DNA of 64,000 bases, taken from Kitasatospora mediocidica KCTC 9733. GTDB taxonomy: Bacteria > Actinomycetota > Actinomycetes > Streptomycetales > Streptomycetaceae. How positions within the stretch are numbered: position 1 is the stretch's first letter; each line of letters opens with the position of its first letter. A program made the position numbers and the translations under genes. Positions 1-64,000 of this stretch are shown here, piece after piece. The notes under the pieces are model-generated. The model made no database searches. It saw only the letters and a list, made by a program, of their open reading frames with translations, and had not been told where the DNA came from. The stretch spans positions 2,379,001 to 2,443,000 of the forward strand of contig NZ_JQLN01000005.1 of the NCBI RefSeq assembly GCF_000744225.1. Reading direction: 5' to 3'.

Positions 1-1
1 C

Positions 2-685
2 TGGCCGTGGGGGAACATGTACGAGTTCTCCTGCGCGTTCGCCGTCTCCACGGTGGCCGCGTTCCTGATGCTGCTGCTGGCGAAGAAGCCGGTCCGCTGG
101 CTCGGGCTGCCGGTGGTGCTGACCGCCGTGCTGACGCTGGGCCTGGCCACCACGGTGCTCTACACCGACTCCGAGCAGCTGGTGCCCGCCCTGCACTCGT
201 ACTGGCTGGGCATCCACGTGACCACCGCGATCATCTCCGGTGGCGCCCTGCACGCGGCCTTCGTGGTCACTGCCCTCTACCTGGGCAAGGACACCTACGA
301 CAAGCGGATCGCGGCCGGCAAGACCACCGGCCCGTTCAACACCGCCGCCTCCGTCTGGGACCGGCTGCCCGCCGCCGCGACGCTGGACAAGCTCTCCTAC
401 CGGATCAACGCGATGGTCTTCCCGCTGTGGACGTTCACCATCATCGCGGGCGCGATCTGGGCCGAGTCCGCCTGGGGCAAGTACTGGGAGTGGGACCCGA
501 AGGAGACCTGGTCGTTCATCACCTGGGTCGCCTACGCCTGCTACCTGCACGCGCGCGCCACGGCCGGCTGGAAGGGCCGCAAGGCAGCGTACCTGGCCTG
601 CCTGGCCTTCGCCTGCTTCGTCTTCAACTACTACGGCGTCAACATCTTCGTCACCGGCAAGCACTCGTACGCCGGCGTCGGATAG
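2..685 (+). CDS. ccsB: Cytochrome c biogenesis protein CcsB (ResC), 3' part
   Basis: The C-terminal part of the membrane haem-handling protein of System II cytochrome c maturation, which works with ResB/CcsA-type partners to deliver haem to apocytochromes outside the membrane. The reading frame is open at the window edge, so the start lies upstream. Visible are the conserved PWGNMYEF segment at the edge and the haem-binding tryptophan-rich WWD-type loop (GKYWEWDPKETWSF) at about residue 160 of the visible part. At least five hydrophobic segments surround it. The protein ends in a YAGVG tail. Family membership is clear from the WWD motif. The usual neighbours (resA, ccdA, resB) would be expected just outside the window. 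Confidence 0.93.
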   Translation, partial: WPWGNMYEFSCAFAVSTVAAFLMLLLAKKPVRWLGLPVVLTAVLTLGLATTVLYTDSEQLVPALHSYWLGIHVTTAIISGGALHAAFVVTALYLGKDTYDKRIAAGKTTGPFNTAASVWDRLPAAATLDKLSYRINAMVFPLWTFTIIAGAIWAESAWGKYWEWDPKETWSFITWVAYACYLHARATAGWKGRKAAYLACLAFACFVFNYYGVNIFVTGKHSYAGVG

Positions 686-700
686 CCGTCCCGCCCCGCC

Positions 701-746
701 ATCGGGAACGGTGCAGGCGCCCTCGGGCACCTGCACCGTTTCCGAT
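701..746. terminator. Hairpin after ccsB
   Basis: A 17-bp inverted repeat (arms 701-717 and 730-746, one G-T wobble) separated by 12 nt. It starts 16 nt after the ccsB stop. There is no U-run, as is usual for actinobacterial terminators. The rest of 686-888 holds no gene that I can support. Confidence 0.6.
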
Positions 747-888
747 CGTGAACACCTGGCTGAACAGGTGTCAGCGTGCCGATGGTGGGGATGTCTCCGG
801 ATGGACCGACGAATCGGCTGTGACAAGGTAGTACGTACCGGCACTGACCACTGATGCCGTGTACCGGAGACTGCGGGGAGGCCGCGCC

Positions 889-1293
889 ATGGACAGCGAA
901 GAGGTCATGCTGACGGTCCGCATCACCGTCGGAGAGCGCTCACTGCTGCGGCAGCTGGCGCAGGGTCACCGGAGCGACCTCTCCGAGGTGGTGGCCGACG
1001 GACTGCTCGACGTGCTGCCGACGCTGCAGGGCACCGCGCGGGCGTACGGGCTGCTCGCCGCGCTCGCGGAGCCGGCGCCCTGCGCGCTGACGGTCTGGCT
1101 GCCGGCCCCGCTGGCCGACCTGCTGGTGCCGGCCGCGTCCCAGGTGGCGCTGGCCACCGGCGTGCGGCTGGGGTCGGGGTCGGCGATGCTCGGGGCGGCG
1201 CTGCGGCTCTGGCTGTCGCAGGACCCCGAGCTGCTCGCCGGGAACCTCCGGGTGATGCACGCGGGCCGGCCGGTCGGCCTGGTCGCCGCGTAG
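889..1293 (+). CDS. Hypothetical protein with two RHH-like halves
   Basis: A 134-residue protein of unknown function. The ATG at 889 is preceded by a GGGGAGG ribosome site at 875-881; a GTG at 859 in the same frame has no such site. The protein looks like two similar halves. Each has a short beta strand (LTVRIT near residue 8, ALTVWL near 65) followed by two helices (DLSEVVADGLLDVL; GSAMLGAALRLWL). This resembles a ribbon-helix-helix layout, which would suggest a small DNA-binding protein, but sequence similarity is too low to be sure. It is monocistronic and lies between two hairpins. Confidence 0.55.
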   Translation: MDSEEVMLTVRITVGERSLLRQLAQGHRSDLSEVVADGLLDVLPTLQGTARAYGLLAALAEPAPCALTVWLPAPLADLLVPAASQVALATGVRLGSGSAMLGAALRLWLSQDPELLAGNLRVMHAGRPVGLVAA

Positions 1294-1329
1294 CCGCCGA
1301 ACCGTCCGGCACCGACCCGCGCAGACACC

Positions 1330-1359
1330 GAAGCCCGGCCCCCAACAGGGCCGGGCTTC
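1330..1359. terminator. Bidirectional terminator between convergent genes
   Basis: A 12-bp perfect GC-rich stem (gaagcccggccc, 1330-1341; mate 1348-1359) with a 6-nt loop. It lies between the plus-strand hypothetical gene ending at 1293 and the minus-strand accE ending at 1400, so it can serve both. Confidence 0.75.
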
Positions 1360-1399
1360 GTCGTTCGTGCCGTACCGTGCAGTGCCGTGCGGCCTCGCG

Positions 1400-1594
1400 C
1401 TACGCGGCCTGCTGCCAGCTGACGGGCGAGTAGTACGCCGGACGGCGCTCCAGGCGCTGCCACCGGGCGATCGGCTCCAGCGGGACGGCGGCGGCCGCCG
1501 CGGTCTGCTGTGCGGCCGCGCGGGCCAGCAGGACGACGGTCAGCGCGGCGAGTTCCTCGTCGGTGAGGGTGCCGCGGGTGATGGTGATGTTCAT
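1400..1594 (-). CDS. accE: Acyl-CoA carboxylase epsilon subunit
   Basis: A 64-residue protein of the small epsilon-subunit family that binds the beta hexamer of actinobacterial acetyl/propionyl-CoA carboxylases and raises activity. Visible family features are the N-terminal ITRGTLTDEELAALTVVL helix, an Ala-rich linker, and the C-terminal W-R-P-Y motif (RRPAYYSPVSW). It lies 52 bp downstream of the beta-subunit gene on the same strand, which is the standard order, and is almost certainly co-transcribed with it. Confidence 0.9.
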   Translation of the reverse strand: MNITITRGTLTDEELAALTVVLLARAAAQQTAAAAAVPLEPIARWQRLERRPAYYSPVSWQQAA

Positions 1595-1646
1595 GCTGAT
1601 CCTTTCGCTCGGCGGGTCGGTCCTGCGGTGTGGCGCTCGCGTGGTG

Positions 1647-3239
1647 CTACATGGGCGGGTTGCCGTGCTTGCGGGAGGGCAGGTCGGCGTGCTTGGTGCG
1701 GAGCATGGCGAGGGCGGCGGCCAGGACGGTGCGGGTCTCGGCGGGGTCGATGACGTCGTCGACGAGGCCGCGTTCGGCCGCGTAGTACGGGTGCATGAGT
1801 TCGTTCTTGTATTCCTTGATCTTCTGGGCGCGCATCGCCTCGGGGTCCTCGGCGGCGTTGATGTCGCGGCGGAAGATCACGTTGGCGGCGCCCTCGGCAC
1901 CCATCACGGCGATCTCGTTGGTCGGCCACGCGTAGGACAGGTCCGCGCCGATCGAGCGCGAGTCCATCACGATGTACGCGCCGCCGTAGGCCTTGCGCAG
2001 GATCAGCTGGATCCGCGGGACGGTGGCGTTGCAGTAGGCGTAGAGGAGCTTGGCGCCGTGGCGGATGATGCCCTCGTGCTCCTGGTCGACGCCGGGCAGG
2101 AAGCCGGGCACGTCCAGCAGGGTGACCAGCGGGATGTTGAAGGCGTCGCACATCTGCACGAAGCGGGCGGCCTTTTCCGACGCATTGATGTCCAGGACGC
2201 CCGCCAGGGACTGCGGCTGGTTGGCGATCAGCCCCACCACGTGGCCGTCGATGCGGGCCAGCGCGACGATGACGTTGGTGGCCCAGCGCTCGTGGACCTC
2301 CAGGTACTCGCCGTGGTCGACGATCTCCTCCAACACCTTGCGCATGTCGTAGGGCCGGTTGCCGTCGGCGGGCACCAGGTCCAGCAGCGCCTCGCAGCGC
2401 CGCTCCACCGGGTCCTCGGCGGGCGTGGCCGGCGGCATCTCACGGTTGTTCTGCGGCAGCATCGACAGCAGGAACCGCACCTCCTCGATGCACGACTGCT
2501 CGTCGTCGTACGCGAAGTGCGACACCCCCGACACCGCCGAGTGCACGTCCGCGCCGCCCAGACCGTTCTGGCTGATCTTCTCCCCGGTGACGGCCTGCAC
2601 CACGTCCGGACCGGTGATGAACATCTGCGACGTCTCACGGACCATGAACACGAAGTCCGTCAACGCCGGACTGTAGGCCGCGCCGCCCGCGCACGGGCCC
2701 AGCATCACCGAGATCTGCGGGATCACCCCCGACGCTCGGGTGTTGCGCTGGAAGATACCGCCGTAACCGGCCAGCGCCGTGACGCCCTCCTGGATCCGGG
2801 CCCCGGCACCGTCGTTCAGCGACACCAGCGGCGCACCCGCCGCGATCGCCATGTCCATGATCTTGTGGATCTTCTGCGCATGCGCCTCACCCAGCGCCCC
2901 ACCGAAGATCCGGAAATCATGCGCGTAGGTGAACACCGTCCGGCCGTTCACCGTGCCCCAACCCACGATCACACCATCGGTATGCGGCTTCTTCCCCTCC
3001 AGCCCGAAACCCGACGCACGGTGCCGACGCAACGGCTCCACCTCATGGAACGACCCCGCGTCCAACAGCAGGTCGATCCGCTCACGCGCCGTCAACTTGC
3101 CCTTGGCGTGCTGCGCCTCGGTGGCCTTGTCGCTCGGGCCGCGCCGCACCTGCTCACGCAGCTCGTGCAACTCCGCCACCCGGCCACGAGTATCGGCCGG
3201 CCCGTCAGCGTCGGCGGGGGCCCCGTGCAGCACCGTCAT
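1647..3239 (-). CDS. pccB: Acyl-CoA (propionyl-CoA type) carboxylase beta subunit
   Basis: A 530-residue carboxyltransferase subunit. It moves carboxybiotin CO2 onto acetyl- or propionyl-CoA, giving malonyl- or methylmalonyl-CoA for fatty acid and polyketide synthesis. Both crotonase-like halves are present: the N-terminal oxyanion region (GGAGARIQEG, GPCAGGAAYSPALTDF) and the C-terminal half with DVPGFLPG and KAYGGAYIVMDS. The ATG at 3239 follows a TTGGAG site 6 nt upstream; an in-frame ATG at 3344 gives a tail unlike the family. The biotinylated alpha subunit is not in the window. The propionyl versus acetyl preference depends on an active-site residue that I did not try to place. Confidence 0.92.
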   Translation of the reverse strand: MTVLHGAPADADGPADTRGRVAELHELREQVRRGPSDKATEAQHAKGKLTARERIDLLLDAGSFHEVEPLRRHRASGFGLEGKKPHTDGVIVGWGTVNGRTVFTYAHDFRIFGGALGEAHAQKIHKIMDMAIAAGAPLVSLNDGAGARIQEGVTALAGYGGIFQRNTRASGVIPQISVMLGPCAGGAAYSPALTDFVFMVRETSQMFITGPDVVQAVTGEKISQNGLGGADVHSAVSGVSHFAYDDEQSCIEEVRFLLSMLPQNNREMPPATPAEDPVERRCEALLDLVPADGNRPYDMRKVLEEIVDHGEYLEVHERWATNVIVALARIDGHVVGLIANQPQSLAGVLDINASEKAARFVQMCDAFNIPLVTLLDVPGFLPGVDQEHEGIIRHGAKLLYAYCNATVPRIQLILRKAYGGAYIVMDSRSIGADLSYAWPTNEIAVMGAEGAANVIFRRDINAAEDPEAMRAQKIKEYKNELMHPYYAAERGLVDDVIDPAETRTVLAAALAMLRTKHADLPSRKHGNPPM

Positions 3240-3694
3240 CTCGAACTCCAAGGTATGAGGCGAGTGTCCGAGCAGTCGGTGTCGGCTTTGTCTCCCCCGG
3301 CTGCGATTCGCATCTTCACCTATGACAGTACGAGGGGTGACCACTCCGTTTCGGCGTTGGTTCCGTACAAGGTCAAGGCTGATTACATGTCGGAGCCGTA
3401 CAGAAGCGCCTGTGGGCAGGGGTTGGCAGGGGCGAGCCGGGGGGTATGGCGAAGGTCACGCCGGCGGCGGGGTTCCGGTGTGACCGGGTGATCCGGTGAT
3501 GCGGTGATTGCGCAGCTCAGCGGCGGTGCGGCGGGTGATCGGCGGTGCTCGGCGCAGGCCCGCGGGGGGTTCGGCGGGAGCGCCGCGGCGCGTCGCCGGA
3601 AACCGTACGCGATGCCAGGTTTCTCGTTCGGGCTCGTAGGGATGCGCCAAAAAATTTGTCGGGCCTCACCGAAGCCGCTGATCACGCGGGTGCT
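3240..3694. other. Intergenic region upstream of pccB
   Basis: About 455 bp without a gene that I can support. It is the upstream region of the minus-strand pccB-accE operon and the 3' flank of the minus-strand PLDc_N gene. It contains short GGTGA repeats around 3486-3510 and an A/T-rich patch near 3649-3660. A 100-codon minus-strand frame at 3383-3685 has no recognisable domain or ribosome site. Confidence 0.5.
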
Positions 3695-4165
3695 TCAGGC
3701 CTTGGGTCGGCCCGCGCCGTCCTCGGGGTGCTCGTCCTCCGGCTGGTCAGAGCCCCGCAGGTCCTGCTCGCGGCGGCGCAGATCGGCCTCCCACTGCGCG
3801 AGCATGGCCTCGTGCCGCTTGTTCTCCCGGCCCAGCGAGGCCAGGAACTCGGGGTCGTCGTCGGGGGCCAGCGGGCGGCCGCCACGGCTGTGCCCGGTCG
3901 GGGGCGGGGTCGGCCGGTCGTCGTCGCCCGGGGCCTCGCCGGTCGACCAGGAGAGCCGTCCGCCGGCCCGCGCACCCGCGCCGCGCTGCCGACCGGCCGC
4001 CAGCCAGGCGATCGGACCGATCAGCACCTCGCCGAACAGCAGGATGATGATCACCCACACCACCTTCGGCAGGTGGCGGACCTCCTGCTCAGGTGTGGTC
4101 AGGCAGTCGATGAACGCCCAGGCCCACAGGCCCAGCACGATGACGTACGGCAGCAGTCTCAGCAC
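3695..4165 (-). CDS. PLDc_N-domain membrane protein
   Basis: A 156-residue protein with two N-terminal membrane helices (about residues 4-20 and 36-57). Between them is the typical phospholipase D-nuclease N-terminal signature: W-FIDCL, then P-W--IILLFGEVLIGPIAWL. The rest is a polar, charged cytoplasmic tail rich in D, E and R. The GTG start at 4165 is preceded by a run of five G about 12 nt upstream. The function of stand-alone PLDc_N proteins is not established. It is divergent from mqnL; the start codons are 103 bp apart. Confidence 0.75.
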   Translation of the reverse strand: MLRLLPYVIVLGLWAWAFIDCLTTPEQEVRHLPKVVWVIIILLFGEVLIGPIAWLAAGRQRGAGARAGGRLSWSTGEAPGDDDRPTPPPTGHSRGGRPLAPDDDPEFLASLGRENKRHEAMLAQWEADLRRREQDLRGSDQPEDEHPEDGAGRPKA

Positions 4166-4228
4166 GGCGCTTGTTTCCCCCAGCGACTGGCGGGTCGAGG
4201 CGCCACCGGAACGGCAGCGGGGACCCTC

Positions 4229-4268
4229 TTGACCAGCCCAGGCTAGCGCGTACCCGATACTTGCCTGC
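4229..4268 (+). promoter_or_regulatory. Possible promoter of a leaderless mqnL transcript
   Basis: No Shine-Dalgarno site precedes the mqnL ATG. GATACT at 4256-4261 ends 7 nt before the ATG, the spacing expected for a -10 box of a leaderless mRNA. A TTGACC at 4229-4234 is present, but its spacing to GATACT (21 bp) is too long, so the -35 is uncertain. Confidence 0.35.
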
Positions 4269-5726
4269 ATGGCATACGACGATCTCCGCTCGTTTCTGCG
4301 GGCTCTCGAACGAGACGGTGACCTCAAGCGCATCAAGGCTGAGGTCGACCCCCATCTGGAGATCGGGGAGATCGTCGATCGCGTCCAGAAGGCCAAGGGC
4401 CCGGCGTTGCTCTTCGAGAACGTCAAGGGCTCCTCGATGCCGCTGGCGATGAACGTCTTCGGCACCGAGCGCAGGCTCGCCAAGTCGCTCGGCCTCAAGG
4501 GACCGGAGGAGATCGCGGAGAAGATCGCCGGCCTGCTGAAGCCCGAGCTGCCGCACGGCTTCACCGGCTTCCGGGACGCCTTCGGCAAGCTCGCCTCGAT
4601 GGCGCACGTGCCGCCGCGCAAGGTGAAGCCGACCGAGGCGCCGGTGCAGGAGGTCGTGCTGACCGGTGACGACGTCGACCTCGACGCGCTGCCCGCGCTC
4701 TTCACCTGGCCGCAGGACGGCGGGTCCTTCTTCAACCTGGGCCTGACCCACACCAAGGACCCCGACACCGGTATCCGCAACCTCGGCCTCTACCGCCTCC
4801 AGCGGCACGACAAGCGGACCATCGGCATGCACTGGCAGATCCACAAGGACAGCCGCAACCACTACGCGGTGGCCGCCAAGCGCGGCGAGCGCCTGCCGGT
4901 CGCGATCGCCTTCGGCTGCCCGCCGGTCGTGACGTACGCGGCCACCGCGCCGCTGCCGGGCGACATCGACGAGTACCTGTTCGCGGGCTTCGTGGCCGGT
5001 GAGCGGGTCAAGATGGTCGACTGCAAGACCGTCCCGCTCCAGGTCCCGGCGGACGCCGAGGTGGTCCTGGAGGGCTGGCTGGAGCCCGGCGAGATGCTCC
5101 CCGAGGGCCCGTTCGGCGACCACACCGGCTTCTACACGCCGCAGGAGCCGTTCCCGGCGCTCACCATCGACTGCGTGACGATGCGCCGCCGCCCGATCCT
5201 GCAGTCCATCGTGGTCGGCCGGCCGCCGACCGAGGACGGCCCGCTGGGCAAGTTCACCGAGCGGTTCTTCCTGCCGTTGCTGAAGATCATCATCCCGGAC
5301 ATCGTCGACTACGACCTGCCCGAGGCCGGCGGCTTCCACAACTGCGTGATCGTCTCGATCGACAAGAAGTACCCCAAGCACGCGCAGAAGGTGATGCACG
5401 CCATCTGGGGCGCCCACATGATGTCGCTGACCAAGCTGATCATCGTGGTGGACGCCGACTGCGACGTGCACGACTACCAGGAGGTGGCCTGGCGGGCGCT
5501 GGGCAACACCGACTACAGCCGCGACCTGTCCGTGGTCGAGGGCCCGGTGGACCACCTGGACCACGCCTCCTACCAGCAGTTCTGGGGCGGCAAGGCGGGC
5601 ATCGACGCGACCCGCAAGCTCCCCGAGGAGGGCTACACCCGCGACGGCGGCTGGCCCGAGATGGTCACCTCCGACCCCGCCACCGCGGCGCTGGTCACCG
5701 AGCGCTGGAAGGAATACGGACTGTGA
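4269..5726 (+). CDS. mqnL: Menaquinone biosynthesis decarboxylase, UbiD family (MqnL)
   Basis: A 485-residue UbiD-type, prenylated-FMN-dependent decarboxylase assigned to removal of the naphthoate carboxyl group late in the futalosine menaquinone pathway. Family features include the N-terminal YDDLRSFLRALERDGDLKRI, the K-GPALLFEN segment, the prFMN/metal-binding region (NLGLYRLQ, HWQIHKDS) and the catalytic E-E-D region (EPGEMLPEGPFGDHTGFY). The length is normal. The mqnP prenyltransferase follows after 64 bp, and the UbiX that would supply prFMN lies about 5 kb downstream. UbiD paralogues with other substrates exist; the MqnL assignment comes from the mqnP neighbour and from mqnE in the same window. 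Confidence 0.9.
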   Translation: MAYDDLRSFLRALERDGDLKRIKAEVDPHLEIGEIVDRVQKAKGPALLFENVKGSSMPLAMNVFGTERRLAKSLGLKGPEEIAEKIAGLLKPELPHGFTGFRDAFGKLASMAHVPPRKVKPTEAPVQEVVLTGDDVDLDALPALFTWPQDGGSFFNLGLTHTKDPDTGIRNLGLYRLQRHDKRTIGMHWQIHKDSRNHYAVAAKRGERLPVAIAFGCPPVVTYAATAPLPGDIDEYLFAGFVAGERVKMVDCKTVPLQVPADAEVVLEGWLEPGEMLPEGPFGDHTGFYTPQEPFPALTIDCVTMRRRPILQSIVVGRPPTEDGPLGKFTERFFLPLLKIIIPDIVDYDLPEAGGFHNCVIVSIDKKYPKHAQKVMHAIWGAHMMSLTKLIIVVDADCDVHDYQEVAWRALGNTDYSRDLSVVEGPVDHLDHASYQQFWGGKAGIDATRKLPEEGYTRDGGWPEMVTSDPATAALVTERWKEYGL

Positions 5727-5790
5727 GCGAGCGAGCCGTGGATAGGTGCGTGTTGCGCGAAGCGCCTGCCGAGCGCAGCGAGGTGGCCGC

Positions 5791-6699
5791 ATGAGCGCCA
5801 CCGCCGAGGCCTTCGAAGCCCCGCCGAACAAGGCGAAGGCCTTCCTGCGCCTGGTCCTGATCGAGCACTCCGTCTTCGCCCTCCCGTTCGCCTACATCGC
5901 CACGCTGACCGCGATGTTCCTGGCCGACAAGCGGGTGCACTGGGGCCAGCTGCTGATCGTCACCGTCGCGATGGTGAGCCTGCGGACCTTCGCGATGGCG
6001 GCGAACCGGATCATCGACCGCGAGATCGACGCCCGCAACCCGCGCACGGCCGGCCGTGAGCTGGTCACCGGCGCGGTCTCGCTGCGCACCGCCTACACCG
6101 GCTCGGCGATCGCGCTGCTGGTCTTCCTGGGCGCGGCGGCGCTGCTCAACCCGCTCTGCCTGGCGCTGGCGCCGGTCGCGGTGGTGCCGATGGTGGTCTA
6201 CCCGTACGGCAAGCGGTTCACCGACTTCCCGCACGCGATCCTGGGCCTGGCCCAGGCGATGGGCCCGGTCGGCGCCTGGCTGGCGGTCACCGGCTCGTGG
6301 TCCTGGGACGCGGTGGTGCTCGGCCTCGCGGTCGGCATCTGGATCGGCGGCTTCGACCTGATCTTCGGCTGCCAGGACGTCGCCGCCGACCGGGCCGAGG
6401 GCGTCCGCTCGGTGCCGGCCCGCTTCGGGGTCCCCGCCGCGCTGTACGGCGCGCGCGGCTGCCACGTCGTCACCACCGGGCTGCTGGCCTGGTACGGCGT
6501 GCTCACCCACGCCGGGCCGGCCTTCTTCGTCGGGCTGGTCGTGGTGGTCGCCGCGTTCCTGTACGAGCACTCGATCGTCAAGCCGGGCGACCTGTCGCGG
6601 CTCAACCGGGCCTTCTTCACGACCAACGGGTTCGTCGGCATGTCGCTCTTCGCCTTCGCCCTGCTCGACCTGATCCTGCGCGGCCTGCGGATCGGCTGA
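5791..6699 (+). CDS. mqnP: Menaquinone biosynthesis prenyltransferase MqnP (UbiA family)
   Basis: A 302-residue integral membrane prenyltransferase that joins a polyprenyl chain to the naphthoate nucleus of menaquinone. Both Mg-diphosphate Asp motifs are visible: N72-R-x-x-D76-x-x-x-D80 (NRIIDREIDARN) and the second motif FGCQDVAADRAEG. About eight to nine hydrophobic helices cover the rest. The ATG at 5791 follows a GAGG site 7 nt upstream. It forms a likely operon with mqnL, followed by a hairpin terminator. Confidence 0.92.
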   Translation: MSATAEAFEAPPNKAKAFLRLVLIEHSVFALPFAYIATLTAMFLADKRVHWGQLLIVTVAMVSLRTFAMAANRIIDREIDARNPRTAGRELVTGAVSLRTAYTGSAIALLVFLGAAALLNPLCLALAPVAVVPMVVYPYGKRFTDFPHAILGLAQAMGPVGAWLAVTGSWSWDAVVLGLAVGIWIGGFDLIFGCQDVAADRAEGVRSVPARFGVPAALYGARGCHVVTTGLLAWYGVLTHAGPAFFVGLVVVVAAFLYEHSIVKPGDLSRLNRAFFTTNGFVGMSLFAFALLDLILRGLRIG

Positions 6700-6712
6700 G
6701 CCGCTCCTCCCC

Positions 6713-6756
6713 GAAGCCCCCGCGTGGACGGTCAATCCCGACCGCGCGGGGGCTTC
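6713..6756. terminator. Terminator after mqnLP
   Basis: A 12-bp perfect stem (arms 6713-6724 and 6745-6756, gaagcccccgcg and its complement) 13 nt after the mqnP stop. Confidence 0.7.
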
Positions 6757-6796
6757 TGCGCGATGATTCCGGTATCCGAGCCCGGAGGAGATCGCG

Positions 6797-7186
6797 ATGA
6801 TCGGTACCCTGCAGTCCGTCGTCCTGGACTGCCACTACCCGGCCGCGCTGGCCCGCTTCTACGCCGCCGTGCTCGGTGGCGAGGTGGACCGGCCGGACCC
6901 GTCGGTCGACGAGGACTGGTCCACCCTGCACACGCCGGACGGCCAACTGCTCGCCTTCCAGCGGGTTGCCGACTTCCACCCGCCGCAGTGGCCCGATCCC
7001 GCCCACCCGCAGCAGTTCCACCTCGACATCGCCGTCCCCGACCTGGACGCGGCCGAGCGGGAGGTGGTCGCCCTCGGCGCGGCCCCGCTCCAGCGGGAGG
7101 ACACGTTCCGTGTCTACACGGACCCGGCCGGGCACCCGTTCTGTCTGGTGTACGAGCCGGCTACCGGCGGTCGTACTGACGGATGA
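6797..7186 (+). CDS. VOC (glyoxalase/bleomycin-resistance) family protein
   Basis: A 129-residue protein with two beta-alpha-beta-beta-beta modules of the vicinal oxygen chelate superfamily. Landmarks are the opening LDCHYPAALARFYAAVLGGE, the central HLDIAVPDLDAAEREV and the closing DPAGHPFCLVYEP. These are typical of the glyoxalase-like 2 subgroup in actinobacteria, whose substrates are unknown. The ribosome site GGAGGAG lies 8 nt upstream. It is probably transcribed alone or with the next gene, 85 bp further on. Confidence 0.85.
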   Translation: MIGTLQSVVLDCHYPAALARFYAAVLGGEVDRPDPSVDEDWSTLHTPDGQLLAFQRVADFHPPQWPDPAHPQQFHLDIAVPDLDAAEREVVALGAAPLQREDTFRVYTDPAGHPFCLVYEPATGGRTDG

Positions 7187-7271
7187 CTGATTCGGCTTTC
7201 CGCGGGCTCCGACAGACTCCGTGCAGCGGACGGAACACCCCGGCCGCGGTGACGAGTTGCAGGAGATCCTG

Positions 7272-8090
7272 ATGCCGTACTTCGAGACCACCGACGGAAC
7301 CCGGCTCGCCTACGAGGACTACGGGACGGGCCGGCCCGTCGTCTTCAACGCGAGCTGGACGCTCAACGCGGACATGTGGGAGCGCCAGATCCCGTACATC
7401 GCGGAGCGCGGCTACCGCTGCATCGCGCTGGACCGCCGCGGCCACGGCCGCTCGGAGCGTCCGTCGACCGGCTACGACCTGGACACCACCGCCGATGACC
7501 TGGCCGCCCTGTTCGAGCACCTGGACCTGCGGGACGCGGTGCTGGTCGGCCACTCGATGGGCGGCGCCGAGGCGGCCCACTACCTCGCGCGGCACGGCGA
7601 GGACCGGGTGGCCAAGGTCGCGTTCGTCTCGGCGACGCTGCCGTTCCTGATGCGGACGGACGACAACCCGGGCGGCGTCCCGGAGGAGATCCTGATCGCC
7701 GGCGTGGACGACCTGCGCCGGGACCGGGCGAACTGGTTCACCCGCCAGTCCCAGGCCTTCTTCGCCACCCAGTTGGGCAACGCGATCTCTCCGGCGGCCA
7801 TCGAGGCGACGATCCAGCAGACGATGTCGGCGTCGCCGTGGGCGACCGTCAAGTTGATGGAGTCGCTCGTCCGCACCGACTTCCGGGACGGGCTGCGCAA
7901 GATCACCATCCCCGTGCTGATCATCCACGGCGTCGCGGACTTCTCCGCGAACATCGACCTGACCGCGCGGCGCACGGCCGAGCTGATCCCGGGCCGGATC
8001 TACACCGAGTACCCGACCGCCGGCCACGGCCTCTTCCTGACGCACGCGGACGAACTCAACGACGACCTCCTGGAGTTCATCGCCGGCTGA
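7272..8090 (+). CDS. Alpha/beta hydrolase (haloperoxidase-like)
   Basis: A 272-residue cytoplasmic alpha/beta-hydrolase of the cofactor-free haloperoxidase/esterase type. The catalytic triad can be placed: Ser95 in the nucleophile elbow GHSMGG, Asp223 in HGVADFS and His252 in AGHGLF. The oxyanion HG motif is replaced near residue 27 by NASW, a modest departure from the usual HGWP, which may affect specificity. The ATG at 7272 has an AGGAG site 7 nt upstream. The substrate cannot be told from the sequence. Confidence 0.85.
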   Translation: MPYFETTDGTRLAYEDYGTGRPVVFNASWTLNADMWERQIPYIAERGYRCIALDRRGHGRSERPSTGYDLDTTADDLAALFEHLDLRDAVLVGHSMGGAEAAHYLARHGEDRVAKVAFVSATLPFLMRTDDNPGGVPEEILIAGVDDLRRDRANWFTRQSQAFFATQLGNAISPAAIEATIQQTMSASPWATVKLMESLVRTDFRDGLRKITIPVLIIHGVADFSANIDLTARRTAELIPGRIYTEYPTAGHGLFLTHADELNDDLLEFIAG

Positions 8091-8434
8091 CGACTGACAG
8101 GTCAGCCGGTGTCCTGCTCCTCGGACGCGGTCCGGTGGCGCGGGCATCGGCAACTCGGCCAGCTGAGCGGGTCGTGCGACGGGTGCTCGGACTCGACCAC
8201 CTCACAGGGAGACAGGTCGACGCGCTGCCCAGGTCTGTCCTTCGTTGCCGCCACCCGCGACAGCCGCTTCGGCGCGCTCTGACCTCCCCATCCTCGTCCC
8301 CACCCCTCCCAGTGGGACGGGCAGAGCCATAACTCTCCGTAGGAAGTCGTTTACACAGCGCGGCGCCTGAGGCATGATCAGCCCCGTGGGGCCGTCCGGC
8401 CGTCACAGGTTGAACGCACCCCAGGGAGCAGAGC
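8091..8434. other. Intergenic region ahead of the cold-shock gene
   Basis: About 344 bp without a credible gene. It should hold the 5' leader of the cold-shock gene, and cold-shock mRNAs often have long leaders. The stretch around 8330-8360 (ataactctccgtagg, then gtttacacag) is A/T-richer than its surroundings and is the likeliest promoter location. No clear -35/-10 pair was identified. Confidence 0.45.
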
Positions 8435-8647
8435 ATGGCCGAGCGGCAGAACGGCGTCGTGAAGTGGTTCAACGACGAGAAGGGCTACGGGTTCATCAGC
8501 CCCGAGAGCGGCCCGGACCTCTTCGTGCACTTCCGGGCGATCCAGGGCAACGGCTTCAAGTCCCTGGTGGAGGGCCAGAAGGTGACCTTCGTCGCCGTCC
8601 AGGGTCAGAAGGGCATGCAGGCCGACGAGGTCCAGCCCGAGGTCTGA
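8435..8647 (+). CDS. Cold-shock domain protein
   Basis: A 70-residue single-domain OB-fold RNA/ssDNA chaperone. It shows RNP1 (KGYGFI, near residue 18) and RNP2 (LFVHF, near residue 31), and the VKWFN opening strand of the CspA family. It differs from the common actinobacterial CspA by a six-residue N-terminal extension (MAERQN) and by [11 protein letters not shown] where S-I--SGYRSL is usual. The ribosome site GGGAG is 7-8 nt upstream. It is a single gene, convergent with the MOSC gene. Confidence 0.95.
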
Positions 8648-8670
8648 CCCGGCCTGACCCGGCGTGACCC

Positions 8671-9381
8671 TCAGCCCAGCCGCAGGCGGTCGCCCACCCG
8701 CAGCGGCCCGGCGACGGTGACGGTGGCCAGCGCGTCCAGCCGGTTGCCGTGGGCCTTGGCGATCGTGCGCAGGATCTCCGGGGCGTGCGGCAGGCCGGGT
8801 TGGGCGGTGCCGGTCATCGCGCAGCGCTCGCTTGCGCGGACGAAGGTCAGCCGGGCGCCGGAGGTGAACTGGCCCTCCTCGCCGAACCATTCGTCCTCGA
8901 CGAACGGCGGGGTGCCGGGCGGCGTGCGCAGCACGATGTTGGGGCGGAACCGTCGTTCGTCCACCAGGGCGCTGGGGACGGCCTCGCGAACCCAGTCCAG
9001 GGTGGCCGTGGTGAGCAGGCTGACCGGCAGTTGGTCGAAGTGCGAGATCGCGTCCTCGCGGGCCAACTCGACGTCGTCCCGCTGGAGGTAGGCGCGCAGG
9101 AAGGCGTTCGGGTCGGCCACCGGCCGGCCGAGGGGGTCGAGCAGTTCGGGTCCGTCGAGCCGGTGTCCGAGGCGCGAGCCGAGTCGGAGCAGGCCGTCCA
9201 TCCGGCGAAAGCGCCGGGTGTTCTTGCCCGAGCCGAACTTCCCCTCGCCGTCCCGCACGGCGTACAACCGGTCGCCCGCCAGCCCCCGTTCGTCGACCAG
9301 GACCTCCGACAGGCGTTCACCGCCGGTGGACTTCACGGGGTAGCGCCAGAGTCGCTCGACTACTCCGATGATCTCTGCCAT
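8671..9381 (-). CDS. MOSC domain protein
   Basis: A 236-residue protein with an N-terminal MOSC beta-barrel segment (VVERLWRYPVKSTGGERL, residues 5-25; RGLAGDRLYAV) and the C-terminal MOSC sulfur-carrier fold, with RFRPNIVL near residue 150 and a conserved CAMTG Cys near residue 193. Family members (YcbX, mARC type) bind molybdenum cofactor and reduce N-hydroxylated compounds or carry activated sulfur. No ferredoxin domain is attached, so a separate electron donor is needed. An in-frame ATG at 9387 is an equally possible start; the AGG at about 9396-9394 suits it slightly better. Confidence 0.82.
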   Translation of the reverse strand: MAEIIGVVERLWRYPVKSTGGERLSEVLVDERGLAGDRLYAVRDGEGKFGSGKNTRRFRRMDGLLRLGSRLGHRLDGPELLDPLGRPVADPNAFLRAYLQRDDVELAREDAISHFDQLPVSLLTTATLDWVREAVPSALVDERRFRPNIVLRTPPGTPPFVEDEWFGEEGQFTSGARLTFVRASERCAMTGTAQPGLPHAPEILRTIAKAHGNRLDALATVTVAGPLRVGDRLRLG

Positions 9382-9477
9382 GGGCATGCAGCCTATCTGC
9401 CCCGACGGCCCATGGTCTAGACCTATCGATGTCGGCAGGCCGCCCGACTCCTCGGCGATCACCGGGTGTTGGGCTCT

Positions 9478-9951
9478 TCAGCCCCGCCGCTTGGCCGACT
9501 TGCGGCCCTGCGCGCCCTTCGCCGCCCGCACCTGCTTGCGCCAGTACGCGATGACCTCGTCCCGGTGGGCGGCGAACTCGGGGTCGGGGTTGGCCGAGGT
9601 GTTGATCGGGTACGGCAGGTTGAAGTCCTTGCCGCCGGTCGTCCGCACCGTCATCACGGACGTGGTGCGTGCCTGCTTCTCGGCCACCGCCGCGATCTCG
9701 CTCCACGGGCGCTGCCGCATCGGGACGAAGAAGCGGTGGACCCGGATGCCCTCGCTGCTGAGGGTGGTCCGGCCGCCGGCCGCACCCAGGGCGAAGACCG
9801 CGATCACGAGCGCCATCACGGAGACCAGCGGCACCAGGTTGCTGTGGTTGACCAGCAGGGAGACGGCGGTGAGGCCGCCGAGGAGCAGCACGATCCGGGT
9901 CATGAAGCGCAGGAAGCGGCCGGAGGAGAGGGTGAAAGTCAGGGTGTCCAC
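9478..9951 (-). CDS. Two-TM membrane protein with a PH-like domain
   Basis: A 157-residue protein. Two membrane helices lie at about residues 16-34 and 39-57. They are followed by a soluble domain (SSEGIRVHRFFVPMRQRPWSE) that resembles the bacterial PH-domain YdbS/YdbT type, and a Lys/Arg-rich C-terminus (KGAQGRKSAKRRG). The GTG at 9951 has no Shine-Dalgarno site but a TACCCT hexamer ends 7 nt upstream, so it may be leaderless. No function is assigned. It lies 96 bp downstream of the cyclase-side spacer and upstream of the MOSC gene on the same strand. Confidence 0.65.
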   Translation of the reverse strand: MDTLTFTLSSGRFLRFMTRIVLLLGGLTAVSLLVNHSNLVPLVSVMALVIAVFALGAAGGRTTLSSEGIRVHRFFVPMRQRPWSEIAAVAEKQARTTSVMTVRTTGGKDFNLPYPINTSANPDPEFAAHRDEVIAYWRKQVRAAKGAQGRKSAKRRG

Positions 9952-10033
9952 CTGAGCGAGGGTACTTACCCGCAGGTCACAGTGCCGATCCGATCCACAT
10001 CACAGTTCGGACAGTCACGACACTCCGGACAGC

Positions 10034-10828
10034 TCAGCCGACCTTCGCCACCGCACGGATCGGCGCTCCGTCGGCGGCGGCCAGGCGCAGCGGGAAGAGG
10101 CTGACCGAGATCGGCTTGTCCCGCGCCTGGGCCTCCAGCAGCGGGGTCAGGTCGGTGAGGTTCTCCGCGATGACCGCGCCGCCGTCGGCCCCGAGCAGGA
10201 CCCGGTGGGCGGCCAGGGTGGGCTCCTCGGCCGCCGGCGCGCTGTCGTGCTCGTCGGTGAGGCCGGCCAGCAGGACGGCGACGGCGGGGTCGGCCGGCCC
10301 GGGGTCGGGGGTGGGGTCGACGCTGAGCGCGTCCACGCCGACCGTCCGGACGCCCGCCGCGACGATCGCCTCGGCCGCCGCGGGGCTGAGGTACGGGTGG
10401 GCGAGGTAGCGGTCGGTGCCCCAGAACCTCGGCCAGCCGGTGGCGAGCAGCAGGACGGCGCCGGGGGCCAGCCCGGTCAGCCGGGCCAGCGCGGGCGCCA
10501 GCTGGTCCGCGGTGACCTCCGTCCGGGCCGGCAGCGCCCGCAGGTCGGCGATCACCGCGGGGCCGGTGAAGAGCTCCAGCGGCAGCCCGTCCAGCGTCGG
10601 CCAGGTGACGTCCACGTGGTACGGCGCGTCCACATGGGTGCCGGACTGCGAGCCGAGGTGCACGCTCAGCACGTTGACGCCGGCCGTGTCGGTGGTCAGG
10701 GCCGGGGTCAGCGCGACCTCGGGGTCGCCGGGGTAGACGGGCATACCGGTGGTGACCTGATGGGTCAGGTCGATCAGGGTCGGCGCCTGGTCGGTCGGCG
10801 CCTGCGCAGGAGTCGCAGCCGGAGTCAC
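10034..10828 (-). CDS. Cyclase family protein (kynurenine-formamidase-like)
   Basis: A 264-residue metal-dependent hydrolase of the cyclase superfamily, which includes kynurenine formamidase and isatin hydrolase. The hallmark H-x-G-T-H-x-D-x-P-x-H motif appears as SGTHVDAPYH near residue 68, after DLTHQVTTGMPVYPGDP. These His/Asp residues bind Zn or Mn. The GTG at 10828 is 40 bp from the divergent ubiX start, so the two promoters must overlap. The physiological substrate is not evident; no tryptophan catabolic genes lie nearby. Confidence 0.83.
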   Translation of the reverse strand: MTPAATPAQAPTDQAPTLIDLTHQVTTGMPVYPGDPEVALTPALTTDTAGVNVLSVHLGSQSGTHVDAPYHVDVTWPTLDGLPLELFTGPAVIADLRALPARTEVTADQLAPALARLTGLAPGAVLLLATGWPRFWGTDRYLAHPYLSPAAAEAIVAAGVRTVGVDALSVDPTPDPGPADPAVAVLLAGLTDEHDSAPAAEEPTLAAHRVLLGADGGAVIAENLTDLTPLLEAQARDKPISVSLFPLRLAAADGAPIRAVAKVG

Positions 10829-10868
10829 GGGCCCATCCTCCCGCTTCCCACGCTCTAGGGTGCTGGGT

Positions 10869-11516
10869 ATGGGCAAGGAAGAAGACGGCGTTCGGCGGCC
10901 GTGGGTGGTCGGGGTGTCGGGCGCGTCGGGCACCCCGTACGCGGCCTCGGTGATCCGGGCGCTGCTGGAGGCCGGCGAGGCGGTGGACCTGGTGGTCAGC
11001 CGGGCGGCCCGGCTGACCATCCTGGACGAGACGGGCATCACGTTCCGCGACGCGCACTGGCAGCAGGACCTCACGCAGTGGCTCGGCCGCGGCGTGGAGA
11101 ACGTCCGTTACTGGCCGGCCGGTGACTTCGCGGCCGGCCCGTCCAGCGGCTCGTACCCGGCCAAGGGGATGCTGGTGGTGCCCGCGACCACCGGCGCGGT
11201 GGCCGGGATCGCGCTCGGGCTGAGCAAGGACCTGCTCCAGCGGGCCGCCGCCGTCACCCTCAAGGAGCGCCGCCCGCTGGTGGTCTGCGTCCGGGAGACC
11301 CCGCTCGACGGGGTGACGCTGCGCCACCTGGTGGAACTCGACGCGGCCGGCGCGGTCGTGCTTCCCGCCTCGCCCGGCTTCTACGCGGGCGGCTCCACGG
11401 CACAGGAGCTGGTGGACTTCGTGGCGGGCCGGGTGCTCGACGCGGTCGGCGTGGAGCACCGGCTCTACCGTCGCTGGAGGGGCGAACTGGGTGCCGCACG
11501 CAAGGAGGGGGCGTAG
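10869..11516 (+). CDS. ubiX: UbiX-family flavin prenyltransferase
   Basis: A 215-residue flavin prenyltransferase that attaches dimethylallyl to FMN to make the prFMN cofactor of UbiD-type decarboxylases. It opens with the FMN-binding VVGVSGASGTPYA and has the conserved KGMLVVPATTGAVAGIA and LKERRPLVVCVRETPL segments of UbiX/Pad1. The ATG at 10869 has an AGGG site 8 nt upstream; a GTG at 10860 is less well placed. It would supply cofactor to mqnL, so it can be regarded as the MqnM function of the menaquinone pathway. Confidence 0.93.
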   Translation: MGKEEDGVRRPWVVGVSGASGTPYAASVIRALLEAGEAVDLVVSRAARLTILDETGITFRDAHWQQDLTQWLGRGVENVRYWPAGDFAAGPSSGSYPAKGMLVVPATTGAVAGIALGLSKDLLQRAAAVTLKERRPLVVCVRETPLDGVTLRHLVELDAAGAVVLPASPGFYAGGSTAQELVDFVAGRVLDAVGVEHRLYRRWRGELGAARKEGA

Positions 11517-11550
11517 GAACCCCCGCGCCGGGAGAGTATGTTCTCTGCGA

Positions 11551-11591
11551 TATCCGGGTTGGTCCATGGGTGGGCCCTTGGAATCCGGATA
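11551..11591 (+). promoter_or_regulatory. Possible Lrp operator upstream of the lrp gene
   Basis: A 7-bp perfect inverted repeat, TATCCGG at 11551-11557 and CCGGATA at 11585-11591, 34 bp centre to centre, ends 44 nt before the Lrp start. Lrp/AsnC proteins commonly autoregulate through spaced half-sites. An adjacent AGAG-TATGT-TCTCT dyad (about 11533-11546) is a second candidate. Confidence 0.35.
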
Positions 11592-11635
11592 ATGATCTCT
11601 GGGTCTGGCAAGGTTCGGAAGGACGCGGACGGTTT

Positions 11636-12097
11636 ATGGACACGGTGGACAGGCAGCTCATTCAGGCACTTCGTGAGAACGGACGTGCCTCCTATGCCGA
11701 ACTGGGCCGTCTGGTGGGCCTGTCGGGCCCGAGCGTCACGGACCGGATCAATCGCCTGGAGCAGGCGGGAGTGATCACCGGCTACCGCGCCACCGTCAAT
11801 CCGGCCTCGCTCGGATTCGGGGTCACCGCCCTGATCGGTCTTCAACTGACCGACGCCGCCGACCACGAGGACGTCGCGCACCGGCTGAAGGACCTCGGCG
11901 AGGTCGAGGACTGCTGGTTCATCGCGGGGGACGACTCGTACATGCTCAAGGTCCGGGTCTCCGATGTCGAGGGCCTGGAATCGGTCGTCAAGCGTCTCTC
12001 CGGCACCAAGGGTGTAGCCCGCACCCGTACCACCGTCGTACTGTCCACCAAGTGGGAGAACCGGGTCAGCGAGCTGCCCCTCGACGCGGGAGAGTGA
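11636..12097 (+). CDS. Lrp/AsnC family transcriptional regulator
   Basis: A 153-residue regulator. The N-terminal helix-turn-helix (DRQLIQALRENGRASYAELGRL, then SGPSVTDRINRLEQAGVI) is followed by the RAM/AsnC ligand-binding domain (ALIGLQL, EVEDCWFIAGDDSYMLKVRV). Lrp-type octamers sense amino acids. The ATG at 11636 gives the standard family length; a GGAAGGA lies about 13 nt upstream. It is only 7 bp ahead of a threonine/serine dehydratase gene on the same strand, so the two are very probably one operon, with an amino acid such as threonine, serine or isoleucine as effector (inferred). Confidence 0.93.
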   Translation: MDTVDRQLIQALRENGRASYAELGRLVGLSGPSVTDRINRLEQAGVITGYRATVNPASLGFGVTALIGLQLTDAADHEDVAHRLKDLGEVEDCWFIAGDDSYMLKVRVSDVEGLESVVKRLSGTKGVARTRTTVVLSTKWENRVSELPLDAGE

Positions 12098-12104
12098 GAC
12101 CGGC

Positions 12105-13067
12105 ATGGCCTTGGTCAGCCTGGAGGATGTGCGCGCCGCCCAGAAGCGGATAGCCGGGGTCGCGGTCCGTACCCCGCTGATGCCCTGCCCGTGGGCCGAC
12201 GACGGCAGTCGCCGGCTCTGGCTCAAGCCCGAGAACCTCCAGCCCACCGGGGCGTTCAAGATCCGCGGTGCCTACAACCGGCTGGCCGTGCTCAGCGAGG
12301 CCGAGCGGGCTCGCGGCGTGGTCGCCCAGTCCAGCGGGAACCACGCGCAGGCGATCGCGTATGCCGCGCAGCTGCTCGGCATCAAGGCCGTCATCGTGAT
12401 GCCGGACACCTCGCCCGCCGTCAAGGTGGCGAACACCCGCTCCTTCGGTGCCGAGGTGGTCCTGGTGTCCCCCTCCGAGCGGGACACCACGCCGGTCGAG
12501 CTGACGGAGCGCCACGGCTACGTCTGGGTGCCGCCGTACGACGATCCGTACATCATTGCGGGCCAGGGCACGGTCGGCCTGGAGATCGGTGAGGACGCCC
12601 CGGACGAGCTGGACACCGTGCTCGTCCCGGTCAGCGGCGGCGGGCTGATCAGCGGCACCGCCGCGGCGATCAAGCTCACCACCCCCGGCGTCCGGGTGAT
12701 CGGCGTCGAGCCCGAGCTGGCCGCCGACGCGACCGCGAGCTTCCGCGCCGGCACCCGGGTCAGCTGGCCGGTCGCCGACACCTACCGCACCCTCGCGGAC
12801 GGGCTGCGTACCCCCTCGCTCGGCGAGCTCAACTTCGAGCACCTGCAGGCCTACGTCGACGACATGGTGACGGTCTCCGAGGCGGAGATCCGCGACGCGG
12901 TCGCGGTGCTGGCCCGCCGCGGCCGGCTGGTCGCCGAGCCGTCCGGCGCCGTCACCACCGCCGCCTACCTGCACCACGGCGCCGAGCTGGGCGGCCGGGT
13001 CTTCGCGGCCGTCGTGAGCGGCGGCAACCTGGAGCCCACGCTGCTGTCGGAGTTGCTGGCCGCTTAG
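12105..13067 (+). CDS. Threonine/serine ammonia-lyase (PLP fold type II)
   Basis: A 320-residue PLP enzyme of the threonine dehydratase/serine racemase group, which deaminates Thr to 2-oxobutyrate or Ser to pyruvate. The PLP lysine sits in PTGAFKIRGA (near residue 51), the SSGNHAQAIA substrate loop follows, and the glycine-rich phosphate cup is VSGGGLISG. It has no C-terminal ACT-like domain, so it is the short catabolic type rather than the feedback-inhibited IlvA. It follows the Lrp gene by 7 bp, so regulation by that protein is likely. Confidence 0.9.
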   Translation: MALVSLEDVRAAQKRIAGVAVRTPLMPCPWADDGSRRLWLKPENLQPTGAFKIRGAYNRLAVLSEAERARGVVAQSSGNHAQAIAYAAQLLGIKAVIVMPDTSPAVKVANTRSFGAEVVLVSPSERDTTPVELTERHGYVWVPPYDDPYIIAGQGTVGLEIGEDAPDELDTVLVPVSGGGLISGTAAAIKLTTPGVRVIGVEPELAADATASFRAGTRVSWPVADTYRTLADGLRTPSLGELNFEHLQAYVDDMVTVSEAEIRDAVAVLARRGRLVAEPSGAVTTAAYLHHGAELGGRVFAAVVSGGNLEPTLLSELLAA

Positions 13068-13131
13068 GCGTAGTCTCGGTTCCGGCCGCTTTTCGGCCAT
13101 CGGATCCAAGGACGAGGAGGCGGGTCGCCGC

Positions 13132-14295
13132 ATGGACGCAGGGCTGAAGCGGGAGCTGGAGGCGAAGGTCTACGCGGGTGAGCGACTGACCCGCGAGGAC
13201 GGCATCGCCCTGTACGACAGCGACGACCTGGCCTGGCTGGGCGGCCTGGCGCACCACGTGCGGACGGTGAAGAACGGCGACGTCGTCCACTTCAACGTCA
13301 ACCGCCACCTCAACATGACCAACGTCTGCGCGGCCTCCTGCGCCTACTGCTCGTTCCAGCGCAAGCCGGGCGAGAAGGACGCGTACACCATGCGGATCGA
13401 GGAGGCCGTCCGCCTCGCCAAGGCGATGGAGGTGGACTCGCTCACCGAGCTGCACATCGTCAACGGCCTGCACCCCACCCTGCCGTGGCGCTACTACCCG
13501 CGCAGCCTGCGCGAGTTGAAGGCGGCGCTGCCGAACGTCTCGCTGAAGGCCTTCACGGCCACCGAGATCCACTGGTTCGAGAAGATCAGCGGCCTGACCG
13601 CCTCCGAGATCCTGGACGAGCTGATCGAGGCCGGCCTGGAGTCGCTGACCGGCGGCGGCGCGGAGATCTTCGACTGGGAGGTCCGCCAGCACATCGTCGA
13701 CCACGACACCCACTGGGAGGACTGGTCGCGGATCCACCGCCTTGCTCACAGCAAGGGCCTCAAGACCCCCGCCACGATGCTCTACGGCCACATCGAGGAG
13801 CCCCGCCACCGGGTGGACCACGTGCTGCGGCTGCGCGAGCTCCAGGACGAGACCGGCGGCTTCCAGGTCTTCATCCCGCTGCGCTACCAGCACGACTTCC
13901 ACGACTCCAAGGACGGCGTGGTCCGCAACAAGCTGATGGCCCGTACGGAGATGGCCACCGGCGCCGAGGCGCTGAAGACCTTCGCGGTCTCCCGGCTGCT
14001 CTTCGACAACGTGCCGCACGTCAAGGTCTTCTGGGTGATGCACGGCGTCACCACCTCGCAGCTGGCGCTCAGCCACGGCGCGGACGACATGGACGGCTCG
14101 GTCGTCGAGTACAAGATCACGCACGACGCGGACAACTTCGGCACGCCCAACAAGCTCAGCCGCGAGGACCTGCTCGACCTGATCCGGGACGCCGGGTTCC
14201 GCCCCGCCGAGCGGAACACCCGCTACGAGGTCATCCGCGAGTACGACGGTCCTGACCTGGGACGTCGTGAGCAGCCGCAGGCGATGCGGCTCTGA
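13132..14295 (+). CDS. mqnE: Aminofutalosine synthase MqnE (radical SAM)
   Basis: A 387-residue radical-SAM enzyme that joins 3-[(1-carboxyvinyl)oxy]benzoate with SAM to make 6-amino-6-deoxyfutalosine, the first dedicated intermediate of the futalosine menaquinone pathway. The cluster cysteines are C66, C70 and C73 (TNVCAASCAYCSF). HFNVNRHLNMTN just before and the C-terminal EYKITHDADNFGTPNKLSRED are family signatures. The GAGGAGG site at about 13113 is somewhat far from the ATG but no better start exists. It is followed by a hairpin terminator. Confidence 0.95.
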   Translation: MDAGLKRELEAKVYAGERLTREDGIALYDSDDLAWLGGLAHHVRTVKNGDVVHFNVNRHLNMTNVCAASCAYCSFQRKPGEKDAYTMRIEEAVRLAKAMEVDSLTELHIVNGLHPTLPWRYYPRSLRELKAALPNVSLKAFTATEIHWFEKISGLTASEILDELIEAGLESLTGGGAEIFDWEVRQHIVDHDTHWEDWSRIHRLAHSKGLKTPATMLYGHIEEPRHRVDHVLRLRELQDETGGFQVFIPLRYQHDFHDSKDGVVRNKLMARTEMATGAEALKTFAVSRLLFDNVPHVKVFWVMHGVTTSQLALSHGADDMDGSVVEYKITHDADNFGTPNKLSREDLLDLIRDAGFRPAERNTRYEVIREYDGPDLGRREQPQAMRL

Positions 14296-14315
14296 CGGAC
14301 CGCCCGGAAACGGGG

Positions 14316-14351
14316 TCCGGCCGCAGCACGGGTTTCCCAACTGCGGCCGGA
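14316..14351. terminator. Terminator after mqnE
   Basis: An 11-bp perfect stem (arms 14316-14326 and 14341-14351, tccggccgcag and its complement) with a 14-nt loop, starting 21 nt after the mqnE stop. Confidence 0.65.
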
Positions 14352-14369
14352 TTTGGGAGTATCGATCGC

Positions 14370-15356
14370 ATGTCCGGATCCCATCGTGCTTCTGTACAGC
14401 GCCGCCGCAGTGCCGGTCCCGCCGCCGTGGACCCGCCCGGCGGCGCGGCCGTACCGGGCCCAAGGCGGCGCGAGCGGCAGGCGCCGCCGGGGCCGCCGCA
14501 GGGGCGGGGACGCCGCCGCAAGGCCCGCAAACGCCGCGGGGCGGCCGGTGCGAGCGCGGCGGCGATGCTGGTGGCCGCGGCGGTGGGCTGGTTCACCGTC
14601 GGGCCCGGCGGGCTGCTCGTCGCCCACAGCAGGGACAGCGCCCTCTCGGTCCCCGACGCCCCCGCGCCCACGGCGGACAGCGCTCCCGCGCCCGCCCACC
14701 CGAGTCCCGCCGGCGACCACACCGAGGCGCCCACCGCGGACCGCTCCGACCGGGCGGACGGCACCTTCGCGTCGATACCCGGCCTCGGCGCCGGCTTCAG
14801 CGCCAAGATCCCGGCCACCAGCAACCAGGTGGTGCTGGCCTCCGGCACCGGCAAGGACTCCTCCGACTCCAGCGTGACCCTGTGGAGCCGCACCCCCGAC
14901 GGCCGCTGGCGCGCCGGCGAGACCTGGGCGGCCCACAACGGCTACGCCGGCTGGACCGCCGACCACTCCAGCGGCGACCTGCGCAGCCCGATCGGGGTCT
15001 TCACGCTCAGCGACGCGGGCGGCCTCAAGCCCGATCCCGGCAGTCATCTCCCGTACCACCAGGACCGCGGCTTCGTGGCGCCCGGCACCGGCTTCTCCGG
15101 CGAGCCGCTGGCCGGTGCCTTCGACTACGTGGTCGCGATCGACTACAACCGGGTCACCGGCGACTCCCCGCTGGACCCGCGCGAACCTCTGGGTACGGAC
15201 AAGGGCGGCGGGATCTGGCTGCATGTCGACCACGGTGGGCCGACGCACGCCTGTGTCTCGCTCTCCCAGGACCATATGATCGAGCTGCTGAAGACCCTCG
15301 ATCCGGCCGCGCACCCCGTCATAGCCATGGGCGACGCCGCTTCGCTGGCGGCTTGA
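14370..15356 (+). CDS. L,D-transpeptidase (YkuD)-like exported protein
   Basis: A 328-residue protein with a long Arg/Pro/Gly-rich cytoplasmic N-terminus (about 1-58). A single signal anchor follows (GASAAAMLVAAAVGWFTV, about 60-78), then a disordered Pro/Ala linker and a C-terminal YkuD-type domain. The catalytic motif is recognisable as HVDHGGPTHACVSLS, with Cys295 as nucleophile. SPIGVFTLSDAGG and DYVVAIDYN are other domain landmarks. Such enzymes make 3-3 peptidoglycan crosslinks or attach proteins. The Ala at the position where G is normal (HGC to HAC) is a small departure. Ribosome site GGGAG, about 11 nt upstream. Confidence 0.8.
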   Translation: MSGSHRASVQRRRSAGPAAVDPPGGAAVPGPRRRERQAPPGPPQGRGRRRKARKRRGAAGASAAAMLVAAAVGWFTVGPGGLLVAHSRDSALSVPDAPAPTADSAPAPAHPSPAGDHTEAPTADRSDRADGTFASIPGLGAGFSAKIPATSNQVVLASGTGKDSSDSSVTLWSRTPDGRWRAGETWAAHNGYAGWTADHSSGDLRSPIGVFTLSDAGGLKPDPGSHLPYHQDRGFVAPGTGFSGEPLAGAFDYVVAIDYNRVTGDSPLDPREPLGTDKGGGIWLHVDHGGPTHACVSLSQDHMIELLKTLDPAAHPVIAMGDAASLAA

Positions 15357-15482
15357 CCAGTTGATGACCCGGCCGGACCCGTTGCGGGACAAGGGCTCTT
15401 GTCGAGCCCCTACAGCATCCGGGTCGGTATCCTGTCACCGGCCGTGAGCAGCAGACGCACGGGTAACGGGTTGAGTGGCATC

Positions 15483-16427
15483 ATGACCGGTTCCCGCATC
15501 GTGGCGCTCGGCCACTACCAGCCGCCCAAGGTCCTCACCAACGACGACCTGGCCCAGGTGGTCGACACGGACGACGAGTGGATCCGCAGCCGAGTGGGCA
15601 TCCGGCAGCGGCACATCGCGGTGGACGAGACCCTCGTCGACCTCGCCACAGAGGCCGCCCAGAAGGCGCTGGCCGCCAGCGGCCGGCGTGCCGACGAGAT
15701 CGACCTGGTGGTCGTCGCGACCTGCACCGCCGTCGAGCGCAGCCCCAACACGGCCTGCGCCGTCGCGGCGCGCCTGGGCATTCCCGCGCCCGCGGCCTAC
15801 GACATCAACACCGTCTGCTCCGGCTTCTCCTACGCGCTGGCCACCGCCGACCACGCGATCCGGGCGGGTGCGGCCAGTCGCGCGCTGGTGATCGGCGCCG
15901 AGCGGATGTCCGACACCCTCGACTGGAGCGACCGGACCACCGCCGTGATCTTCGCGGACGGCGCCGGCGCCGCCGTCGTCGAGGCCCAGCCGGACGACGC
16001 CGAGCCCGGCATCGGCCCGGTGGTCTGGGGCTCCGAGCCCGAGAAGAACGACGCGGTGACCATCACCGGCTGGAAGCCCGTGATCAGCCAGCAGGGCCAG
16101 TCGGTGTTCCGCTGGGCCACCACGCAGATCGCCCCGCTGGCCCGGCGGACCTGCGAGAAGGCCGGGATCGACCCGAGCGAGCTCAAGGGCTTCGTGGCCC
16201 ATCAGGCCAATCTGCGGATCATCGACGCGATCGCCAACAAGCTCGGCGCGCCGAACGCGGTGATCGCCCGCGACGTGGTCGACTCGGGGAACACCTCGGC
16301 GGCCTCCATCCCGCTGGCCCTCAGCAAGCTGGTCGAGCGCGGCGAGCTGACCACCGGCGACCCGGTGCTGCTCTTCGGCTTCGGCGGCGGCCTCGCCTAC
16401 GCCGGACAGGTCGTCCGCTGCCCCTGA
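15483..16427 (+). CDS. Beta-ketoacyl-ACP synthase III (FabH-like), stand-alone
   Basis: A 314-residue KAS III condensing enzyme. The full catalytic triad is present: Cys112 (INTVCSGF), His240 (FVAHQANLRI) and Asn270 (SGNTSAAS). The dimer and CoA-binding W-R-GI segment (DEWIRSRVGIRQRH) is intact. The gene stands alone, without fabD, acpP or fabF, so it is probably a second KAS III rather than the housekeeping one, or a primer enzyme for a specialised acyl product. The ATG at 15483 lacks a strong ribosome site; upstream GTG/ATG codons would add a tail not normal for the family. Confidence 0.88.
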   Translation: MTGSRIVALGHYQPPKVLTNDDLAQVVDTDDEWIRSRVGIRQRHIAVDETLVDLATEAAQKALAASGRRADEIDLVVVATCTAVERSPNTACAVAARLGIPAPAAYDINTVCSGFSYALATADHAIRAGAASRALVIGAERMSDTLDWSDRTTAVIFADGAGAAVVEAQPDDAEPGIGPVVWGSEPEKNDAVTITGWKPVISQQGQSVFRWATTQIAPLARRTCEKAGIDPSELKGFVAHQANLRIIDAIANKLGAPNAVIARDVVDSGNTSAASIPLALSKLVERGELTTGDPVLLFGFGGGLAYAGQVVRCP

Positions 16428-16453
16428 CCGGCCCGCTGCCGACCTGCTCCGCA

Positions 16454-16500
16454 CATGACGGTGGGCGGGACCCCTGCACGGGGTCCCGCCCACCGTCATG
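16454..16500. terminator. Perfect 21-bp hairpin terminator after the KAS III gene
   Basis: Arms 16454-16474 and 16480-16500 are exact complements over 21 bp, with a 5-nt loop (tgcac). It begins 27 nt after the KAS III stop. Between it and the minus-strand TetR gene ending at 16628 there is nothing else I can support. Confidence 0.8.
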
Positions 16501-16627
16501 CCTGCGGCCGACGCGTTGCGGTACGTCGGCGAACCTCCCCCGAGGACACGGCCGCCGCCCGACGTTCCACCGGACAGGAGGCCGGGGCCACGCGCGAGCC
16601 ACAGGTACTGAAGGGTTGTAGGACGGT

Positions 16628-17275
16628 CTACCTGGGTGCCTTCTTGCCGGTGACGCCCAGGTACACCAGGGGAGCCAGGGTGGGCTTCAGATCCTTGATC
16701 TTGACCCCCCAGGAGGTGAAGGCCTTCTGATGCTCCGCTGCCGAGGCGAGCAGCGAGATCAGGGACCCGGCGACGGCGGCGGCATCCTGCGCCTTGTCGG
16801 CCTGGCCCTTGGCCTGAAGGTCCTTGACGGCATCAGCGAGCGGCTTCGCCACCGAGTTGAGGACGGTCATGCGGATCTTGAAGAACCGCTTGTCCCCTTC
16901 CGCGGCACCGAGGGTGACCACACGCAGAATGGCGTCGTTCTTGCGCCAGAAGGCAAGGAATCCGTCCACCAGTTCTTCCGAGGTGGTGGTACCGGACTTT
17001 CCTGCCCAGGACTTTCCGTCGACGAGCTCTTTGAGCTCGACGCTGTCCTTGGCCATTTCCTCTGCGATCTCAAGGACTGCGCCCTCGACATCTGGGAAGT
17101 ACTGATAGAAGGTCGCGGGGGAGGTTCCCGCCATACGGGCGACGTCGATGACCTTGACGTCCCGGTACGGCGACGTGCTGAGCATCTCGCGGAGGCAGTC
17201 GAGCAGCTTCTGCCGCGTCTCCTGTCCGCGTCGCCCGGCGACGCGACCGTCGACGGTGCGAACTTGTCCTGTCAT
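16628..17275 (-). CDS. TetR family transcriptional regulator
   Basis: A 215-residue regulator. The N-terminal helix-turn-helix (TRQKLLDCLREMLSTSPYRD, then VARMAGTSPATFYQYFPD, about 20-62) is the standard TetR DNA-binding region; the remaining 150 residues are an all-helical ligand/dimer domain. The ATG at 17275 gives a typical length. No target gene is obvious: the next gene in the opposite direction is the kinase 380 bp away. Confidence 0.92.
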   Translation of the reverse strand: MTGQVRTVDGRVAGRRGQETRQKLLDCLREMLSTSPYRDVKVIDVARMAGTSPATFYQYFPDVEGAVLEIAEEMAKDSVELKELVDGKSWAGKSGTTTSEELVDGFLAFWRKNDAILRVVTLGAAEGDKRFFKIRMTVLNSVAKPLADAVKDLQAKGQADKAQDAAAVAGSLISLLASAAEHQKAFTSWGVKIKDLKPTLAPLVYLGVTGKKAPR

Positions 17276-17655
17276 GCCGTCAGCTTACCGCGCACCGATC
17301 ATGGCGCGATTCGGTGATGCGACTATTACTCCGCTCGGGGGTGGTAATCGTGGAGACGATAGCGATATTCGAAGCCCCCCCGTGTGCTGATGACGGCACA
17401 GAGTGACGGCCAGTGGGCTGAAGGGCGATCGGGTAGCTCTGTGTAGTCCTGCGCATGAATGCGGTGAACTCCGGAAGGTGCGTCAGATCGCACGGTCCGG
17501 GCCGGATCCGACGACATGACAGCGGGAACCGGCCACCGGTTCGCGACACGGAGACGGGCCCGGACGGGGGGAGATTGGCTCAGACGCCAGGTGCATTGGA
17601 GAATCAACTCCGGGCGCCCGATCGGGTGGCGTGCTGACGGGGAGGTGGCAGCGGA
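17276..17655. other. Intergenic region between the TetR and kinase genes
   Basis: About 380 bp between divergent genes, with no supported ORF. It includes an A/T-rich section (17325-17375) with a spaced ATTAC/GTAAT inverted repeat that could be a TetR-type site, and it must hold both promoters. Confidence 0.4.
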
Positions 17656-20124
17656 GTGGACCAGCTGACGGCGCAGGATCCGAGACGGATCGGGCCCTTC
17701 GAGGTGCTCGGACGCCTCGGCGCCGGTGGGATGGGGCTGGTGTACCTGGCGCGCTCCGCGTCCGGCCGCCGGGTGGCGATCAAGACCGTGCGCGGGGAGC
17801 TGGCCGAGGACGAGCTGTTCCGGGTCCGCTTCGCCCGCGAGATCGCGGCGGCCAAGACCGTCGGCGGCTTCTACACGGCGGCGGTGGTCGACGCCGACGC
17901 CGACGCCAGGGTGCCCTGGCTGGCCACCGCGTACGTGCCGGCGCCCTCGCTGGAGGAGCTGATCGGCGAATGCGGGCCGCTGCCGGTGGACGCCGTGCGC
18001 TGGCTGGTGGCGGGCATCGCCGAGGCGCTGCAGTCGATCCACGCGGTGGGGCTGGTCCACCGTGACCTGAAGCCGTCCAACGTGCTGGTGGTCGAGGACG
18101 GTCCGCGGGTGATCGACTTCGGCATCGCCGCCGGGGTTTCCAGCTCCCGGCTGACCATGACCAACGTCGCGGTCGGCACCCCCGCCTACATGTCGCCCGA
18201 GCAGGCCAAGGACAGCCGCAGCGTCACCGGCGCGAGCGACGTCTTCTCGCTCGGCTCGCTGCTGGTCTTCTGCGCCACCGGGCATCCGCCGTACCACGGC
18301 GGCAACCCGGTCGAGACGGTGTTCAAGCTGCTGCGCGAGCAGCCCGACCTGTCCGGGCTGCCGGTCGAGCTGGCCGACCTGGTGCACGCCTGCATGCGTC
18401 CGGCCGCCGAGCACCGGCCGACGCCCGCCCAGATCCAGGCCGAGCTGGCGCCGCACCTGTTCTCCCGCGACGACGCGGGCGAGGAGGTGGGGGAGTGGCT
18501 GCCGCCGAACGCGCTGGACCTGATCGAGCGCAAGCGCGGGCGCCGGCAGCCGGCCGCGCCGGCCAAGGTGCCGGCCGTCGTGCAGGCCCCGCCGCCGCCG
18601 ACCTCGCCGCCGGCCATCCCGTCGCCCGTGCCGGAGCCCTACCTCTCGGCGAACCCGTCGCTCGGTGTGCCCGACGCGCGCTGGGGCGGTTCACCGGCGG
18701 CCGGGCAGCGCCGGCCGGAGGCGGTCGACCCGCGGACCGGCGCGCACGGCCCGCTCGCCCGGCCGAACCGGCCGCAGCCCACGGCCGGCGGGGACGAGAG
18801 CGAGGCGGCCACGGCCAAGCTCGGCTCGGCCCGGCGCCACCGCGGCGGCCCGGCCGCTGAGGAGATCCAGCTCTCCGGGGCCTCGGTGCGGATAGGGCCC
18901 GGCCCGCAGGCGCACGGCGTCGAGCCGGCCCGGCCGCCCGGCCCGGCGCCCGCCGAGACCGACTGGGTCCGCCGCGGCGCCGTCCCGCCGCAGCCCGCGG
19001 TGCCCGTCGCGCCGCCGCAGCCGCGCTGGCGGCCCTGGCGGTTCCGGATGTCCAACGACGTCTGGGGCACCCCGCTGGTCGCCGACGGCACGCTCTTCAT
19101 CTCCAGCTTCGAGGTGCACGCCCTCGACATCGGCTCCGGCCGGCGCCGCTACAAGACCCGGGACGTGGCCTGGGCGGTCGCCGTCGACGCCGGCCGGCTG
19201 CACGCCGCCGACGGCCCGCACCTCTACACGGTCGACGTCGCGGACGGCACCGAGCGCTGGCGCACCTCGCTGGACGGCTGGGTCTACTCGCTGGACGCCG
19301 CGGACGGGGTGCTCTGCTGCGGCCTGCGCGGCGGCGGCGTCCACGTCCGCTCCAGCGCCAACGGCGCCGAGCTGTGGCGCGCCGACGACGCCCAGCAGGA
19401 CTACGAGAACCCGCAGTCCGGGCCCGCCCTGGTGGCCGGCGCGGTGCACTACTACGGCGGCGGGCGGCTGCGCTGCGTCGACCCCCGCAGCGGACGGCTG
19501 CGCTGGACGTTCCCGGTCGGCGAGGACGTCCCGTCCCGCCCGGTCGCCCGGGGCGGGGTGCTCTACGTGACGGCCGGGACCAGGGTCTACGCCCTGGACG
19601 CGGCCACCGGCGCGGAGCACTGGCGCTTCGAGGCACCGGTGGTGCTCTTCACCCCGCCCACCCTGGACGAGTCGGCCACCCCCGCCGTCTACGTCGCCGA
19701 CTACCTGGGCACCCTGTACGCCCTGGACGGTGCCTCCGGCCGGGTCCGCTGGCAGGGCCGCACCGCGAGCCGCCAGGGCGCCGAGCCGGTGGTGGTGGCG
19801 GACGGGGCCGCGCTGATCGCCAGCGGCGAGACGCTGTACGCGTTCGAGACGGCGAGCGGGCGCGAGCTGTGGCGCTACGCGGCACGCGGCGAGGTGGTCG
19901 GCGCGCCCGCGGTCGCGGACGGTCTGGTGCACCTCGGCAGCCGTGACCACTCGCTGCACACGGTGGACCTGGCCAGCGGCCGGCTGCGCTGGGAGCTGGG
20001 CACCAAGGGCGAGCTGACCGGCTCCCCGGTGGCGGTCGGTGGGCGGGTCTTCGTGAGCAGCAAGGACCGCTGCGTCTACGCGCTGGACGCCCGCTACGGC
20101 ACGGCGGTGCCGGAGCAGCGGTAG
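17656..20124 (+). CDS. Ser/Thr protein kinase with C-terminal PQQ-type beta-propeller
   Basis: An 822-residue protein. Residues about 13-275 form a Hanks-type kinase with the G-x-G-x-x-G loop (LGAGGMG), ATP lysine K43 (VAIKT), catalytic D137 in HRDLKPSN and D154 in DFG. A Pro/Ala-rich disordered linker covers about 285-455. From about 460 to the end there are repeated blades (for example VHALDIGSG, LYTVDVADG, VYALDAATG, LYALDGASG, LHTVDLASG) of a PQQ/WD40-like propeller. There is no transmembrane segment, so unlike most PknB-type receptors both sensor and kinase appear cytoplasmic. The GTG at 17656 follows GGAGGTGG. It is convergent with galE, with 4 bp between the stops. Confidence 0.92.
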   Translation: MDQLTAQDPRRIGPFEVLGRLGAGGMGLVYLARSASGRRVAIKTVRGELAEDELFRVRFAREIAAAKTVGGFYTAAVVDADADARVPWLATAYVPAPSLEELIGECGPLPVDAVRWLVAGIAEALQSIHAVGLVHRDLKPSNVLVVEDGPRVIDFGIAAGVSSSRLTMTNVAVGTPAYMSPEQAKDSRSVTGASDVFSLGSLLVFCATGHPPYHGGNPVETVFKLLREQPDLSGLPVELADLVHACMRPAAEHRPTPAQIQAELAPHLFSRDDAGEEVGEWLPPNALDLIERKRGRRQPAAPAKVPAVVQAPPPPTSPPAIPSPVPEPYLSANPSLGVPDARWGGSPAAGQRRPEAVDPRTGAHGPLARPNRPQPTAGGDESEAATAKLGSARRHRGGPAAEEIQLSGASVRIGPGPQAHGVEPARPPGPAPAETDWVRRGAVPPQPAVPVAPPQPRWRPWRFRMSNDVWGTPLVADGTLFISSFEVHALDIGSGRRRYKTRDVAWAVAVDAGRLHAADGPHLYTVDVADGTERWRTSLDGWVYSLDAADGVLCCGLRGGGVHVRSSANGAELWRADDAQQDYENPQSGPALVAGAVHYYGGGRLRCVDPRSGRLRWTFPVGEDVPSRPVARGGVLYVTAGTRVYALDAATGAEHWRFEAPVVLFTPPTLDESATPAVYVADYLGTLYALDGASGRVRWQGRTASRQGAEPVVVADGAALIASGETLYAFETASGRELWRYAARGEVVGAPAVADGLVHLGSRDHSLHTVDLASGRLRWELGTKGELTGSPVAVGGRVFVSSKDRCVYALDARYGTAVPEQR

Positions 20125-20128
20125 CCGC

Positions 20129-21115
20129 TCAGAGCCGACGGGCCTCGGGGTGGCGGGCGCACCAGCCCTCCCACGCCGAGGCCACCATCTCGGCCACCCC
20201 GTACCGGGCGCTCCAGCCCAGCTCGCGGGCGATCAGCGCGGCCGAGGCGACCACCCGGGCCGGGTCGCCGGGGCGGCGCGGGGCGATCTCGCCGGTCGCG
20301 TCGTAGCCGGTGACCCGGCTCACCACGTCCAGCATCTCCTTGACCGAGACGCCCTCGCCGCGGCCGATGTTGAGCACCAGTGAGGTCTCGCCGAGCGGGT
20401 CCCCGGCCAGTCGGCGGGTCGCGGCGACGTGCGCCGAGGCCACGTCGTCGACGTGGATGAAGTCGCGCACGCAGGTCCCGTCGGGCGTCGGGTAGTCGGC
20501 GCCGAAGATCAGCGGGGCCCGGCCGGCCGTCAGCCGCTCGAAGACCATCGGGACCAGGTTGGAGGTCCCGCCGTCCGCGAGCTCGGGGGCGGCCGCCCCC
20601 GCGACGTTGAAGTAGCGCAGCGCGACCGTCGACATCCCGTACGCCCGGCCGGTCGCGGCGACCATCCACTCGCCGGCGAGCTTGCTCTCGCCGTAGGGGT
20701 TCATCGGCGCGCAGGGGGTGGACTCGGTGACCAGGTCGACGTCCGGCATGCCGTAGACGGCGGCGGAGGAGGAGAACAGGAAGCGCCGGACGCCGCCCTC
20801 GGCGCAGGCCTCCAGCACCGTCTGCAGGCCGGTGAGGTTCTCCCGGTAGTAGTGCAGCGGGCGCTGGACCGACTCGGCGACCTGCTTCTTGCCCGCGAAG
20901 TGCAGCACGCCCTCGACCTCGTGCTCGCGGATCGCCCGGTCCACGGCGCCGCGGTCCAGGATCGAGCCCTCGACCAGGGCGACCCCGGCCGGCAGCCGGG
21001 TTCGGGCGCCACTGCTCAGGTCGTCCAGGACGGCGACCCGCTGACCGTCGTCGAGCAGCTGCCGCACTACGTGTCCGCCGATGTAGCCGGCGCCGCCCGT
21101 GATCAACCAAGTCAT
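20129..21115 (-). CDS. galE: UDP-glucose 4-epimerase
   Basis: A 328-residue short-chain dehydrogenase/reductase of the GalE type, which interconverts UDP-glucose and UDP-galactose. The NAD-binding motif GGAGYIGGH is at residues 7-15, the catalytic S/Y-x-x-x-K appears as SSAAVYG and NPYGESK, and RYFNVAGA and VRDFIHVDDVA are family landmarks. The ATG at 21115 starts exactly at the beta-1 strand MTWLITGG. It stands alone, outside a gal operon, so it may supply UDP-Gal for cell-surface polymers. Confidence 0.93.
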   Translation of the reverse strand: MTWLITGGAGYIGGHVVRQLLDDGQRVAVLDDLSSGARTRLPAGVALVEGSILDRGAVDRAIREHEVEGVLHFAGKKQVAESVQRPLHYYRENLTGLQTVLEACAEGGVRRFLFSSSAAVYGMPDVDLVTESTPCAPMNPYGESKLAGEWMVAATGRAYGMSTVALRYFNVAGAAAPELADGGTSNLVPMVFERLTAGRAPLIFGADYPTPDGTCVRDFIHVDDVASAHVAATRRLAGDPLGETSLVLNIGRGEGVSVKEMLDVVSRVTGYDATGEIAPRRPGDPARVVASAALIARELGWSARYGVAEMVASAWEGWCARHPEARRL

Positions 21116-21303
21116 GCAGGGATCGTAAGAGCCCGGGACCGACGGGCCGACTTCCGGCTTCGGCGCGCCGTTGAGCAGGAACGGGACATAACGGTGAAAT
21201 GCTGACAAAAGTCGGCCCGGCGCCCGGCTTTGGCGCGCTCCGGCGCCCCTCGGCCGCAGGAGCCAGGTGCCGTCCCACGCGTTCGGAACCGGAGGCAGCT
21301 CAG

Positions 21304-22494
21304 GTGCACCCCACCAAGGATCACAACCGCCCGTTCCCGGCCGGCCCGCGCCCCACCGGGCCGAAGGCGGACGGCGGCGCGGCCGCCGGGCCGAGCGCTC
21401 GTGGGCGTGTCGCCGGCGGACGGTTGGCGCTGACCTGTGCCGCCGCCCTGGCCGCGGCCCTGGTGGTCGGCGGATGCAGCAGCAGCAAGCCGTCGACCTC
21501 GTCCTCCTCCACGTCCTCCTCGTCCGGGTCGTCCTCCCCCGGCGCGGCGCCCTCCACGAGCGACCAGCTGCAGAACGACTACCAGCAGGTGATCGGCAAC
21601 GTGCTGCCGTCGGTGGTGCAGATCACCACGGCCTCCGGGCTGGGTTCGGGCATCGTCTACGACGACAAGGGCGACATCGTCACCAACGCGCACGTGGTCG
21701 GCACCGCGACCACCTTCGACGTCACCCTCGCCAACAGCACCACCACGCTGCCCGCCACCCTGGTCGGCAGCTACCCCGACTCCGACCTCGCGGTCGTCAA
21801 GCTCAGCAACCCGCCCAGCGGGCTGCGGCCCGCCGTCTTCGCGGACAGCGGCAAGGTGGAGGTCGGGCAGATCACCCTGGCGATGGGCAGCCCGCTCGGC
21901 CTCTCCAGCAGCGTGACCGAGGGCATCGTGTCGGCCACCGGCCGGACGGTCTCCGAGCCCAGCGGCGGCGGCTCGCCCGGCGCCACCATCGGCAACATGG
22001 TGCAGACCTCGGCGGCGATCAACCCGGGCAACAGCGGCGGCGCGCTGGTCAACCTCTCCAGCCAGGTGATCGGGATCAACACGCTGGCCGCCGTCGACCA
22101 GGAGACCAACGGCAGCGCGGCCCCCGGGATCGGCTTCGCGATCCCGAGCGCCACCATCACCAACATCGCCGACCAGCTGATCAAGAGCGGCACCGTCACC
22201 AACTCGGGCCGGGCCGCCCTGGGCATCACGGCGCGGACCTACTTCGACAGCAACTTCAAGCCGTCCGGCGCGGTGATCGTCAGCGTCACGGCGGGTGGAC
22301 CGGCCGCCTCCGCCGGGCTGCAGTCCGGCGACGTGATCACCCAGCTCGGCAGCACCCAGATCACCACGCTGAGCTCGCTGACCACGGCGCTGGCCTCGCT
22401 CACCCCCGGCTCCAAGGTGACCGTCACCTACCAGCGCGCCGGCCAGACTAAGACCGCCGACGTCACGCTGGGAACGTTGAGCGCCACCTCCTGA
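21304..22494 (+). CDS. HtrA/DegP-like serine protease, predicted lipoprotein (S1C)
   Basis: A 396-residue trypsin-like protease with a C-terminal PDZ domain. After a polar N-terminus (1-40), a hydrophobic segment (41-57) ends in VVGGC58, a lipobox-like site; a Ser-rich linker follows. The catalytic triad is His130 (TNAHVVG), Asp161 (YPDSDLAVV) and Ser244 (NPGNSGGAL). The PDZ domain covers about 305-390 (GLQSGDVITQLGSTQI). The GTG at 21304 is chosen because GGAGG lies 8 nt upstream; an ATG at 21199 has no such site. The role is extracytoplasmic protein quality control or signalling. Ends 97 bp from the convergent histidine kinase gene, with a terminator between. Confidence 0.92.
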   Translation: MHPTKDHNRPFPAGPRPTGPKADGGAAAGPSARGRVAGGRLALTCAAALAAALVVGGCSSSKPSTSSSSTSSSSGSSSPGAAPSTSDQLQNDYQQVIGNVLPSVVQITTASGLGSGIVYDDKGDIVTNAHVVGTATTFDVTLANSTTTLPATLVGSYPDSDLAVVKLSNPPSGLRPAVFADSGKVEVGQITLAMGSPLGLSSSVTEGIVSATGRTVSEPSGGGSPGATIGNMVQTSAAINPGNSGGALVNLSSQVIGINTLAAVDQETNGSAAPGIGFAIPSATITNIADQLIKSGTVTNSGRAALGITARTYFDSNFKPSGAVIVSVTAGGPAASAGLQSGDVITQLGSTQITTLSSLTTALASLTPGSKVTVTYQRAGQTKTADVTLGTLSATS

Positions 22495-22518
22495 CGGCAG
22501 GTCCGTCCCCCGTTGCCG

Positions 22519-22560
22519 ACCCGGCGGCGGTGCACCGCGCAAGGGTCGCCGCCGCCGGGT
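22519..22560. terminator. Bidirectional terminator between htrA-like and kinase genes
   Basis: A 12-bp perfect stem (arms 22519-22530 and 22549-22560) with an 18-nt loop between two convergent genes. Confidence 0.7.
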
Positions 22561-22591
22561 CTGCCACCACCGCCCGCTTGCCCCCCGGGGG

Positions 22592-23818
22592 TCAGCGGGC
22601 GGTTCGCGCGGTGCGGGTGTGCCAGGGCAGTTCGACGGTCACCGTGGTCGGGCCGCCCTCGGGGCTCTCGACCAGGAAGACCCCGTCCACCGCGCGGACC
22701 CGCTCGGCGAGGCCGGCCAGCCCGCCGCCGGGCCGGAAACCGCCGTCCGGGGCCACCGCCCCGCCCCGCCCGTCGTCCGTCACCTGGATCATCAGCCGAT
22801 CGGCGGAGCGCCAGGCGTCCACGGTGGCGCTGCGGGCCGCCGCGTGCTTCGACGTGTTGGTGAGCAGCTCGCTGACCGTGAAGTAGGCGATGCCCTCGAC
22901 GGCGGAGTCCGGCCGCTCGACCTGGCCGTCCGGGCCGGCGAGGTCCACATGGACCTTCACGCCGCCCGGGACGGTGCAGCGCGCCGCCACGGCGGAGAGC
23001 GCCGCGTCCAGCCCGCGGTCCGTCAGCACGGCCGGGTGGATGCCCCGGGCCAGGTCGCGCAGCTCCTGCAGGGCCAGCTTCACCTCGCCGTGCGCGGCCC
23101 CGACCATTTTGGCGGCGGCCTGCTGGTCCGCCGTCATCTCGGTCTCCAGCAGCTTCTCCTTGGCCAGGCCCAGGTCCATGGCCAGGGCGACCAGCCGGGC
23201 CTGCGCGCCGTCGTGCAGATCGCGCTCGATCCGGCGCAGGTCCGCGGCTGCGGTGTCGACCACCGCGCCGCGGTCGTCCTCCAGCTCGCGCACCCGCTCG
23301 GTCAGCGAGTCCGGGCAGAGCAGCAGCTCCACCACCAGCCGGTTGCCGACCCCCAGGTAGCGCGCCACCCACGGGAGCAGCGGCCAGCCGACGATCAGGA
23401 AGACCAGCGTCACGGTGAAGCTGATGATGCCCCAGGGCAGCATCAGCAGCGAGAAGAGCGCCGAGCGCCAGCTGAGCCCGTCGGTCAGTGAGGCGATCAC
23501 CCAGGCGACGACCCCCGGCTTGGCCGGCCGCAGCGGCTCGGGCTCGGCCACCTCGGCGCCCAGCGAGCGCCGGGCGCGGAGCCGGGCCAGCACGCCGAGC
23601 CGGCGCCCGCCGGCCAGCCCGGCGGCGGCCAGCGGCAGCCCGATCACCGTCACGGAGAGGGCCGCGCCCACGGACAGGGTGACCACGGTGTAGACGAACG
23701 AGGCGATGCCGACCGGCAGGTTCACCAGCAGGTGCCGCACCTCGCGCCACATCTGCGCGCCGTACAGCGGCCTGCGGTCGCCGCGCTGGTCGCGGAGCTG
23801 GTCGCGGGGGTCCTTCAT
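22592..23818 (-). CDS. Sensor histidine kinase (HisKA_3/NarX type), orphan
   Basis: A 408-residue membrane sensor kinase. The N-terminal half has two pairs of hydrophobic helices (about 29-72 and 105-150), a layout seen in actinobacterial sensor-domain kinases. The phosphoacceptor His202 sits in ERDLHDGAQARL, typical of kinases that pair with NarL/LuxR-type regulators. The ATP-binding domain has the N box (ELLTNTSKHA) and G box (DDGRGG, GGGLAGLAERV). No response regulator gene is adjacent, which is unusual for this class. It is divergent from the nuo cluster across a 348-bp spacer. Confidence 0.88.
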   Translation of the reverse strand: MKDPRDQLRDQRGDRRPLYGAQMWREVRHLLVNLPVGIASFVYTVVTLSVGAALSVTVIGLPLAAAGLAGGRRLGVLARLRARRSLGAEVAEPEPLRPAKPGVVAWVIASLTDGLSWRSALFSLLMLPWGIISFTVTLVFLIVGWPLLPWVARYLGVGNRLVVELLLCPDSLTERVRELEDDRGAVVDTAAADLRRIERDLHDGAQARLVALAMDLGLAKEKLLETEMTADQQAAAKMVGAAHGEVKLALQELRDLARGIHPAVLTDRGLDAALSAVAARCTVPGGVKVHVDLAGPDGQVERPDSAVEGIAYFTVSELLTNTSKHAAARSATVDAWRSADRLMIQVTDDGRGGAVAPDGGFRPGGGLAGLAERVRAVDGVFLVESPEGGPTTVTVELPWHTRTARTAR

Positions 23819-24166
23819 CGGCTGCGGTCCGTCCTGGTCGCTGGGGAGGCTGGGGAGGTGGGTGAGGTTGGGAAAATTGGGGAAGCCGGGGCGTTCGGGA
23901 CGTCCTGCGGCTGGGTACGCAGTACCGGGGTTGCCCGGGGTGACAGCTTGGCCTGCCAGGGGGGTCGTGCGCACGGGGGTTGGGACCCCTTTTCCGAGGG
24001 GGGATAACCCCACCTGGGGAGGGGCGCCGATACGACCCGGAACGCGGCGGGTGTCCACCAGGTGTCTTGCAGTCCGGGCACCGTGCCGGAGTGATCCGGC
24101 CGGGGACTTAGACTCACGCCGTAGCGAGGTTATGGAAGTGTAAAGACGCGATCTGGAGGCGAAAGC
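23819..24166. promoter_or_regulatory. Divergent control region of the kinase and nuo cluster, with G-run cluster
   Basis: This 348-bp spacer holds both promoters. At 23843-23891 the plus strand carries six runs of three or four G separated by 4-7 nt, a pattern able to form a G-quadruplex. Further on (about 23973-24014) there are several GGGG/CCCC dyads. No Rex-type operator (TGTGAAC-N-TTCACA) was seen. No gene is supported here. Confidence 0.5.
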
Positions 24167-24583
24167 ATGGAGGGGCCCTTGGCCGCCGCCCTCGCGGCCG
24201 ATCCTGCGGTGGGCGGTGGTTACTTCGACGCGTATGCGGCGGTGGGCCTGCTCGCGGTGGTCGGCGTGCTCTTCGTCATGGTGGCCTTCACGGCCAACCG
24301 GCTGCTGCGCCCGGCGATCTGGTCGCCGGAGAAGCTGCTGACCTACGAGTGCGGCGTGGACCCGGTCGGTGAGGGCTGGGCGCACACCCAGGTCCGCTAC
24401 TACGTCTACGCCTTCCTCTATGTGATCTTCGCGGTCGACGCGATCTACCTGTTCCCCTGGGCGACCGTGTTCGCCAGTGCGGGATACGGCATGGGAACCC
24501 TGGTGGAGATGTTCATCTTCCTCGGCTTCCTCGCGGTCGGGCTGCTCTACGCCTGGAAGAAGGGCGTTCTGGAATGGACGTGA
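24167..24583 (+). CDS. nuoA: NADH-quinone oxidoreductase subunit A
   Basis: A 138-residue, three-TM membrane subunit at the junction of the peripheral and membrane arms of complex I. The conserved cytoplasmic loop with Y-E-C-G ([16 protein letters not shown]) and the [22 protein letters not shown] segment are present. First gene of a tightly packed cluster of ten nuo genes. Its stop overlaps the nuoB start by 10 bp. It belongs to the partial set lacking nuoDEFG. Confidence 0.94.
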
Positions 24584-25200
24584 CCCACGCACACGGCTCC
24601 GGCGGACCGATCCCGCTCGGCATGCCCGACGCCTCCCAGCCGGGGGCCGGCGCGCTCGCGGAGCGCCGGATCGGACCGCTGGCCCGGCTCGCGCCGGACC
24701 CGGTCAAGGTGGTGCTGAACTGGGGCCGCCGTTACAGCCTCTGGTGCTTCAACTTCGGCCTGGCCTGCTGCGCGATCGAGTTCATCGCCGCCTCGATGGC
24801 CAAGCACGACTTCATCCGGATGGGAGTGATCCCGTTCGCGCCCGGACCGCGCCAGGCCGATCTGATGATCGTCTCGGGCACGGTGACGGACAAGATGGCC
24901 CCGGCCGTCAAGCGGCTCTACGAGCAGATGCCGGAGCCGAAGTACGTCATCTCCTTCGGCGCCTGCTCCAACTCGGGCGGGCCGTACTGGGACTCGTACT
25001 CGGTGACCAAGGGCGTCGACCAGATCATCCCGGTCGACGTCTACGTGCCCGGTTGCCCGCCGCGGCCGGAGGCGTTGCTCCAGGGCATCCTCAAGCTCCA
25101 GGAGAAGATCGCCGCCGAGTCGCTGCCCGAGCGCTACGCGGGTCCGTCGGCCGGCGCCCTGCGGCGCCCGCTCGTGCCGGGGCCCGGGGGTGCGCAGTGA
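24574..25200 (+). CDS. nuoB: NADH-quinone oxidoreductase subunit B
   Basis: A 208-residue subunit that carries the N2 iron-sulfur cluster at the quinone site. All four cysteine positions are visible: the tandem CC of [10 protein letters not shown] in GACSNSGG and C in [11 protein letters not shown]. The start overlaps nuoA by 10 bp; the end shares GTGA with nuoC. An intact N2 site argues that the product is functional even though its usual partner NuoD is absent from the cluster. Confidence 0.94.
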
Positions 25201-26132
25201 GCACCGTCGAGCAGACCGCGGCCGCGATCGGTCCCTGGGCCACGGCCGCCGAGGCGTACCAGCTGGTGACGGTCGATGTGCCGGCCGAGCACTGGATCGA
25301 GGCGCTGACCGCTGCCCGGGACACCCTCGGCCTGGCCTACTTCGACTGGTTGAGCGCGGTGGACGAGCTCGGCGAGGGCTTCTCGGTCTGCGCGCACCTG
25401 GCGGCCGCCGGTGACGGCGGCGCGGTGCGACACCTGCTGCTGCGCACCCGGGTGCCGCGCGAGGGCGCCTCGCTGCCGACGGCCGCGGACGTGTACGCGG
25501 GCGCGGGCTGGCACGAGCGGGAGACCCACGAGATGTTCGGGATCGGCTTCGAGGGCCACCCGCACCTGGTGACGCTGCTGCTGCCGGACGGCTTCGAGGG
25601 CCACCCGCTGCGCAAGGAGTTCGTGCTGGCGGCGCGGGTGGCCAAGGCCTGGCCGGGCGCCAAGGAGCCGGGCGAGAGCGATCACGGGGACGGCCCGGCG
25701 CGGCGCAAGATGCAGCCGCCCGGGGTGCCGGACCCGAACGAGTGGGGCCCGCTGAAGGGCACGCTGCCGCCGGTCGCCGAACGTCCGGCGCGCGGTGCGC
25801 GGGCGGCCCGCCCGGGGGCCGCTCCGGCGGCTGCCGCCGAGGGCGCGCCCGCGGTGCGGGCGGACCGGCCGCGGCGGACCCGCAGCATCACCGAGGGGTC
25901 GACGAGCCAGGCCGCCGAGGCCGCTCCGGTCGCTCCGGTCGCTCCGGTCGCTCCGGTCGCTCCGGCTTCTCCGGGCTCTCCGGCCGAAACCCCGCCCGCC
26001 GCGCCCGCCTCGGACGCTCCCTGGCACTCCCCGGTGCCCGCGCGGGCGGAGCCGGAGCCGAAGGCGGCACCCGAGGACAGCCCCGCAGAGACCCCCCAGG
26101 AAACACCGGCCCAGGACGGAGACAGCGCGTGA
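25197..26132 (+). CDS. nuoC: NADH-quinone oxidoreductase subunit C with long low-complexity tail
   Basis: A 311-residue protein. Residues about 10-150 are a normal NuoC (30 kDa) domain with the [10 protein letters not shown] and GHPLRKEF signatures. The remaining 150 residues are a Pro/Ala-rich, probably disordered tail with no NuoD motif, so this is not a NuoCD fusion. Inside the tail, four exact 9-bp units (gctccggtc, 25923-25958) encode APV repeats. GTGA overlaps link it to nuoB and nuoH. Confidence 0.9.
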
Positions 26133-27091
26133 ACCTGCTCGACACGCTGCTGCGCTGCGTCGCCGCCCTGGTCGTCTTCCTCACCTTCCCGCTGATCATC
26201 GGTCAGACCGAGCACAAGGTCATGGCCCATATGCAGGGCCGGCTCGGTCCGATGTACGCGGGCGGGTTCCACGGCTGGGCGCAGCTGGTCGCCGACGGCG
26301 TGAAGTTCGCGCAGAAGGAGGACATCGTCCCGGCCGGTGCCGACCGGCGGATCTTCCAGCTGGCCCCGGCCGTCTCGCTGCTGCCGTACCTCTTCGTGCT
26401 GCTGGTCGTCCCGGTGGGCCCGCACGGGTTCGTCGGGCAGGCGGTCGACGCCGGGATCTTCTTCGTCCTCGCCGTGATGGGCGTCGGCGTGATCGGCAAG
26501 CTGATGGCCGGCTGGGCCTCGGCGAACAAGTTCTCGCTGCTCGGCGGTCTGCGGACAGCCGCCCAGCTGATGTCCTACGAGCTGCCGATGGTGCTCGCCG
26601 CCGCCTCCGCGGCGATGGCGGCCGGCACGCTCTCGCTGACCGGCATCGTGGAGGCGTTCCACTGGTGGTGGCTGCCGTGGCAGGCGATCGGCGCGTTCGT
26701 CTTCTTCACGGCCGGTCTGGCCGAGTTGCAGCGCCCGCCGTTCGACATGCCGGTGGCCGACTCCGAGATCATCTTCGGCGCGTACACCGAGTACACCGGC
26801 CTGCGCTTCGCGTTCTTCCTGCTCTCCGAGTACGCGGGCATTCTGGTCGTCTGCGCGCTGACCACGGTGCTCTTCCTCGGTGGGTGGCACGGCCCGCTCC
26901 CCGACAGCCTCGGCTGGCTCTGGACCATCCTGAAGACCTTCGCGCTGGCCTTCGTGGTGATCTGGCTGCGGGTCACCTACCCCCGTCTGCGCGAGGACCA
27001 GCTGATGCGTTTCGCCTGGACCGTCCTGGTCCCGCTCGCGCTCGTCCAGCTCGCCCTGACCGGCATCATCAAGGTGGCGATCTCCCAGTGA
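26129..27091 (+). CDS. nuoH: NADH-quinone oxidoreductase subunit H
   Basis: A 320-residue, eight-TM subunit next to the quinone chamber. Family signatures present include ERK-like region [15 protein letters not shown], the loop [11 protein letters not shown], the SYELPMVL segment and the quinone-loop motif [15 protein letters not shown] with its acidic residues. The GTG start overlaps the nuoC stop (GTGA). In a complete operon nuoD to nuoG would come between nuoC and nuoH; here they are missing. Confidence 0.95.
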
Positions 27092-27627
27092 ACCTCCCCG
27101 GCTCCGGCCTGGCCAAGGGCCTCGCCGTCACCCTGCGGACGATGACGAAGAAGACCGTCACCGCGCAGTACCCCGAGGTGCAGCCGCACCTGCCCCCGCG
27201 CAGCCGGGGTGTGATCGGGCTGCTGGAGGAGAACTGCACGGTCTGCATGCTCTGCGCCCGGGAGTGCCCGGACTGGTGCATCTACATCGACTCGCACAAG
27301 GAGACCCTCCCCGCGGTCGACCCGAACGCGCGCGCCCGCACCCGCAACGTGCTGGACCGTTTCGCCATCGACTTCTCGCTCTGCATGTACTGCGGTATCT
27401 GCATCGAGGTCTGCCCCTTCGACGCGCTCTTCTGGTCGCCGGAGTTCGAGTACGCCGAGACCGACATCCTGGAACTGACCCACGAGCGGGACAAGCTCCG
27501 CGAGTGGATGTGGACGGTGCCCGCGCCGCCCGCGCTGGACCCGGGGGCCGAGGAGCCCAAGGAGATCGCCGCCGCGCGCAAGGCTGCCGACAAGCTGGCG
27601 GCCGCTGCCGGGGGTGACCCGGCGTGA
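27088..27627 (+). CDS. nuoI: NADH-quinone oxidoreductase subunit I (2x 4Fe-4S)
   Basis: A 179-residue ferredoxin-like subunit with two complete 4Fe-4S motifs, [12 protein letters not shown] and [12 protein letters not shown] (N6a and N6b), which pass electrons towards N2. The C-terminal 40 residues are an Ala/Lys-rich extension. It overlaps nuoH and nuoJ by GTGA junctions. Confidence 0.95.
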
Positions 27628-28289
27628 ACATCCTTGCCGCAGCGGGCTCCCTCGCGCCCGCGACCCGGGGATTCCTGTCCCCGACCGGGGCCGAGATCGT
27701 CTTCGTCCTGGTCGGCCTGGCCGTGCTGGGCGCCGCCGTGATCTCGGTCGGTACCAGGCAGCTGGTGCACGCCGCTCTCTGGCTGGTCGTCGCGCTCGGC
27801 GGGCTGGCGATCGAGTTCCTGCTGCTCACGGCCGAGTTCGTGGCCTGGGTGCAGGTGCTGATCTACCTCGGCTCGGTGGTCGTCCTGGTGCTCTTCGGTC
27901 TGATGCTCACCAAGGCGCCGATCGGCCGTTCGCCGGACGCCGACTCGGGCAACCGCTGGGTCGCGCTGCTGGTCGCGCTGGCCGCCGCCGGGACGCTGGT
28001 GACCCTCGTGGTGGACGCCTTCCGGACCTCCTGGATCGATCTGGGTGCGGGCGGTGGCAGTGCCTCGGTGACCGGCGCCAGTCTGTTCCGGAACTGGGTG
28101 CTGCCCTTCGAGGCGCTCTCCGTCCTGCTGCTGGCCGCGCTGATCGGGGCGATCGTGCTGTCGCGCTCCCGGCAGGCGGCCGCGCCCAAGCCGCGCGCTG
28201 GCAGGCTGCGGACCGGCAAGCCGGTCGGCGCGGCCCCGGCCGCCAAGTCACCGGCAGCGCAGTCGCCGTCCTCCGAGCGGGAGAGCTGA
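27624..28289 (+). CDS. nuoJ: NADH-quinone oxidoreductase subunit J
   Basis: A 221-residue, five-TM membrane subunit. The conserved TM3 region ([31 protein letters not shown], around residues 70-100) is typical of NuoJ. The C-terminus is a 40-residue basic, Pro/Ala-rich cytoplasmic tail. The GTG start overlaps the nuoI stop; the stop TGA shares its last base with the nuoK ATG. Confidence 0.93.
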
Positions 28290-28660
28290 TGCACCTCGCC
28301 TACCCGGCCGTCCTCGCCGCGCTGCTCTTCAGCGTCGGCGTCTACGGCGTGCTCGCCCGGCGCAACGCCGTCCTCGTGCTGATGTCCGTCGAGCTGATGC
28401 TCAACGCCGTCAACCTCAACCTCGTCGCCTTCGACGCCTGGCTGCGCGACGCGTTGCACGCCGGGCAGGCGCTCACCCTCTTCACCATCACCATCGCCGC
28501 CGCCGAGATCGGTCTGGGCCTGGCCATCGTCCTGCTGGTCTTCCGGACCCGCGGCACCCCGGACATCGACCGGCTGACCGCCCTCGGTGACCGGGTCGCC
28601 GAGCGCCAGAACTCCGCCGACGACTCCGTCGACGCGTCGAAGGGCCAGGCCGTCTCGTGA
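28289..28660 (+). CDS. nuoK: NADH-quinone oxidoreductase subunit K
   Basis: A 123-residue, three-TM proton-channel subunit. The two membrane glutamates required for coupling lie in the expected contexts ([17 protein letters not shown] and [18 protein letters not shown]). The length is slightly above the usual 100 because of a polar C-terminus. It overlaps nuoJ (TGATG) and nuoL (GTGA). Confidence 0.94.
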
Positions 28661-30720
28661 ACACCGCCCTCCCCGCGCTGGTCCCGGCGCTGCCCGCGCT
28701 CGGCGCCGCCGCCCTCTTCGCCACCGGCCGCCGCGCGCCCCGGTTCGCCCGGCCGCTGGCGATCCTGCCGGTGCTGATCTCGGCCGTGCTGGCCCTGGTG
28801 ACGGCGCTGCAGCTCGGCACCGGCCGGACCCTGGACGCCGCCACCCGGCTGACCCCGACCGGCGGCCCCGACATCTCGCTCGCGATCCACCTGGACGGCT
28901 ACACCTCGCTGATCACCGTCCTGGTCGGGGTGGTCGCCACGTGCGTGCAGGTCTATTCGACGGCCTACCTGCGCGACGACCCGCGCTACGCCTCCTACGC
29001 GGCGCTGGTCTCGCTCTTCACCGCCGCGATGTTCCTGGTGGTGTACTCCGGCGACCTGATCGTGCTGCTGGTCGGCTGGGAGGTGATGGGCATCTGCTCG
29101 TACTTCCTGATCGGCCACCACTGGGAGACCGCGGACGCCCGTTCGGCCTCGCTGAAGGCGTTCCTGGTCACCAAGCTGGGTGATGTGCCGTTCCTGTTCG
29201 GCCTCTTCCTGCTGGGTGCGGACGCCGGGACGTTCCGGATCAACGGCGTGCTGGCCGCGGCGGCCGACGGGCGGCTCGCCCACCCGACGCTGATCGCGCT
29301 GCTGCTGCTCGGCGGGGTCGCGGGCAAGAGCGCGCAGTTCCCGCTGCACACCTGGCTCCCGGACGCGATGGCCGGTCCGACGCCGGTCTCCGCGCTGATC
29401 CACGCCGCCACCATGGTGGCGGCCGGTATCTACCTGGTGGCCCGGCTGCTGCCGGTCTTCCTGCTGTCGGGCGCCGCGCTGGTGGTGCTCGCGGTGATGG
29501 CCGCCGTGACGATGATCGGGTCGGCGCTCTGCGCACTCGCCCAGGACGACATCAAACGGGTGCTCGCGTACTCCACGGTCGGCCAGCTCGGCTACATGGC
29601 CGGCGCGCTGGCCGTCGGCGACCGTGAGGCCGCGGTGTTCCACCTGGTCAGCCACGGCGCGTTCAAGGCACTGCTGTTCCTCTCCGCCGGTGTGCTGATC
29701 CACGCGGCGCACACCAACTCGCTCTCCGCGATGTCCCGGATGCCCTGGCTCGCCGAGCGGGTCCCGGACGCGCGCTGGACGCTCGGCATCGGCCTGGTCG
29801 CGCTGGTCGGCCTGCCGCCGTTCTCGGGCTTCTTCAGCAAGGAGGCGGTCTTCAGCGCCGCCGAGCACGCCACCACCCGCGGCGAGGCGCTGACCAACGG
29901 CGTCGGCCCGGCCGCGGGCGTGCCCGTGGCGGCCGGCTGGATCGTCCTGGTCGCGGCCCTGCTGACCGCGCTGCTGACCGCCGCGTACGCCACCCGGCTC
30001 TGGCTGTTGGCCTTCCCGGGCCGCGGCGCGGTCGCCGCCGCCGGTACGGTCGTGCCGCGTGGCGAGGCCGCCGAGGGACACGCGGCGGCGCTCGCCGACA
30101 CCGGTGAGGACCTGCCGGTCGCCGCCAGCAGCACCGCCACCGCGCCCTCGGTGCACGCCACCGAGCCGGCCGCGATGCGCTGGCCGCTCTGGGTGCTGGC
30201 CCTGCCGACGATGGTCTTCGGCATCGCGGGCCTGCGCCCGAACTGGCTGCCCGCCCTGCTGGACGGCGGCTCGCTGCGACCGAGCCCGGCCACCGCCGTG
30301 CTCGGCACCGGCCTGGCGCTGGCCGGCGTGCTGATCTCGTACGCCGCCTGGCGGACGGTCACCGCCCGCGCCGCCCGCGCCCGGGCGGCCGAGGCCGCAG
30401 GAGCGGCGGCGCCGCAGTCGACGGACGCCGTCGACCCCGGCCGCGCCCTGCTCGGCCCGCTCTACGGCCCGGCCCAGCACGGCTTCGGCGTGGACCGGCT
30501 CTACGAGCGGCTCTTCGTCCTGCCGACCCTCGGTGCCGCGCGGCTCGTCCGGTTCCTGGACCGCGAGGTCGTCGAGGGGTACGTGCAGGCCTCCGGCGGC
30601 GGGGCCCGGCTGCTCGGCTGGGCCGTCCGGCGGGCCCAGACCGGCAACGCCCAGACGTACCTCAGCGCGCTGCTGGCGGGCGTGGTGCTGATCGCCGTCT
30701 TCGTGGCGGTCGGCACATGA
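28657..30720 (+). CDS. nuoL: NADH-quinone oxidoreductase subunit L
   Basis: A 687-residue antiporter-like proton pump subunit at the distal end of the membrane arm. Typical segments are [50 protein letters not shown] and [18 protein letters not shown], including the key Lys and His residues. The long C-terminal lateral helix region contains an Ala-rich insertion (about 465-510). It is separated from nuoM by 64 bp, the only sizeable gap in the cluster. Confidence 0.95.
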
Positions 30721-30784
30721 CGCGCCGCCGGCACTGCCACCACCTCGCCAACCCGTCCACCGCAGCACGTCCAGGGAGCCTCCG

Positions 30785-32347
30785 ATGAACGCGGTCCTCA
30801 TCGCCCTCCTGGTGCTGCCGCTGCTCGGCGCCGCCCTGACGCTGGCCCCGGCCACCGTCTTCGGGCCGGACCACGCGGCGCAGGAGAAGCGCGCCCTGCG
30901 ACTCGGCGCGCTGGTCACCGGCCTGGTGCTGGTGCTGACCGTCGCCCTGGCGGCGGGCTTCGACCGGGCGCACTCCAGCCGGATGCAGGCGGTCACCGAC
31001 ACCGCGTGGATCCCGGCCATCGGCGTTCGCTTCCACCTCGGCGTGGACGGCATCTCGCTGCCGCTGGTGGTGCTCACCGCGCTGCTCACCTTCCTCTGCG
31101 CGGTGTACTCCACCCGGCGCCTGCCGGACGGCCCCGGCGTGCCGTCCGCGCGGGCTTTCGTCGGGCTGCTGCTGCTGCTCGAAGTCGGCATGCTGGCCAC
31201 CTTCCTGGTGCTCGACCTGCTGCTCTTCTTCCTGGCCTTCGAGATCGTGCTGATCCCGATGTATTTCCTGATCGCCCGGTGGGGGAGCGGGGCCAAGGTG
31301 GCCTCGGCCAACCGGTTCATCCTCTACACGCTGCTCGGCTCGGCCGTGATGCTGCTGGGCTTCCTGCTGGTGGGCCTGAACGCGGGCACCTTCGACATGA
31401 CGGCGCTGGCCGCCGCCCACGGCCACGGCCTCTCGCACACCACCCAGGTGCTGGCCGCGCTGGCGATCGGCCTCGGCCTGGCCGTCAAGGCGCCGGCCTG
31501 GCCGCTGCACAGCTGGCTGCCGGACGCGCACACCTCGGCCCCCACCGTCGGCTCGGTGCTGCTCGCCGGTGTGCTGCTGAAGATGGGTACCTACGGTCTG
31601 GTCCGGGTCCTCCTCCCGGTGGTGCCGGACGGCACGGCGACCCTCGCCCCGTACCTCGGGGCGCTCGCCGCCGTGGGCGTCGTCTACGGTTCGCTGGCCT
31701 GCCTGGCGCTGGCGCGGCAGGGCAGCAAGGGTGACCTCAAGCGCCTGATCGCCTACTCCTCGGTCGGCCACATGGGCTTCGTGCTCCTCGGCATCGCCTC
31801 CCTCACTCCGGTGGGCGTCAACGGCGCGCTCTTCGCCAACATCGCCCACGGTCTGATCACGGGTCTGCTCTTCTTCCTGGTCGGCGCCCTCAAGGACCGC
31901 TACGGCACGGCGGACCTGGACACCCTGTCGGGTGCCACCGGCGCCGCGCTCTACGGCAGGGCACCGCGGATCGGCGCGCTGCTCGCCTTCGCCGCCGTGG
32001 CCAGCCTGGGCCTGCCCGGGCTGGCGGGCTTCTGGGGCGAGGTGCTCGCGATGTTCGGCGCGTTCGACCCCGCTGCCGGGCTGTCCCGCCCCGCCTTCGT
32101 GACGTACATGGTGCTGGCCGGACTCGGCACCCTCCTGACGGCCGCCTATCTGCTGATCGTGGTGCGCCGGGTCTGCATGGGTGACCCCAAGCAGACCGCC
32201 GTCGTCGCGGACATCGCCGACCTGCGCCCGTACGAGGCCGTCAGCTGGACCCCACTGGCCGCGCTGACGCTGGTCGCCGGGCTCTGGCCGGCCCTGCTGC
32301 TGGGTCTCTCCGACCCGGCCGTGAAGCACCTCCTCGGGGGTGGCTGA
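30785..32347 (+). CDS. nuoM: NADH-quinone oxidoreductase subunit M
   Basis: A 520-residue proton-pump subunit. Visible are FHLGVDGISLPLV, the Glu in LAFEIVLIPMYFLI, the KAPAWPLHSWLPDAHTSAPT motif and KRLIAYSSVGHMGFV. A GGGAG ribosome site lies 7 nt upstream of the ATG. About 14 membrane helices, as normal. Confidence 0.95.
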   Translation: MNAVLIALLVLPLLGAALTLAPATVFGPDHAAQEKRALRLGALVTGLVLVLTVALAAGFDRAHSSRMQAVTDTAWIPAIGVRFHLGVDGISLPLVVLTALLTFLCAVYSTRRLPDGPGVPSARAFVGLLLLLEVGMLATFLVLDLLLFFLAFEIVLIPMYFLIARWGSGAKVASANRFILYTLLGSAVMLLGFLLVGLNAGTFDMTALAAAHGHGLSHTTQVLAALAIGLGLAVKAPAWPLHSWLPDAHTSAPTVGSVLLAGVLLKMGTYGLVRVLLPVVPDGTATLAPYLGALAAVGVVYGSLACLALARQGSKGDLKRLIAYSSVGHMGFVLLGIASLTPVGVNGALFANIAHGLITGLLFFLVGALKDRYGTADLDTLSGATGAALYGRAPRIGALLAFAAVASLGLPGLAGFWGEVLAMFGAFDPAAGLSRPAFVTYMVLAGLGTLLTAAYLLIVVRRVCMGDPKQTAVVADIADLRPYEAVSWTPLAALTLVAGLWPALLLGLSDPAVKHLLGGG

Positions 32348-32350
32348 CCG

Positions 32351-33964
32351 ATGATCAGCTCTGTGTCCGCGCCTGTGTCCGCCGCCGCCGGCCACCAACT
32401 CCTGGGGCAGCCCGCTGTGCATCCGACCCTTCTCGCCGTGAGCAACCCGGGCGGGCTCATCCAGTCCGTCGACTGGGTGGCCATCGCCCCACCGCTGATC
32501 GCCGCGCTGACGGCGATCGCCGTCCTGCTGGCCGACCTGTTCCTCCCGGAGCGGCACAAGAAGCTGCTCGGCCGGCTCACCGCCGCCGGCCTGGCCCTCG
32601 CCCTGCTCGCCCTCCTCCCGCTCACCGGTGGTCACCCTCGGTCCACCTTCTGCCTACAGAACGTAGCAGGCGCCACTGACAACGCCGGGTGCAGCTATGT
32701 CGCCGACCACTTCGCCCTGGTCTTCCAGCTGCTCGCGCTGGGCGGCGCGCTGATCGCCGCGCTGCTGTCGCTGCACACCGTCGACGAGGAGAAGCTGCCC
32801 TCCGGCGAGTACTGGTTCCTGCTGCTCAGCAGCGCCACCGGCGCCGCCCTGCTGCCCGCCTCCCGTGACCTGGCCACCCTGGTGGTGGCCCTGGAGGTGG
32901 TCTCGCTGCCCTCCTTCGCCCTGGTCGGGCTGCGGCGCGACGGGCGCGGCGGCGAGGCGGCGCTGAAGTTCTTCCTCTCCTCGGTGACCGCGACCGCCGT
33001 GATGCTGCTCGGCGTCAGCTTCGTCTACGCCGCCACCGGCAGCCTGCACCTGTCCGCCATCGCCGAGGGCCTGGGCCAGGCGCCCGGGCAGCTCAAGCCG
33101 CTGGCCGAGGCGGGGGCCGCGCTGACCCTGGTCGGCTTCGCGTTCAAGGTCGCGGCCGTCCCGTTCCACTTCTGGGTGCCCGACACCTACACCGGCGCCC
33201 CGCTGCCGGTGGCCGGCTACCTCTCCGTGGTCGGCAAGGCGGCCGGCTTCGCCGGGCTCGCGCTGGTCACCAGCATCGCCTTCCGCCCGTACGGCCACAC
33301 CTGGGGCCTGCTGCTCGCGGTGCTGGCCGCCGTCACCATGACGGCCGGCAACGTGGCGGCGCTGCGCCAGCGCTCCGACACGGCGCACGGCGCGGTGCGG
33401 CTGCTGGCCTGGTCCTCGGTGGCCCAGGCGGGCTACCTGCTGGTCCCGCTCGCCGCCGCCGGCTACGCCGGGAGCGACCACCCGCTGGGCGCCACCGTCG
33501 CCTACGCGCTGATCTACGGCCTCGTCAACCTCGGGGCCTTCGGGGTCGCCGCCCTGGTCGGGCGCACCGCGCCCGCCAACCGGCTGGACGACTACCAGGG
33601 CCTGTTCGCCCGCCGCCGCTGGGCCGCGCTGGCGCTGGCCTTCTTCCTGCTCTGCCTCGCGGGGCTGCCGCCGGGCGTGGTCGGGCTCTTCGGCAAGGTC
33701 GTGGTCTTCCGCGCCGCCGTGGACGCCGGCCTCGGCTGGCTGGCCGTGGTGATGGCGGTCAACGTGGTGATCGCGCTGTTCTACTACCTCCAGTGGACCG
33801 CGAAACTCTTCGTCACGCCGTCGACCGAGCCGATCGCGACGGCCGGGGAGGCGAGGGTGCCGCTCTCGCTGACCGCCACGCTGTCGCTCACCGCGGTCGG
33901 CGCGGTGGTGCTCTCGGTGGCGCCGCAGCTGGTGCTCCAGGTGGTCAGCGGCTCGCTGTTCTGA
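32351..33964 (+). CDS. nuoN: NADH-quinone oxidoreductase subunit N
   Basis: A 537-residue proton-pump subunit and the last nuo gene. Landmarks are ALEVVSLPSFALVGLRR, KVAAVPFHFWVPDTYTGAPLPVAGYLS and the LAWSSVAQAGYLL segment. It begins 3 bp after the nuoM stop, so translation is coupled. It is followed at 117 bp by htpX, the arrangement known downstream of the partial nuo cluster of streptomycetes. Confidence 0.95.
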   Translation: MISSVSAPVSAAAGHQLLGQPAVHPTLLAVSNPGGLIQSVDWVAIAPPLIAALTAIAVLLADLFLPERHKKLLGRLTAAGLALALLALLPLTGGHPRSTFCLQNVAGATDNAGCSYVADHFALVFQLLALGGALIAALLSLHTVDEEKLPSGEYWFLLLSSATGAALLPASRDLATLVVALEVVSLPSFALVGLRRDGRGGEAALKFFLSSVTATAVMLLGVSFVYAATGSLHLSAIAEGLGQAPGQLKPLAEAGAALTLVGFAFKVAAVPFHFWVPDTYTGAPLPVAGYLSVVGKAAGFAGLALVTSIAFRPYGHTWGLLLAVLAAVTMTAGNVAALRQRSDTAHGAVRLLAWSSVAQAGYLLVPLAAAGYAGSDHPLGATVAYALIYGLVNLGAFGVAALVGRTAPANRLDDYQGLFARRRWAALALAFFLLCLAGLPPGVVGLFGKVVVFRAAVDAGLGWLAVVMAVNVVIALFYYLQWTAKLFVTPSTEPIATAGEARVPLSLTATLSLTAVGAVVLSVAPQLVLQVVSGSLF

Positions 33965-34081
33965 CCCGGGCGTGACCCCACCGGTGTACGCGAAGGGAAC
34001 CAGGACCAGGCACCCCTCCGTTGACCAGGGCAGAGGGATGTGAACCGAGGGCTTCCCACCGCACCATTTGGAGGGCCTGCC

Positions 34082-34942
34082 GTGCACCGCCAGCACAACG
34101 GGTTGAGAACGGCCGTACTGCTCGGCGCCCTGTCGGCACTGATCCTGCTGATCGGCGGTCTCTTCGGACGGACGGGCCTGATCATTGCCCTGCTGGTCGC
34201 GCTCGGCACCAACGGCTACGCGTACTGGAAGAGCGACACGCTCGCCCTGCGCGCCATGCGGGCCCGCCCGGTCAGCGAGATCGAGGCTCCGGCCCTCTAC
34301 CGGATCGTCCGCGAGCTCTCCACCTCAGCCCGCCAGCCGATGCCCCGGCTCTACATCTCGCCGACCCCGGCCCCGAACGCCTTCGCGACCGGCCGAAACC
34401 CGCGCAACGCCGCCGTCTGCTGCACCGACGGCATCCTGCGCCTGCTGGACGAGCGCGAACTGCGCGGCGTCATCGGCCACGAGCTGAGCCATGTCTACAA
34501 CCGCGACATCCTGATCTCGTCGGTGGCCGGAGCGCTGGCCTCGGTGATCATGTTCCTGGTGAATTTCGCCTGGCTGATCCCGTTCGGCCGCGACGAGGAC
34601 GACGACGGACCCGGGCTCGTTGGCACCCTTGCCATCATGATCCTGGGCCCGCTCGCCGCGATGCTGATCCAGCTGGCCGTCAGTCGGTCCCGGGAGTACC
34701 AGGCGGACGCCGACGGCGCCCGGATCACCGGCGACCCGCTCGCACTGGCCAGCGCGTTGCGCAAGCTGGAGGACGGCACCCAGCGCCTGCCGCTGCCGCC
34801 CGAGCCGCAGCTCCAGACGGCCAGCCACATGATGATCGCCAGCCCGTTCCGCCCGGGCGAGGCGGGCACCCGGCTGTTCTCCACGCACCCGCCGATGGAG
34901 GAGCGGATCGCCCGGCTGGAACGGCTCGCCGGGCGGGGGTAG
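34082..34942 (+). CDS. htpX: HtpX-like M48 membrane metalloprotease
   Basis: A 286-residue zinc protease of the inner membrane that removes damaged or misassembled membrane proteins. Two N-terminal helices (about 8-27 and 31-46) precede the zinc site H133-E-L-S-H137 (GHELSH), with third ligand E205 in EYQAD. A second hydrophobic pair covers about 144-167 and 181-200. The GTG at 34082 is selected because GGAGGG at 34069-34074 is 7 nt upstream. The position after nuoN suggests a role in membrane-protein quality control near the respiratory cluster (inference). Confidence 0.93.
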
Positions 34943-34983
34943 CGTCGGCCCGTACCCGGCTTGCGAGACCAACGGAGGACGAC

Positions 34984-35280
34984 GTGTTCGTCGTGACCAT
35001 CACCTACACCGCGCCGCTGGAGCGGATCGACGCGCTGCTGCCCGCGCACGTCGGGTGGCTGGAGACGCAGTACGAGGCCGGCGCCTTCCTCGCCTCCGGC
35101 CGGCGGGTCCCGCGGGTGGGCGGCGTGATCCTGGCCGACGCCGAGAGCCCGGCCGCGCTGGACGCGATCCTGGCCGGGGACCCGTTCGCGCAGGCCGGGG
35201 TGGCCGAGTACCAGGTGACCGAGTTCCTGCCCACCAAGACCGCGCCCGCGCTCGCCTCGCTGGCCGTGACGCTGCCCTGA
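34984..35280 (+). CDS. YciI-like (YCII) protein
   Basis: A 98-residue alpha/beta ferredoxin-fold protein. The family pattern is clear: a VVTITYTAPLERIDALLPAHVGWLE start, the GAFLASG turn and the DPFAQAGVAEYQVTEF end. Family members have a His-Asp pair and are linked to small-molecule chlorohydrolysis or unknown roles. The GTG at 34984 has GGAGG 4-8 nt upstream. It is 41 bp after htpX and probably co-transcribed. Confidence 0.85.
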   Translation: MFVVTITYTAPLERIDALLPAHVGWLETQYEAGAFLASGRRVPRVGGVILADAESPAALDAILAGDPFAQAGVAEYQVTEFLPTKTAPALASLAVTLP

Positions 35281-35405
35281 GGGTTCGCTCGGCCGGGTGC
35301 CGTATGTCATGTCCGCCTCATCAAGCGTTCACCTCCGGGGGAAGGTGAGGGGGTGGAGGCGGCGCCGCAGGCGGTGGCCCGCCCGGACGGCCCGGGAGGC
35401 CTGCT

Positions 35406-37050
35406 GTGTGCGCCGACGAGACCTGCTCGCACCACGGATCCGGCGTCGACCCCGTCGTCGACCGGCGCCGGCTGCTCCAGGCCGGGCTGGGGACGGGAGC
35501 GGCAGCGGCGCTGGTCCTGGCCCCGGTTTCGTTCGCCGCCGCCGATCCGGCCGGCGCGGACCGTACCCAGCTGATCACCGGCCATCTCGATACGGTCCGC
35601 CGCCGATCCGGCCGGCGCGGACCGTACCCAGCTGATCACCGGCCATCTCGATACGGGGGCAGCCGACTTCGTCTACCTGCCGATCGAACTGCCGCACGGT
35701 GTCCGGGAGATCGCCGTCACCTACAGCTACGACAAGCCCGGGGTGCCGGCCGGAACCCCGGGAAACTCCTGCGACATCGGCATCTTCGACGAGCGCGGCA
35801 CCGATCTCGGCGGCCCGGGTTTCCGCGGCTGGTCGGGCGGGTTCCGCACCTCGTTCGCGATCAGCCGGACCGAGGCGACCCCCGGCTACCTGCCGGGCCC
35901 GGTCAACGCGGGCCGCTGGCACGTGGTGCTCGGCCCGTACCAGGTGGCGCCGCAGGGCCTGGACTACCAGGTCCAGGTGACCGTGCGATTCGGCACCCCC
36001 GGGCCGGACTTCAAGCCCGACTACCCCGCCGGCCGGGCCCGCGGCCGGGGCCGCGCCTGGTACCGGGGCGACTGCCACCTGCACACGGTCTACTCGGACG
36101 GACGGCGGCTCCCCGCCGAGGTGGCCGCCGGAGCGCGCGCCGCCGGGCTGGACTTCATGGTCTCCACCGACCACAACACCAGCTCCTCGCACGGCGTCTG
36201 GGGCCCGCTGGCCGGCCCCGACCTGCTGATCATCACCGGCGAGGAGGTCACCACCCGCAACGGCCACTGGCTCGCGCTCGGCCTGCCGCCCGGCACCTGG
36301 ATCGACTGGCGCTACCGCTCCCGCGACGACGCCTACCCGCGCTTCGCCCGCCAGGTGCACGGCCACGGCGGCCTGGTGGTGCCCGCGCACCCGTTCTGCC
36401 CGTACATCGCCTGCCAGTGGAAGTTCGGCTACCAGGGCGCCGACGCGGTCGAGGTGTGGAACGGCCCGTGGACGTACGACGACGAGTCCGCCGTCGACAG
36501 CTGGGACGCCCGCCTCGGCGAGGACCTGCGCAGCGGCCGCCCCTGGCTGCCCGCCCTCGGCAACAGCGACGCGCACAGCGTGCCGCAGGTGATCGGCCTG
36601 CCCCACAACGTGGTGCGGGCCGACGACCTGAGCCGGGACGCGATCATCGGCGGGCTGCGCTCGGGCCGCAGCTGGATCGCCGAATCCGCGGGCGTCCAGG
36701 TGGACTTCACGGCCACCGGTGCCGGTCGGCAGGTGGGCATCGGCGAGTCGCTGACCGTCCCGGCCGACGCCCCGGTCGACGTCCGGCTGGTGGTCTCCGG
36801 GGTGCCCGGCGGCACCGTCCGGTTCATCACCGACGAGGGCCAGCTCCACCAGGAGTCACTGCCCGCCGCCGGTACCGGCGCGGTGACCTGGCGCACCACC
36901 GCCTCGCTCGCCGCCTACGTCCGCGCCGAAGTCCGCCACCCGCTCCCGGACGGCACCCCCGGCGCGGGCAACACCATGGGCACCACCCTCCCGTGGGGCC
37001 CGATGGCCGCCCTCACCAACCCGATCCTGCTGCGCGGCACCACGGGCTGA
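35406..37050 (+). pseudogene. CehA/McbA-family PHP metallohydrolase, frameshifted by a tandem duplication
   Basis: The gene begins at GTG 35406, with GGGAGG 6 nt upstream. It encodes a twin-arginine-like signal (DRRRLLQAGLG, then a hydrophobic stretch ending VSFAAADP). The frame is then broken, and the rest of the protein continues in the next frame to 37050. The cause is a 61-bp tandem duplication (35536-35656). Removing one copy leaves a continuous 527-residue protein. The downstream part has a complete PHP metal site: DCHLHT, DHN, GEEVT, PAHPF and GNSDAH. Family members include carbaryl hydrolase and exported phosphoesterases. The downstream fragment alone has no good start until GTG 35743, with no ribosome site. 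Either an inactivated gene, a reversible off-state, or an assembly error. Confidence 0.88.
35536..35656. repeat. Exact 60-bp tandem repeat, period 61
   Basis: Copies 35536-35595 and 35597-35656 are identical over 60 bp, with a single extra T at 35596 between them. The period of 61 shifts the reading frame by one. Each copy covers the mature N-terminus of the PHP hydrolase gene, just after the signal peptide. Confidence 0.97.
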
Positions 37051-37092
37051 CCGCACCCGGCACGCGGGTCGTGAGCGTGGGAGGCTGGACCT

Positions 37093-37494
37093 ATGAAGGT
37101 GATCGAGTTCGTCCTCAACGTGATCTGGCTGGTCTTCTGCGGGATCTGGATGGCCATCGGGTACGCGATCGCCGGGGTCGTGTGCTGCATCCTCATCATC
37201 ACGATCCCGTTCGGCATCGCGAGCTTCCGTATCGCCGGGTTCATCCTGTGGCCGTTCGGGCGCACCACCGTGGACAAGCCGGATGCCGGCGCGGGTTCCT
37301 TCATCGGCAACGTGATCTGGTTCGTCTTCGCGGGCTGGTGGCTGGCCCTCGCGCACCTGGTGACGAGCATCCCGCTGTTCATCTCGATCATCGGGATCCC
37401 GTTCGGGTGGGCGAACCTGAAGATGATCCCGATCTCGCTGATGCCGCTCGGCCGCGAGGTCGTCCCCTCGGACCACGGGTTCGGCGGGCGCTGA
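37093..37494 (+). CDS. YccF-domain membrane protein
   Basis: A 133-residue inner-membrane protein with two tandem YccF domains. Each has NVIW, a hydrophobic helix and the IPFG turn (ITIPFGIASFRIAGFILWPFG; IGIPFGWANLKMIPISLMPLG). No biochemical role is known for the family. The ATG follows GGGAGG at 37079-37084. It is convergent with the glycosylase gene. Confidence 0.9.
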   Translation: MKVIEFVLNVIWLVFCGIWMAIGYAIAGVVCCILIITIPFGIASFRIAGFILWPFGRTTVDKPDAGAGSFIGNVIWFVFAGWWLALAHLVTSIPLFISIIGIPFGWANLKMIPISLMPLGREVVPSDHGFGGR

Positions 37495-37511
37495 GCCGCG
37501 CCGCCGTCTGC

Positions 37512-38063
37512 TCAGGCGACCGCCTCGCGCAGTGCGCCGAACTCCGCCGCCAGCGCGTCGAGCGTGTAGTGCGCGTTGAGGCCGCTGGGGTTCGGCAGCA
37601 CCCAGACCTCGGTGTCGCCCAGCCCGTCCGGCTGCCGGCCCACCGTGCTGCGCGGGCGGCCGAACGCCGTCCGGTACGCGCCGATGCCCAGTACGGCCAG
37701 CGCCCGCGGTCGTAGCCGGGTCACCCGCTCGACCAGCGCGGCGCCGCCCTGGCGGAACTCGTCCGCGGTCAGCTCGTCCGCCTTCGCGGTGGCCCGGGCG
37801 ACCACGTTGGTGATGCCCAGGCCCAGCGCGAGCAGCTGCTCCTGCTCCTCGGGCCGGTACTGGTGGTCGGTGAACCCAGACCGGTGCAGGGCCGGCCAGA
37901 ACCGGTTGCCGGGCCGCGCGAAGTGCCGGCCGGTCGCTCCGGACCAGAGCCCGGGGTTGATGCCGCAGAACAGCACCCGCAGGCCGGGGGCGGCGATGTC
38001 GGGGATGGTCACGTCACGGGCGGCGAGGAGCTGCTCGGCGGTGGGCCGGAGGGGAGTCTGCAC
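37512..38063 (-). CDS. mug: G/U mismatch-specific DNA glycosylase (Mug type)
   Basis: A 183-residue uracil-DNA glycosylase superfamily member that removes U or thymine/etheno-bases from mispairs. It has the active-site GINPGLWSG (near residue 34, Asn as the catalytic position of the Mug family) and the PNPSGLNAH intercalation motif (near residue 158). Short and cytoplasmic, as expected. Confidence 0.92.
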   Translation of the reverse strand: MQTPLRPTAEQLLAARDVTIPDIAAPGLRVLFCGINPGLWSGATGRHFARPGNRFWPALHRSGFTDHQYRPEEQEQLLALGLGITNVVARATAKADELTADEFRQGGAALVERVTRLRPRALAVLGIGAYRTAFGRPRSTVGRQPDGLGDTEVWVLPNPSGLNAHYTLDALAAEFGALREAVA

Positions 38064-38100
38064 AAGGCCCAGTCTGCCCGTCCCCGGGCTGCCCGCGGGC

Positions 38101-39189
38101 CTATGTCCGGATCTTCTCCGCAGGCCGCTTCTCCGGGTGCGACAGCCCGCCGTGGTCGTCCGCCCCCGCCGCCGCGAGGCGTTCCGCGCGGCGCTTTGCC
38201 CGGCGGTCGAGGATGTGGTTGAGGCCGAAGAAGATCACCGAGGTGTACGTCCAGCCCGCCAGGATGTCGATGACGAAGTGCTCGCCGCCGTAGATCAGGC
38301 TGAACGCCATCGCCAGCGGATAGGCGACCAGCAGGACCTTGACCCAGCGCCGCTTGGCGACCGGCCAGAAGAACAGCGTCAGCAGCAGCGGGTACGAGGC
38401 GTGCAGCGAGGGCATCGCGGCCACGTCGTTGTCGAAGCGGCTGCCGTTCTCGAACAGCGACCCCGCGCGCGGCAACCCGCTCTGGTTCAGCACGTCCTGG
38501 ACGATCCGGGTGATGGCCGGCAGGTGCCCGTTCTGGGCGGCCAGCCACGGCGGGTCGGCCGGGAAGAGGACGTACGTCGCGAAGGCGGCGAAGGTGAGCG
38601 CGAGGTAGAGCGCCACCAACCGGGTGAAGCGCTCGTGCCGCTTGCGCCAGAGCGCGGCCATCACCACGAAGACCGCGAAGAAGTGCGACATGTAGACGGT
38701 GGTCGCGGCGTAGTCGTACCAGTGCAGGTGACCGGGGGTGTACAGCCAGTGCTGCAGGTGGACGGTCCACACCTGCCCGCCGCCGACCACCTTGTCGAAC
38801 GCCACCTGCGGCGCCCAGTGGACGGCCCACGGCGTGTGCGAGCCGTAGCCGCGCAGCAACGAGTAGGCCCAGACCGCGCCCATCACCGGTACCCAGTCGC
38901 GGAGCACGCGCAGCCAGCCGAAGCGGTTGCCGCTGTGCACGGCGGCGGCTATCAGCGCGCCGATCAGCCAGACGAAGACCAGGTCGTTGTTGTACGGGAG
39001 GCCGTTCTTGTCGACGTACCGCCAGAGCAGGAAGCCGTAGACGGGCCACGCCAGCAGACGCAGGTACCGGGCCTTGGCCCGTACCGTACCCAGATGGGAT
39101 CTCCAGCCCGCGCCCCGGAGCGTGGCGCGCGGCGCCTCGGATCGCACCGTGTCGGCGGTGGGGCGTGCGGAGTGGAACAGGCTGGTCAC
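38101..39189 (-). CDS. PAP2-superfamily membrane protein (AUR1/inositol-phosphotransferase-like)
   Basis: A 362-residue protein with about six membrane helices and a PAP2_3-type catalytic region: AMPSLHASYP (motif 2) and GGEHFVIDILAGW (motif 3, His and Asp). Members dephosphorylate lipid phosphates or transfer phospho-head groups. The GTG at 39189 has AAGGGG about 9 nt upstream; the longer frame to 39351 runs through an A/T-rich non-coding stretch and is not used. The C-terminal 40 residues are charged and cytoplasmic. Confidence 0.85.
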   Translation of the reverse strand: MTSLFHSARPTADTVRSEAPRATLRGAGWRSHLGTVRAKARYLRLLAWPVYGFLLWRYVDKNGLPYNNDLVFVWLIGALIAAAVHSGNRFGWLRVLRDWVPVMGAVWAYSLLRGYGSHTPWAVHWAPQVAFDKVVGGGQVWTVHLQHWLYTPGHLHWYDYAATTVYMSHFFAVFVVMAALWRKRHERFTRLVALYLALTFAAFATYVLFPADPPWLAAQNGHLPAITRIVQDVLNQSGLPRAGSLFENGSRFDNDVAAMPSLHASYPLLLTLFFWPVAKRRWVKVLLVAYPLAMAFSLIYGGEHFVIDILAGWTYTSVIFFGLNHILDRRAKRRAERLAAAGADDHGGLSHPEKRPAEKIRT

Positions 39190-39529
39190 CGGTGGCGTCC
39201 CCTTCGCGAGGTCAGGTCGGTCGAGCCGGGTCAACGTAGCAGCGCAATCTTTAAGAATCACTGAGCGCGGAAGTACTTCTTTCGCCCTCTGCCGGACCCG
39301 GCCAACACCGTCGTGCTCTGCCGTCTGCCCAGGGTGGGTCGACGAGCGCACACCAAATTTTCAGAAAACTGTTCGAGCGGGTAGTCCGTAGGATCACCTG
39401 GCGGACTTGGTTCCGAGGCAGAAACGATTCTTCACGGCTCCGACCGTAGATCCACCCGGAATCTCCACCTCCCCCACATGGCGTCTTCCCGTTCGCCCCG
39501 CCCGCAACCCTCGCCCCACCGCCCCGGGC
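39190..39529. other. A/T-rich region upstream of the PAP2 gene
   Basis: With the adjacent 39530-39623, this 434-bp stretch holds no supported gene. From 39235 to 39440 it is markedly A/T-richer than the rest of the window (ctttaagaatcac, aaattttcagaaaac). It probably carries the PAP2 gene promoter; no specific operator is proposed. Confidence 0.5.
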
Positions 39530-39593
39530 GCGGGGGATGACAAAGGGTGAGGGCGCCACTACCGCGGCGCCCTCACCCTTTGTCATCCCCCGC
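39530..39593. terminator. Perfect 28-bp hairpin downstream of yajQ
   Basis: Arms 39530-39557 and 39566-39593 are exact complements over 28 bp, with an 8-nt loop (actaccgc). It lies 31 bp beyond the yajQ stop on the minus strand, so it is most likely its terminator. The length and perfection of the stem are unusual. Confidence 0.8.
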
Positions 39594-39623
39594 CGCCGCC
39601 CTCGGCGGCCGATGCCCGCCGGC

Positions 39624-40112
39624 TCAGCGGTAGTTCACGAACTGGAGCGCGAAGTCCAGGTCCTTGCCCTTGAGCAGCGCCTGGACCTCCTGCAGGTCGT
39701 CCCGGCTCTTGGAGGAGACCCGCAGCTCCTCACCCTGGATCTGCGCCTTGACGCCCTTGGGGCCCTCGTCGCGGATGATCTTCGAGACCTTCTTGGCGTT
39801 GTCCTGGGAGATGCCCTCCTGGATCGTCGCGAAGATCTTGTACTCCTTGCCGGACAGCTGCGGCTCGCCGGCGTCCAGTGCCTTCAGCGAGATGCCGCGG
39901 TTGATCAGCTTGGTCTGCAGCACGTCGAGGATCGCCTTGACCCGCTCCTCGCCGTTCGCCTTCATCTCGATCTTCTCGGCGGTCCGGCCGATGGTGGCCC
40001 CGACGTTCTTGAAGTCGTAGCGGGTGGCGATCTCGCGGGAGGTCTGGTTGATCGCGTTGTCGACCTCCTGCATCTCGACCTTCGAGACGATGTCGAAACT
40101 GGAGTCGGCCAT
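39624..40112 (-). CDS. yajQ: YajQ family nucleotide-binding protein
   Basis: A 162-residue protein with two ferredoxin-like domains: [20 protein letters not shown] at the start, TRYDFKN and the closing LQFVNYR are full-length family markers. Homologues bind cyclic di-GMP or RNA/tRNA. The AAGGAGA site is about 9 nt upstream of the ATG. It is divergent from tRNA-Tyr. Confidence 0.95.
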
Positions 40113-40313
40113 CTGTGGTGGTCTCCTTGCGGTGTCGGCGGCACTGTCGGCGCTCCGCCGGATGCGGAGCGGTCACGGCCCCAGCCTATCCAGCGGCGCC
40201 GCCCGCCGACCTCTTGATCATCGCGTGACCAATCAAGTGGCGGAGCACCCCCTGTCATCAGGTATCGTTTACGAGGTCGAACGGGGCGCAAGCCACCGCG
40301 AGACGCACATCCT

Positions 40314-40395
<82 letters not shown>

Positions 40396-40404
40396 CAGGA
40401 TCGA

Positions 40405-40449
40405 GACCGGCCCTGAACTGCGGAAACGCGGTTCGGGGCCGGTCTTTTT
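40405..40449 (+). terminator. Intrinsic terminator of tRNA-Tyr
   Basis: A 14-bp stem (gaccggccctgaac at 40405-40418 with its mate ending at 40444, one wobble) followed directly by TTTTT. One of the few classic U-tract terminators in the window. Confidence 0.85.
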
Positions 40450-40600
40450 GCTGTTCCGGGCGGACCCCTCCCGAGGGGCGGCGGGGGTGCCGTTCGCGAC
40501 TGCCGTTCGAGCCGGTACCCGCAGGGTGAGGGGGGTCGGGGTGGCTACCGGTACCTTCTCCCAGGTCCGGGTGGTGCGGGGGTGGAACTGACGGCGCGTG
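40450..40600. other. Non-coding leader part upstream of transporter 1
   Basis: Together with the following 126 bp this forms the spacer between tRNA-Tyr and the first KimA/APC-type transporter. It is G-rich and contains no supported ORF. No match to the c-di-AMP (ydaO) riboswitch was recognised by eye. Confidence 0.4.
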
Positions 40601-40632
40601 GCGTGATCTCGCGTCAAGACGGCGTCAGGGGT
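40601..40632 (+). promoter_or_regulatory. GCGTCA direct repeats upstream of transporter 1
   Basis: GCGTGA at 40601, GCGTCA at 40611 and GCGTCA at 40622 form three repeats with 10- and 11-bp spacing, about 100 bp ahead of the transporter start. One-turn direct repeats are what OmpR/KdpE-family regulators bind. Related pairs occur upstream of kdpF and downstream of kdpE. Confidence 0.5.
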
Positions 40633-40726
40633 CCCGGGACCGGCGTATCGAACGCGTAGCCACCGGACGATCGCCTCCCGTCGGCGCGGACGATCAGCAC
40701 AGCACCCGATTCCTGGAGGCCGCCCG

Positions 40727-42601
40727 ATGTCCGCCACGCCCGACCCGGACCTGCTCGCGACGCAGGCCGAGCAGCCCCCCGATACCGGCCTGCCGGCCGG
40801 GCCCGCCAAGTCGGCGAAGGAGCCCGACAAGCTGTCCGCACTGGGCGGCCTGGCCGCGCTCTCGCTGGACGCGATGGCCTCGGTCGCCTACGGGCCGGAG
40901 TCGATCGTCCTGGTGCTGGCGGCCGCGGGCAGCTACGGCCTCGGTTTCACGCTCCCGGTCACCGCGGCGATCGCGCTGCTGCTCGGCGTGCTGACCGCCT
41001 CCTACCGCCAGGTGATCGCGGCCTTCCCGGACGGCGGCGGATCGTACGCGGTGGCCAAGGCGCATCTGGGCCGGCGCACCGCGCTCACGGCGGCGGCGTC
41101 GTTGATCGTCGACTACATCCTGAACGTCGCGGTCTCGGTGACCGCCGGGGTGGCCGCGCTGACCTCGGCCCTGCCGGGCCTCTACGACGACCGGGTCTGG
41201 CTCTGCCTGGCGGTGCTGGCGGTGGTCACCCTGGTGAACCTGCGCGGGATCGCCGAGTCGGCCCGCTGGTTCATGGCGCCGACGGCGGTCTTCGTGCTGT
41301 CGATCATGGCGATCATCGTGATCGGCCTCTTCCGCTCCGGGCCGGCCAGTACGGCGGCCGCCGCCGGGCACGCCTCGGCGCTGGCCGACAACGCGACGGG
41401 CGTCGGCGCGCTGCTGCTGCTCAAGGCCTTCGCCTCCGGCTGCTCGGCGCTGACCGGGGTGGAGGCGGTGGCCAACGCCGTGCCGTCCTTCCGGGCGCCG
41501 CGGGTCAAGCGCGCCCAGCACACCGAGATCGCGCTCGGTGCGGTGCTCGGGGTGATGCTGGTGGGTCTCGCCGTGCTGATCGGCCGCTTCCACCTCCAGC
41601 CGGTGCAGGGTGTCACCGTGCTCGCCCAACTGGCGGACGCCTCGCTGGGCCACGGCTTCGGCTTCTACCTGGTCCAGTTCGCCACCGTGCTGCTGCTGGC
41701 GCTGGCGGCCAACACCTCGTTCGGCGGCCTGCCGGTGCTGCTGCGGCTGCTGGCCCGCGACAACCACCTGCCGCACGTCTTCGCGCTGCGCGCCGACCAC
41801 CAGGTGCACCGGCACGGCGTGCTCTTCCTGGCGGTGGTCTCGGCCGCGCTGCTGGTCTGCTCGGGTGGCGACGTCAACAGCCTGGTGCCGCTCTTCTCGA
41901 TCGGCGTCTTCGTCGGCTTCACGATCTGCCAGGTCGGCATGGTGAAGCACTGGTACCGGGAGCGCGGCGCCGGCTGGCGCGGCCGGGCGCTGCTGAACGG
42001 CTTCGGCGCGCTGCTGACCGGTGTCGCGACCCTCGTCGTGACCGGGACCAAGTTCACCGAGGGCGCCTGGGGCATCGTGGTCGCACTGCCGCTGCTGGTG
42101 CTGCTCTTCGAGCTGATCCACCGGGCCTACGGGCGGATCGGGGACCGCCTGGAGCTCGGCCGGATCCCCGGGCCGGTGGTCCGTCAGCGTTCGCTGGTGG
42201 TGGTGCCGGTGATGTCGATCTCGCGGCTGACCAGGGAGGCGCTGTCGACGGCCGTCTCGCTCGGCGACGAGGTGCTCGCGGTGACGGTGGTGCACACCGA
42301 TCCGGACGCCGAGGACCGGCAGGCCACCGAGACGCTGCGCCGCGACTGGGAGCTGTGGCAGCCGGGCGTGCCGCTGGTCGAGGCCACGGACGCGCACCGC
42401 CGACTGGGCCGCCCGCTCGTCTCGTTCGTCAACGAGCTCGGTACCGAGCACGCATACGACCGGATCACCGTGCTGATCGCGGAGGTCGAGCCGGTGCACT
42501 TCTGGCAGCGGGCGCTGCAGAACCAGCGCGGCGCGCTGATCGACCGGGCGCTGCGCCGGGGCACCGACGCGGTGGTGTGCCGGCTGCGGTTGCGGATGTG
42601 A
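40727..42601 (+). CDS. APC-superfamily transporter, KimA-related (transporter 1)
   Basis: A 624-residue permease with about 12 TM helices and a 120-residue cytoplasmic C-terminal domain. It is clearly a paralogue of the KimA-like protein encoded next: both have SVAYG/A near the start of TM1, YRQV--A-P-GGGSY, FASGC-ALTGVEA--N-VP-FRAP, Q-GMVKHW and TKFTEGAW. KimA is a high-affinity K+ importer shut by c-di-AMP, so K+ transport is inferred here too, although amino-acid transport cannot be excluded. The TGGAGG site is 9 nt upstream. Confidence 0.8.
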   Translation: MSATPDPDLLATQAEQPPDTGLPAGPAKSAKEPDKLSALGGLAALSLDAMASVAYGPESIVLVLAAAGSYGLGFTLPVTAAIALLLGVLTASYRQVIAAFPDGGGSYAVAKAHLGRRTALTAAASLIVDYILNVAVSVTAGVAALTSALPGLYDDRVWLCLAVLAVVTLVNLRGIAESARWFMAPTAVFVLSIMAIIVIGLFRSGPASTAAAAGHASALADNATGVGALLLLKAFASGCSALTGVEAVANAVPSFRAPRVKRAQHTEIALGAVLGVMLVGLAVLIGRFHLQPVQGVTVLAQLADASLGHGFGFYLVQFATVLLLALAANTSFGGLPVLLRLLARDNHLPHVFALRADHQVHRHGVLFLAVVSAALLVCSGGDVNSLVPLFSIGVFVGFTICQVGMVKHWYRERGAGWRGRALLNGFGALLTGVATLVVTGTKFTEGAWGIVVALPLLVLLFELIHRAYGRIGDRLELGRIPGPVVRQRSLVVVPVMSISRLTREALSTAVSLGDEVLAVTVVHTDPDAEDRQATETLRRDWELWQPGVPLVEATDAHRRLGRPLVSFVNELGTEHAYDRITVLIAEVEPVHFWQRALQNQRGALIDRALRRGTDAVVCRLRLRM

Positions 42602-42720
42602 CCTCGGACGGGCCGGTGACCCGGTGTTACCTGTGGATGTGAGGCGTAAGCGGCCTTACACACTGTGAACCCAGTCGAAACGTCACGATTGACCTAGATA
42701 AGTGGTCACGACTCGATATT

Positions 42721-42751
42721 TTGACGTTTTCTTAACGCCAGGCCTTAACGC
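42721..42751 (-). promoter_or_regulatory. Possible related repeats upstream of the KimA-like gene
   Basis: On the minus strand this reads GCGTTAAG, GCGTTAAG and ACGTCAAA (plus-strand TTGACG 42721, TTAACG 42732 and 42745; spacing 11 and 13). It resembles the GCGTCAA repeats in looser, inverted form. It lies in an A/T-rich 287-bp spacer with no gene and no recognised riboswitch. Confidence 0.3.
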
Positions 42752-42888
42752 CCGTCCCGGCCTGGGTCGACGCACGGTGACATCCCGTCTGGCCTGCGGA
42801 AACCCTGGGCCGGATGGGTGTGTCGGCCGTCCGGGGCCCCCGCGAGTCGATGGTCGTCTTAACGGCTCGGACGCATACGCTCGCGCTT

Positions 42889-44928
42889 GTGTTCAACGTG
42901 CCCTCGGCGCTCAAGCGCCTCGTGATCGGTCAGGCCATGCGCAGCGAGGAGCTGGGGGAGACCCTGCTCCCCAAGCGCGTGGCGCTGCCGATCTTCGCGT
43001 CCGACCCGCTCTCCTCGGTGGCCTACGCCACGGAGGAGATCCTGCTGGTGCTGACCGTCGGCGGCACCGCCTTCCTCTACCTCACCCCGTGGATCGCGGC
43101 CGGCGTGGTGGCGCTGATGGCGGTCGTGGTGATGTCCTACCGCCAGGTCGTGCACGCCTACCCGAGCGGCGGCGGCTCGTACGAGGTGGTGACCAGCAAC
43201 CTCGGACCGCACGCGGGCCTGGTGGTGGCGGCCTCGCTGTTGGTCGACTACGTGATGACGGTGGCCGTCTCGGTGGCCTCCGGGGTGGACAACATCATCT
43301 CGGCCTTCCCCGGCCTGGGGGACTACCGGGTCCTGATGGCGGTCCTGTTCGTGGTGATACTGGCCGCGGTCAACCTGCGCGGGGTGCGCGAGTCGGGCAA
43401 GGCGTTCGCCGCGCCGACCTACCTGTTCATCGGCGGCATCATGCTGATGGTGATCACCGGGCTGATCAAGGCCGCCTTCGGCCACCCGCCGGTCGCCTCC
43501 AGTGCGCAGTACCCGATCATCCCGATTGACCACAAGGACACCCTGGCGGGCCTGGGCCTGCTGATGCTGGCGCTGCGGGCCTTCGCCTCCGGCTGCACCG
43601 CGCTCACCGGCGTCGAGGCGATCTCCAACGGCGTGCCGGCCTTCCGGGCCCCGAAGTCCAAGAACGCCGCCACCACCCTGTCGGTGATGGGCATCACCGC
43701 CGTCGTCATGTTCGTCGGGATCACCGCGCTGGCGCTGATCGCCAAGGTGCACAAGACCACCGACACCTGCCAGCTGTTGAACTATCCCGGCGACTGCCAC
43801 ACGGCCTCGCAGCCGACGGTCATCGCCCAGCTGGCCGCCGCGATCTTCGGCGGCGACCACAGCTTCCTCTTCTACTTCATCCAGGCGGTCACCGCGCTGG
43901 TCCTGATCCTGGCCGCGAACACCGCCTTCAACGGGTTCCCGCTGCTGGCCTCGATCCTGGCGCAGCACCGCTACCTGCCCCGGCAGATGCACACCCGCGG
44001 CGACCGCCTCGCGTTCTCCAACGGCATCATCGCGCTGGCCGCGGTGAACATCGCGCTGCTCTGGGCGTACAAGGCGGACGTCACCAACCTCATCCACCTG
44101 TACATCCTGGGCGTGTTCACCTCCTTCACGCTGTCCCAGATCGGCATGGTCAAGCACTGGAACGAGCTGCTGAGCACCGAGACGGATCCGAAGATCCGCG
44201 GCGCCGCCCTGCGCTCCCGGGTGATCAACGCCTTCGGCGCGGGGGTCACCGCGCTGGTGCTGGTGATCGTCATGATCACCAAGTTCACCGAGGGCGCCTG
44301 GCTCGCGGTGGTCGCCGCGCTGCTGCTGTTCGGCATGATGCGCGGCATCCGCCGGCACTACGACTCGGTCTCGGACGAGCTGGCGGTGGACGACCCGCAC
44401 GGGGAGTCGGTGCGGCCCTCCAAGGTGCACGGCATCGTCCTGGTCTCCAAGATCCACAAGCCCACGCTGCGGGCGCTCGGCTACGCCCAGGCGTTCCGGC
44501 CGGACACCCTGGAGGCGCTCAGCGTCGCGGTGGAGAAGGATTCCACGGACGAACTGCGCGAGCGCTGGGCCGAGTTCGACATCCAGGTGCCGCTCAAGGT
44601 GCTGGACTCGCCCTACCGCGAGATCACCAAACCGGTGGTCGCGTACGTCCGTTCGGTGCGGCGCTCCAGCCCGCGCGACGCCGTCGCGGTCTTCATCCCC
44701 GAGTACGTGGTCGGCCGCTGGTGGGAGCACCTGCTGCACAACCAGTCGGCGCTCTGGCTGAAGAGCCGACTGCTCTTCACCCCCGGCGTGATGGTGATCA
44801 GCGTCCCCTGGCAGCTCTCCTCCTCCAGCCGCGCCGACCACCCGGCCCGCCGGGCCCCGGGCTCGGTGCGCCGCGGCGAGCCGGCCGCCAACAAGGATGT
44901 CGGCACCCCGGTCGACAAGGTCGGCTGA
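42889..44928 (+). CDS. KimA-like potassium importer (APC superfamily, transporter 2)
   Basis: A 679-residue membrane protein that closely fits the KimA/YdaO family: the N-terminal EELGETLLPKRVALPIFASD, SSVAYATEE at TM1, FASGCTALTGVEAISNG and KHWNELL. KimA takes up K+ with protons, and its C-terminal soluble domain binds c-di-AMP. The GTG at 42889 has no Shine-Dalgarno site but TACGCT ends 7 nt before it, consistent with a leaderless mRNA. An ATG at 42814 in frame would add 25 residues not seen in the family. It stands directly before the kdp operon. Confidence 0.85.
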   Translation: MFNVPSALKRLVIGQAMRSEELGETLLPKRVALPIFASDPLSSVAYATEEILLVLTVGGTAFLYLTPWIAAGVVALMAVVVMSYRQVVHAYPSGGGSYEVVTSNLGPHAGLVVAASLLVDYVMTVAVSVASGVDNIISAFPGLGDYRVLMAVLFVVILAAVNLRGVRESGKAFAAPTYLFIGGIMLMVITGLIKAAFGHPPVASSAQYPIIPIDHKDTLAGLGLLMLALRAFASGCTALTGVEAISNGVPAFRAPKSKNAATTLSVMGITAVVMFVGITALALIAKVHKTTDTCQLLNYPGDCHTASQPTVIAQLAAAIFGGDHSFLFYFIQAVTALVLILAANTAFNGFPLLASILAQHRYLPRQMHTRGDRLAFSNGIIALAAVNIALLWAYKADVTNLIHLYILGVFTSFTLSQIGMVKHWNELLSTETDPKIRGAALRSRVINAFGAGVTALVLVIVMITKFTEGAWLAVVAALLLFGMMRGIRRHYDSVSDELAVDDPHGESVRPSKVHGIVLVSKIHKPTLRALGYAQAFRPDTLEALSVAVEKDSTDELRERWAEFDIQVPLKVLDSPYREITKPVVAYVRSVRRSSPRDAVAVFIPEYVVGRWWEHLLHNQSALWLKSRLLFTPGVMVISVPWQLSSSSRADHPARRAPGSVRRGEPAANKDVGTPVDKVG

Positions 44929-44961
44929 GCACCTTGACGCCCCCGTAGCGGGGCATCCGGG

Positions 44962-45001
44962 AGCCCCCGGCGCCGCGGTTTCAACCGCGGTGCCGGGGGC
45001 T
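44962..45001. terminator. Terminator after the KimA-like gene
   Basis: A 19-bp stem with one G-T wobble (arms 44962-44980 and 44983-45001) and a tight turn, 33 nt after the stop codon. Confidence 0.75.
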
Positions 45002-45093
45002 TCGCCATGGCCGGCGCGGGGCCCGTCGGCCGCCCGGCCAAGGCAACGGGACGACTACGGAACGACAACGGCGCGGAGAACCCCATCAAGGGC

Positions 45094-45131
45094 GCGTCAA
45101 CGTTCGAATTTCCCCCGTATGGACGGCGTCA
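45094..45131 (+). promoter_or_regulatory. GCGTCA pair upstream of kdpF: candidate KdpE site
   Basis: GCGTCAA at 45094 and GCGTCAGG at 45126, 32 bp apart (three turns), with a CCGTAT half-match at 45116. It lies 118 bp ahead of the first kdp reading frame, inside the 320-bp spacer 44929-45248, which otherwise contains only the preceding terminator. The same first/second copy wording (GCGTCAA then GCGTCAGG) recurs at 40611 and 53272. Confidence 0.5.
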
Positions 45132-45248
45132 GGAGCCGCCAACCGTCGCCGTCCGGCTGGTTTGCTGCATGAGCCGGCCTGCCGCCGGTGTCGTGAGGCC
45201 CAGTGGCCACGCACGGCCCAGGTCCCCTGAACCACCTTGGTGGAGCCC

Positions 45249-45332
45249 ATGCTCGACGTCGTCTTCGTCGGTATCACGGTCGCCGTGTTCGCCGTCCTCG
45301 CCCTGATCGCCCGAGGGGTGGAGAAGCTGTGA
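45249..45332 (+). CDS. 27-residue membrane microprotein upstream of kdpF
   Basis: An ATG-started frame of 27 codons giving a single hydrophobic helix (VVFVGITVAVFAVLALIA) ending in a basic/acidic GVEKL. It differs from KdpF but has the same size and topology. GGTGGAG precedes the ATG with a short 3-nt spacing. It is 46 bp ahead of kdpF on the same strand. A similar tiny frame is common ahead of kdp in actinobacteria as far as I recall. Its function is unknown; it may be a Kdp complex accessory. Confidence 0.6.
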   Translation: MLDVVFVGITVAVFAVLALIARGVEKL

Positions 45333-45378
45333 CCGCTCTCCGTACCCCTGTCCCCTTCCAGGTGCGCGAGGTGGCCTC

Positions 45379-45468
45379 ATGAGTGTCGAGAACATCGCAG
45401 GCCTGATCGTCGCAGTCGCCCTCGTCGGCTACCTCGTCGTGGCGCTGATCTTCCCGGAGAAGTTCTGA
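45379..45468 (+). CDS. kdpF: Potassium-transporting ATPase subunit F
   Basis: A 29-residue single-helix peptide that stabilises the KdpFABC complex. The sequence runs [20 protein letters not shown] and ends in FPEKF, a near-canonical KdpF. Its stop is 1 bp before the kdpA ATG. Confidence 0.92.
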
Positions 45469-45469
45469 C

Positions 45470-47131
45470 ATGAGTTCCACTCTTGCGGGCTGGTTGCAGG
45501 CCCTTGCCCTGGTGGGCGCGTTGGCGTTGTGCTACCGCCCCCTCGGCGATTACATCGCCAAGCTGCTCACGACCGCGAAGCACCTGCGGGTGGAGCGCGG
45601 GATCTACAAGACCATCGGGGTGGACGGCGACGCCGACCAGCGGTGGCCGGTCTACCTGCGGTCGGTGCTGGCGTTCTCGCTGGTCTCCGTCCTTTTCCTC
45701 TACTTGCTGCAGCGGATCCAGAACCACCTGATGCTCAGCCTCGGCTTCAAGGCCGTGGGGGAGCACGGGGCGTGGAACACCGCGATCTCGTTCGTCACCA
45801 ACACCAACTGGCAGGACTACGCCGGTGAGGCGACGCTGGGCCACACGGTCCAGATGGCCGGCCTGGCGGTGCAGAACTTCGTCTCGGCGGCGGTGGGCAT
45901 CGCGGTGGTGGCGACGCTGATCCGCGGGTTCACCCGCAGCCGCACCGACCGGGTGGGCAACTTCTGGGTGGACCTGACGCGGATCTGCCTGCGGCTGCTG
46001 CTGCCGCTGTCGGTCGTGTTCGCGCTGGTGCTGGTCGCCAACGGTGTGATCCAGAACTTCCACGGCTTCCACGACCTGGCGACGCTGGGCGGGGACACCC
46101 AGTCGATCCCCGGCGGGCCGGTGGCCTCGCAGGAGGTCATCAAGGAGCTGGGCACCAACGGCGGCGGTTTCTTCAACGCCAACTCGGCGCACCCGTTCGA
46201 GAACCCGACCGGCTTCACCAACTGGCTGGAGGTCTTCCTGCTGCTGGTGATCTCCTTCTCGCTGCCGCGCACCTTCGGCAAGATGATCGGCGACCACCGC
46301 CAGGGCTACGCGATCGTGTCCGTGATGGGCATCTTCTGGGCCGGTTCGGCCGCCCTGATGACGTTCTTCGAGACCCACGCGAGCGGTGTGGCGCTGAAGG
46401 CGGCCGGCGCGGCGATGGAGGGCAAGGAGGTCCGCTTCGGACCCTGGGCGACCAGCCTGTTCGCGTCCTCCACGACGCTGACGTCCACCGGTGCGGTGGA
46501 CGGCGCGCACGACTCGCTGACGCCCGGCGGCGGCGGTGTCGCGATCTTCGACATGATGCTGGGCGAGATCGCGCCCGGCGGTACCGGGTCGGGCCTGTAC
46601 GGGATGCTCGTGCTGGCGATCGTCGCGGTGTTCGTGGCCGGTCTGATGGTCGGGCGCACCCCGGAGTACCTGGGCAAGAAGCTGGGTGGGCGGGAGATGA
46701 AGTTCGCCTCGCTGTACATCCTGACCACGCCGGCGATCGTGCTGGTCGGCACCGGTGTCGCGATGGCGCTGCCGGGTGAGCGGGCGAACATGCTGAACTC
46801 GGGGGCGCACGGCTTCTCCGAGGTGCTCTACGCCTTCACGTCGGCGGGCAACAACAACGGTTCGGCGTTCGCGGGCATCACGGTCACCTCGCCCTGGTGG
46901 GACACGGCGCTGGGTCTGGCGATGGTGTTCGGCCGGTTCCTGCCGATGATCTTCGTGCTGGCGCTGGCGGGCTCGCTCGCGCAGCAGCAGCCGGTCCCCG
47001 CCACCGAGGGCACCCTGCCCACCCACAAGCCGCTGTTCGTCGGCCTGCTCTCAGGCGTCGTGCTGATCGTCGTCGGCCTCACCTACTTCCCTGCCCTGGC
47101 TCTCGGGCCGCTCGCGGAGGGTCTGCACTGA
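45470..47131 (+). CDS. kdpA: Potassium-transporting ATPase subunit A
   Basis: A 553-residue K+-selective channel-like subunit with ten TM helices. Selectivity-filter regions are visible, such as [10 protein letters not shown] and [20 protein letters not shown], and [11 protein letters not shown]+ enters through KdpA and is passed to KdpB. The stop shares a base with the kdpB start, indicating coupled translation. Confidence 0.97.
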
Positions 47132-49236
47132 TGTCCACCCCCACTCTCACCACCCCTGCCCAGCAGGAGGCGGCGGTCCACCGGGTCTCCAGCAACCTGC
47201 TCGACCCCAAGGTCCTTCTCGCGGCGGTCCCCGACGCGGTGAAGAAGCTCGACCCGCGCGTCATGATCAAGAACCCGGTCATGTTCGTGGTCGAGGTCGG
47301 CTCGGTGGTCACCACCGTCTCGGCGATCGCCGACCCGAGCGTCTTCGCCTGGGCGATCACCGTCTGGCTCTGGCTCACCACGATCTTCGCCAACCTGGCG
47401 GAGGCCGTCGCCGAGGGCCGCGGCAAGGCCCAGGCCGAGACGCTGCGCCGCACCAAGACCGACACGATGGCCCGCCGCCTGCTCGACTGGCCCGCCTCGC
47501 AGGCCGAGGAGCAGGTCGCGGCCACCGAGCTGCAGCTCGGCGACCACGTGGTCGCCGAGGCCGGCGAGATCATTCCCGGCGACGGCGACGTCGTCGAGGG
47601 CGTCGCCTCGGTCGACGAGTCGGCCATCACCGGCGAGTCGGCCCCGGTCATCCGCGAGTCGGGCGGTGACCGCAGCGCGGTCACCGGCGGCACCAAGGTG
47701 CTCTCGGACCGGATCGTCGTCAAGATCGCCTCGGAGCCCGGCAAGTCCTTCATCGACCGGATGATCGCCCTGGTCGAGGGCGCCGCCCGGCAGAAGACGC
47801 CCAACGAGATCGCCCTCAACATCCTGCTGGCCTCGCTGACCATCGTCTTCCTGGTCACCGTCTCGGCCCTGCAGCCGATGGCCGGCTTCGCCGGGGCGCC
47901 GCAGACCCTGATCGTCCTGGTCGCCCTCGTCGTGGCCCTGATCCCGACCACCATCGGCGCACTGCTCTCCGCGATCGGCATCGCCGGTATGGACCGCCTG
48001 GTGCAGCGCAACGTGCTGGCGATGTCCGGCCGCGCGGTCGAGGCCGCCGGCGACGTCAACACCCTGCTGCTCGACAAGACCGGCACCATCACCCTCGGCA
48101 ACCGCCAGGCCGCCGAGTTCCAGCCCGCCGCCGGGGTCAGCGTCGACGAGCTCGCCAACGCCGCCCAGCTCTCCAGCCTCGCCGACGAGACCCCCGAGGG
48201 CCGCTCCATCGTCGTCCTCGCCAAGACCGACTACGGCCTGCGGGCCCGCGCCCAGGGCGAGTTGACGCACGCCACCTGGGTCCCGTTCACCGCCCAGACC
48301 CGGATGTCCGGCGTCGACCTCGACGAGGCCGACGGCGTGCACTCGGTGCGCAAGGGCGCGGCCGGATCGGTGACCAACTGGGTCACCGAGAACGGCGGCA
48401 CGGTCGGCAAGGACGTCGCCGAACTGGTCGACGGCATCTCCGCCGCCGGCGGCACCCCGCTGCTGGTCGCCTCGCGGATCGGCTCGGCCGCACCGCGCGC
48501 GCTCGGCGTCATCTACCTCAAGGACGTCGTCAAGGAGGGGATGAAGGAGCGCTTCGACGAACTGCGCCGGATGGGCATCAAGACCATCATGATCACGGGC
48601 GACAACCCGCTGACCGCCAAGGCGATCGCGGACGAGGCCGGCGTGGACGACTTCCTCGCCGAGGCCACCCCCGAGGACAAGATGGCCCTGATCAAGAAGG
48701 AGCAGGAGGGCGGCAAGCTCGTCGCGATGACCGGCGACGGCACCAACGACGCCCCGGCGCTCGCCCAGGCCGACGTCGGCGTGGCGATGAACACCGGCAC
48801 CATGGCGGCCAAGGAGGCCGGCAACATGGTGGACCTGGACTCCAACCCCACCAAGCTGATCGAGATCGTCGAGATCGGCAAGCAGCTCCTGATCACCCGC
48901 GGCGCGCTGACCACCTTCTCCATCGCCAACGACGTCGCCAAGTACTTCGCGATCATCCCGGCGATGTTCGTCAGCGTCTACCCGGGCCTGAGCCACCTCA
49001 ACATCATGGCCCTGCACAGCCCCAAGTCCGCGATCACCTCCGCGATCATCTTCAACGCCCTGGTCATCATCGGCCTGATCCCGCTGGCCCTGCGCGGCGT
49101 CAAGTACCGCCCCTCCGACGCCAGTTCACTGCTGCGCCGGAACATCCTGATCTACGGGTTCGGCGGCCTGGTGGTGCCGTTCATCGGCATCAAGGCGATC
49201 GACCTGATCGTCCAGTTCATCCCCGGCCTGCGCTAG
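47131..49236 (+). CDS. kdpB: Potassium-transporting ATPase subunit B
   Basis: A 701-residue P-type ATPase. The phosphorylated Asp is D315 in DKTGTITLG. The TGES loop of the actuator domain is at 168-171; its Ser is the site of inhibitory phosphorylation known in E. coli. The hinge motif [10 protein letters not shown] is intact. Seven TM helices as expected. It drives K+ uptake with KdpA. Confidence 0.97.
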
Positions 49237-49256
49237 AAACGGAAGGAGACCCCACC

Positions 49257-49895
49257 ATGTCCAAGCCTCTGCCCACCTCCGTCCGTACCCATCTCACCGC
49301 GCTGCGCGCCCTGTTGGTGATGACCGTGATCCTGGGGGTGCTGTACCCGCTGCTGGTGACGGGCGTCAGCCAGGTCGCCTTCAGCCAGAAGGCCAACGGC
49401 TCGGTCGTGAAGTCCGCCGACGGCAAGGAGATCGGCTCCAGCCTGCTGGGCCAGAACTACAACCTGCCGAAGAAGAACCCCAACGACCCGAACGAGCAGG
49501 CCCAGCCGGACCCGCAGTGGTTCCAGCCGCGCCCCTCGGCCGCCGGTACCGGCTACGACCCGCACGGGTCCTCGGCCTCCAACCTGGGTCCGAACAGTGA
49601 CGACCTGCTGAAGGCGGTCAACGACCGCCGTGCCGCGGCCGCCGCGTTCGACGGCGTCGATGCGGCCAGCGTGCCGCCGGACGCGCTGACCGCCTCCGGT
49701 TCGGGCCTGGACCCGCACATCTCCCCGGCCTACGCCAAGGAGCAGGTGGCCCGGGTCGCCAAGGCCCGTGGCCTGTCCACCGACACGGTCTCCGCGCTCG
49801 TCGCCAAGTACACCGAGGCCCGCTCGCTCGGCTTCCTCGGCGACCCCGGCGTCAACGTCGTCCTGCTCAACAAGGCACTCAGCGAGACGAAGTGA
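49257..49895 (+). CDS. kdpC: Potassium-transporting ATPase subunit C
   Basis: A 212-residue subunit with one N-terminal helix (about 15-37) and a periplasm-facing domain. Markers include VTGVSQVAF, ASNLGPNS, DALTASGSGLDPHISPAYAKEQVARVA and the closing LNKALSE. The ribosome site GGAAGGAG is 7 nt upstream. Confidence 0.96.
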   Translation: MSKPLPTSVRTHLTALRALLVMTVILGVLYPLLVTGVSQVAFSQKANGSVVKSADGKEIGSSLLGQNYNLPKKNPNDPNEQAQPDPQWFQPRPSAAGTGYDPHGSSASNLGPNSDDLLKAVNDRRAAAAAFDGVDAASVPPDALTASGSGLDPHISPAYAKEQVARVAKARGLSTDTVSALVAKYTEARSLGFLGDPGVNVVLLNKALSETK

Positions 49896-49923
49896 CCGCA
49901 GGTCAGGATGGATGAAAGGCTGG

Positions 49924-49949
49924 CCGGTCCGGGTTGTCACCCGGACCGG
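49924..49949 (+). terminator. Hairpin between kdpC and kdpD
   Basis: An 11-bp perfect stem (ccggtccgggt, 49924-49934; mate 49939-49949) with a 4-nt loop, 29 nt after kdpC. It may partly terminate kdpFABC transcripts and lower expression of kdpDE. Confidence 0.55.
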
Positions 49950-49987
49950 TCGGTCCGCGTTTCCGACCCCATAAACGAAGAGGAATG

Positions 49988-52561
49988 ATGGCCCGCGATC
50001 TTGGCTCCGACACCCTGCCCCGGCGCGGCCGGCTACGGGTGTACCTCGGCTCGGCCCCCGGTGTGGGAAAGACCTACCGGATGCTGGACGAGGCGCGGCG
50101 CAGACAGGAACGCGGGGCGGACGTGGTGGTCGGCTACATCGAGTGCCACGGCCGCCGGCACACCGAGGGCATGCTGGAGGGCCTGGACGTCGTCCCCCGG
50201 CTCACCCGCACCTACCGGGACTCCGAGTTCCGCGAGATGGACGTGGATGCGGTGCTCGCCCGGCGCCCCACGGTGGCGCTGGTGGACGAGCTGGCGCACA
50301 GCAACATCCCCGGCGGCCGCAACGCCAAGCGCTGGCAGGACATCGAGGAGCTGCTCGCGGCCGGCATCGACGTCATCACCACGGTGAACATCCAGCACCT
50401 GGAAAGCCTCAACGACGTCGTCCAGAAGATCACCGGCATCCCGCAGCGCGAGACCGTCCCCGACGAGGTCGTGCGGCGGGCCGATCAGATCGAACTCGTC
50501 GACATGGCACCGCAGGCGCTGCGCCGGCGGATGGCCCATGGCAACGTCTACAAGGCCGAGAAGGTGGACGCCGCGCTCTCCAACTACTTCCGGGTCGGCA
50601 ACCTGACCGCCCTGCGCGAACTGGCCCTGCTCTGGGTGGCCGGGCGGGTCGACGAGGGCCTGCGCGACTACCGGGTGCAGCACAACATCGACCGGGTCTG
50701 GGAGACCCGCGAACGCGTGGTGGTCGCGCTCACCGGCGGGCCGGAGGGGGAGACGCTGGTCCGTCGCGCGGCGCGGATCTCGGACCGGACGGCCGGCGGC
50801 GAGCTGCTGGCCGTGCACGTCACCCGCAGCGACGGCCTGGCCGGCGCCTCGCCGGGCGCGCTCGCCACCCAGCGCCAGCTGGTGGAGAGCCTGGGCGGCA
50901 GCTACCACGTGGTGGTCGGCGACGACATCCCCACCGCGCTGCTGAGCTTCGCCCGCGCCAACCACGCCACCCAGCTGGTGCTGGGCACCAGCCGGCGCGG
51001 CCGGATCACCCGCTTCCTGACCGGTCCCGGCATCGGCGAGACCACCGTCGACGCCTCCGAGGACATCGACGTCCACATGGTCACCCACGAGTTCACCGGG
51101 CGCGGCCGACTGCCCTCGCTGGGCCGCCGGCACTCCCGGCGCCGGACCGTGGCGGGTTTCACCTCCGGCCTGCTACTGCCCTGCGGGCTCACCGCGGTCC
51201 TCTCCGGACTGCCGCACTCGCTGAACCTGACCACCGTCGCACTGCTCTTCCAACTCGGCGTGGTAGCGGTCGCGTTGCTCGGCGGCGCGGCCTCCGCCCT
51301 AATGGCCTCGCTGGTCGCCTCGCTGCTGCTCAACTACTACTTCATCCCGCCGGTCCACACCTTCACCATCGGCGAACCGAACAACGTGATCGCGCTGGCG
51401 GTCTTCGCCGCCGTCGCGCTCACCGTCTCCACCGTGGTCGACCGGGCCACCCGGCAGACCCGCCGCGCCGCCCGCGCCACCGCCGAGGCGGAGGCGCTCA
51501 GCACGCTGGCCGGGAGCGTGCTGCGCGGGCACGACGGCGTCCCGGGCGGCGGTTCGGCCATCCCCACCCTGCTGGAGCAGTCCCGGACCACCTTCGGCCT
51601 GGACTCGGTCGCGCTGCTGTCCCGCGAGAGCGGCGAGGTGATGGCCCGCAGCGACGCCGGCGGGGCGGCCGCCGTCGACCGGGAGATCACCGAAGTCCCG
51701 GTCGGCACAGGCGCGTTGCTCATCCTCTCCGGCCGCCGGCTGCCCGCCGACGAGCAGCGCGTGCTGACCGCCTTCGCCGCCCACGTCGCCGCCGCCCTGG
51801 AACGCGACCGGCTGGCGGCGGTGGCCGCCGAGATCGAGCCGATCAAGGCCGCCGACCGGATGCGCACCGCGCTGCTGGCCGCCGTCAGCCACGACCTGCG
51901 CACCCCACTGGCCGCCGCGCGCGCCTCGGTCGGCTCGCTGCGCAGCCCGGACGTCGAGTTCTCCGCGGAGGACCAGTCCGAACTCCTGGCCACCGCCGAC
52001 GAGTCGCTGGTCAAACTGACCCGTCTGGTGGACAACCTGCTGGACATGAGCCGCCTGCAGGCCGGCGCGCTCACCCTGCACCTGATCCCGGTCCACCTCG
52101 ACGAGGTGCTGCCGCGCGCGCTGGACTCGCTCTCCCCGCAGTCGCCGGCCGAACGCGGTACCCCCGTCGACGCGCCCGTCCGGCCCGTCGGCCTCGCCGC
52201 CGTGCCGCCGGTGCTGGCCGATCCGCCGCTGCTGGAACGGGTGCTGGCCAACGTGATCACCAACGCGCTGCGCCACAACGCCCCCGGCGAACCCGTCCTG
52301 GTCACCGCCGGCGCGCACCTGGACCGGGTGGAGATCCGGATCGCGGACCGCGGCCCGGGCATCCCGGCCGCCGACCGCGACCGGGTCTTCCTGCCGTTCC
52401 AGCGCCTGGGCGACACCGACAACACCACCGGCGTCGGCCTCGGCCTCGCGCTCTCCCGCGGTCTCGCCGAGGCGATGGGCGGCACCCTGGAGGTCGAGGA
52501 CACCCCCGGCGGCGGCACCACCATGCTGCTCACCCTGCCCGCCGCGGAGGAGGGACCATGA
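49988..52561 (+). CDS. kdpD: Sensor histidine kinase KdpD
   Basis: An 857-residue K+/turgor sensor. Order: KdpD N-terminal domain with Walker A (GSAPGVGKT, near residue 19) and LVDELAHSN; a Usp-like domain (about 250-375); four-TM DUF4118 region (about 400-490); GAF-like domain; HisKA with phospho-His635 (AVSHDLRTPL); HATPase with NVITNALRHN and DRGPGI. The ATG at 49988 is chosen; another ATG directly before at 49985 is also possible and the AGGA site is very close to both. It overlaps kdpE by ATGA. The N-terminal part may bind c-di-AMP, as in other bacteria. Confidence 0.95.
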   Translation: MARDLGSDTLPRRGRLRVYLGSAPGVGKTYRMLDEARRRQERGADVVVGYIECHGRRHTEGMLEGLDVVPRLTRTYRDSEFREMDVDAVLARRPTVALVDELAHSNIPGGRNAKRWQDIEELLAAGIDVITTVNIQHLESLNDVVQKITGIPQRETVPDEVVRRADQIELVDMAPQALRRRMAHGNVYKAEKVDAALSNYFRVGNLTALRELALLWVAGRVDEGLRDYRVQHNIDRVWETRERVVVALTGGPEGETLVRRAARISDRTAGGELLAVHVTRSDGLAGASPGALATQRQLVESLGGSYHVVVGDDIPTALLSFARANHATQLVLGTSRRGRITRFLTGPGIGETTVDASEDIDVHMVTHEFTGRGRLPSLGRRHSRRRTVAGFTSGLLLPCGLTAVLSGLPHSLNLTTVALLFQLGVVAVALLGGAASALMASLVASLLLNYYFIPPVHTFTIGEPNNVIALAVFAAVALTVSTVVDRATRQTRRAARATAEAEALSTLAGSVLRGHDGVPGGGSAIPTLLEQSRTTFGLDSVALLSRESGEVMARSDAGGAAAVDREITEVPVGTGALLILSGRRLPADEQRVLTAFAAHVAAALERDRLAAVAAEIEPIKAADRMRTALLAAVSHDLRTPLAAARASVGSLRSPDVEFSAEDQSELLATADESLVKLTRLVDNLLDMSRLQAGALTLHLIPVHLDEVLPRALDSLSPQSPAERGTPVDAPVRPVGLAAVPPVLADPPLLERVLANVITNALRHNAPGEPVLVTAGAHLDRVEIRIADRGPGIPAADRDRVFLPFQRLGDTDNTTGVGLGLALSRGLAEAMGGTLEVEDTPGGGTTMLLTLPAAEEGP

Positions 52562-53241
52562 CGCACATCCTGGTCGTCGACGACGAACCCCAGCTGCTCC
52601 GCGCCCTGCGGATCAACCTGCGGGCGCGCAAGTACGACGTGGCGACCGCCGCCACCGGCGGCGGCGCACTGGAGTCCGCCGAGCGGACCAGGCCGGACGC
52701 CGTCCTGCTCGACCTCGGCCTGCCCGACCTGGACGGCGTCGAGGTGATCCACCGGCTGCGCAGCCGCAGCCCGGCGCCGATCATCGTGCTCTCCGGCCGC
52801 AGCGGCGCCGACGACAAGATCCAGGCGCTGGACGCGGGCGCCGACGACTACGTCACCAAGCCCTTCCTGATGGACGAGCTGTTCGCCCGGCTGCGCGCGG
52901 TGCTGCGCCGCCCGACCGCCTCCGAGCCGGTCGCCCGGGTGCTGCTCGGCGACCACCTGATCGACCTGGCGGCCTGCACGGTGGTCCCGTCCGACGGCGG
53001 TGAGGGGCAGCTGCGGCTGACCCCGACCGAGTGGCGGATCCTCACCATGCTGCTGGCCAACCCGGGCCGGCTGCTGCCCGGCCGGCAGATCCTGCGGGCG
53101 ATCTGGGGGCCGGACCACGAGCACCGCGGCAACTACCTCAGGGTCTACTTCGCCGGGCTGCGCAGGAAGTTGGAACGCGACCCGGCCAGGCCCCGGCACC
53201 TGATCACCGAACCCGGGATCGGCTACCGCTACGAGCCCTGA
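52558..53241 (+). CDS. kdpE: Response regulator KdpE
   Basis: A 227-residue OmpR-family regulator. The receiver domain has the acidic pair DDE near residue 8, phospho-Asp52 (LLDLGLPDLDG) and the conserved Lys in YVTKPF. The winged-helix domain ends with NYLRVYFAGLRRKLERDP and GIGYRYEP, typical of KdpE. It activates kdpFABC in low K+. The ATG overlaps the kdpD stop. Confidence 0.96.
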   Translation: MTHILVVDDEPQLLRALRINLRARKYDVATAATGGGALESAERTRPDAVLLDLGLPDLDGVEVIHRLRSRSPAPIIVLSGRSGADDKIQALDAGADDYVTKPFLMDELFARLRAVLRRPTASEPVARVLLGDHLIDLAACTVVPSDGGEGQLRLTPTEWRILTMLLANPGRLLPGRQILRAIWGPDHEHRGNYLRVYFAGLRRKLERDPARPRHLITEPGIGYRYEP

Positions 53242-53265
53242 GCGCCCGGAGCCGGAGCGGGCGCT
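53241..53265 (+). terminator. Hairpin at the kdpE stop
   Basis: An 8-bp perfect stem AGCGCCCG/CGGGCGCT (53241-53248, 53258-53265) starting in the stop codon. A modest terminator candidate. Confidence 0.5.
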
Positions 53266-53271
53266 AATGAT

Positions 53272-53347
53272 GCGTCAAGACCGGCTCGAAGATCGCCAAG
53301 AGCGCGTCAGGGGAGCGCAGAATGCGATCTCTGCGGGGATAGCGTCA
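53272..53347 (+). promoter_or_regulatory. GCGTCA repeats between kdpE and the four-TM protein gene
   Basis: GCGTCAA at 53272 and GCGTCAGG at 53304 are 32 bp apart, exactly as upstream of kdpF. A third GCGTCA sits at 53342. Between the first two, weaker matches fall at one-turn steps (ggctcga at 53283). It is the upstream region of the gene at 53493, so that gene may belong to the same regulon. Confidence 0.45.
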
Positions 53348-53492
53348 GCGGTGCACAGAGGGTTCCGCTCCGCTCCGTGGGGGAGCCCGGCCAACGGCCG
53401 GGTCAGGAGCAGAACCAGCGCCGGAGGACGGCGGGCCCCGACCGGGGCCCGTCCCGACCGGCGGCCAGGTGAAGGGGGAGGGGACGCGCGCC

Positions 53493-55031
53493 ATGGCTGC
53501 GGGAGTCAGAACAAAGGTCGTACCGGGGAAGCGCTCGTCGGCACAGACGGGTTCGGGTGCGACCGGGCGGACTCCCGTGCCGGTGCGCGTCCCCCGCACC
53601 GGGCCGGCCGCGGCGCTCCTGCGGCGGCTGCTGCACGGCGCCACCTGGACGACTCCGCGCCGGGTCCAGGCACTCACCGCGCTCTGCCTGACGGCGCTGT
53701 TCGCCTTCGCGGCCGTCGCCGCCACCGTGCTCGGCGGTGCGCGCGGCAGCATCGACACCATCGGACACCGGGCCGCGCCGCAGGCCGTCCGGGCCTCCGA
53801 CCTGTACTTCGCGCTCAGCGACATGGACGCCCAGGCGGCCAACCTGCTGCTGGTCGGCGCCGATCCGGCCGACGCCGGGCGGCGCAAGAGCACCGAGGCC
53901 GTCTACGAGCAGCGCCGGGCGCAGGCCGACGGGGACCTCCAGCAGGCCACCGAGGCGGCCGCCGGGGATCCGGCGGCCGAGCACGCGGTCGGCTCGGTGC
54001 TCGGCGCGCTGGGCCAGTACGAGGCGCTGGTCGCCCGCTCCGAGCTGCTGGAGGACCAGGGCAAGGACCTGCCCGGCAAGCCGTCCGCCGACGCGCTGGC
54101 CGCCTACACCCAGGCCACCGGCCTGCTGCGCCAGCAGCTGCTGCCCGGCGCCGACCAGGTGGCCGGTGCCAGCGAGGCCACCGTGGACGGCAGTTACGCC
54201 TCCCAGCGGTCCGCCCTCGGGTCCGGCTGGTGGTGGCTGCTGGCCTTCGGCCTGGCCGCGCTGCTGGCGCTCGGCCTGCTGCAACGCACCCTCGCCGTCC
54301 GCTACCGCCGACGGGTCAGCCCGCCGCTGGCGCTGGCGACCGTGCTCACCGCGGCCGGCCTGGTCTACGGCCTCTCGCTGGTCTCCGCGGCCGACCAGCA
54401 CCTGAAGGTGGCCAAGAGCAGTGCCTACGACTCGGTGATCGCGCTCAGCCGGGCCCGCGCGGTGGCCTACGACAGCAACGCGGACGAGAGCCGCTACCTC
54501 AGCGACCCGGCCGGCGCCGACGGCTACCAGCAGAGCTTCTTCGACAAGACCCAGTCGATCGCCCGGATCGACGGCGCCGGGCTGTTCACCTACAGCCCCG
54601 ACCTCGACCGGCTCGTCACGGCCCACCAGCAGGACCCCTCGCAGGTCGGCTTCGGCGGCTACCTCGGCACGGAGCTGCGCAACATCACCTTCCCCGGCGA
54701 ACAGGCCGCCGCAGACCGGGTGTTGACCACCTTCCAGGTCTACCAGGCGGACGACCGCAAGCTCCGCGCGCTGAACACCCAGGGCCGCCTGGCGGACGCC
54801 GTCACCTTTGACACCGGCAACGCACCCGGCCAGTCCAACGCCGACTTCGGCCTGCTCTCGGACGCCTTCGCGGGCGTCATCGCGATCAACCAGCAGGCCT
54901 TCGACCACGCGGTCGAGCAGTCCGACGGCGACCTGGGCGCCGGGGCGGCCGGCGCCGGCGGCGCTCTGCTGCTGGCCGGCCTCGTCCTGACCGTGGTCGC
55001 GGTCCGGCCTCGGCTGCGCGAGTACCGGTAG
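53493..55031 (+). CDS. Membrane protein with two extracytoplasmic helical domains
   Basis: A 512-residue protein of unknown function. TM helices lie at about 61-82, 245-264, 277-299 and 486-508. They bracket two all-helical extracytoplasmic domains (about 83-244 and 300-485) that look like tandem four-helix sensor domains of chemoreceptor/kinase type (for example DLYFALSDMDAQAANLLLVG). There is no kinase, HAMP or methyl-accepting domain, so it has no obvious output. The ATG at 53493 is chosen because a GGGGGAGGGG run precedes it by 8 nt. Its place after kdpE and the shared upstream repeats hint at an accessory sensor role, unproven. Confidence 0.75.
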   Translation: MAAGVRTKVVPGKRSSAQTGSGATGRTPVPVRVPRTGPAAALLRRLLHGATWTTPRRVQALTALCLTALFAFAAVAATVLGGARGSIDTIGHRAAPQAVRASDLYFALSDMDAQAANLLLVGADPADAGRRKSTEAVYEQRRAQADGDLQQATEAAAGDPAAEHAVGSVLGALGQYEALVARSELLEDQGKDLPGKPSADALAAYTQATGLLRQQLLPGADQVAGASEATVDGSYASQRSALGSGWWWLLAFGLAALLALGLLQRTLAVRYRRRVSPPLALATVLTAAGLVYGLSLVSAADQHLKVAKSSAYDSVIALSRARAVAYDSNADESRYLSDPAGADGYQQSFFDKTQSIARIDGAGLFTYSPDLDRLVTAHQQDPSQVGFGGYLGTELRNITFPGEQAAADRVLTTFQVYQADDRKLRALNTQGRLADAVTFDTGNAPGQSNADFGLLSDAFAGVIAINQQAFDHAVEQSDGDLGAGAAGAGGALLLAGLVLTVVAVRPRLREYR

Positions 55032-55034
55032 GGC

Positions 55035-56444
55035 TCAGTGGTGCCCGCTCTGGCGGGGCAGGGCCAGCGCGACGGTGTCCGCGAACTCGCGCACCGCACT
55101 GGTCCGGCTGACGATCCGTCCGCTGTGCACCACCAGCCGGCTGTGCCCGCCGGACAGCGCGCCGGCCAGGCTGTCGCCGCGCACCGCCAGCAGCTCGGCG
55201 GGGAACCCGGCGTCCACCCGGACCGGGGGCAGGCCCATCAGCAGCCGCGCCTGGTTGCTGACCGCCTCGTACGCGGCGGCCGTGGTCAGCGCGCCGGAGC
55301 CGGCCAGCAGGTAGGCCGCCTCCAGCGGGTCGGCCCGGCCGACCGGGTTGGCGGCGTCCCGCAGTGCGCCGCTGCCGGCCGCCAGCGGGACCTGGGCCGC
55401 CGCCAGCTCCCGTACCAGCGTGGGCCGCAGACCCTCCGGGCGGCCGTCCACACCGCAGCACGAGCCGCTCTGCGGCAGGCAGACCACCCGCATGCCGGCG
55501 GCCCGCAGAGCGCCCGCGCCGCCCTCGGCCAGCCCGTCGCACGGGCCGAGCGTGACCCTGGGCCGCAGCGGAGCCAACGCGGCCACCGTACGGGCGAGTT
55601 TGGCCGGGTCGCAGCCCCGGGTGTGCAGGTCCACCGGGCAGTCGAACTCCAACGCGGCCTCCACCAGCACCTGCACGTAGCCCGCCGGGTCCGGATCGAG
55701 CTCGGGGCAGCCGCCGACCGCGTCCGCGCCCAGCCTGAGCGCCTCGCGCAGCGCGGCCCGGCCGTCCGCCCCGGCCGCGCCGGTGAGCAGCCGGGGGACG
55801 GCCACCGCCTGGAGCTCGGCCAGCCCGCGCAGGGCCTGGCGGGCGGTGAGCACCGCCTCCAGGCGGCGCAGCCCGTGCACGTCGCCGATCCGGACGTGGG
55901 TGCGCTGGGCGGTGGCGCCGTAGCCGAGTGAGGTGAGCGAGGCCTCGGTGACCCGGCGGATCAGCTCGGCCGGGCTCTCCTGGGCCGACGGGCGGACCAG
56001 GCGCGGCGGGCCGCCCGGTGTGGCGGGGCCGACCGGACCGACGGCGGGCAGCGCGGTGGGCGGCGGCAGGGCGGCGGAGAAGGCGGTGTCGTGGTGGGCG
56101 TGCGGCTCGGCGGGGGCGGGCAGCAGCAGGTAGCCGGCCAGGTCGATCCGGGCCCCGGTGGCGACCACCCCCGGTCCGCCGGGCGAGGCGGTGGGCGGCA
56201 GTGCGGCCTGCGGCAGCGGGCCGAGGCTGCCGACGGTCCCGACGGCCTGGATCCGGTCGCCGCTGATCCGCACGTCCACCACCCGGCCGTCGGCCAGCCG
56301 GGCGCCGGTCAGCAGGAGGATGGGTCCGTGGCTGAGGGGTCCCTCCTTCCCGGCGCGGGGGAAGGAGGGCGGGTTGCCGCCCAGCGGGCCGGGACCGGGG
56401 CTGCCGGGCTGCGGCCCGTCAGTGGGTGCGCTGTCCGCGCTCAT
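55035..56444 (-). CDS. Amidohydrolase-family protein with degenerate metal site
   Basis: A 469-residue protein resembling cytosine deaminase/TRZ-ATZ amidohydrolases: an N-terminal composite barrel ([22 protein letters not shown]), [14 protein letters not shown] in place of the usual H-x-H strand, and VDLHTRGCD with a His ligand. Where active enzymes have G-[TH]-D-(D/N) before DP--PLG, this protein has [18 protein letters not shown], so the catalytic Asp seems lost. The ATG at 56444 has GGGAGGAG 7 nt upstream; a long Pro/Gly-rich N-terminus follows. It is probably not a normal deaminase. Convergent with the preceding gene, 3 bp apart. Confidence 0.75.
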
Positions 56445-56681
56445 CGGCCGGCTCCTCCCAGCTGTGCCGCGCCCGTCCAGTCGCTGGCCGGTCGCCGAAA
56501 GATCACTGGCGGTCGAGCCTATGGTCAGTTCGGGTACGGAGCCGGGAGGCTCGCGCAAGTCACGGCCGAGTCGAACGTGCTGCCTTGGCTCGCTGCTCTG
56601 TGCAGGCCGCCCACCTGCGATCTTGCGGCCGGGATACGGATTTCACCTCTGGCCCGGAAACGTGTAATCTCTTCCTCGTTC

Positions 56682-56754
56682 GCCCCTATAGCTCAGTCGG
56701 TAGAGCGTCTCCATGGTAAGGAGAAGGTCTGCGGTTCGATTCCGCATGGGGGCT
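56682..56754 (+). tRNA. tRNA-Thr (GGT)
   Basis: A 73-nt tRNA. Acceptor GCCCCTA pairs with TGGGGGC (one wobble). The anticodon arm TCTCC-ATGGTAA-GGAGA has GGT at 56715-56717; T arm TGCGG-TTCGATT-CCGCA. CCA is not encoded. Confidence 0.97.
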
Positions 56755-56767
56755 CTGATGGACAGGC

Positions 56768-56785
56768 CCCCCGCTTCGGCGGGGG
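56768..56785 (+). other. TTCG-loop hairpin between the two tRNAs
   Basis: A perfect 7-bp stem CCCCCGC/GCGGGGG capped by a TTCG tetraloop. It could be a processing signal or a partial terminator between tRNA-Thr and tRNA-Met. Confidence 0.55.
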
Positions 56786-56798
56786 TCCGGTTCATCAA

Positions 56799-56871
56799 AG
56801 CGGTGTAGCTCAGTTGGTAGAGCAAGCGGCTCATAATCGCTGTGTCACCGGTTCAAGTCCGGTCACCGCTA
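56799..56871 (+). tRNA. tRNA-Met (CAT), elongator
   Basis: A 73-nt tRNA. Acceptor AGCGGTG/CACCGCT with a normal first pair and no GGG:CCC anticodon stem, so it is the elongator rather than the initiator. Anticodon CAT at 56832-56834, T arm CCGG-TTCAAGT-CCGG. CCA is not encoded. Confidence 0.96.
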
Positions 56872-56877
56872 CCCCGC

Positions 56878-56913
56878 GTAGTCGATCGGGAGTTCGAACT
56901 CCCGATCGGCTAC
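56878..56913 (+). terminator. Terminator of the tRNA pair / rpmG leader hairpin
   Basis: A 15-bp stem with one wobble (56878-56892 and 56899-56913), loop ttcgaa, followed by the T-rich tcttgtcgtgt. It ends 41 nt before rpmG. Confidence 0.75.
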
Positions 56914-56954
56914 TCTTGTCGTGTCATCAATCATTGTTCAAGGAAGGCACTCCC

Positions 56955-57119
56955 GTGGCTGCCACCGACGTCCGCCCGAAGATCACGCTGGCCTGCGTGG
57001 AGTGCAAGGAGCGGAACTACATCACCAAGAAGAACCGGCGTAACGACCCGGACCGTCTTGAGATGAAGAAGCACTGCCCCCGCTGCAACTCGCACACCGC
57101 GCACCGCGAGACCCGCTGA
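56955..57119 (+). CDS. rpmG: 50S ribosomal protein L33 (zinc-binding form)
   Basis: A 54-residue ribosomal protein. The four cysteines of the zinc-binding (C+) form are intact ([10 protein letters not shown] and HCPRCNSH). The GTG at 56955 follows AAGGAAGG by 7-8 nt. Actinobacteria often carry a second, cysteine-free, zinc-regulated copy elsewhere. The tRNA-Thr/tRNA-Met/rpmG/hadA/hadB order matches the mycobacterial thrT-metT-rpmG2-had locus. Confidence 0.97.
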
Positions 57120-57165
57120 CCCCCTAGGGCGTTCAAGCGGGCCTGTGCAATCAGGTCATAGGCTC

Positions 57166-57198
57166 CAGGCCGCATCCCTCACTGAGGGGTGCGGCCTG
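57166..57198. terminator. Hairpin between rpmG and hadA
   Basis: A 15-bp stem with one wobble (57166-57180, 57184-57198) and a 3-nt loop, 46 nt after rpmG. No U-tract follows. Confidence 0.6.
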
Positions 57199-57235
57199 AA
57201 GTCGTATCTGCCCCAGAGGACTCCGAGGAGTAGCC

Positions 57236-57694
57236 ATGCCGCTCGACCCCTCCTTCATCGGGCGGACGTATCCGCCCACCGAACCGTACGAGGTCGGCCG
57301 GGAGAAGATCCGCGAGTTCGCCGTCGCGATCGGCGACGCCAACCCGGCGTACACCGACCCGGAGGCGGCCAAGGCACTCGGGTATCCCGATGTGATCGCG
57401 CCGCCGACGTTTCCGTTCGTGCTGAGCTACCGGGCCGCCGCGCAGGTGGTCGAGGACCCCGAACTGGGCCTCGACTTCAGCCGGGTCGTGCACGGTGACC
57501 AGCGTTTCGTCTACACCCGTCCGGTCCGGGCCGGTGACCGGCTGACTGTGACGATCGTCATCGACGCCATCAAGTCGCTGGCGGGCAACGAGGTCCTCAC
57601 CGTGCGCGGCGAGCTGCACGAGGCGAGCGGCGAGCACGTGGTGACCTCCTTCATGACACTGGTGGCGCGTGCCGCCGACGAGGCGGGGGAGTGA
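57236..57694 (+). CDS. hadA: (3R)-hydroxyacyl-ACP dehydratase subunit HadA-like (MaoC family)
   Basis: A 152-residue hot-dog-fold protein: GRTYPPTEPYEVGREKIREF, then AIGDANPAYTDPEAAKA, and HGDQRF-Y-RPVRAGD. In mycobacteria HadA is the stabilising subunit and HadB carries the catalytic residues; here too the MaoC catalytic D/H pair lies in the partner. Ribosome site GAGGAG, 7 nt upstream. Nearly overlapping with hadB. In streptomycetes the pair likely serves fatty-acid dehydration. Confidence 0.88.
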   Translation: MPLDPSFIGRTYPPTEPYEVGREKIREFAVAIGDANPAYTDPEAAKALGYPDVIAPPTFPFVLSYRAAAQVVEDPELGLDFSRVVHGDQRFVYTRPVRAGDRLTVTIVIDAIKSLAGNEVLTVRGELHEASGEHVVTSFMTLVARAADEAGE

Positions 57695-57696
57695 CG

Positions 57697-58119
57697 ATGG
57701 CGATCAGCTTCGACGACGTCGAGGTCGGGACCGAGCTCCCGGCCCGGTCCTTCCCGGTGACGCGCGCCGCGCTCGTCCAGTACGCGGGCGCCTCCGGCGA
57801 CTTCAACCCGATCCACTGGAACGAGAAGTTCGCGCTGGAGGTCGGCCTGCCCGACGTCATCGCGCACGGGATGTTCACCATGGCCGAGGCAGTCCGGGTG
57901 GTGACCGACTGGGTCGGCGACCCGGGCGCGGTGGTCGAGTACAGCGTTCGCTTCACCAAGCCCGTCCCGGTGCCGAACGACGGGGTGGGGACCAGCATCG
58001 ACGTCACCGCCAAGGTCGCCGTCCTGCTGGAGGACCGCCGGGTGCGGGTCGACCTGCTGGTGAAGAACCGCGATCTGAAGGTGCTCGGGATGTCGCGGGC
58101 CGTGGTCCAGCTCGGCTGA
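57697..58119 (+). CDS. hadB: (3R)-hydroxyacyl-ACP dehydratase subunit HadB-like (MaoC family)
   Basis: A 140-residue hydratase with the complete hydratase-2 motif (YAGASGDFNPIHWNEKFA: Asp and His catalytic) near residue 29, followed by DVIAHGMFTMA. The ATG at 57697 has a GGGGGAG 6 nt upstream; a GTG at 57691 overlapping the hadA stop is the alternative. The mycobacterial hadC is not present; a strong terminator follows directly. Confidence 0.9.
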   Translation: MAISFDDVEVGTELPARSFPVTRAALVQYAGASGDFNPIHWNEKFALEVGLPDVIAHGMFTMAEAVRVVTDWVGDPGAVVEYSVRFTKPVPVPNDGVGTSIDVTAKVAVLLEDRRVRVDLLVKNRDLKVLGMSRAVVQLG

Positions 58120-58130
58120 ACCGCAGGTGC

Positions 58131-58160
58131 CGGGCCGGGGAGCTGCGGCTCCCCGGCCCG
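58131..58160 (+). terminator. Strong terminator after hadB
   Basis: A perfect 13-bp stem (58131-58143, 58148-58160) with loop tgcg, followed by tcgttccc, 11 nt after the stop. Confidence 0.85.
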
Positions 58161-58169
58161 TCGTTCCCG

Positions 58170-58198
58170 TTGACAAGGTAGTGAGTGACCACTAACTT
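58170..58198 (+). promoter_or_regulatory. Promoter and operator-like site of the TetR gene
   Basis: TTGACA at 58170-58175 and TAACTT at 58193-58198 are separated by exactly 17 bp, a near-consensus housekeeping promoter. The start codon comes 7 nt after the -10, so the mRNA is probably leaderless. The spacer and -10 contain the dyad AGTG-AC-CACT; the opposite strand reads TTAGTGGTCACTCACTACC, matching the site before the MFS gene. Confidence 0.7.
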
Positions 58199-58205
58199 GG
58201 GACGC

Positions 58206-58772
58206 ATGGCGAAGACCAGCATGCGGATGAGTGCCGAGGAGCGGCGCGAGAGCGTCGTCCGGGCCGCGATCACCGAGTTCGCGAAGCACGGGTACCACGG
58301 CACCTCGACCGAGGCGATCGCCCGTCGGGTCGGCGTCTCGCAGCCGTACCTGTTCCGGCTCTTCGGCAACAAGCAGGCGATCTTCCTGGCAGCCGGCCGC
58401 AGTTGTACGGCCGACATCCTGGCGGGCTTCCAGCGGGCCACCGAGGGGCGCGAGGGGGAGGACGCCAAGGTGGCGATGTCCCAGGAGTACGAGCGCATGG
58501 TCGAGGACCGCGAGCGCCTGCTGATGCAGATGCAGATGTACGTCGCGGTCAGCTCGGCCGAGATCGAGGGCGACCTCGAGTTCGGCGCGGCCGTCCGCGA
58601 GTCCTGGACGGAGCTGTACGACTGGGTGCACCTCAAGCTCGGGGCGGATGCGCAGGCGACCGCCGGCTTCATGTCCTACGGGATGCTGATGAACGTCCTG
58701 CTACTGCTCGGCTTTCCGCAGCAGCACCGGGTCTGGGACGGACTCCACGGGGACGACGCGCAGCCGCAGTGA
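58206..58772 (+). CDS. TetR family regulator of the adjacent MFS gene
   Basis: A 188-residue TetR protein with an N-terminal HTH (RRESVVRAAITEFAKHGYHG, then IARRVGVSQPYLFRLFGNK, about 14-55). It then has a helical C-terminal domain rich in Met (LLMQMQMYVAV). It has no Shine-Dalgarno site and appears leaderless from the promoter just upstream. It lies directly ahead of an MFS efflux gene in the same direction, with a similar operator in front of both genes, so autorepression and control of the pump are inferred. Confidence 0.9.
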   Translation: MAKTSMRMSAEERRESVVRAAITEFAKHGYHGTSTEAIARRVGVSQPYLFRLFGNKQAIFLAAGRSCTADILAGFQRATEGREGEDAKVAMSQEYERMVEDRERLLMQMQMYVAVSSAEIEGDLEFGAAVRESWTELYDWVHLKLGADAQATAGFMSYGMLMNVLLLLGFPQQHRVWDGLHGDDAQPQ

Positions 58773-58819
58773 TCGGTGGCGGGCGGCCGGGGCGACCCGG
58801 GTTCTCTGCTGCCGCAAGA

Positions 58820-58841
58820 ACTTAGTGACTACTAACTACCT
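58820..58841 (+). promoter_or_regulatory. Operator-like site upstream of the MFS gene
   Basis: Contains the perfect dyad TTAGT-gact-ACTAA at 58822-58835, followed by CTACC. About 16 of 21 positions match the site in front of the TetR gene when that one is read on the opposite strand. It lies 26-47 nt before the MFS ATG. Confidence 0.65.
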
Positions 58842-58866
58842 CGTCGCACAGACAGGACCGACGCTC

Positions 58867-60342
58867 ATGGCAAGGGTCAGCACCACCGCCGTCAAGCAGG
58901 AGCCCGCCGCGCCGGCCGGATTCGGCCGCCCCGCCGTCTGGACCCTGGTGATCACCAGCGTGGCCGGTTTCATGGCCGCGCTGGACAACCTGGTCGTCAC
59001 CACCGCACTGCCCTCCATCCGCGCCGACCTCGGCGGCGGACTCTCCGACCTGGAGTGGACGGTGAGCGCCTACACGCTCACCTTCGCTGTGCTGCTGATG
59101 TTCGGCGCCGCGCTCGGCGACCGGTTCGGCCGCCGCCGCTTCTTCCTCGCCGGGCTCGCCGTCTTCACCGCGGGCTCCGCCGCCGCCGCGCTCGCCCCCA
59201 CCATCAACTGGCTGATAGCCGCCCGCGCCGTGCAGGGCGTCGGCGCGGCGGTGATGATGCCACTCACCCTCACCCTGCTCACGGCCGCCGTCCCCGCCGC
59301 CAGGCGCGGTATGGCCTTCGGCATCTGGTCCGGCGTCAACGGCCTGGCGGTCGCCTCCGGACCGTTGATCGGCGGCACCCTCACCGAGCACCTCTCCTGG
59401 CAGTGGATCTTCTGGCTGAACGTCCCGACCGGACTGGTCCTGCTCCCCCTGGCCCGGCTGCGGCTGAGCGAGAGCAGGGGCGCCGAGGCCCGGTTGGACG
59501 TGGTCGGGACGGCCCTGGTCAGCAGCGCGCTGTTCGGCATCGTCTTCGCCCTGATCCGCGGCAACGCCGACGGCTGGACCAGTGGCCCGGTGCTCACCGG
59601 CCTGATCGCGGGCGGCGCGCTGCTGGTCGGCTTCGTCCGGTACGAGCTACGGGTGGCCCACCCGATGCTGCCGATGCGGCTCTTCCGCAGCCGGGCGTTC
59701 TCCGCCGTCAACGCCGCCAGCCTGCTGATGTTCCTCGGCATGTTCGGCTCGATCTTCCTGATCAGCCAGTCCCTCCAGGGCAGCGGCGGCTACACCCCGA
59801 CCGAGGCCGGCGTCCGGATGCTGCCCTGGACCGGCATGCCGCTGATCGTCGCTCCGCTGGCGGGCATCCTCTCGGACCGGATCGGCGGCCGCCCGATCGT
59901 GGCCACCGGGCTCGCCCTGCAGGCGCTCGGCCTGGCGATGTTCGCCGCCGTCGCGCACGCCGGGGGCTCGTACGGCGCGCAGGTGCCCTCGCTGGTGGTC
60001 TGCGGCATCGGGATGTCGCTCTACTTCGCCCCCACCGCCAACCTGGTGATGGCCAGCGTCCGCCCGCAGGAGCAGGGCATCGCCTCCGGCGCCAACAACG
60101 CGATGCGCGAGGTCGGCGGGGCGCTCGGGGTGGCCGTGCTCTCCTCGGTCTTCTCCGCCCGCGGCGGCTACGGCTCCGCCCAGCACTTCACCGACGGCCT
60201 GGTCCCGGCGCTCTACGTGGGCGCCGCCGCCGTCGGCGTCGCGGCGCTCTGCGCCCTGCTGATCCCCCGCCGCCGTACGGCCGACCGGCCCGAGCCCGCC
60301 GCCGACCCGGCCGGCGAGGCCCGCGACCTCCAGTCCGTCTGA
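58867..60342 (+). CDS. MFS drug efflux transporter (DHA2, 14 TM)
   Basis: A 491-residue H+-coupled exporter. Motif A is GDRFGRRRFFLAG (near residue 80), motif C-like GVNGLAVASGPLIGG (near residue 160) and D-type LDNLVVTTALPSI in TM1 mark the DHA2 family. About 14 hydrophobic helices. The substrate is unknown; the neighbouring TetR suggests induction by a xenobiotic or an antibiotic. The ATG at 58867 was chosen at the MARVSTT start, downstream of the operator; upstream in-frame codons lie inside the operator. Confidence 0.92.
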   Translation: MARVSTTAVKQEPAAPAGFGRPAVWTLVITSVAGFMAALDNLVVTTALPSIRADLGGGLSDLEWTVSAYTLTFAVLLMFGAALGDRFGRRRFFLAGLAVFTAGSAAAALAPTINWLIAARAVQGVGAAVMMPLTLTLLTAAVPAARRGMAFGIWSGVNGLAVASGPLIGGTLTEHLSWQWIFWLNVPTGLVLLPLARLRLSESRGAEARLDVVGTALVSSALFGIVFALIRGNADGWTSGPVLTGLIAGGALLVGFVRYELRVAHPMLPMRLFRSRAFSAVNAASLLMFLGMFGSIFLISQSLQGSGGYTPTEAGVRMLPWTGMPLIVAPLAGILSDRIGGRPIVATGLALQALGLAMFAAVAHAGGSYGAQVPSLVVCGIGMSLYFAPTANLVMASVRPQEQGIASGANNAMREVGGALGVAVLSSVFSARGGYGSAQHFTDGLVPALYVGAAAVGVAALCALLIPRRRTADRPEPAADPAGEARDLQSV

Positions 60343-60357
60343 CCCCCTCACCCCACC

Positions 60358-60388
60358 CGAGCCGGTGTGCACCCCGCACACCGGCTCG
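60358..60388. terminator. Terminator after the MFS gene
   Basis: A perfect 13-bp stem (60358-60370, 60376-60388) with a 5-nt loop, 15 nt after the stop. Confidence 0.75.
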
Positions 60389-60437
60389 TCCCCGGTCATG
60401 GGGGAGGAGCAGCCGGGCGGCCCCGTACGCTGGTGGC

Positions 60438-61478
60438 GTGCTGGTACTCGAAAACGCTCCCCTGGCCCCGCTGACCACCCTCCGGCTCGGTGGGCCCGCC
60501 CGCCGGCTGGTCACCGCGGAGACCGACGCCGAGGTCGTCGCGGTCGTCCGCGAGGCCGATGCCGCGGGTGAGCCGCTGCTGGTGATCGGCGGCGGCAGCA
60601 ATCTGGTGATCGGGGACGCGGGCTTCGCGGGGACGGTGCTGCGGATCGCCACCACCGGCTTCACGCTGGACGGCACCGCGCTGGAGCTGGCGGCCGGCGA
60701 GGTCTGGTCCGAGGTGGTGGCCAGGACGGTGGACGCGGGGCTGGCCGGCATCGAGTTCCTGGCCGGCATCCCTGGCTCGGCCGGCGCCACGCCGGTGCAG
60801 AACGTCGGCGCGTACGGCCAGGAGGTGTCCACCGGCATCACCGAGGTGGTCGCCTACGACCGGGTGGCCGGCGAGACGGTCACCCTGGCGGGCGCCGACT
60901 GCGCCTTCTCCTACCGCCACAGCCGCTTCAAGGCCGAACCCGACCGCTATGTGGTGCTACGGGTCCGCTTCGCGCTGGAGGACGCCGACGGGCAGTCCTC
61001 GCCGGTCCGGTACGCCGAGGTGGCCAGGACGCTCGGCACCGAGGCCGGGCAGCGGGTCCCGCTGCGCGCCGCGTACGAAACGGTGCTGGCGCTGCGGGCC
61101 GGCAAGGGCATGGTGCTGGACCCGGCCGACCACGACACCTGGTCGGCGGGCTCCTTCTTCACCAACCCGATCCTGACCCCGGAGCAGTACCAGGCCTTCC
61201 TGGGCCGCGTCGAAGGGCTGGACGCGCCGCTCTACCCCGCCGCGGACGGGCACACCAAGACCTCCGCCGCCTGGCTGATCGACCGGGCCGGCTTCACCAA
61301 GGGCTACGGCACCGGCCCGGCCACCCTCTCCACCAAGCACACCCTGGCCCTCACCAACCGCGGCCTGGCCAGCACCGAGGACCTCTTGGCGCTCGCCCGG
61401 GAGATCCGCGACGGCGTGCACGCCTCGTTCGGGGTGGAACTGGTCAACGAGCCGGTGATGGTGGGCGTCAGGCTCTGA
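60438..61478 (+). CDS. murB: UDP-N-acetylmuramate dehydrogenase
   Basis: A 346-residue FAD enzyme that reduces UDP-GlcNAc-enolpyruvate to UDP-MurNAc in peptidoglycan synthesis. Motifs: TTLRLGGPA at the start, GGGSNLV for FAD, GIPGSAGATPVQNVGAYGQEV and YRHSRFK; the proton donor Ser lies in SAGSFFTNPI. The GTG at 60438 has no ribosome site but TACGCT (60426-60431) ends 6 nt before it, consistent with a leaderless transcript. The 3' end overlaps the minus-strand microprotein gene by 11 bp. Confidence 0.95.
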   Translation: MLVLENAPLAPLTTLRLGGPARRLVTAETDAEVVAVVREADAAGEPLLVIGGGSNLVIGDAGFAGTVLRIATTGFTLDGTALELAAGEVWSEVVARTVDAGLAGIEFLAGIPGSAGATPVQNVGAYGQEVSTGITEVVAYDRVAGETVTLAGADCAFSYRHSRFKAEPDRYVVLRVRFALEDADGQSSPVRYAEVARTLGTEAGQRVPLRAAYETVLALRAGKGMVLDPADHDTWSAGSFFTNPILTPEQYQAFLGRVEGLDAPLYPAADGHTKTSAAWLIDRAGFTKGYGTGPATLSTKHTLALTNRGLASTEDLLALAREIRDGVHASFGVELVNEPVMVGVRL

Positions 61479-61674
61479 GCCGGCGCCCGCGCCGGGCTGC
61501 GCGCCGGACCAGCAGGATCACTGCGCCGAAGATCAGCGCGATCCCCACCAGCACGACGGTCAGCACACTGCCGACAGCGCCCGCGTTCCCGCCGCTCGTT
61601 CCGCCCTGGGGGTCGAAACCGCCTATGTGGTGGGTCGTGTGATGGCTGCTGTGACTGCTGTGGCTGTGGCTCAC
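61468..61674 (-). CDS. His/Ser-rich one-TM microprotein
   Basis: A 68-residue protein. The first 16 residues are mostly His and Ser (SHSHSSHSSHHTTHH), then a Gly-rich linker, a single hydrophobic helix (VGSVLTVVLVGIALIFGAVILLV) and an Arg-rich end. The GTG overlaps the stop of the deaminase gene (GTGA), so translation is coupled. The exposed His stretch could bind metal ions (inference). No known family recognised. Confidence 0.7.
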   Translation of the reverse strand: MSHSHSSHSSHHTTHHIGGFDPQGGTSGGNAGAVGSVLTVVLVGIALIFGAVILLVRRAARRGRRLRA

Positions 61675-62726
61675 GATGCGTCGGTTCTTTCGGTGATCGG
61701 TGTGGTCAGCCAGGCGTCGATGTCGCCCAGCAGTTCCTTCTGCACGCTGTCCGGTGCCCGCGAGCCGCGCACCGACTGCCGGGCCAGCTCGGCGAGTTCG
61801 GCGTCCGAGAAGCCGTGGACGTCGCGCGCCAGCCGGTACTGCGCGGCCAGCCGGGAGCCGAAGAGCAGCGGGTCGTCCGCGCCCAGCGCCAGCGGCACTC
61901 CGGCGTCGAAGAGCGTCCGCAGCGGCACGGCGGAGTCCTCCTCGTAGACGCCCAGCGAGACGTTCGAGGCCGGGCACACCTCGCAGGTGATCTGGCGGTC
62001 GGCCAGCCGCTGCAGCAGGCGCGGGTCCTCGGCGGCCCGGACGCCGTGGCCGATCCGGCCGGCCCCCAGGTCGTCCAGGCAGTCCCGCACCGACTCGGGA
62101 CCGGCCAGCTCGCCGCCGTGCGGGGCGGCCAGCAGATCACCCTTACGGGCGATCAGGAAGGCCCGGTCGAAATCCCGTGCGAGGCCGCGCCGCTCGTCGT
62201 TGGAGAGGCCGAAGCCCACCACACCCTGGTCCGCGTAGCGCACCGCGAGCCGGGCCAGCGTCCGGGCGTCCATCGGCGACTTCATCCGGTTCGCGGCCAC
62301 CAGCACCCGGATGCCCACACCGGTGGCCGCGGAGGCCTCCCGCACGGCGTCCAGGATCAGTTCCAGGGCGGGGATCAGGCCGCCGAGCCGCGGCGCGTAG
62401 GAGGTCGGGTCGATCTGGATCTCCAGCCAGCGCGAGCCGTCGGCGACCTCGTCCTCGGCGGTCTCCCGGACCAGCCGGCGGATGTCCTGCTCGTCGCGCA
62501 GCACCGAGCGCGCGGTGTCGTAGAGCCGCTGGAAGCGGAACCAGCCGCGCTCGTCGGTCGCCCGCAGTTTCGGCGGAGTGCCGCCCAGCAGGGCCTCGGG
62601 CAGCCGGACCCGGTGCTTGTCGGCCAGTTCCAGCAGGGTGGCCGGGCGCATCGAACCGGTGAAGTGCAGATGGAGGTGGGCCTTCGGCAGGCCCAGGACG
62701 TCTCGGCGCGGCGGCTGGTGTTCCAT
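61671..62726 (-). CDS. add: Adenosine deaminase family protein
   Basis: A 351-residue Zn-dependent aminohydrolase. Metal and catalytic residues are all present: H17-L-H19 (KAHLHLH), H203 and E206 (APHGGE), H227 (IGHGVRA) and D284-D285 (LGADDPLLFG). It deaminates adenosine or a related nucleoside. Because the window contains mqnE, a role in deaminating aminofutalosine is possible but the sequence alone does not decide. A microprotein gene is coupled at its 3' end. Confidence 0.92.
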   Translation of the reverse strand: MEHQPPRRDVLGLPKAHLHLHFTGSMRPATLLELADKHRVRLPEALLGGTPPKLRATDERGWFRFQRLYDTARSVLRDEQDIRRLVRETAEDEVADGSRWLEIQIDPTSYAPRLGGLIPALELILDAVREASAATGVGIRVLVAANRMKSPMDARTLARLAVRYADQGVVGFGLSNDERRGLARDFDRAFLIARKGDLLAAPHGGELAGPESVRDCLDDLGAGRIGHGVRAAEDPRLLQRLADRQITCEVCPASNVSLGVYEEDSAVPLRTLFDAGVPLALGADDPLLFGSRLAAQYRLARDVHGFSDAELAELARQSVRGSRAPDSVQKELLGDIDAWLTTPITERTDAS

Positions 62727-62761
62727 TCGCCGATCCTGCCGTATCCACCCCCCGAACGGGA

Positions 62762-62802
62762 ACCGCCCCCTGCAAGTCCCTCGGAAGGGTGAAGGGGGCG
62801 GT
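62762..62802. terminator. Terminator between the aminotransferase and deaminase genes
   Basis: A 10-bp perfect stem ACCGCCCCCT/AGGGGGCGGT (62762-62771, 62793-62802) with a 21-nt loop, downstream of the minus-strand aminotransferase gene. Confidence 0.6.
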
Positions 62803-62831
62803 ACCGCTCAGCGTGACGTCAGCGGTCGACG

Positions 62832-64000
62832 TCAGTCGCGGGCCTCGCCCAGCAGCTTCTGCATCCGGGCCGCGCCCTCGGCCAGGTCGGCGTCGCCCAG
62901 CGCGTAGGAGAGCCGCAGGTAGCCGGGGGTGCCGAAGGCCTCGCCCGGGACGACCGCGACCTCGGCCTCGTCCAGGATCAGCGTGGCCAGCTCGGCGGAG
63001 GTCTTCGGACGGCGCCCGCGGATCTCCTTGCCCAGCAGGCCCTTGACCGACGGGTACACGTAGAACGCGCCCTCGGGCTCGGGGCAGAGCACGCCGTCGA
63101 TCTCGTTGAGCATCCGCACGATGGTCTGGCGGCGGCGGTCGAAGGCCGTGCGCATCTCGTCGACGGCGGTCAGGTCGCCGCTGACGGCGCTCAGCGCGGC
63201 CTGCTGCGCCACGTTGCTCACGTTGGAGGTGGCGTGCGACTGGAGGTTGGTCGCGGCGGCCACCACGTCCTTCGGGCCGATCAGCCACCCCACCCGCCAG
63301 CCGGTCATCGCGTAGGTCTTGGCGACGCCGTTGACCACGATGCACTTGTCGGCCAGCTCGGGCAGCAGCGCGGGCAGCGAGGTGAAGGTCGCGTCGCCGT
63401 AGACCAGGTGCTCGTAGATCTCGTCGGTCAGCACCCACAGGCCGTGCTCGAGGGCCCAGCGGCCGATCGCCTCGGCCTCCGCCTGGCTGTAGACGGCGCC
63501 GGTCGGGTTGGACGGCGACACGAAGAGCACCACCTTGGTGCGCTCGGTGCGGGCCGCCTCCAGCTGCTCGACGGTGACCTTGTAGCCGGTGGTCTCGTCG
63601 GCCACCACCTCGACCGCGACGCCGCCGGCGAGCTGGATCGACTCGGGGTAGGTGGTCCAGTACGGCGCCGGGACGATGACCTCGTCGCCCGGGTCCAGGA
63701 TGGCGGCGAAGGCCTCGTAGATGGCCTGCTTGCCGCCGTTGGTCACCAGCACCTGCGAGGGCTCCACCCGGTAGCCCGAGTCGCGCAGCGTCTTCGCCAC
63801 GATGGCCGCCTTGAGCTCGGGCAGGCCGCCGGCCGGCGTGTACCGGTGGTTCTTCGGCTCCCGGCAGGCCGCGACGGCGGCCTCGACGATGTAGTCCGGG
63901 GTGGGGAAGTCCGGCTCGCCTGCGCCGAAGCCGATCACGGGCCGGCCGGCCGCCTTGAGGGCCTTGGCCTTGGCATCGACGGCGAGGGTGGCGGACTCGG
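62832..64000 (-). CDS. aspC: Aspartate-type aminotransferase (PLP class I), 3' part
   Basis: The frame runs to the window edge, so about the last 389 residues are visible and the start lies outside. Class I aminotransferase marks: [11 protein letters not shown] near the visible start, [11 protein letters not shown], the PLP lysine in [16 protein letters not shown], and the C-terminal [19 protein letters not shown] with the substrate Arg. It transfers amino groups between aspartate and 2-oxoglutarate, or related substrates. In streptomycetes this gene usually precedes secE/nusG. Confidence 0.93.

Follow-up and report, generated by a model that had tools for sequence, protein, structure and literature searches.

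In the genome of Kitasatospora mediocidica KCTC 9733, a perfect 60-bp tandem duplication with one additional base at its junction appears to break the reading frame just behind the signal codons of a gene for a predicted Tat-exported metallohydrolase of the CehA/McbA type. The lesion lies in the 64,000-nucleotide stretch of contig NZ_JQLN01000005.1 that was analysed here (positions 2,379,001 to 2,443,000, forward strand; hereafter the window), and coordinates are given by position in this window. Taken as a whole, the explanation that we regard as probable is that the duplication is recent and private to this genome, that it turned the gene off, that it arose through a hairpin-templated event, and that the gene could be restored, with no regulated switch being involved.

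The repeat was examined by a repeat search and by TRF. The search of the window recovered two copies of 60 nt each, at positions 35536-35595 and 35597-35656 of the + strand, that were 100% identical and spaced at 61 bp, with a single extra T at position 35596 between them. TRF ranked the same repeat at the top of its 10 rows for the window (period 61, 2.0 copies, 100% matches, score 242), and the exact 61-bp-period duplication with one intervening T described in the first-pass annotation was thus confirmed by both approaches. Given that a G precedes copy 1 and that a G also follows copy 2, the T at 35596 is part of neither flank. When near-tandem repeats were required to overlap exactly over 25 nt or more and to leave a gap of no more than 10, only two remained in the window: the 61-bp-period repeat and, at 25922, an array with a 9-bp period. 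About 1.24 Mb of the 8.68-Mb genome, a sample that included the window, yielded two near-tandem repeats with longer exact overlaps, of 339 nt (period 123) and 68 nt (period 51), and both of these periods are multiples of 3. The 123-bp-period array, whose exact self-overlap of 339 nt was the longest in the sample, lies at L152:8112 (G000:C5, about 2,048,112). The 301-bp region around the 61-bp-period repeat occurred in full once in the genome, and three further weak matches of 50-58 bp were found elsewhere.

From its GTG at 35406 to its stop at 37050, the gene spans 1645 bases; subtraction of 61 leaves 1584, or 528 codons with the stop counted. This arithmetic agrees with the earlier claim that the 61-bp period disrupts the frame and that removal of one copy yields a single frame. 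The 5′ part (35406-35595, + strand), as aligned with Kitasatospora sp. MAA4 and three other species, carries in its own frame the GTG start, the DRRRLLQAG signal, and the mature N-terminus through copy 1. The start codon was GTG in MAA4, GP82, and GAS204B, and ATG in S. tateyamensis. Ahead of GTG 35406, a GGGAGG at 35394-35399 (+ strand), read from the sequence as a likely ribosome-binding site, has the same letters in MAA4. DRRRLLQAG is followed by a hydrophobic stretch, a combination judged by eye to be a Tat-like signal, and directly behind that stretch come the AAADP codons, where the duplication starts. A clean ribosome site and a Tat-like signal had both been proposed in the first-pass annotation; the GGGAGG is a likely candidate for the former, and the latter is supported, its RR motif and the start aligning with MAA4 and the three other species. 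A wrong gene model was rejected on the basis of the conserved start, the conserved signal, and the full ORF in relatives. The first-pass annotation had also named relatives that all carry two copies together with intact ORFs as a sign of a wrong gene model; when this was checked, the relatives had single-copy ORFs.

Past copy 1, the frame opened by GTG 35406 encodes nonsense sequence; it bypasses the stop at 37050 and ends at 37715 in a different frame (769 aa). The 3′ part of the gene (35657-37050, + strand), which encodes the CehA/McbA metallohydrolase domain, motif residues included, and ends with the stop, is read in the other frame, and its conserved portion is open for 435 aa from GTG 35743 to 37050. 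This second frame contains a stop codon inside copy 1, after which the first ATG, GTG, or TTG start is GTG 35743, an internal start that falls within the conserved domain and lacks a signal. Translation from GTG 35406 would therefore be expected to yield the signal peptide, some 40 further residues, and then a long out-of-frame tail. For the catalytic part, the first in-frame start would be GTG 35743, and its product would carry no signal. Because no signal-bearing catalytic protein could be made without a frameshift, the CehA/McbA gene is most likely silent in the culture that was sequenced.

The identity of the gene rests on its 3′ part. The 435-aa sequence scored 218.6 bits with NF038032 (CehA/McbA family metallohydrolase; cut-off 80), in keeping with the earlier assignment to this family; searches of the same sequence at E ≤ 0.001 returned 0 Pfam families and 0 PDB chains. 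Residues H112, H114, D119, H144, E167, E168, and H216 were present in 105/105 distinct orthologue sequences (the remnant L229 being excluded), and E237, D276, and H278 in 104/104. These conserved histidines and acidic residues, which we take to be a PHP-like metal-binding site, are intact in the 3′ frame of the window gene, which supports the full PHP metal site noted previously at the level of its motif residues. Four NF038032 matches were found in the genome, and only one, the broken gene itself, exceeded the family cut-off; a back-up copy elsewhere in the genome was therefore rejected at that cut-off. With its domain score far above the cut-off and its motif histidines and acidic residues kept, the window gene resembles the CehA/McbA family. 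However, the characterised CehA and McbA are described in the consulted part of PMC8292978 as carbamate (carbaryl) esterases, members that cleave carbamate esters; the phosphoesterase activity proposed in the first-pass annotation for the product of the window gene is a guess.

To place the lesion among relatives, the genus was searched in 70 genomes including its own, and the locus was examined in 50 of the 69 others. The nearest relative found, among the best 80 loci from a scan of named genomes, was Kitasatospora sp. MAA4 (93.5% aa identity). In the alignment, MAA4, S. tateyamensis, GP82, and GAS204B each had a single copy of the unit with no T on either side, and the idea that the T is ancestral and has since disappeared from the ends of the unit was rejected for that reason. 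A single ORF from the RR motif through the end was found in 47 of the 50 other genomes, and the duplication in none (0/50). The distance from the nearest RR to the GxL motif ranged from 33 to 56 residues in these 47 intact genus orthologues; the duplication thus struck a linker that tolerates variation in length but not a change of frame. A test for tandem repeats in the 5′ region was given 158 loci, of which 157 matched, many being the same locus twice. Among the 157, it raised one flag, L053, which was low-complexity sequence at a contig edge. The test was partial for L019, L040, L141, L044, L130, L053, and L093, where the contig starts shortly upstream, and for L079, where the 5′ region is absent. 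In this last locus, from Kitasatospora sp. MAP5-34, no match was found ahead of MAA4 residue 188.

Three of the 50 relatives had no single ORF. In G015 (L217) the frame changes near MAA4 residue 453, in G063 (L228) it changes near MAA4 residue 328, and in G006 (L229) there is a 50-residue remnant corresponding to MAA4 residues 84-133 only. Together with the truncated orthologue in MAP5-34, these cases make the gene seem dispensable and repeatedly lost, or else those assemblies contain indel errors. The gene order nuoN, htpX, and PHP gene (window 32351-37050) was shared by 6 of the 28 loci examined; the varied surroundings elsewhere imply that the gene moves about within the genus.

Several lines of evidence argue that the lesion is young, as had been suggested before. 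The two copies differed at 0 of 60 sites, while dS to MAA4 was 0.164 for the CehA/McbA gene (0.126 for nuoN and 0.135 for htpX); had the duplication been as old as the split from MAA4, about nine differences between the copies would be expected at a neutral rate. A second break was sought in the downstream 435 codons and was absent. Over those codons, the polarised changes numbered 11 N and 17 S on the window branch, compared with 11 N and 21 S on the MAA4 branch (the rest being unpolarised or other), and selection on the window gene does not look relaxed. With identical copies despite a dS of about 0.16, no further break, and substitution counts like those of MAA4, an old pseudogene was rejected. 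A laboratory mutation, as the lower limit of age, is a possibility.

The junction itself offers a clue to how the duplication arose. Positions 35591-35600, which contain the extra T, are a perfect 10-bp reverse complement of positions 35556-35565, so that the two stretches form the right and left arms of an inverted repeat that spans the junction. Of the four possible junction bases, T alone gives this 10-bp junction-spanning inverted repeat, and it is absent at either unit end in MAA4. When duplications were simulated on the strain's own genome, 13/4000 reached 10 bp with a partner within 100 nt and 3-base arms, and 8/4000 did so within 60 nt; under a relaxed arm rule the corresponding counts were 30/4000 and 20/4000, and in a first simulation on window DNA the count was 9/3000. 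The inverted-repeat test was post hoc, having been chosen once the junction had been seen. With the T, the copied unit gains an inverted repeat of a length that simulated duplications rarely reach, and these data suggest, post hoc, a hairpin-templated polymerase switch as the preferred origin. By this route, a new strand ending in TACGG during replication would fold back onto the CCGTA of its own 60-bp unit and copy five bases, namely the extra T followed by CCGC; the CCGC would then re-anneal to the unit start 60 bp back, whereupon the unit would be copied twice. The new bases extend a nearby inverted repeat, as expected of quasipalindrome template switching, in a test that was post hoc and with a weak pre-event hairpin. 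In the pre-event junction proxy (copy 2 into its right flank), the fold had a z of +1.11, and 170 of 200 shuffled sequences folded equally well or better, from which we infer that the starting hairpin would be a short 5-bp stem only; a strong fold (z of −2.70 and −3.25) was seen only in post-duplication sequence.

The same lesion could also have come about through a staggered double-strand break whose ends were filled in and then joined by Ku/LigD, a single T being added without a template. Ku is encoded in the genome (160.9 bits; cut-off 25), as are two LigD polymerase domains, which scored 258.7 and 251.4 bits (cut-off 214.7), and the junction is of a blunt type with a single added base. However, end joining does not predict a base that completes a 10-bp inverted repeat, an outcome expected by chance at the low simulated frequency given above (13/4000). 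An added T is equally explicable as templated, and as a Ku/LigD signature it is therefore ambiguous. Ku/LigD joining has a fair claim to be the main rival for the origin, and we consider it somewhat unlikely. Simple slippage accompanied by a further change could also account for the lesion. The unit and its flank differ in their outermost bases, but the two share GCCGA, a direct microhomology of 5 nt, in register 5 bases inside (at the start of the unit and immediately behind copy 2). The lesion resembles the microhomology-mediated tandem duplications of ssp1 in fission yeast (Dan et al. 2021; via the portion of PMC13207564 consulted) in being local, coding, and of a reversible type. The ssp1 duplications are described there as bounded by pairs of microhomology, whereas the window unit has no outermost match, carries an extra T, and has its GCCGA inside.

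Returning to the preferred reading, in which a true and recent duplication silenced the gene, the remaining alternatives concern whether the second copy exists, whether the gene is really silent, and whether its silence is regulated. If the second copy were an assembly or consensus error, the chromosome would have one copy and an intact gene; a two-copy perfect repeat with an odd base in one assembly only, missing from all relatives with an examined locus, is what such an error would look like. We consider it unlikely, given that the assembly has 7 contigs, including contigs of 2.73, 1.60, and 1.02 Mb, which suggests long reads that would easily span 121 bp, that the neighbours nuoN, htpX, yccF, mug, and yajQ have full-length open frames, and that the sampled genome showed no excess of exact non-triplet duplications of similar size. 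A mutation that arose in culture is a further possibility. It is highly improbable that a working enzyme is still made, either by ribosomal frameshifting, which would add 20 residues, or from the internal start without the signal. The range of linker lengths in the intact orthologues implies that added length alone would be tolerable, and the 435-aa 3′ ORF is open, but such an arrangement is conserved in no relative, GTG 35743 is inside the conserved domain, and no slippery motif was noted by eye.

The first-pass annotation had further suggested an on/off switch, in which toggling between one copy and two would vary export of the enzyme. The geometry fits, as the repeat is exact over 60 bp, adjacent, has a period that is not a multiple of 3, and breaks the frame from within the ORF, as in switching by intragenic duplication. 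Spontaneous duplications of this kind have been reported in the pneumococcal capsule genes cap3A, cap8E, and tts, which vary by them (Waite et al. 2001, 2003; PMC4022640, in the part consulted). The pneumococcal cases are alike in that a short perfect tandem duplication inactivates an ORF and can revert by copy loss; they differ in that both states and reversion are reported there (PMC4022640), whereas the window offers one genome, one state, and an extra junction base. Silencing of this reversible kind is thus established for the pneumococcal genes, and the window case is an ordinary instance of a tandem duplication that would inactivate its gene, perhaps reversibly. A phase-variable switch is nevertheless very unlikely here: one assembly shows one state, the 3 of 50 relatives with broken copies of other kinds fit a pattern of simple loss, and the repeat does not recur in any of the 50, although recurrence is not strictly required of a switch, as duplications can arise anew. 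The proposal of an on/off switch thus went unsupported, and an evolved switch was rejected, the repeat being private to the window assembly. Another reading, which we hold to be quite improbable, combines a two-step template switch with a reversible off-state of the sole CehA/McbA gene over the cut-off, such that cultures would mix exporting and non-exporting cells; if true, an actinomycete would naturally phase-vary an exported hydrolase through a mechanism that leaves its own molecular signature.

Adjacent perfect repeats can be lost through slippage or recombination. As the copies are long, identical, and adjacent, loss of one could restore the gene at some frequency, and the lesion is plausibly reversible. 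For pneumococcus, the consulted part of PMC4022640 gives an expected reversion of about 1e-5 or less for insertions of up to nine bp, a figure that does not apply to this repeat length. The lesion is a clean example of how a short perfect tandem duplication can silence a gene; an automatic pipeline would annotate the result as a pair of odd ORFs or as a pseudogene. Should both states prove to coexist in one culture, the locus would serve as a simple, PCR-sizable reporter for events that duplicate or delete DNA in a high-GC actinomycete. In its present form, it tells little about the enzyme's biology.

The region directly 3′ of the intact PHP gene in MAA4 (L210:7410-9480) had a feature of its own. 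There, yccF matches the window YccF (PF03733) only to residue 42 of 133. It is followed, on the opposite strand, by a 654-aa ORF for a large serine recombinase, with Resolvase, Recombinase, and zinc-ribbon domains over their cut-offs and a C-terminal part that matches DUF4096, a domain of IS4/5 transposases. In MAA4, an integrative element thus seems to have entered yccF.
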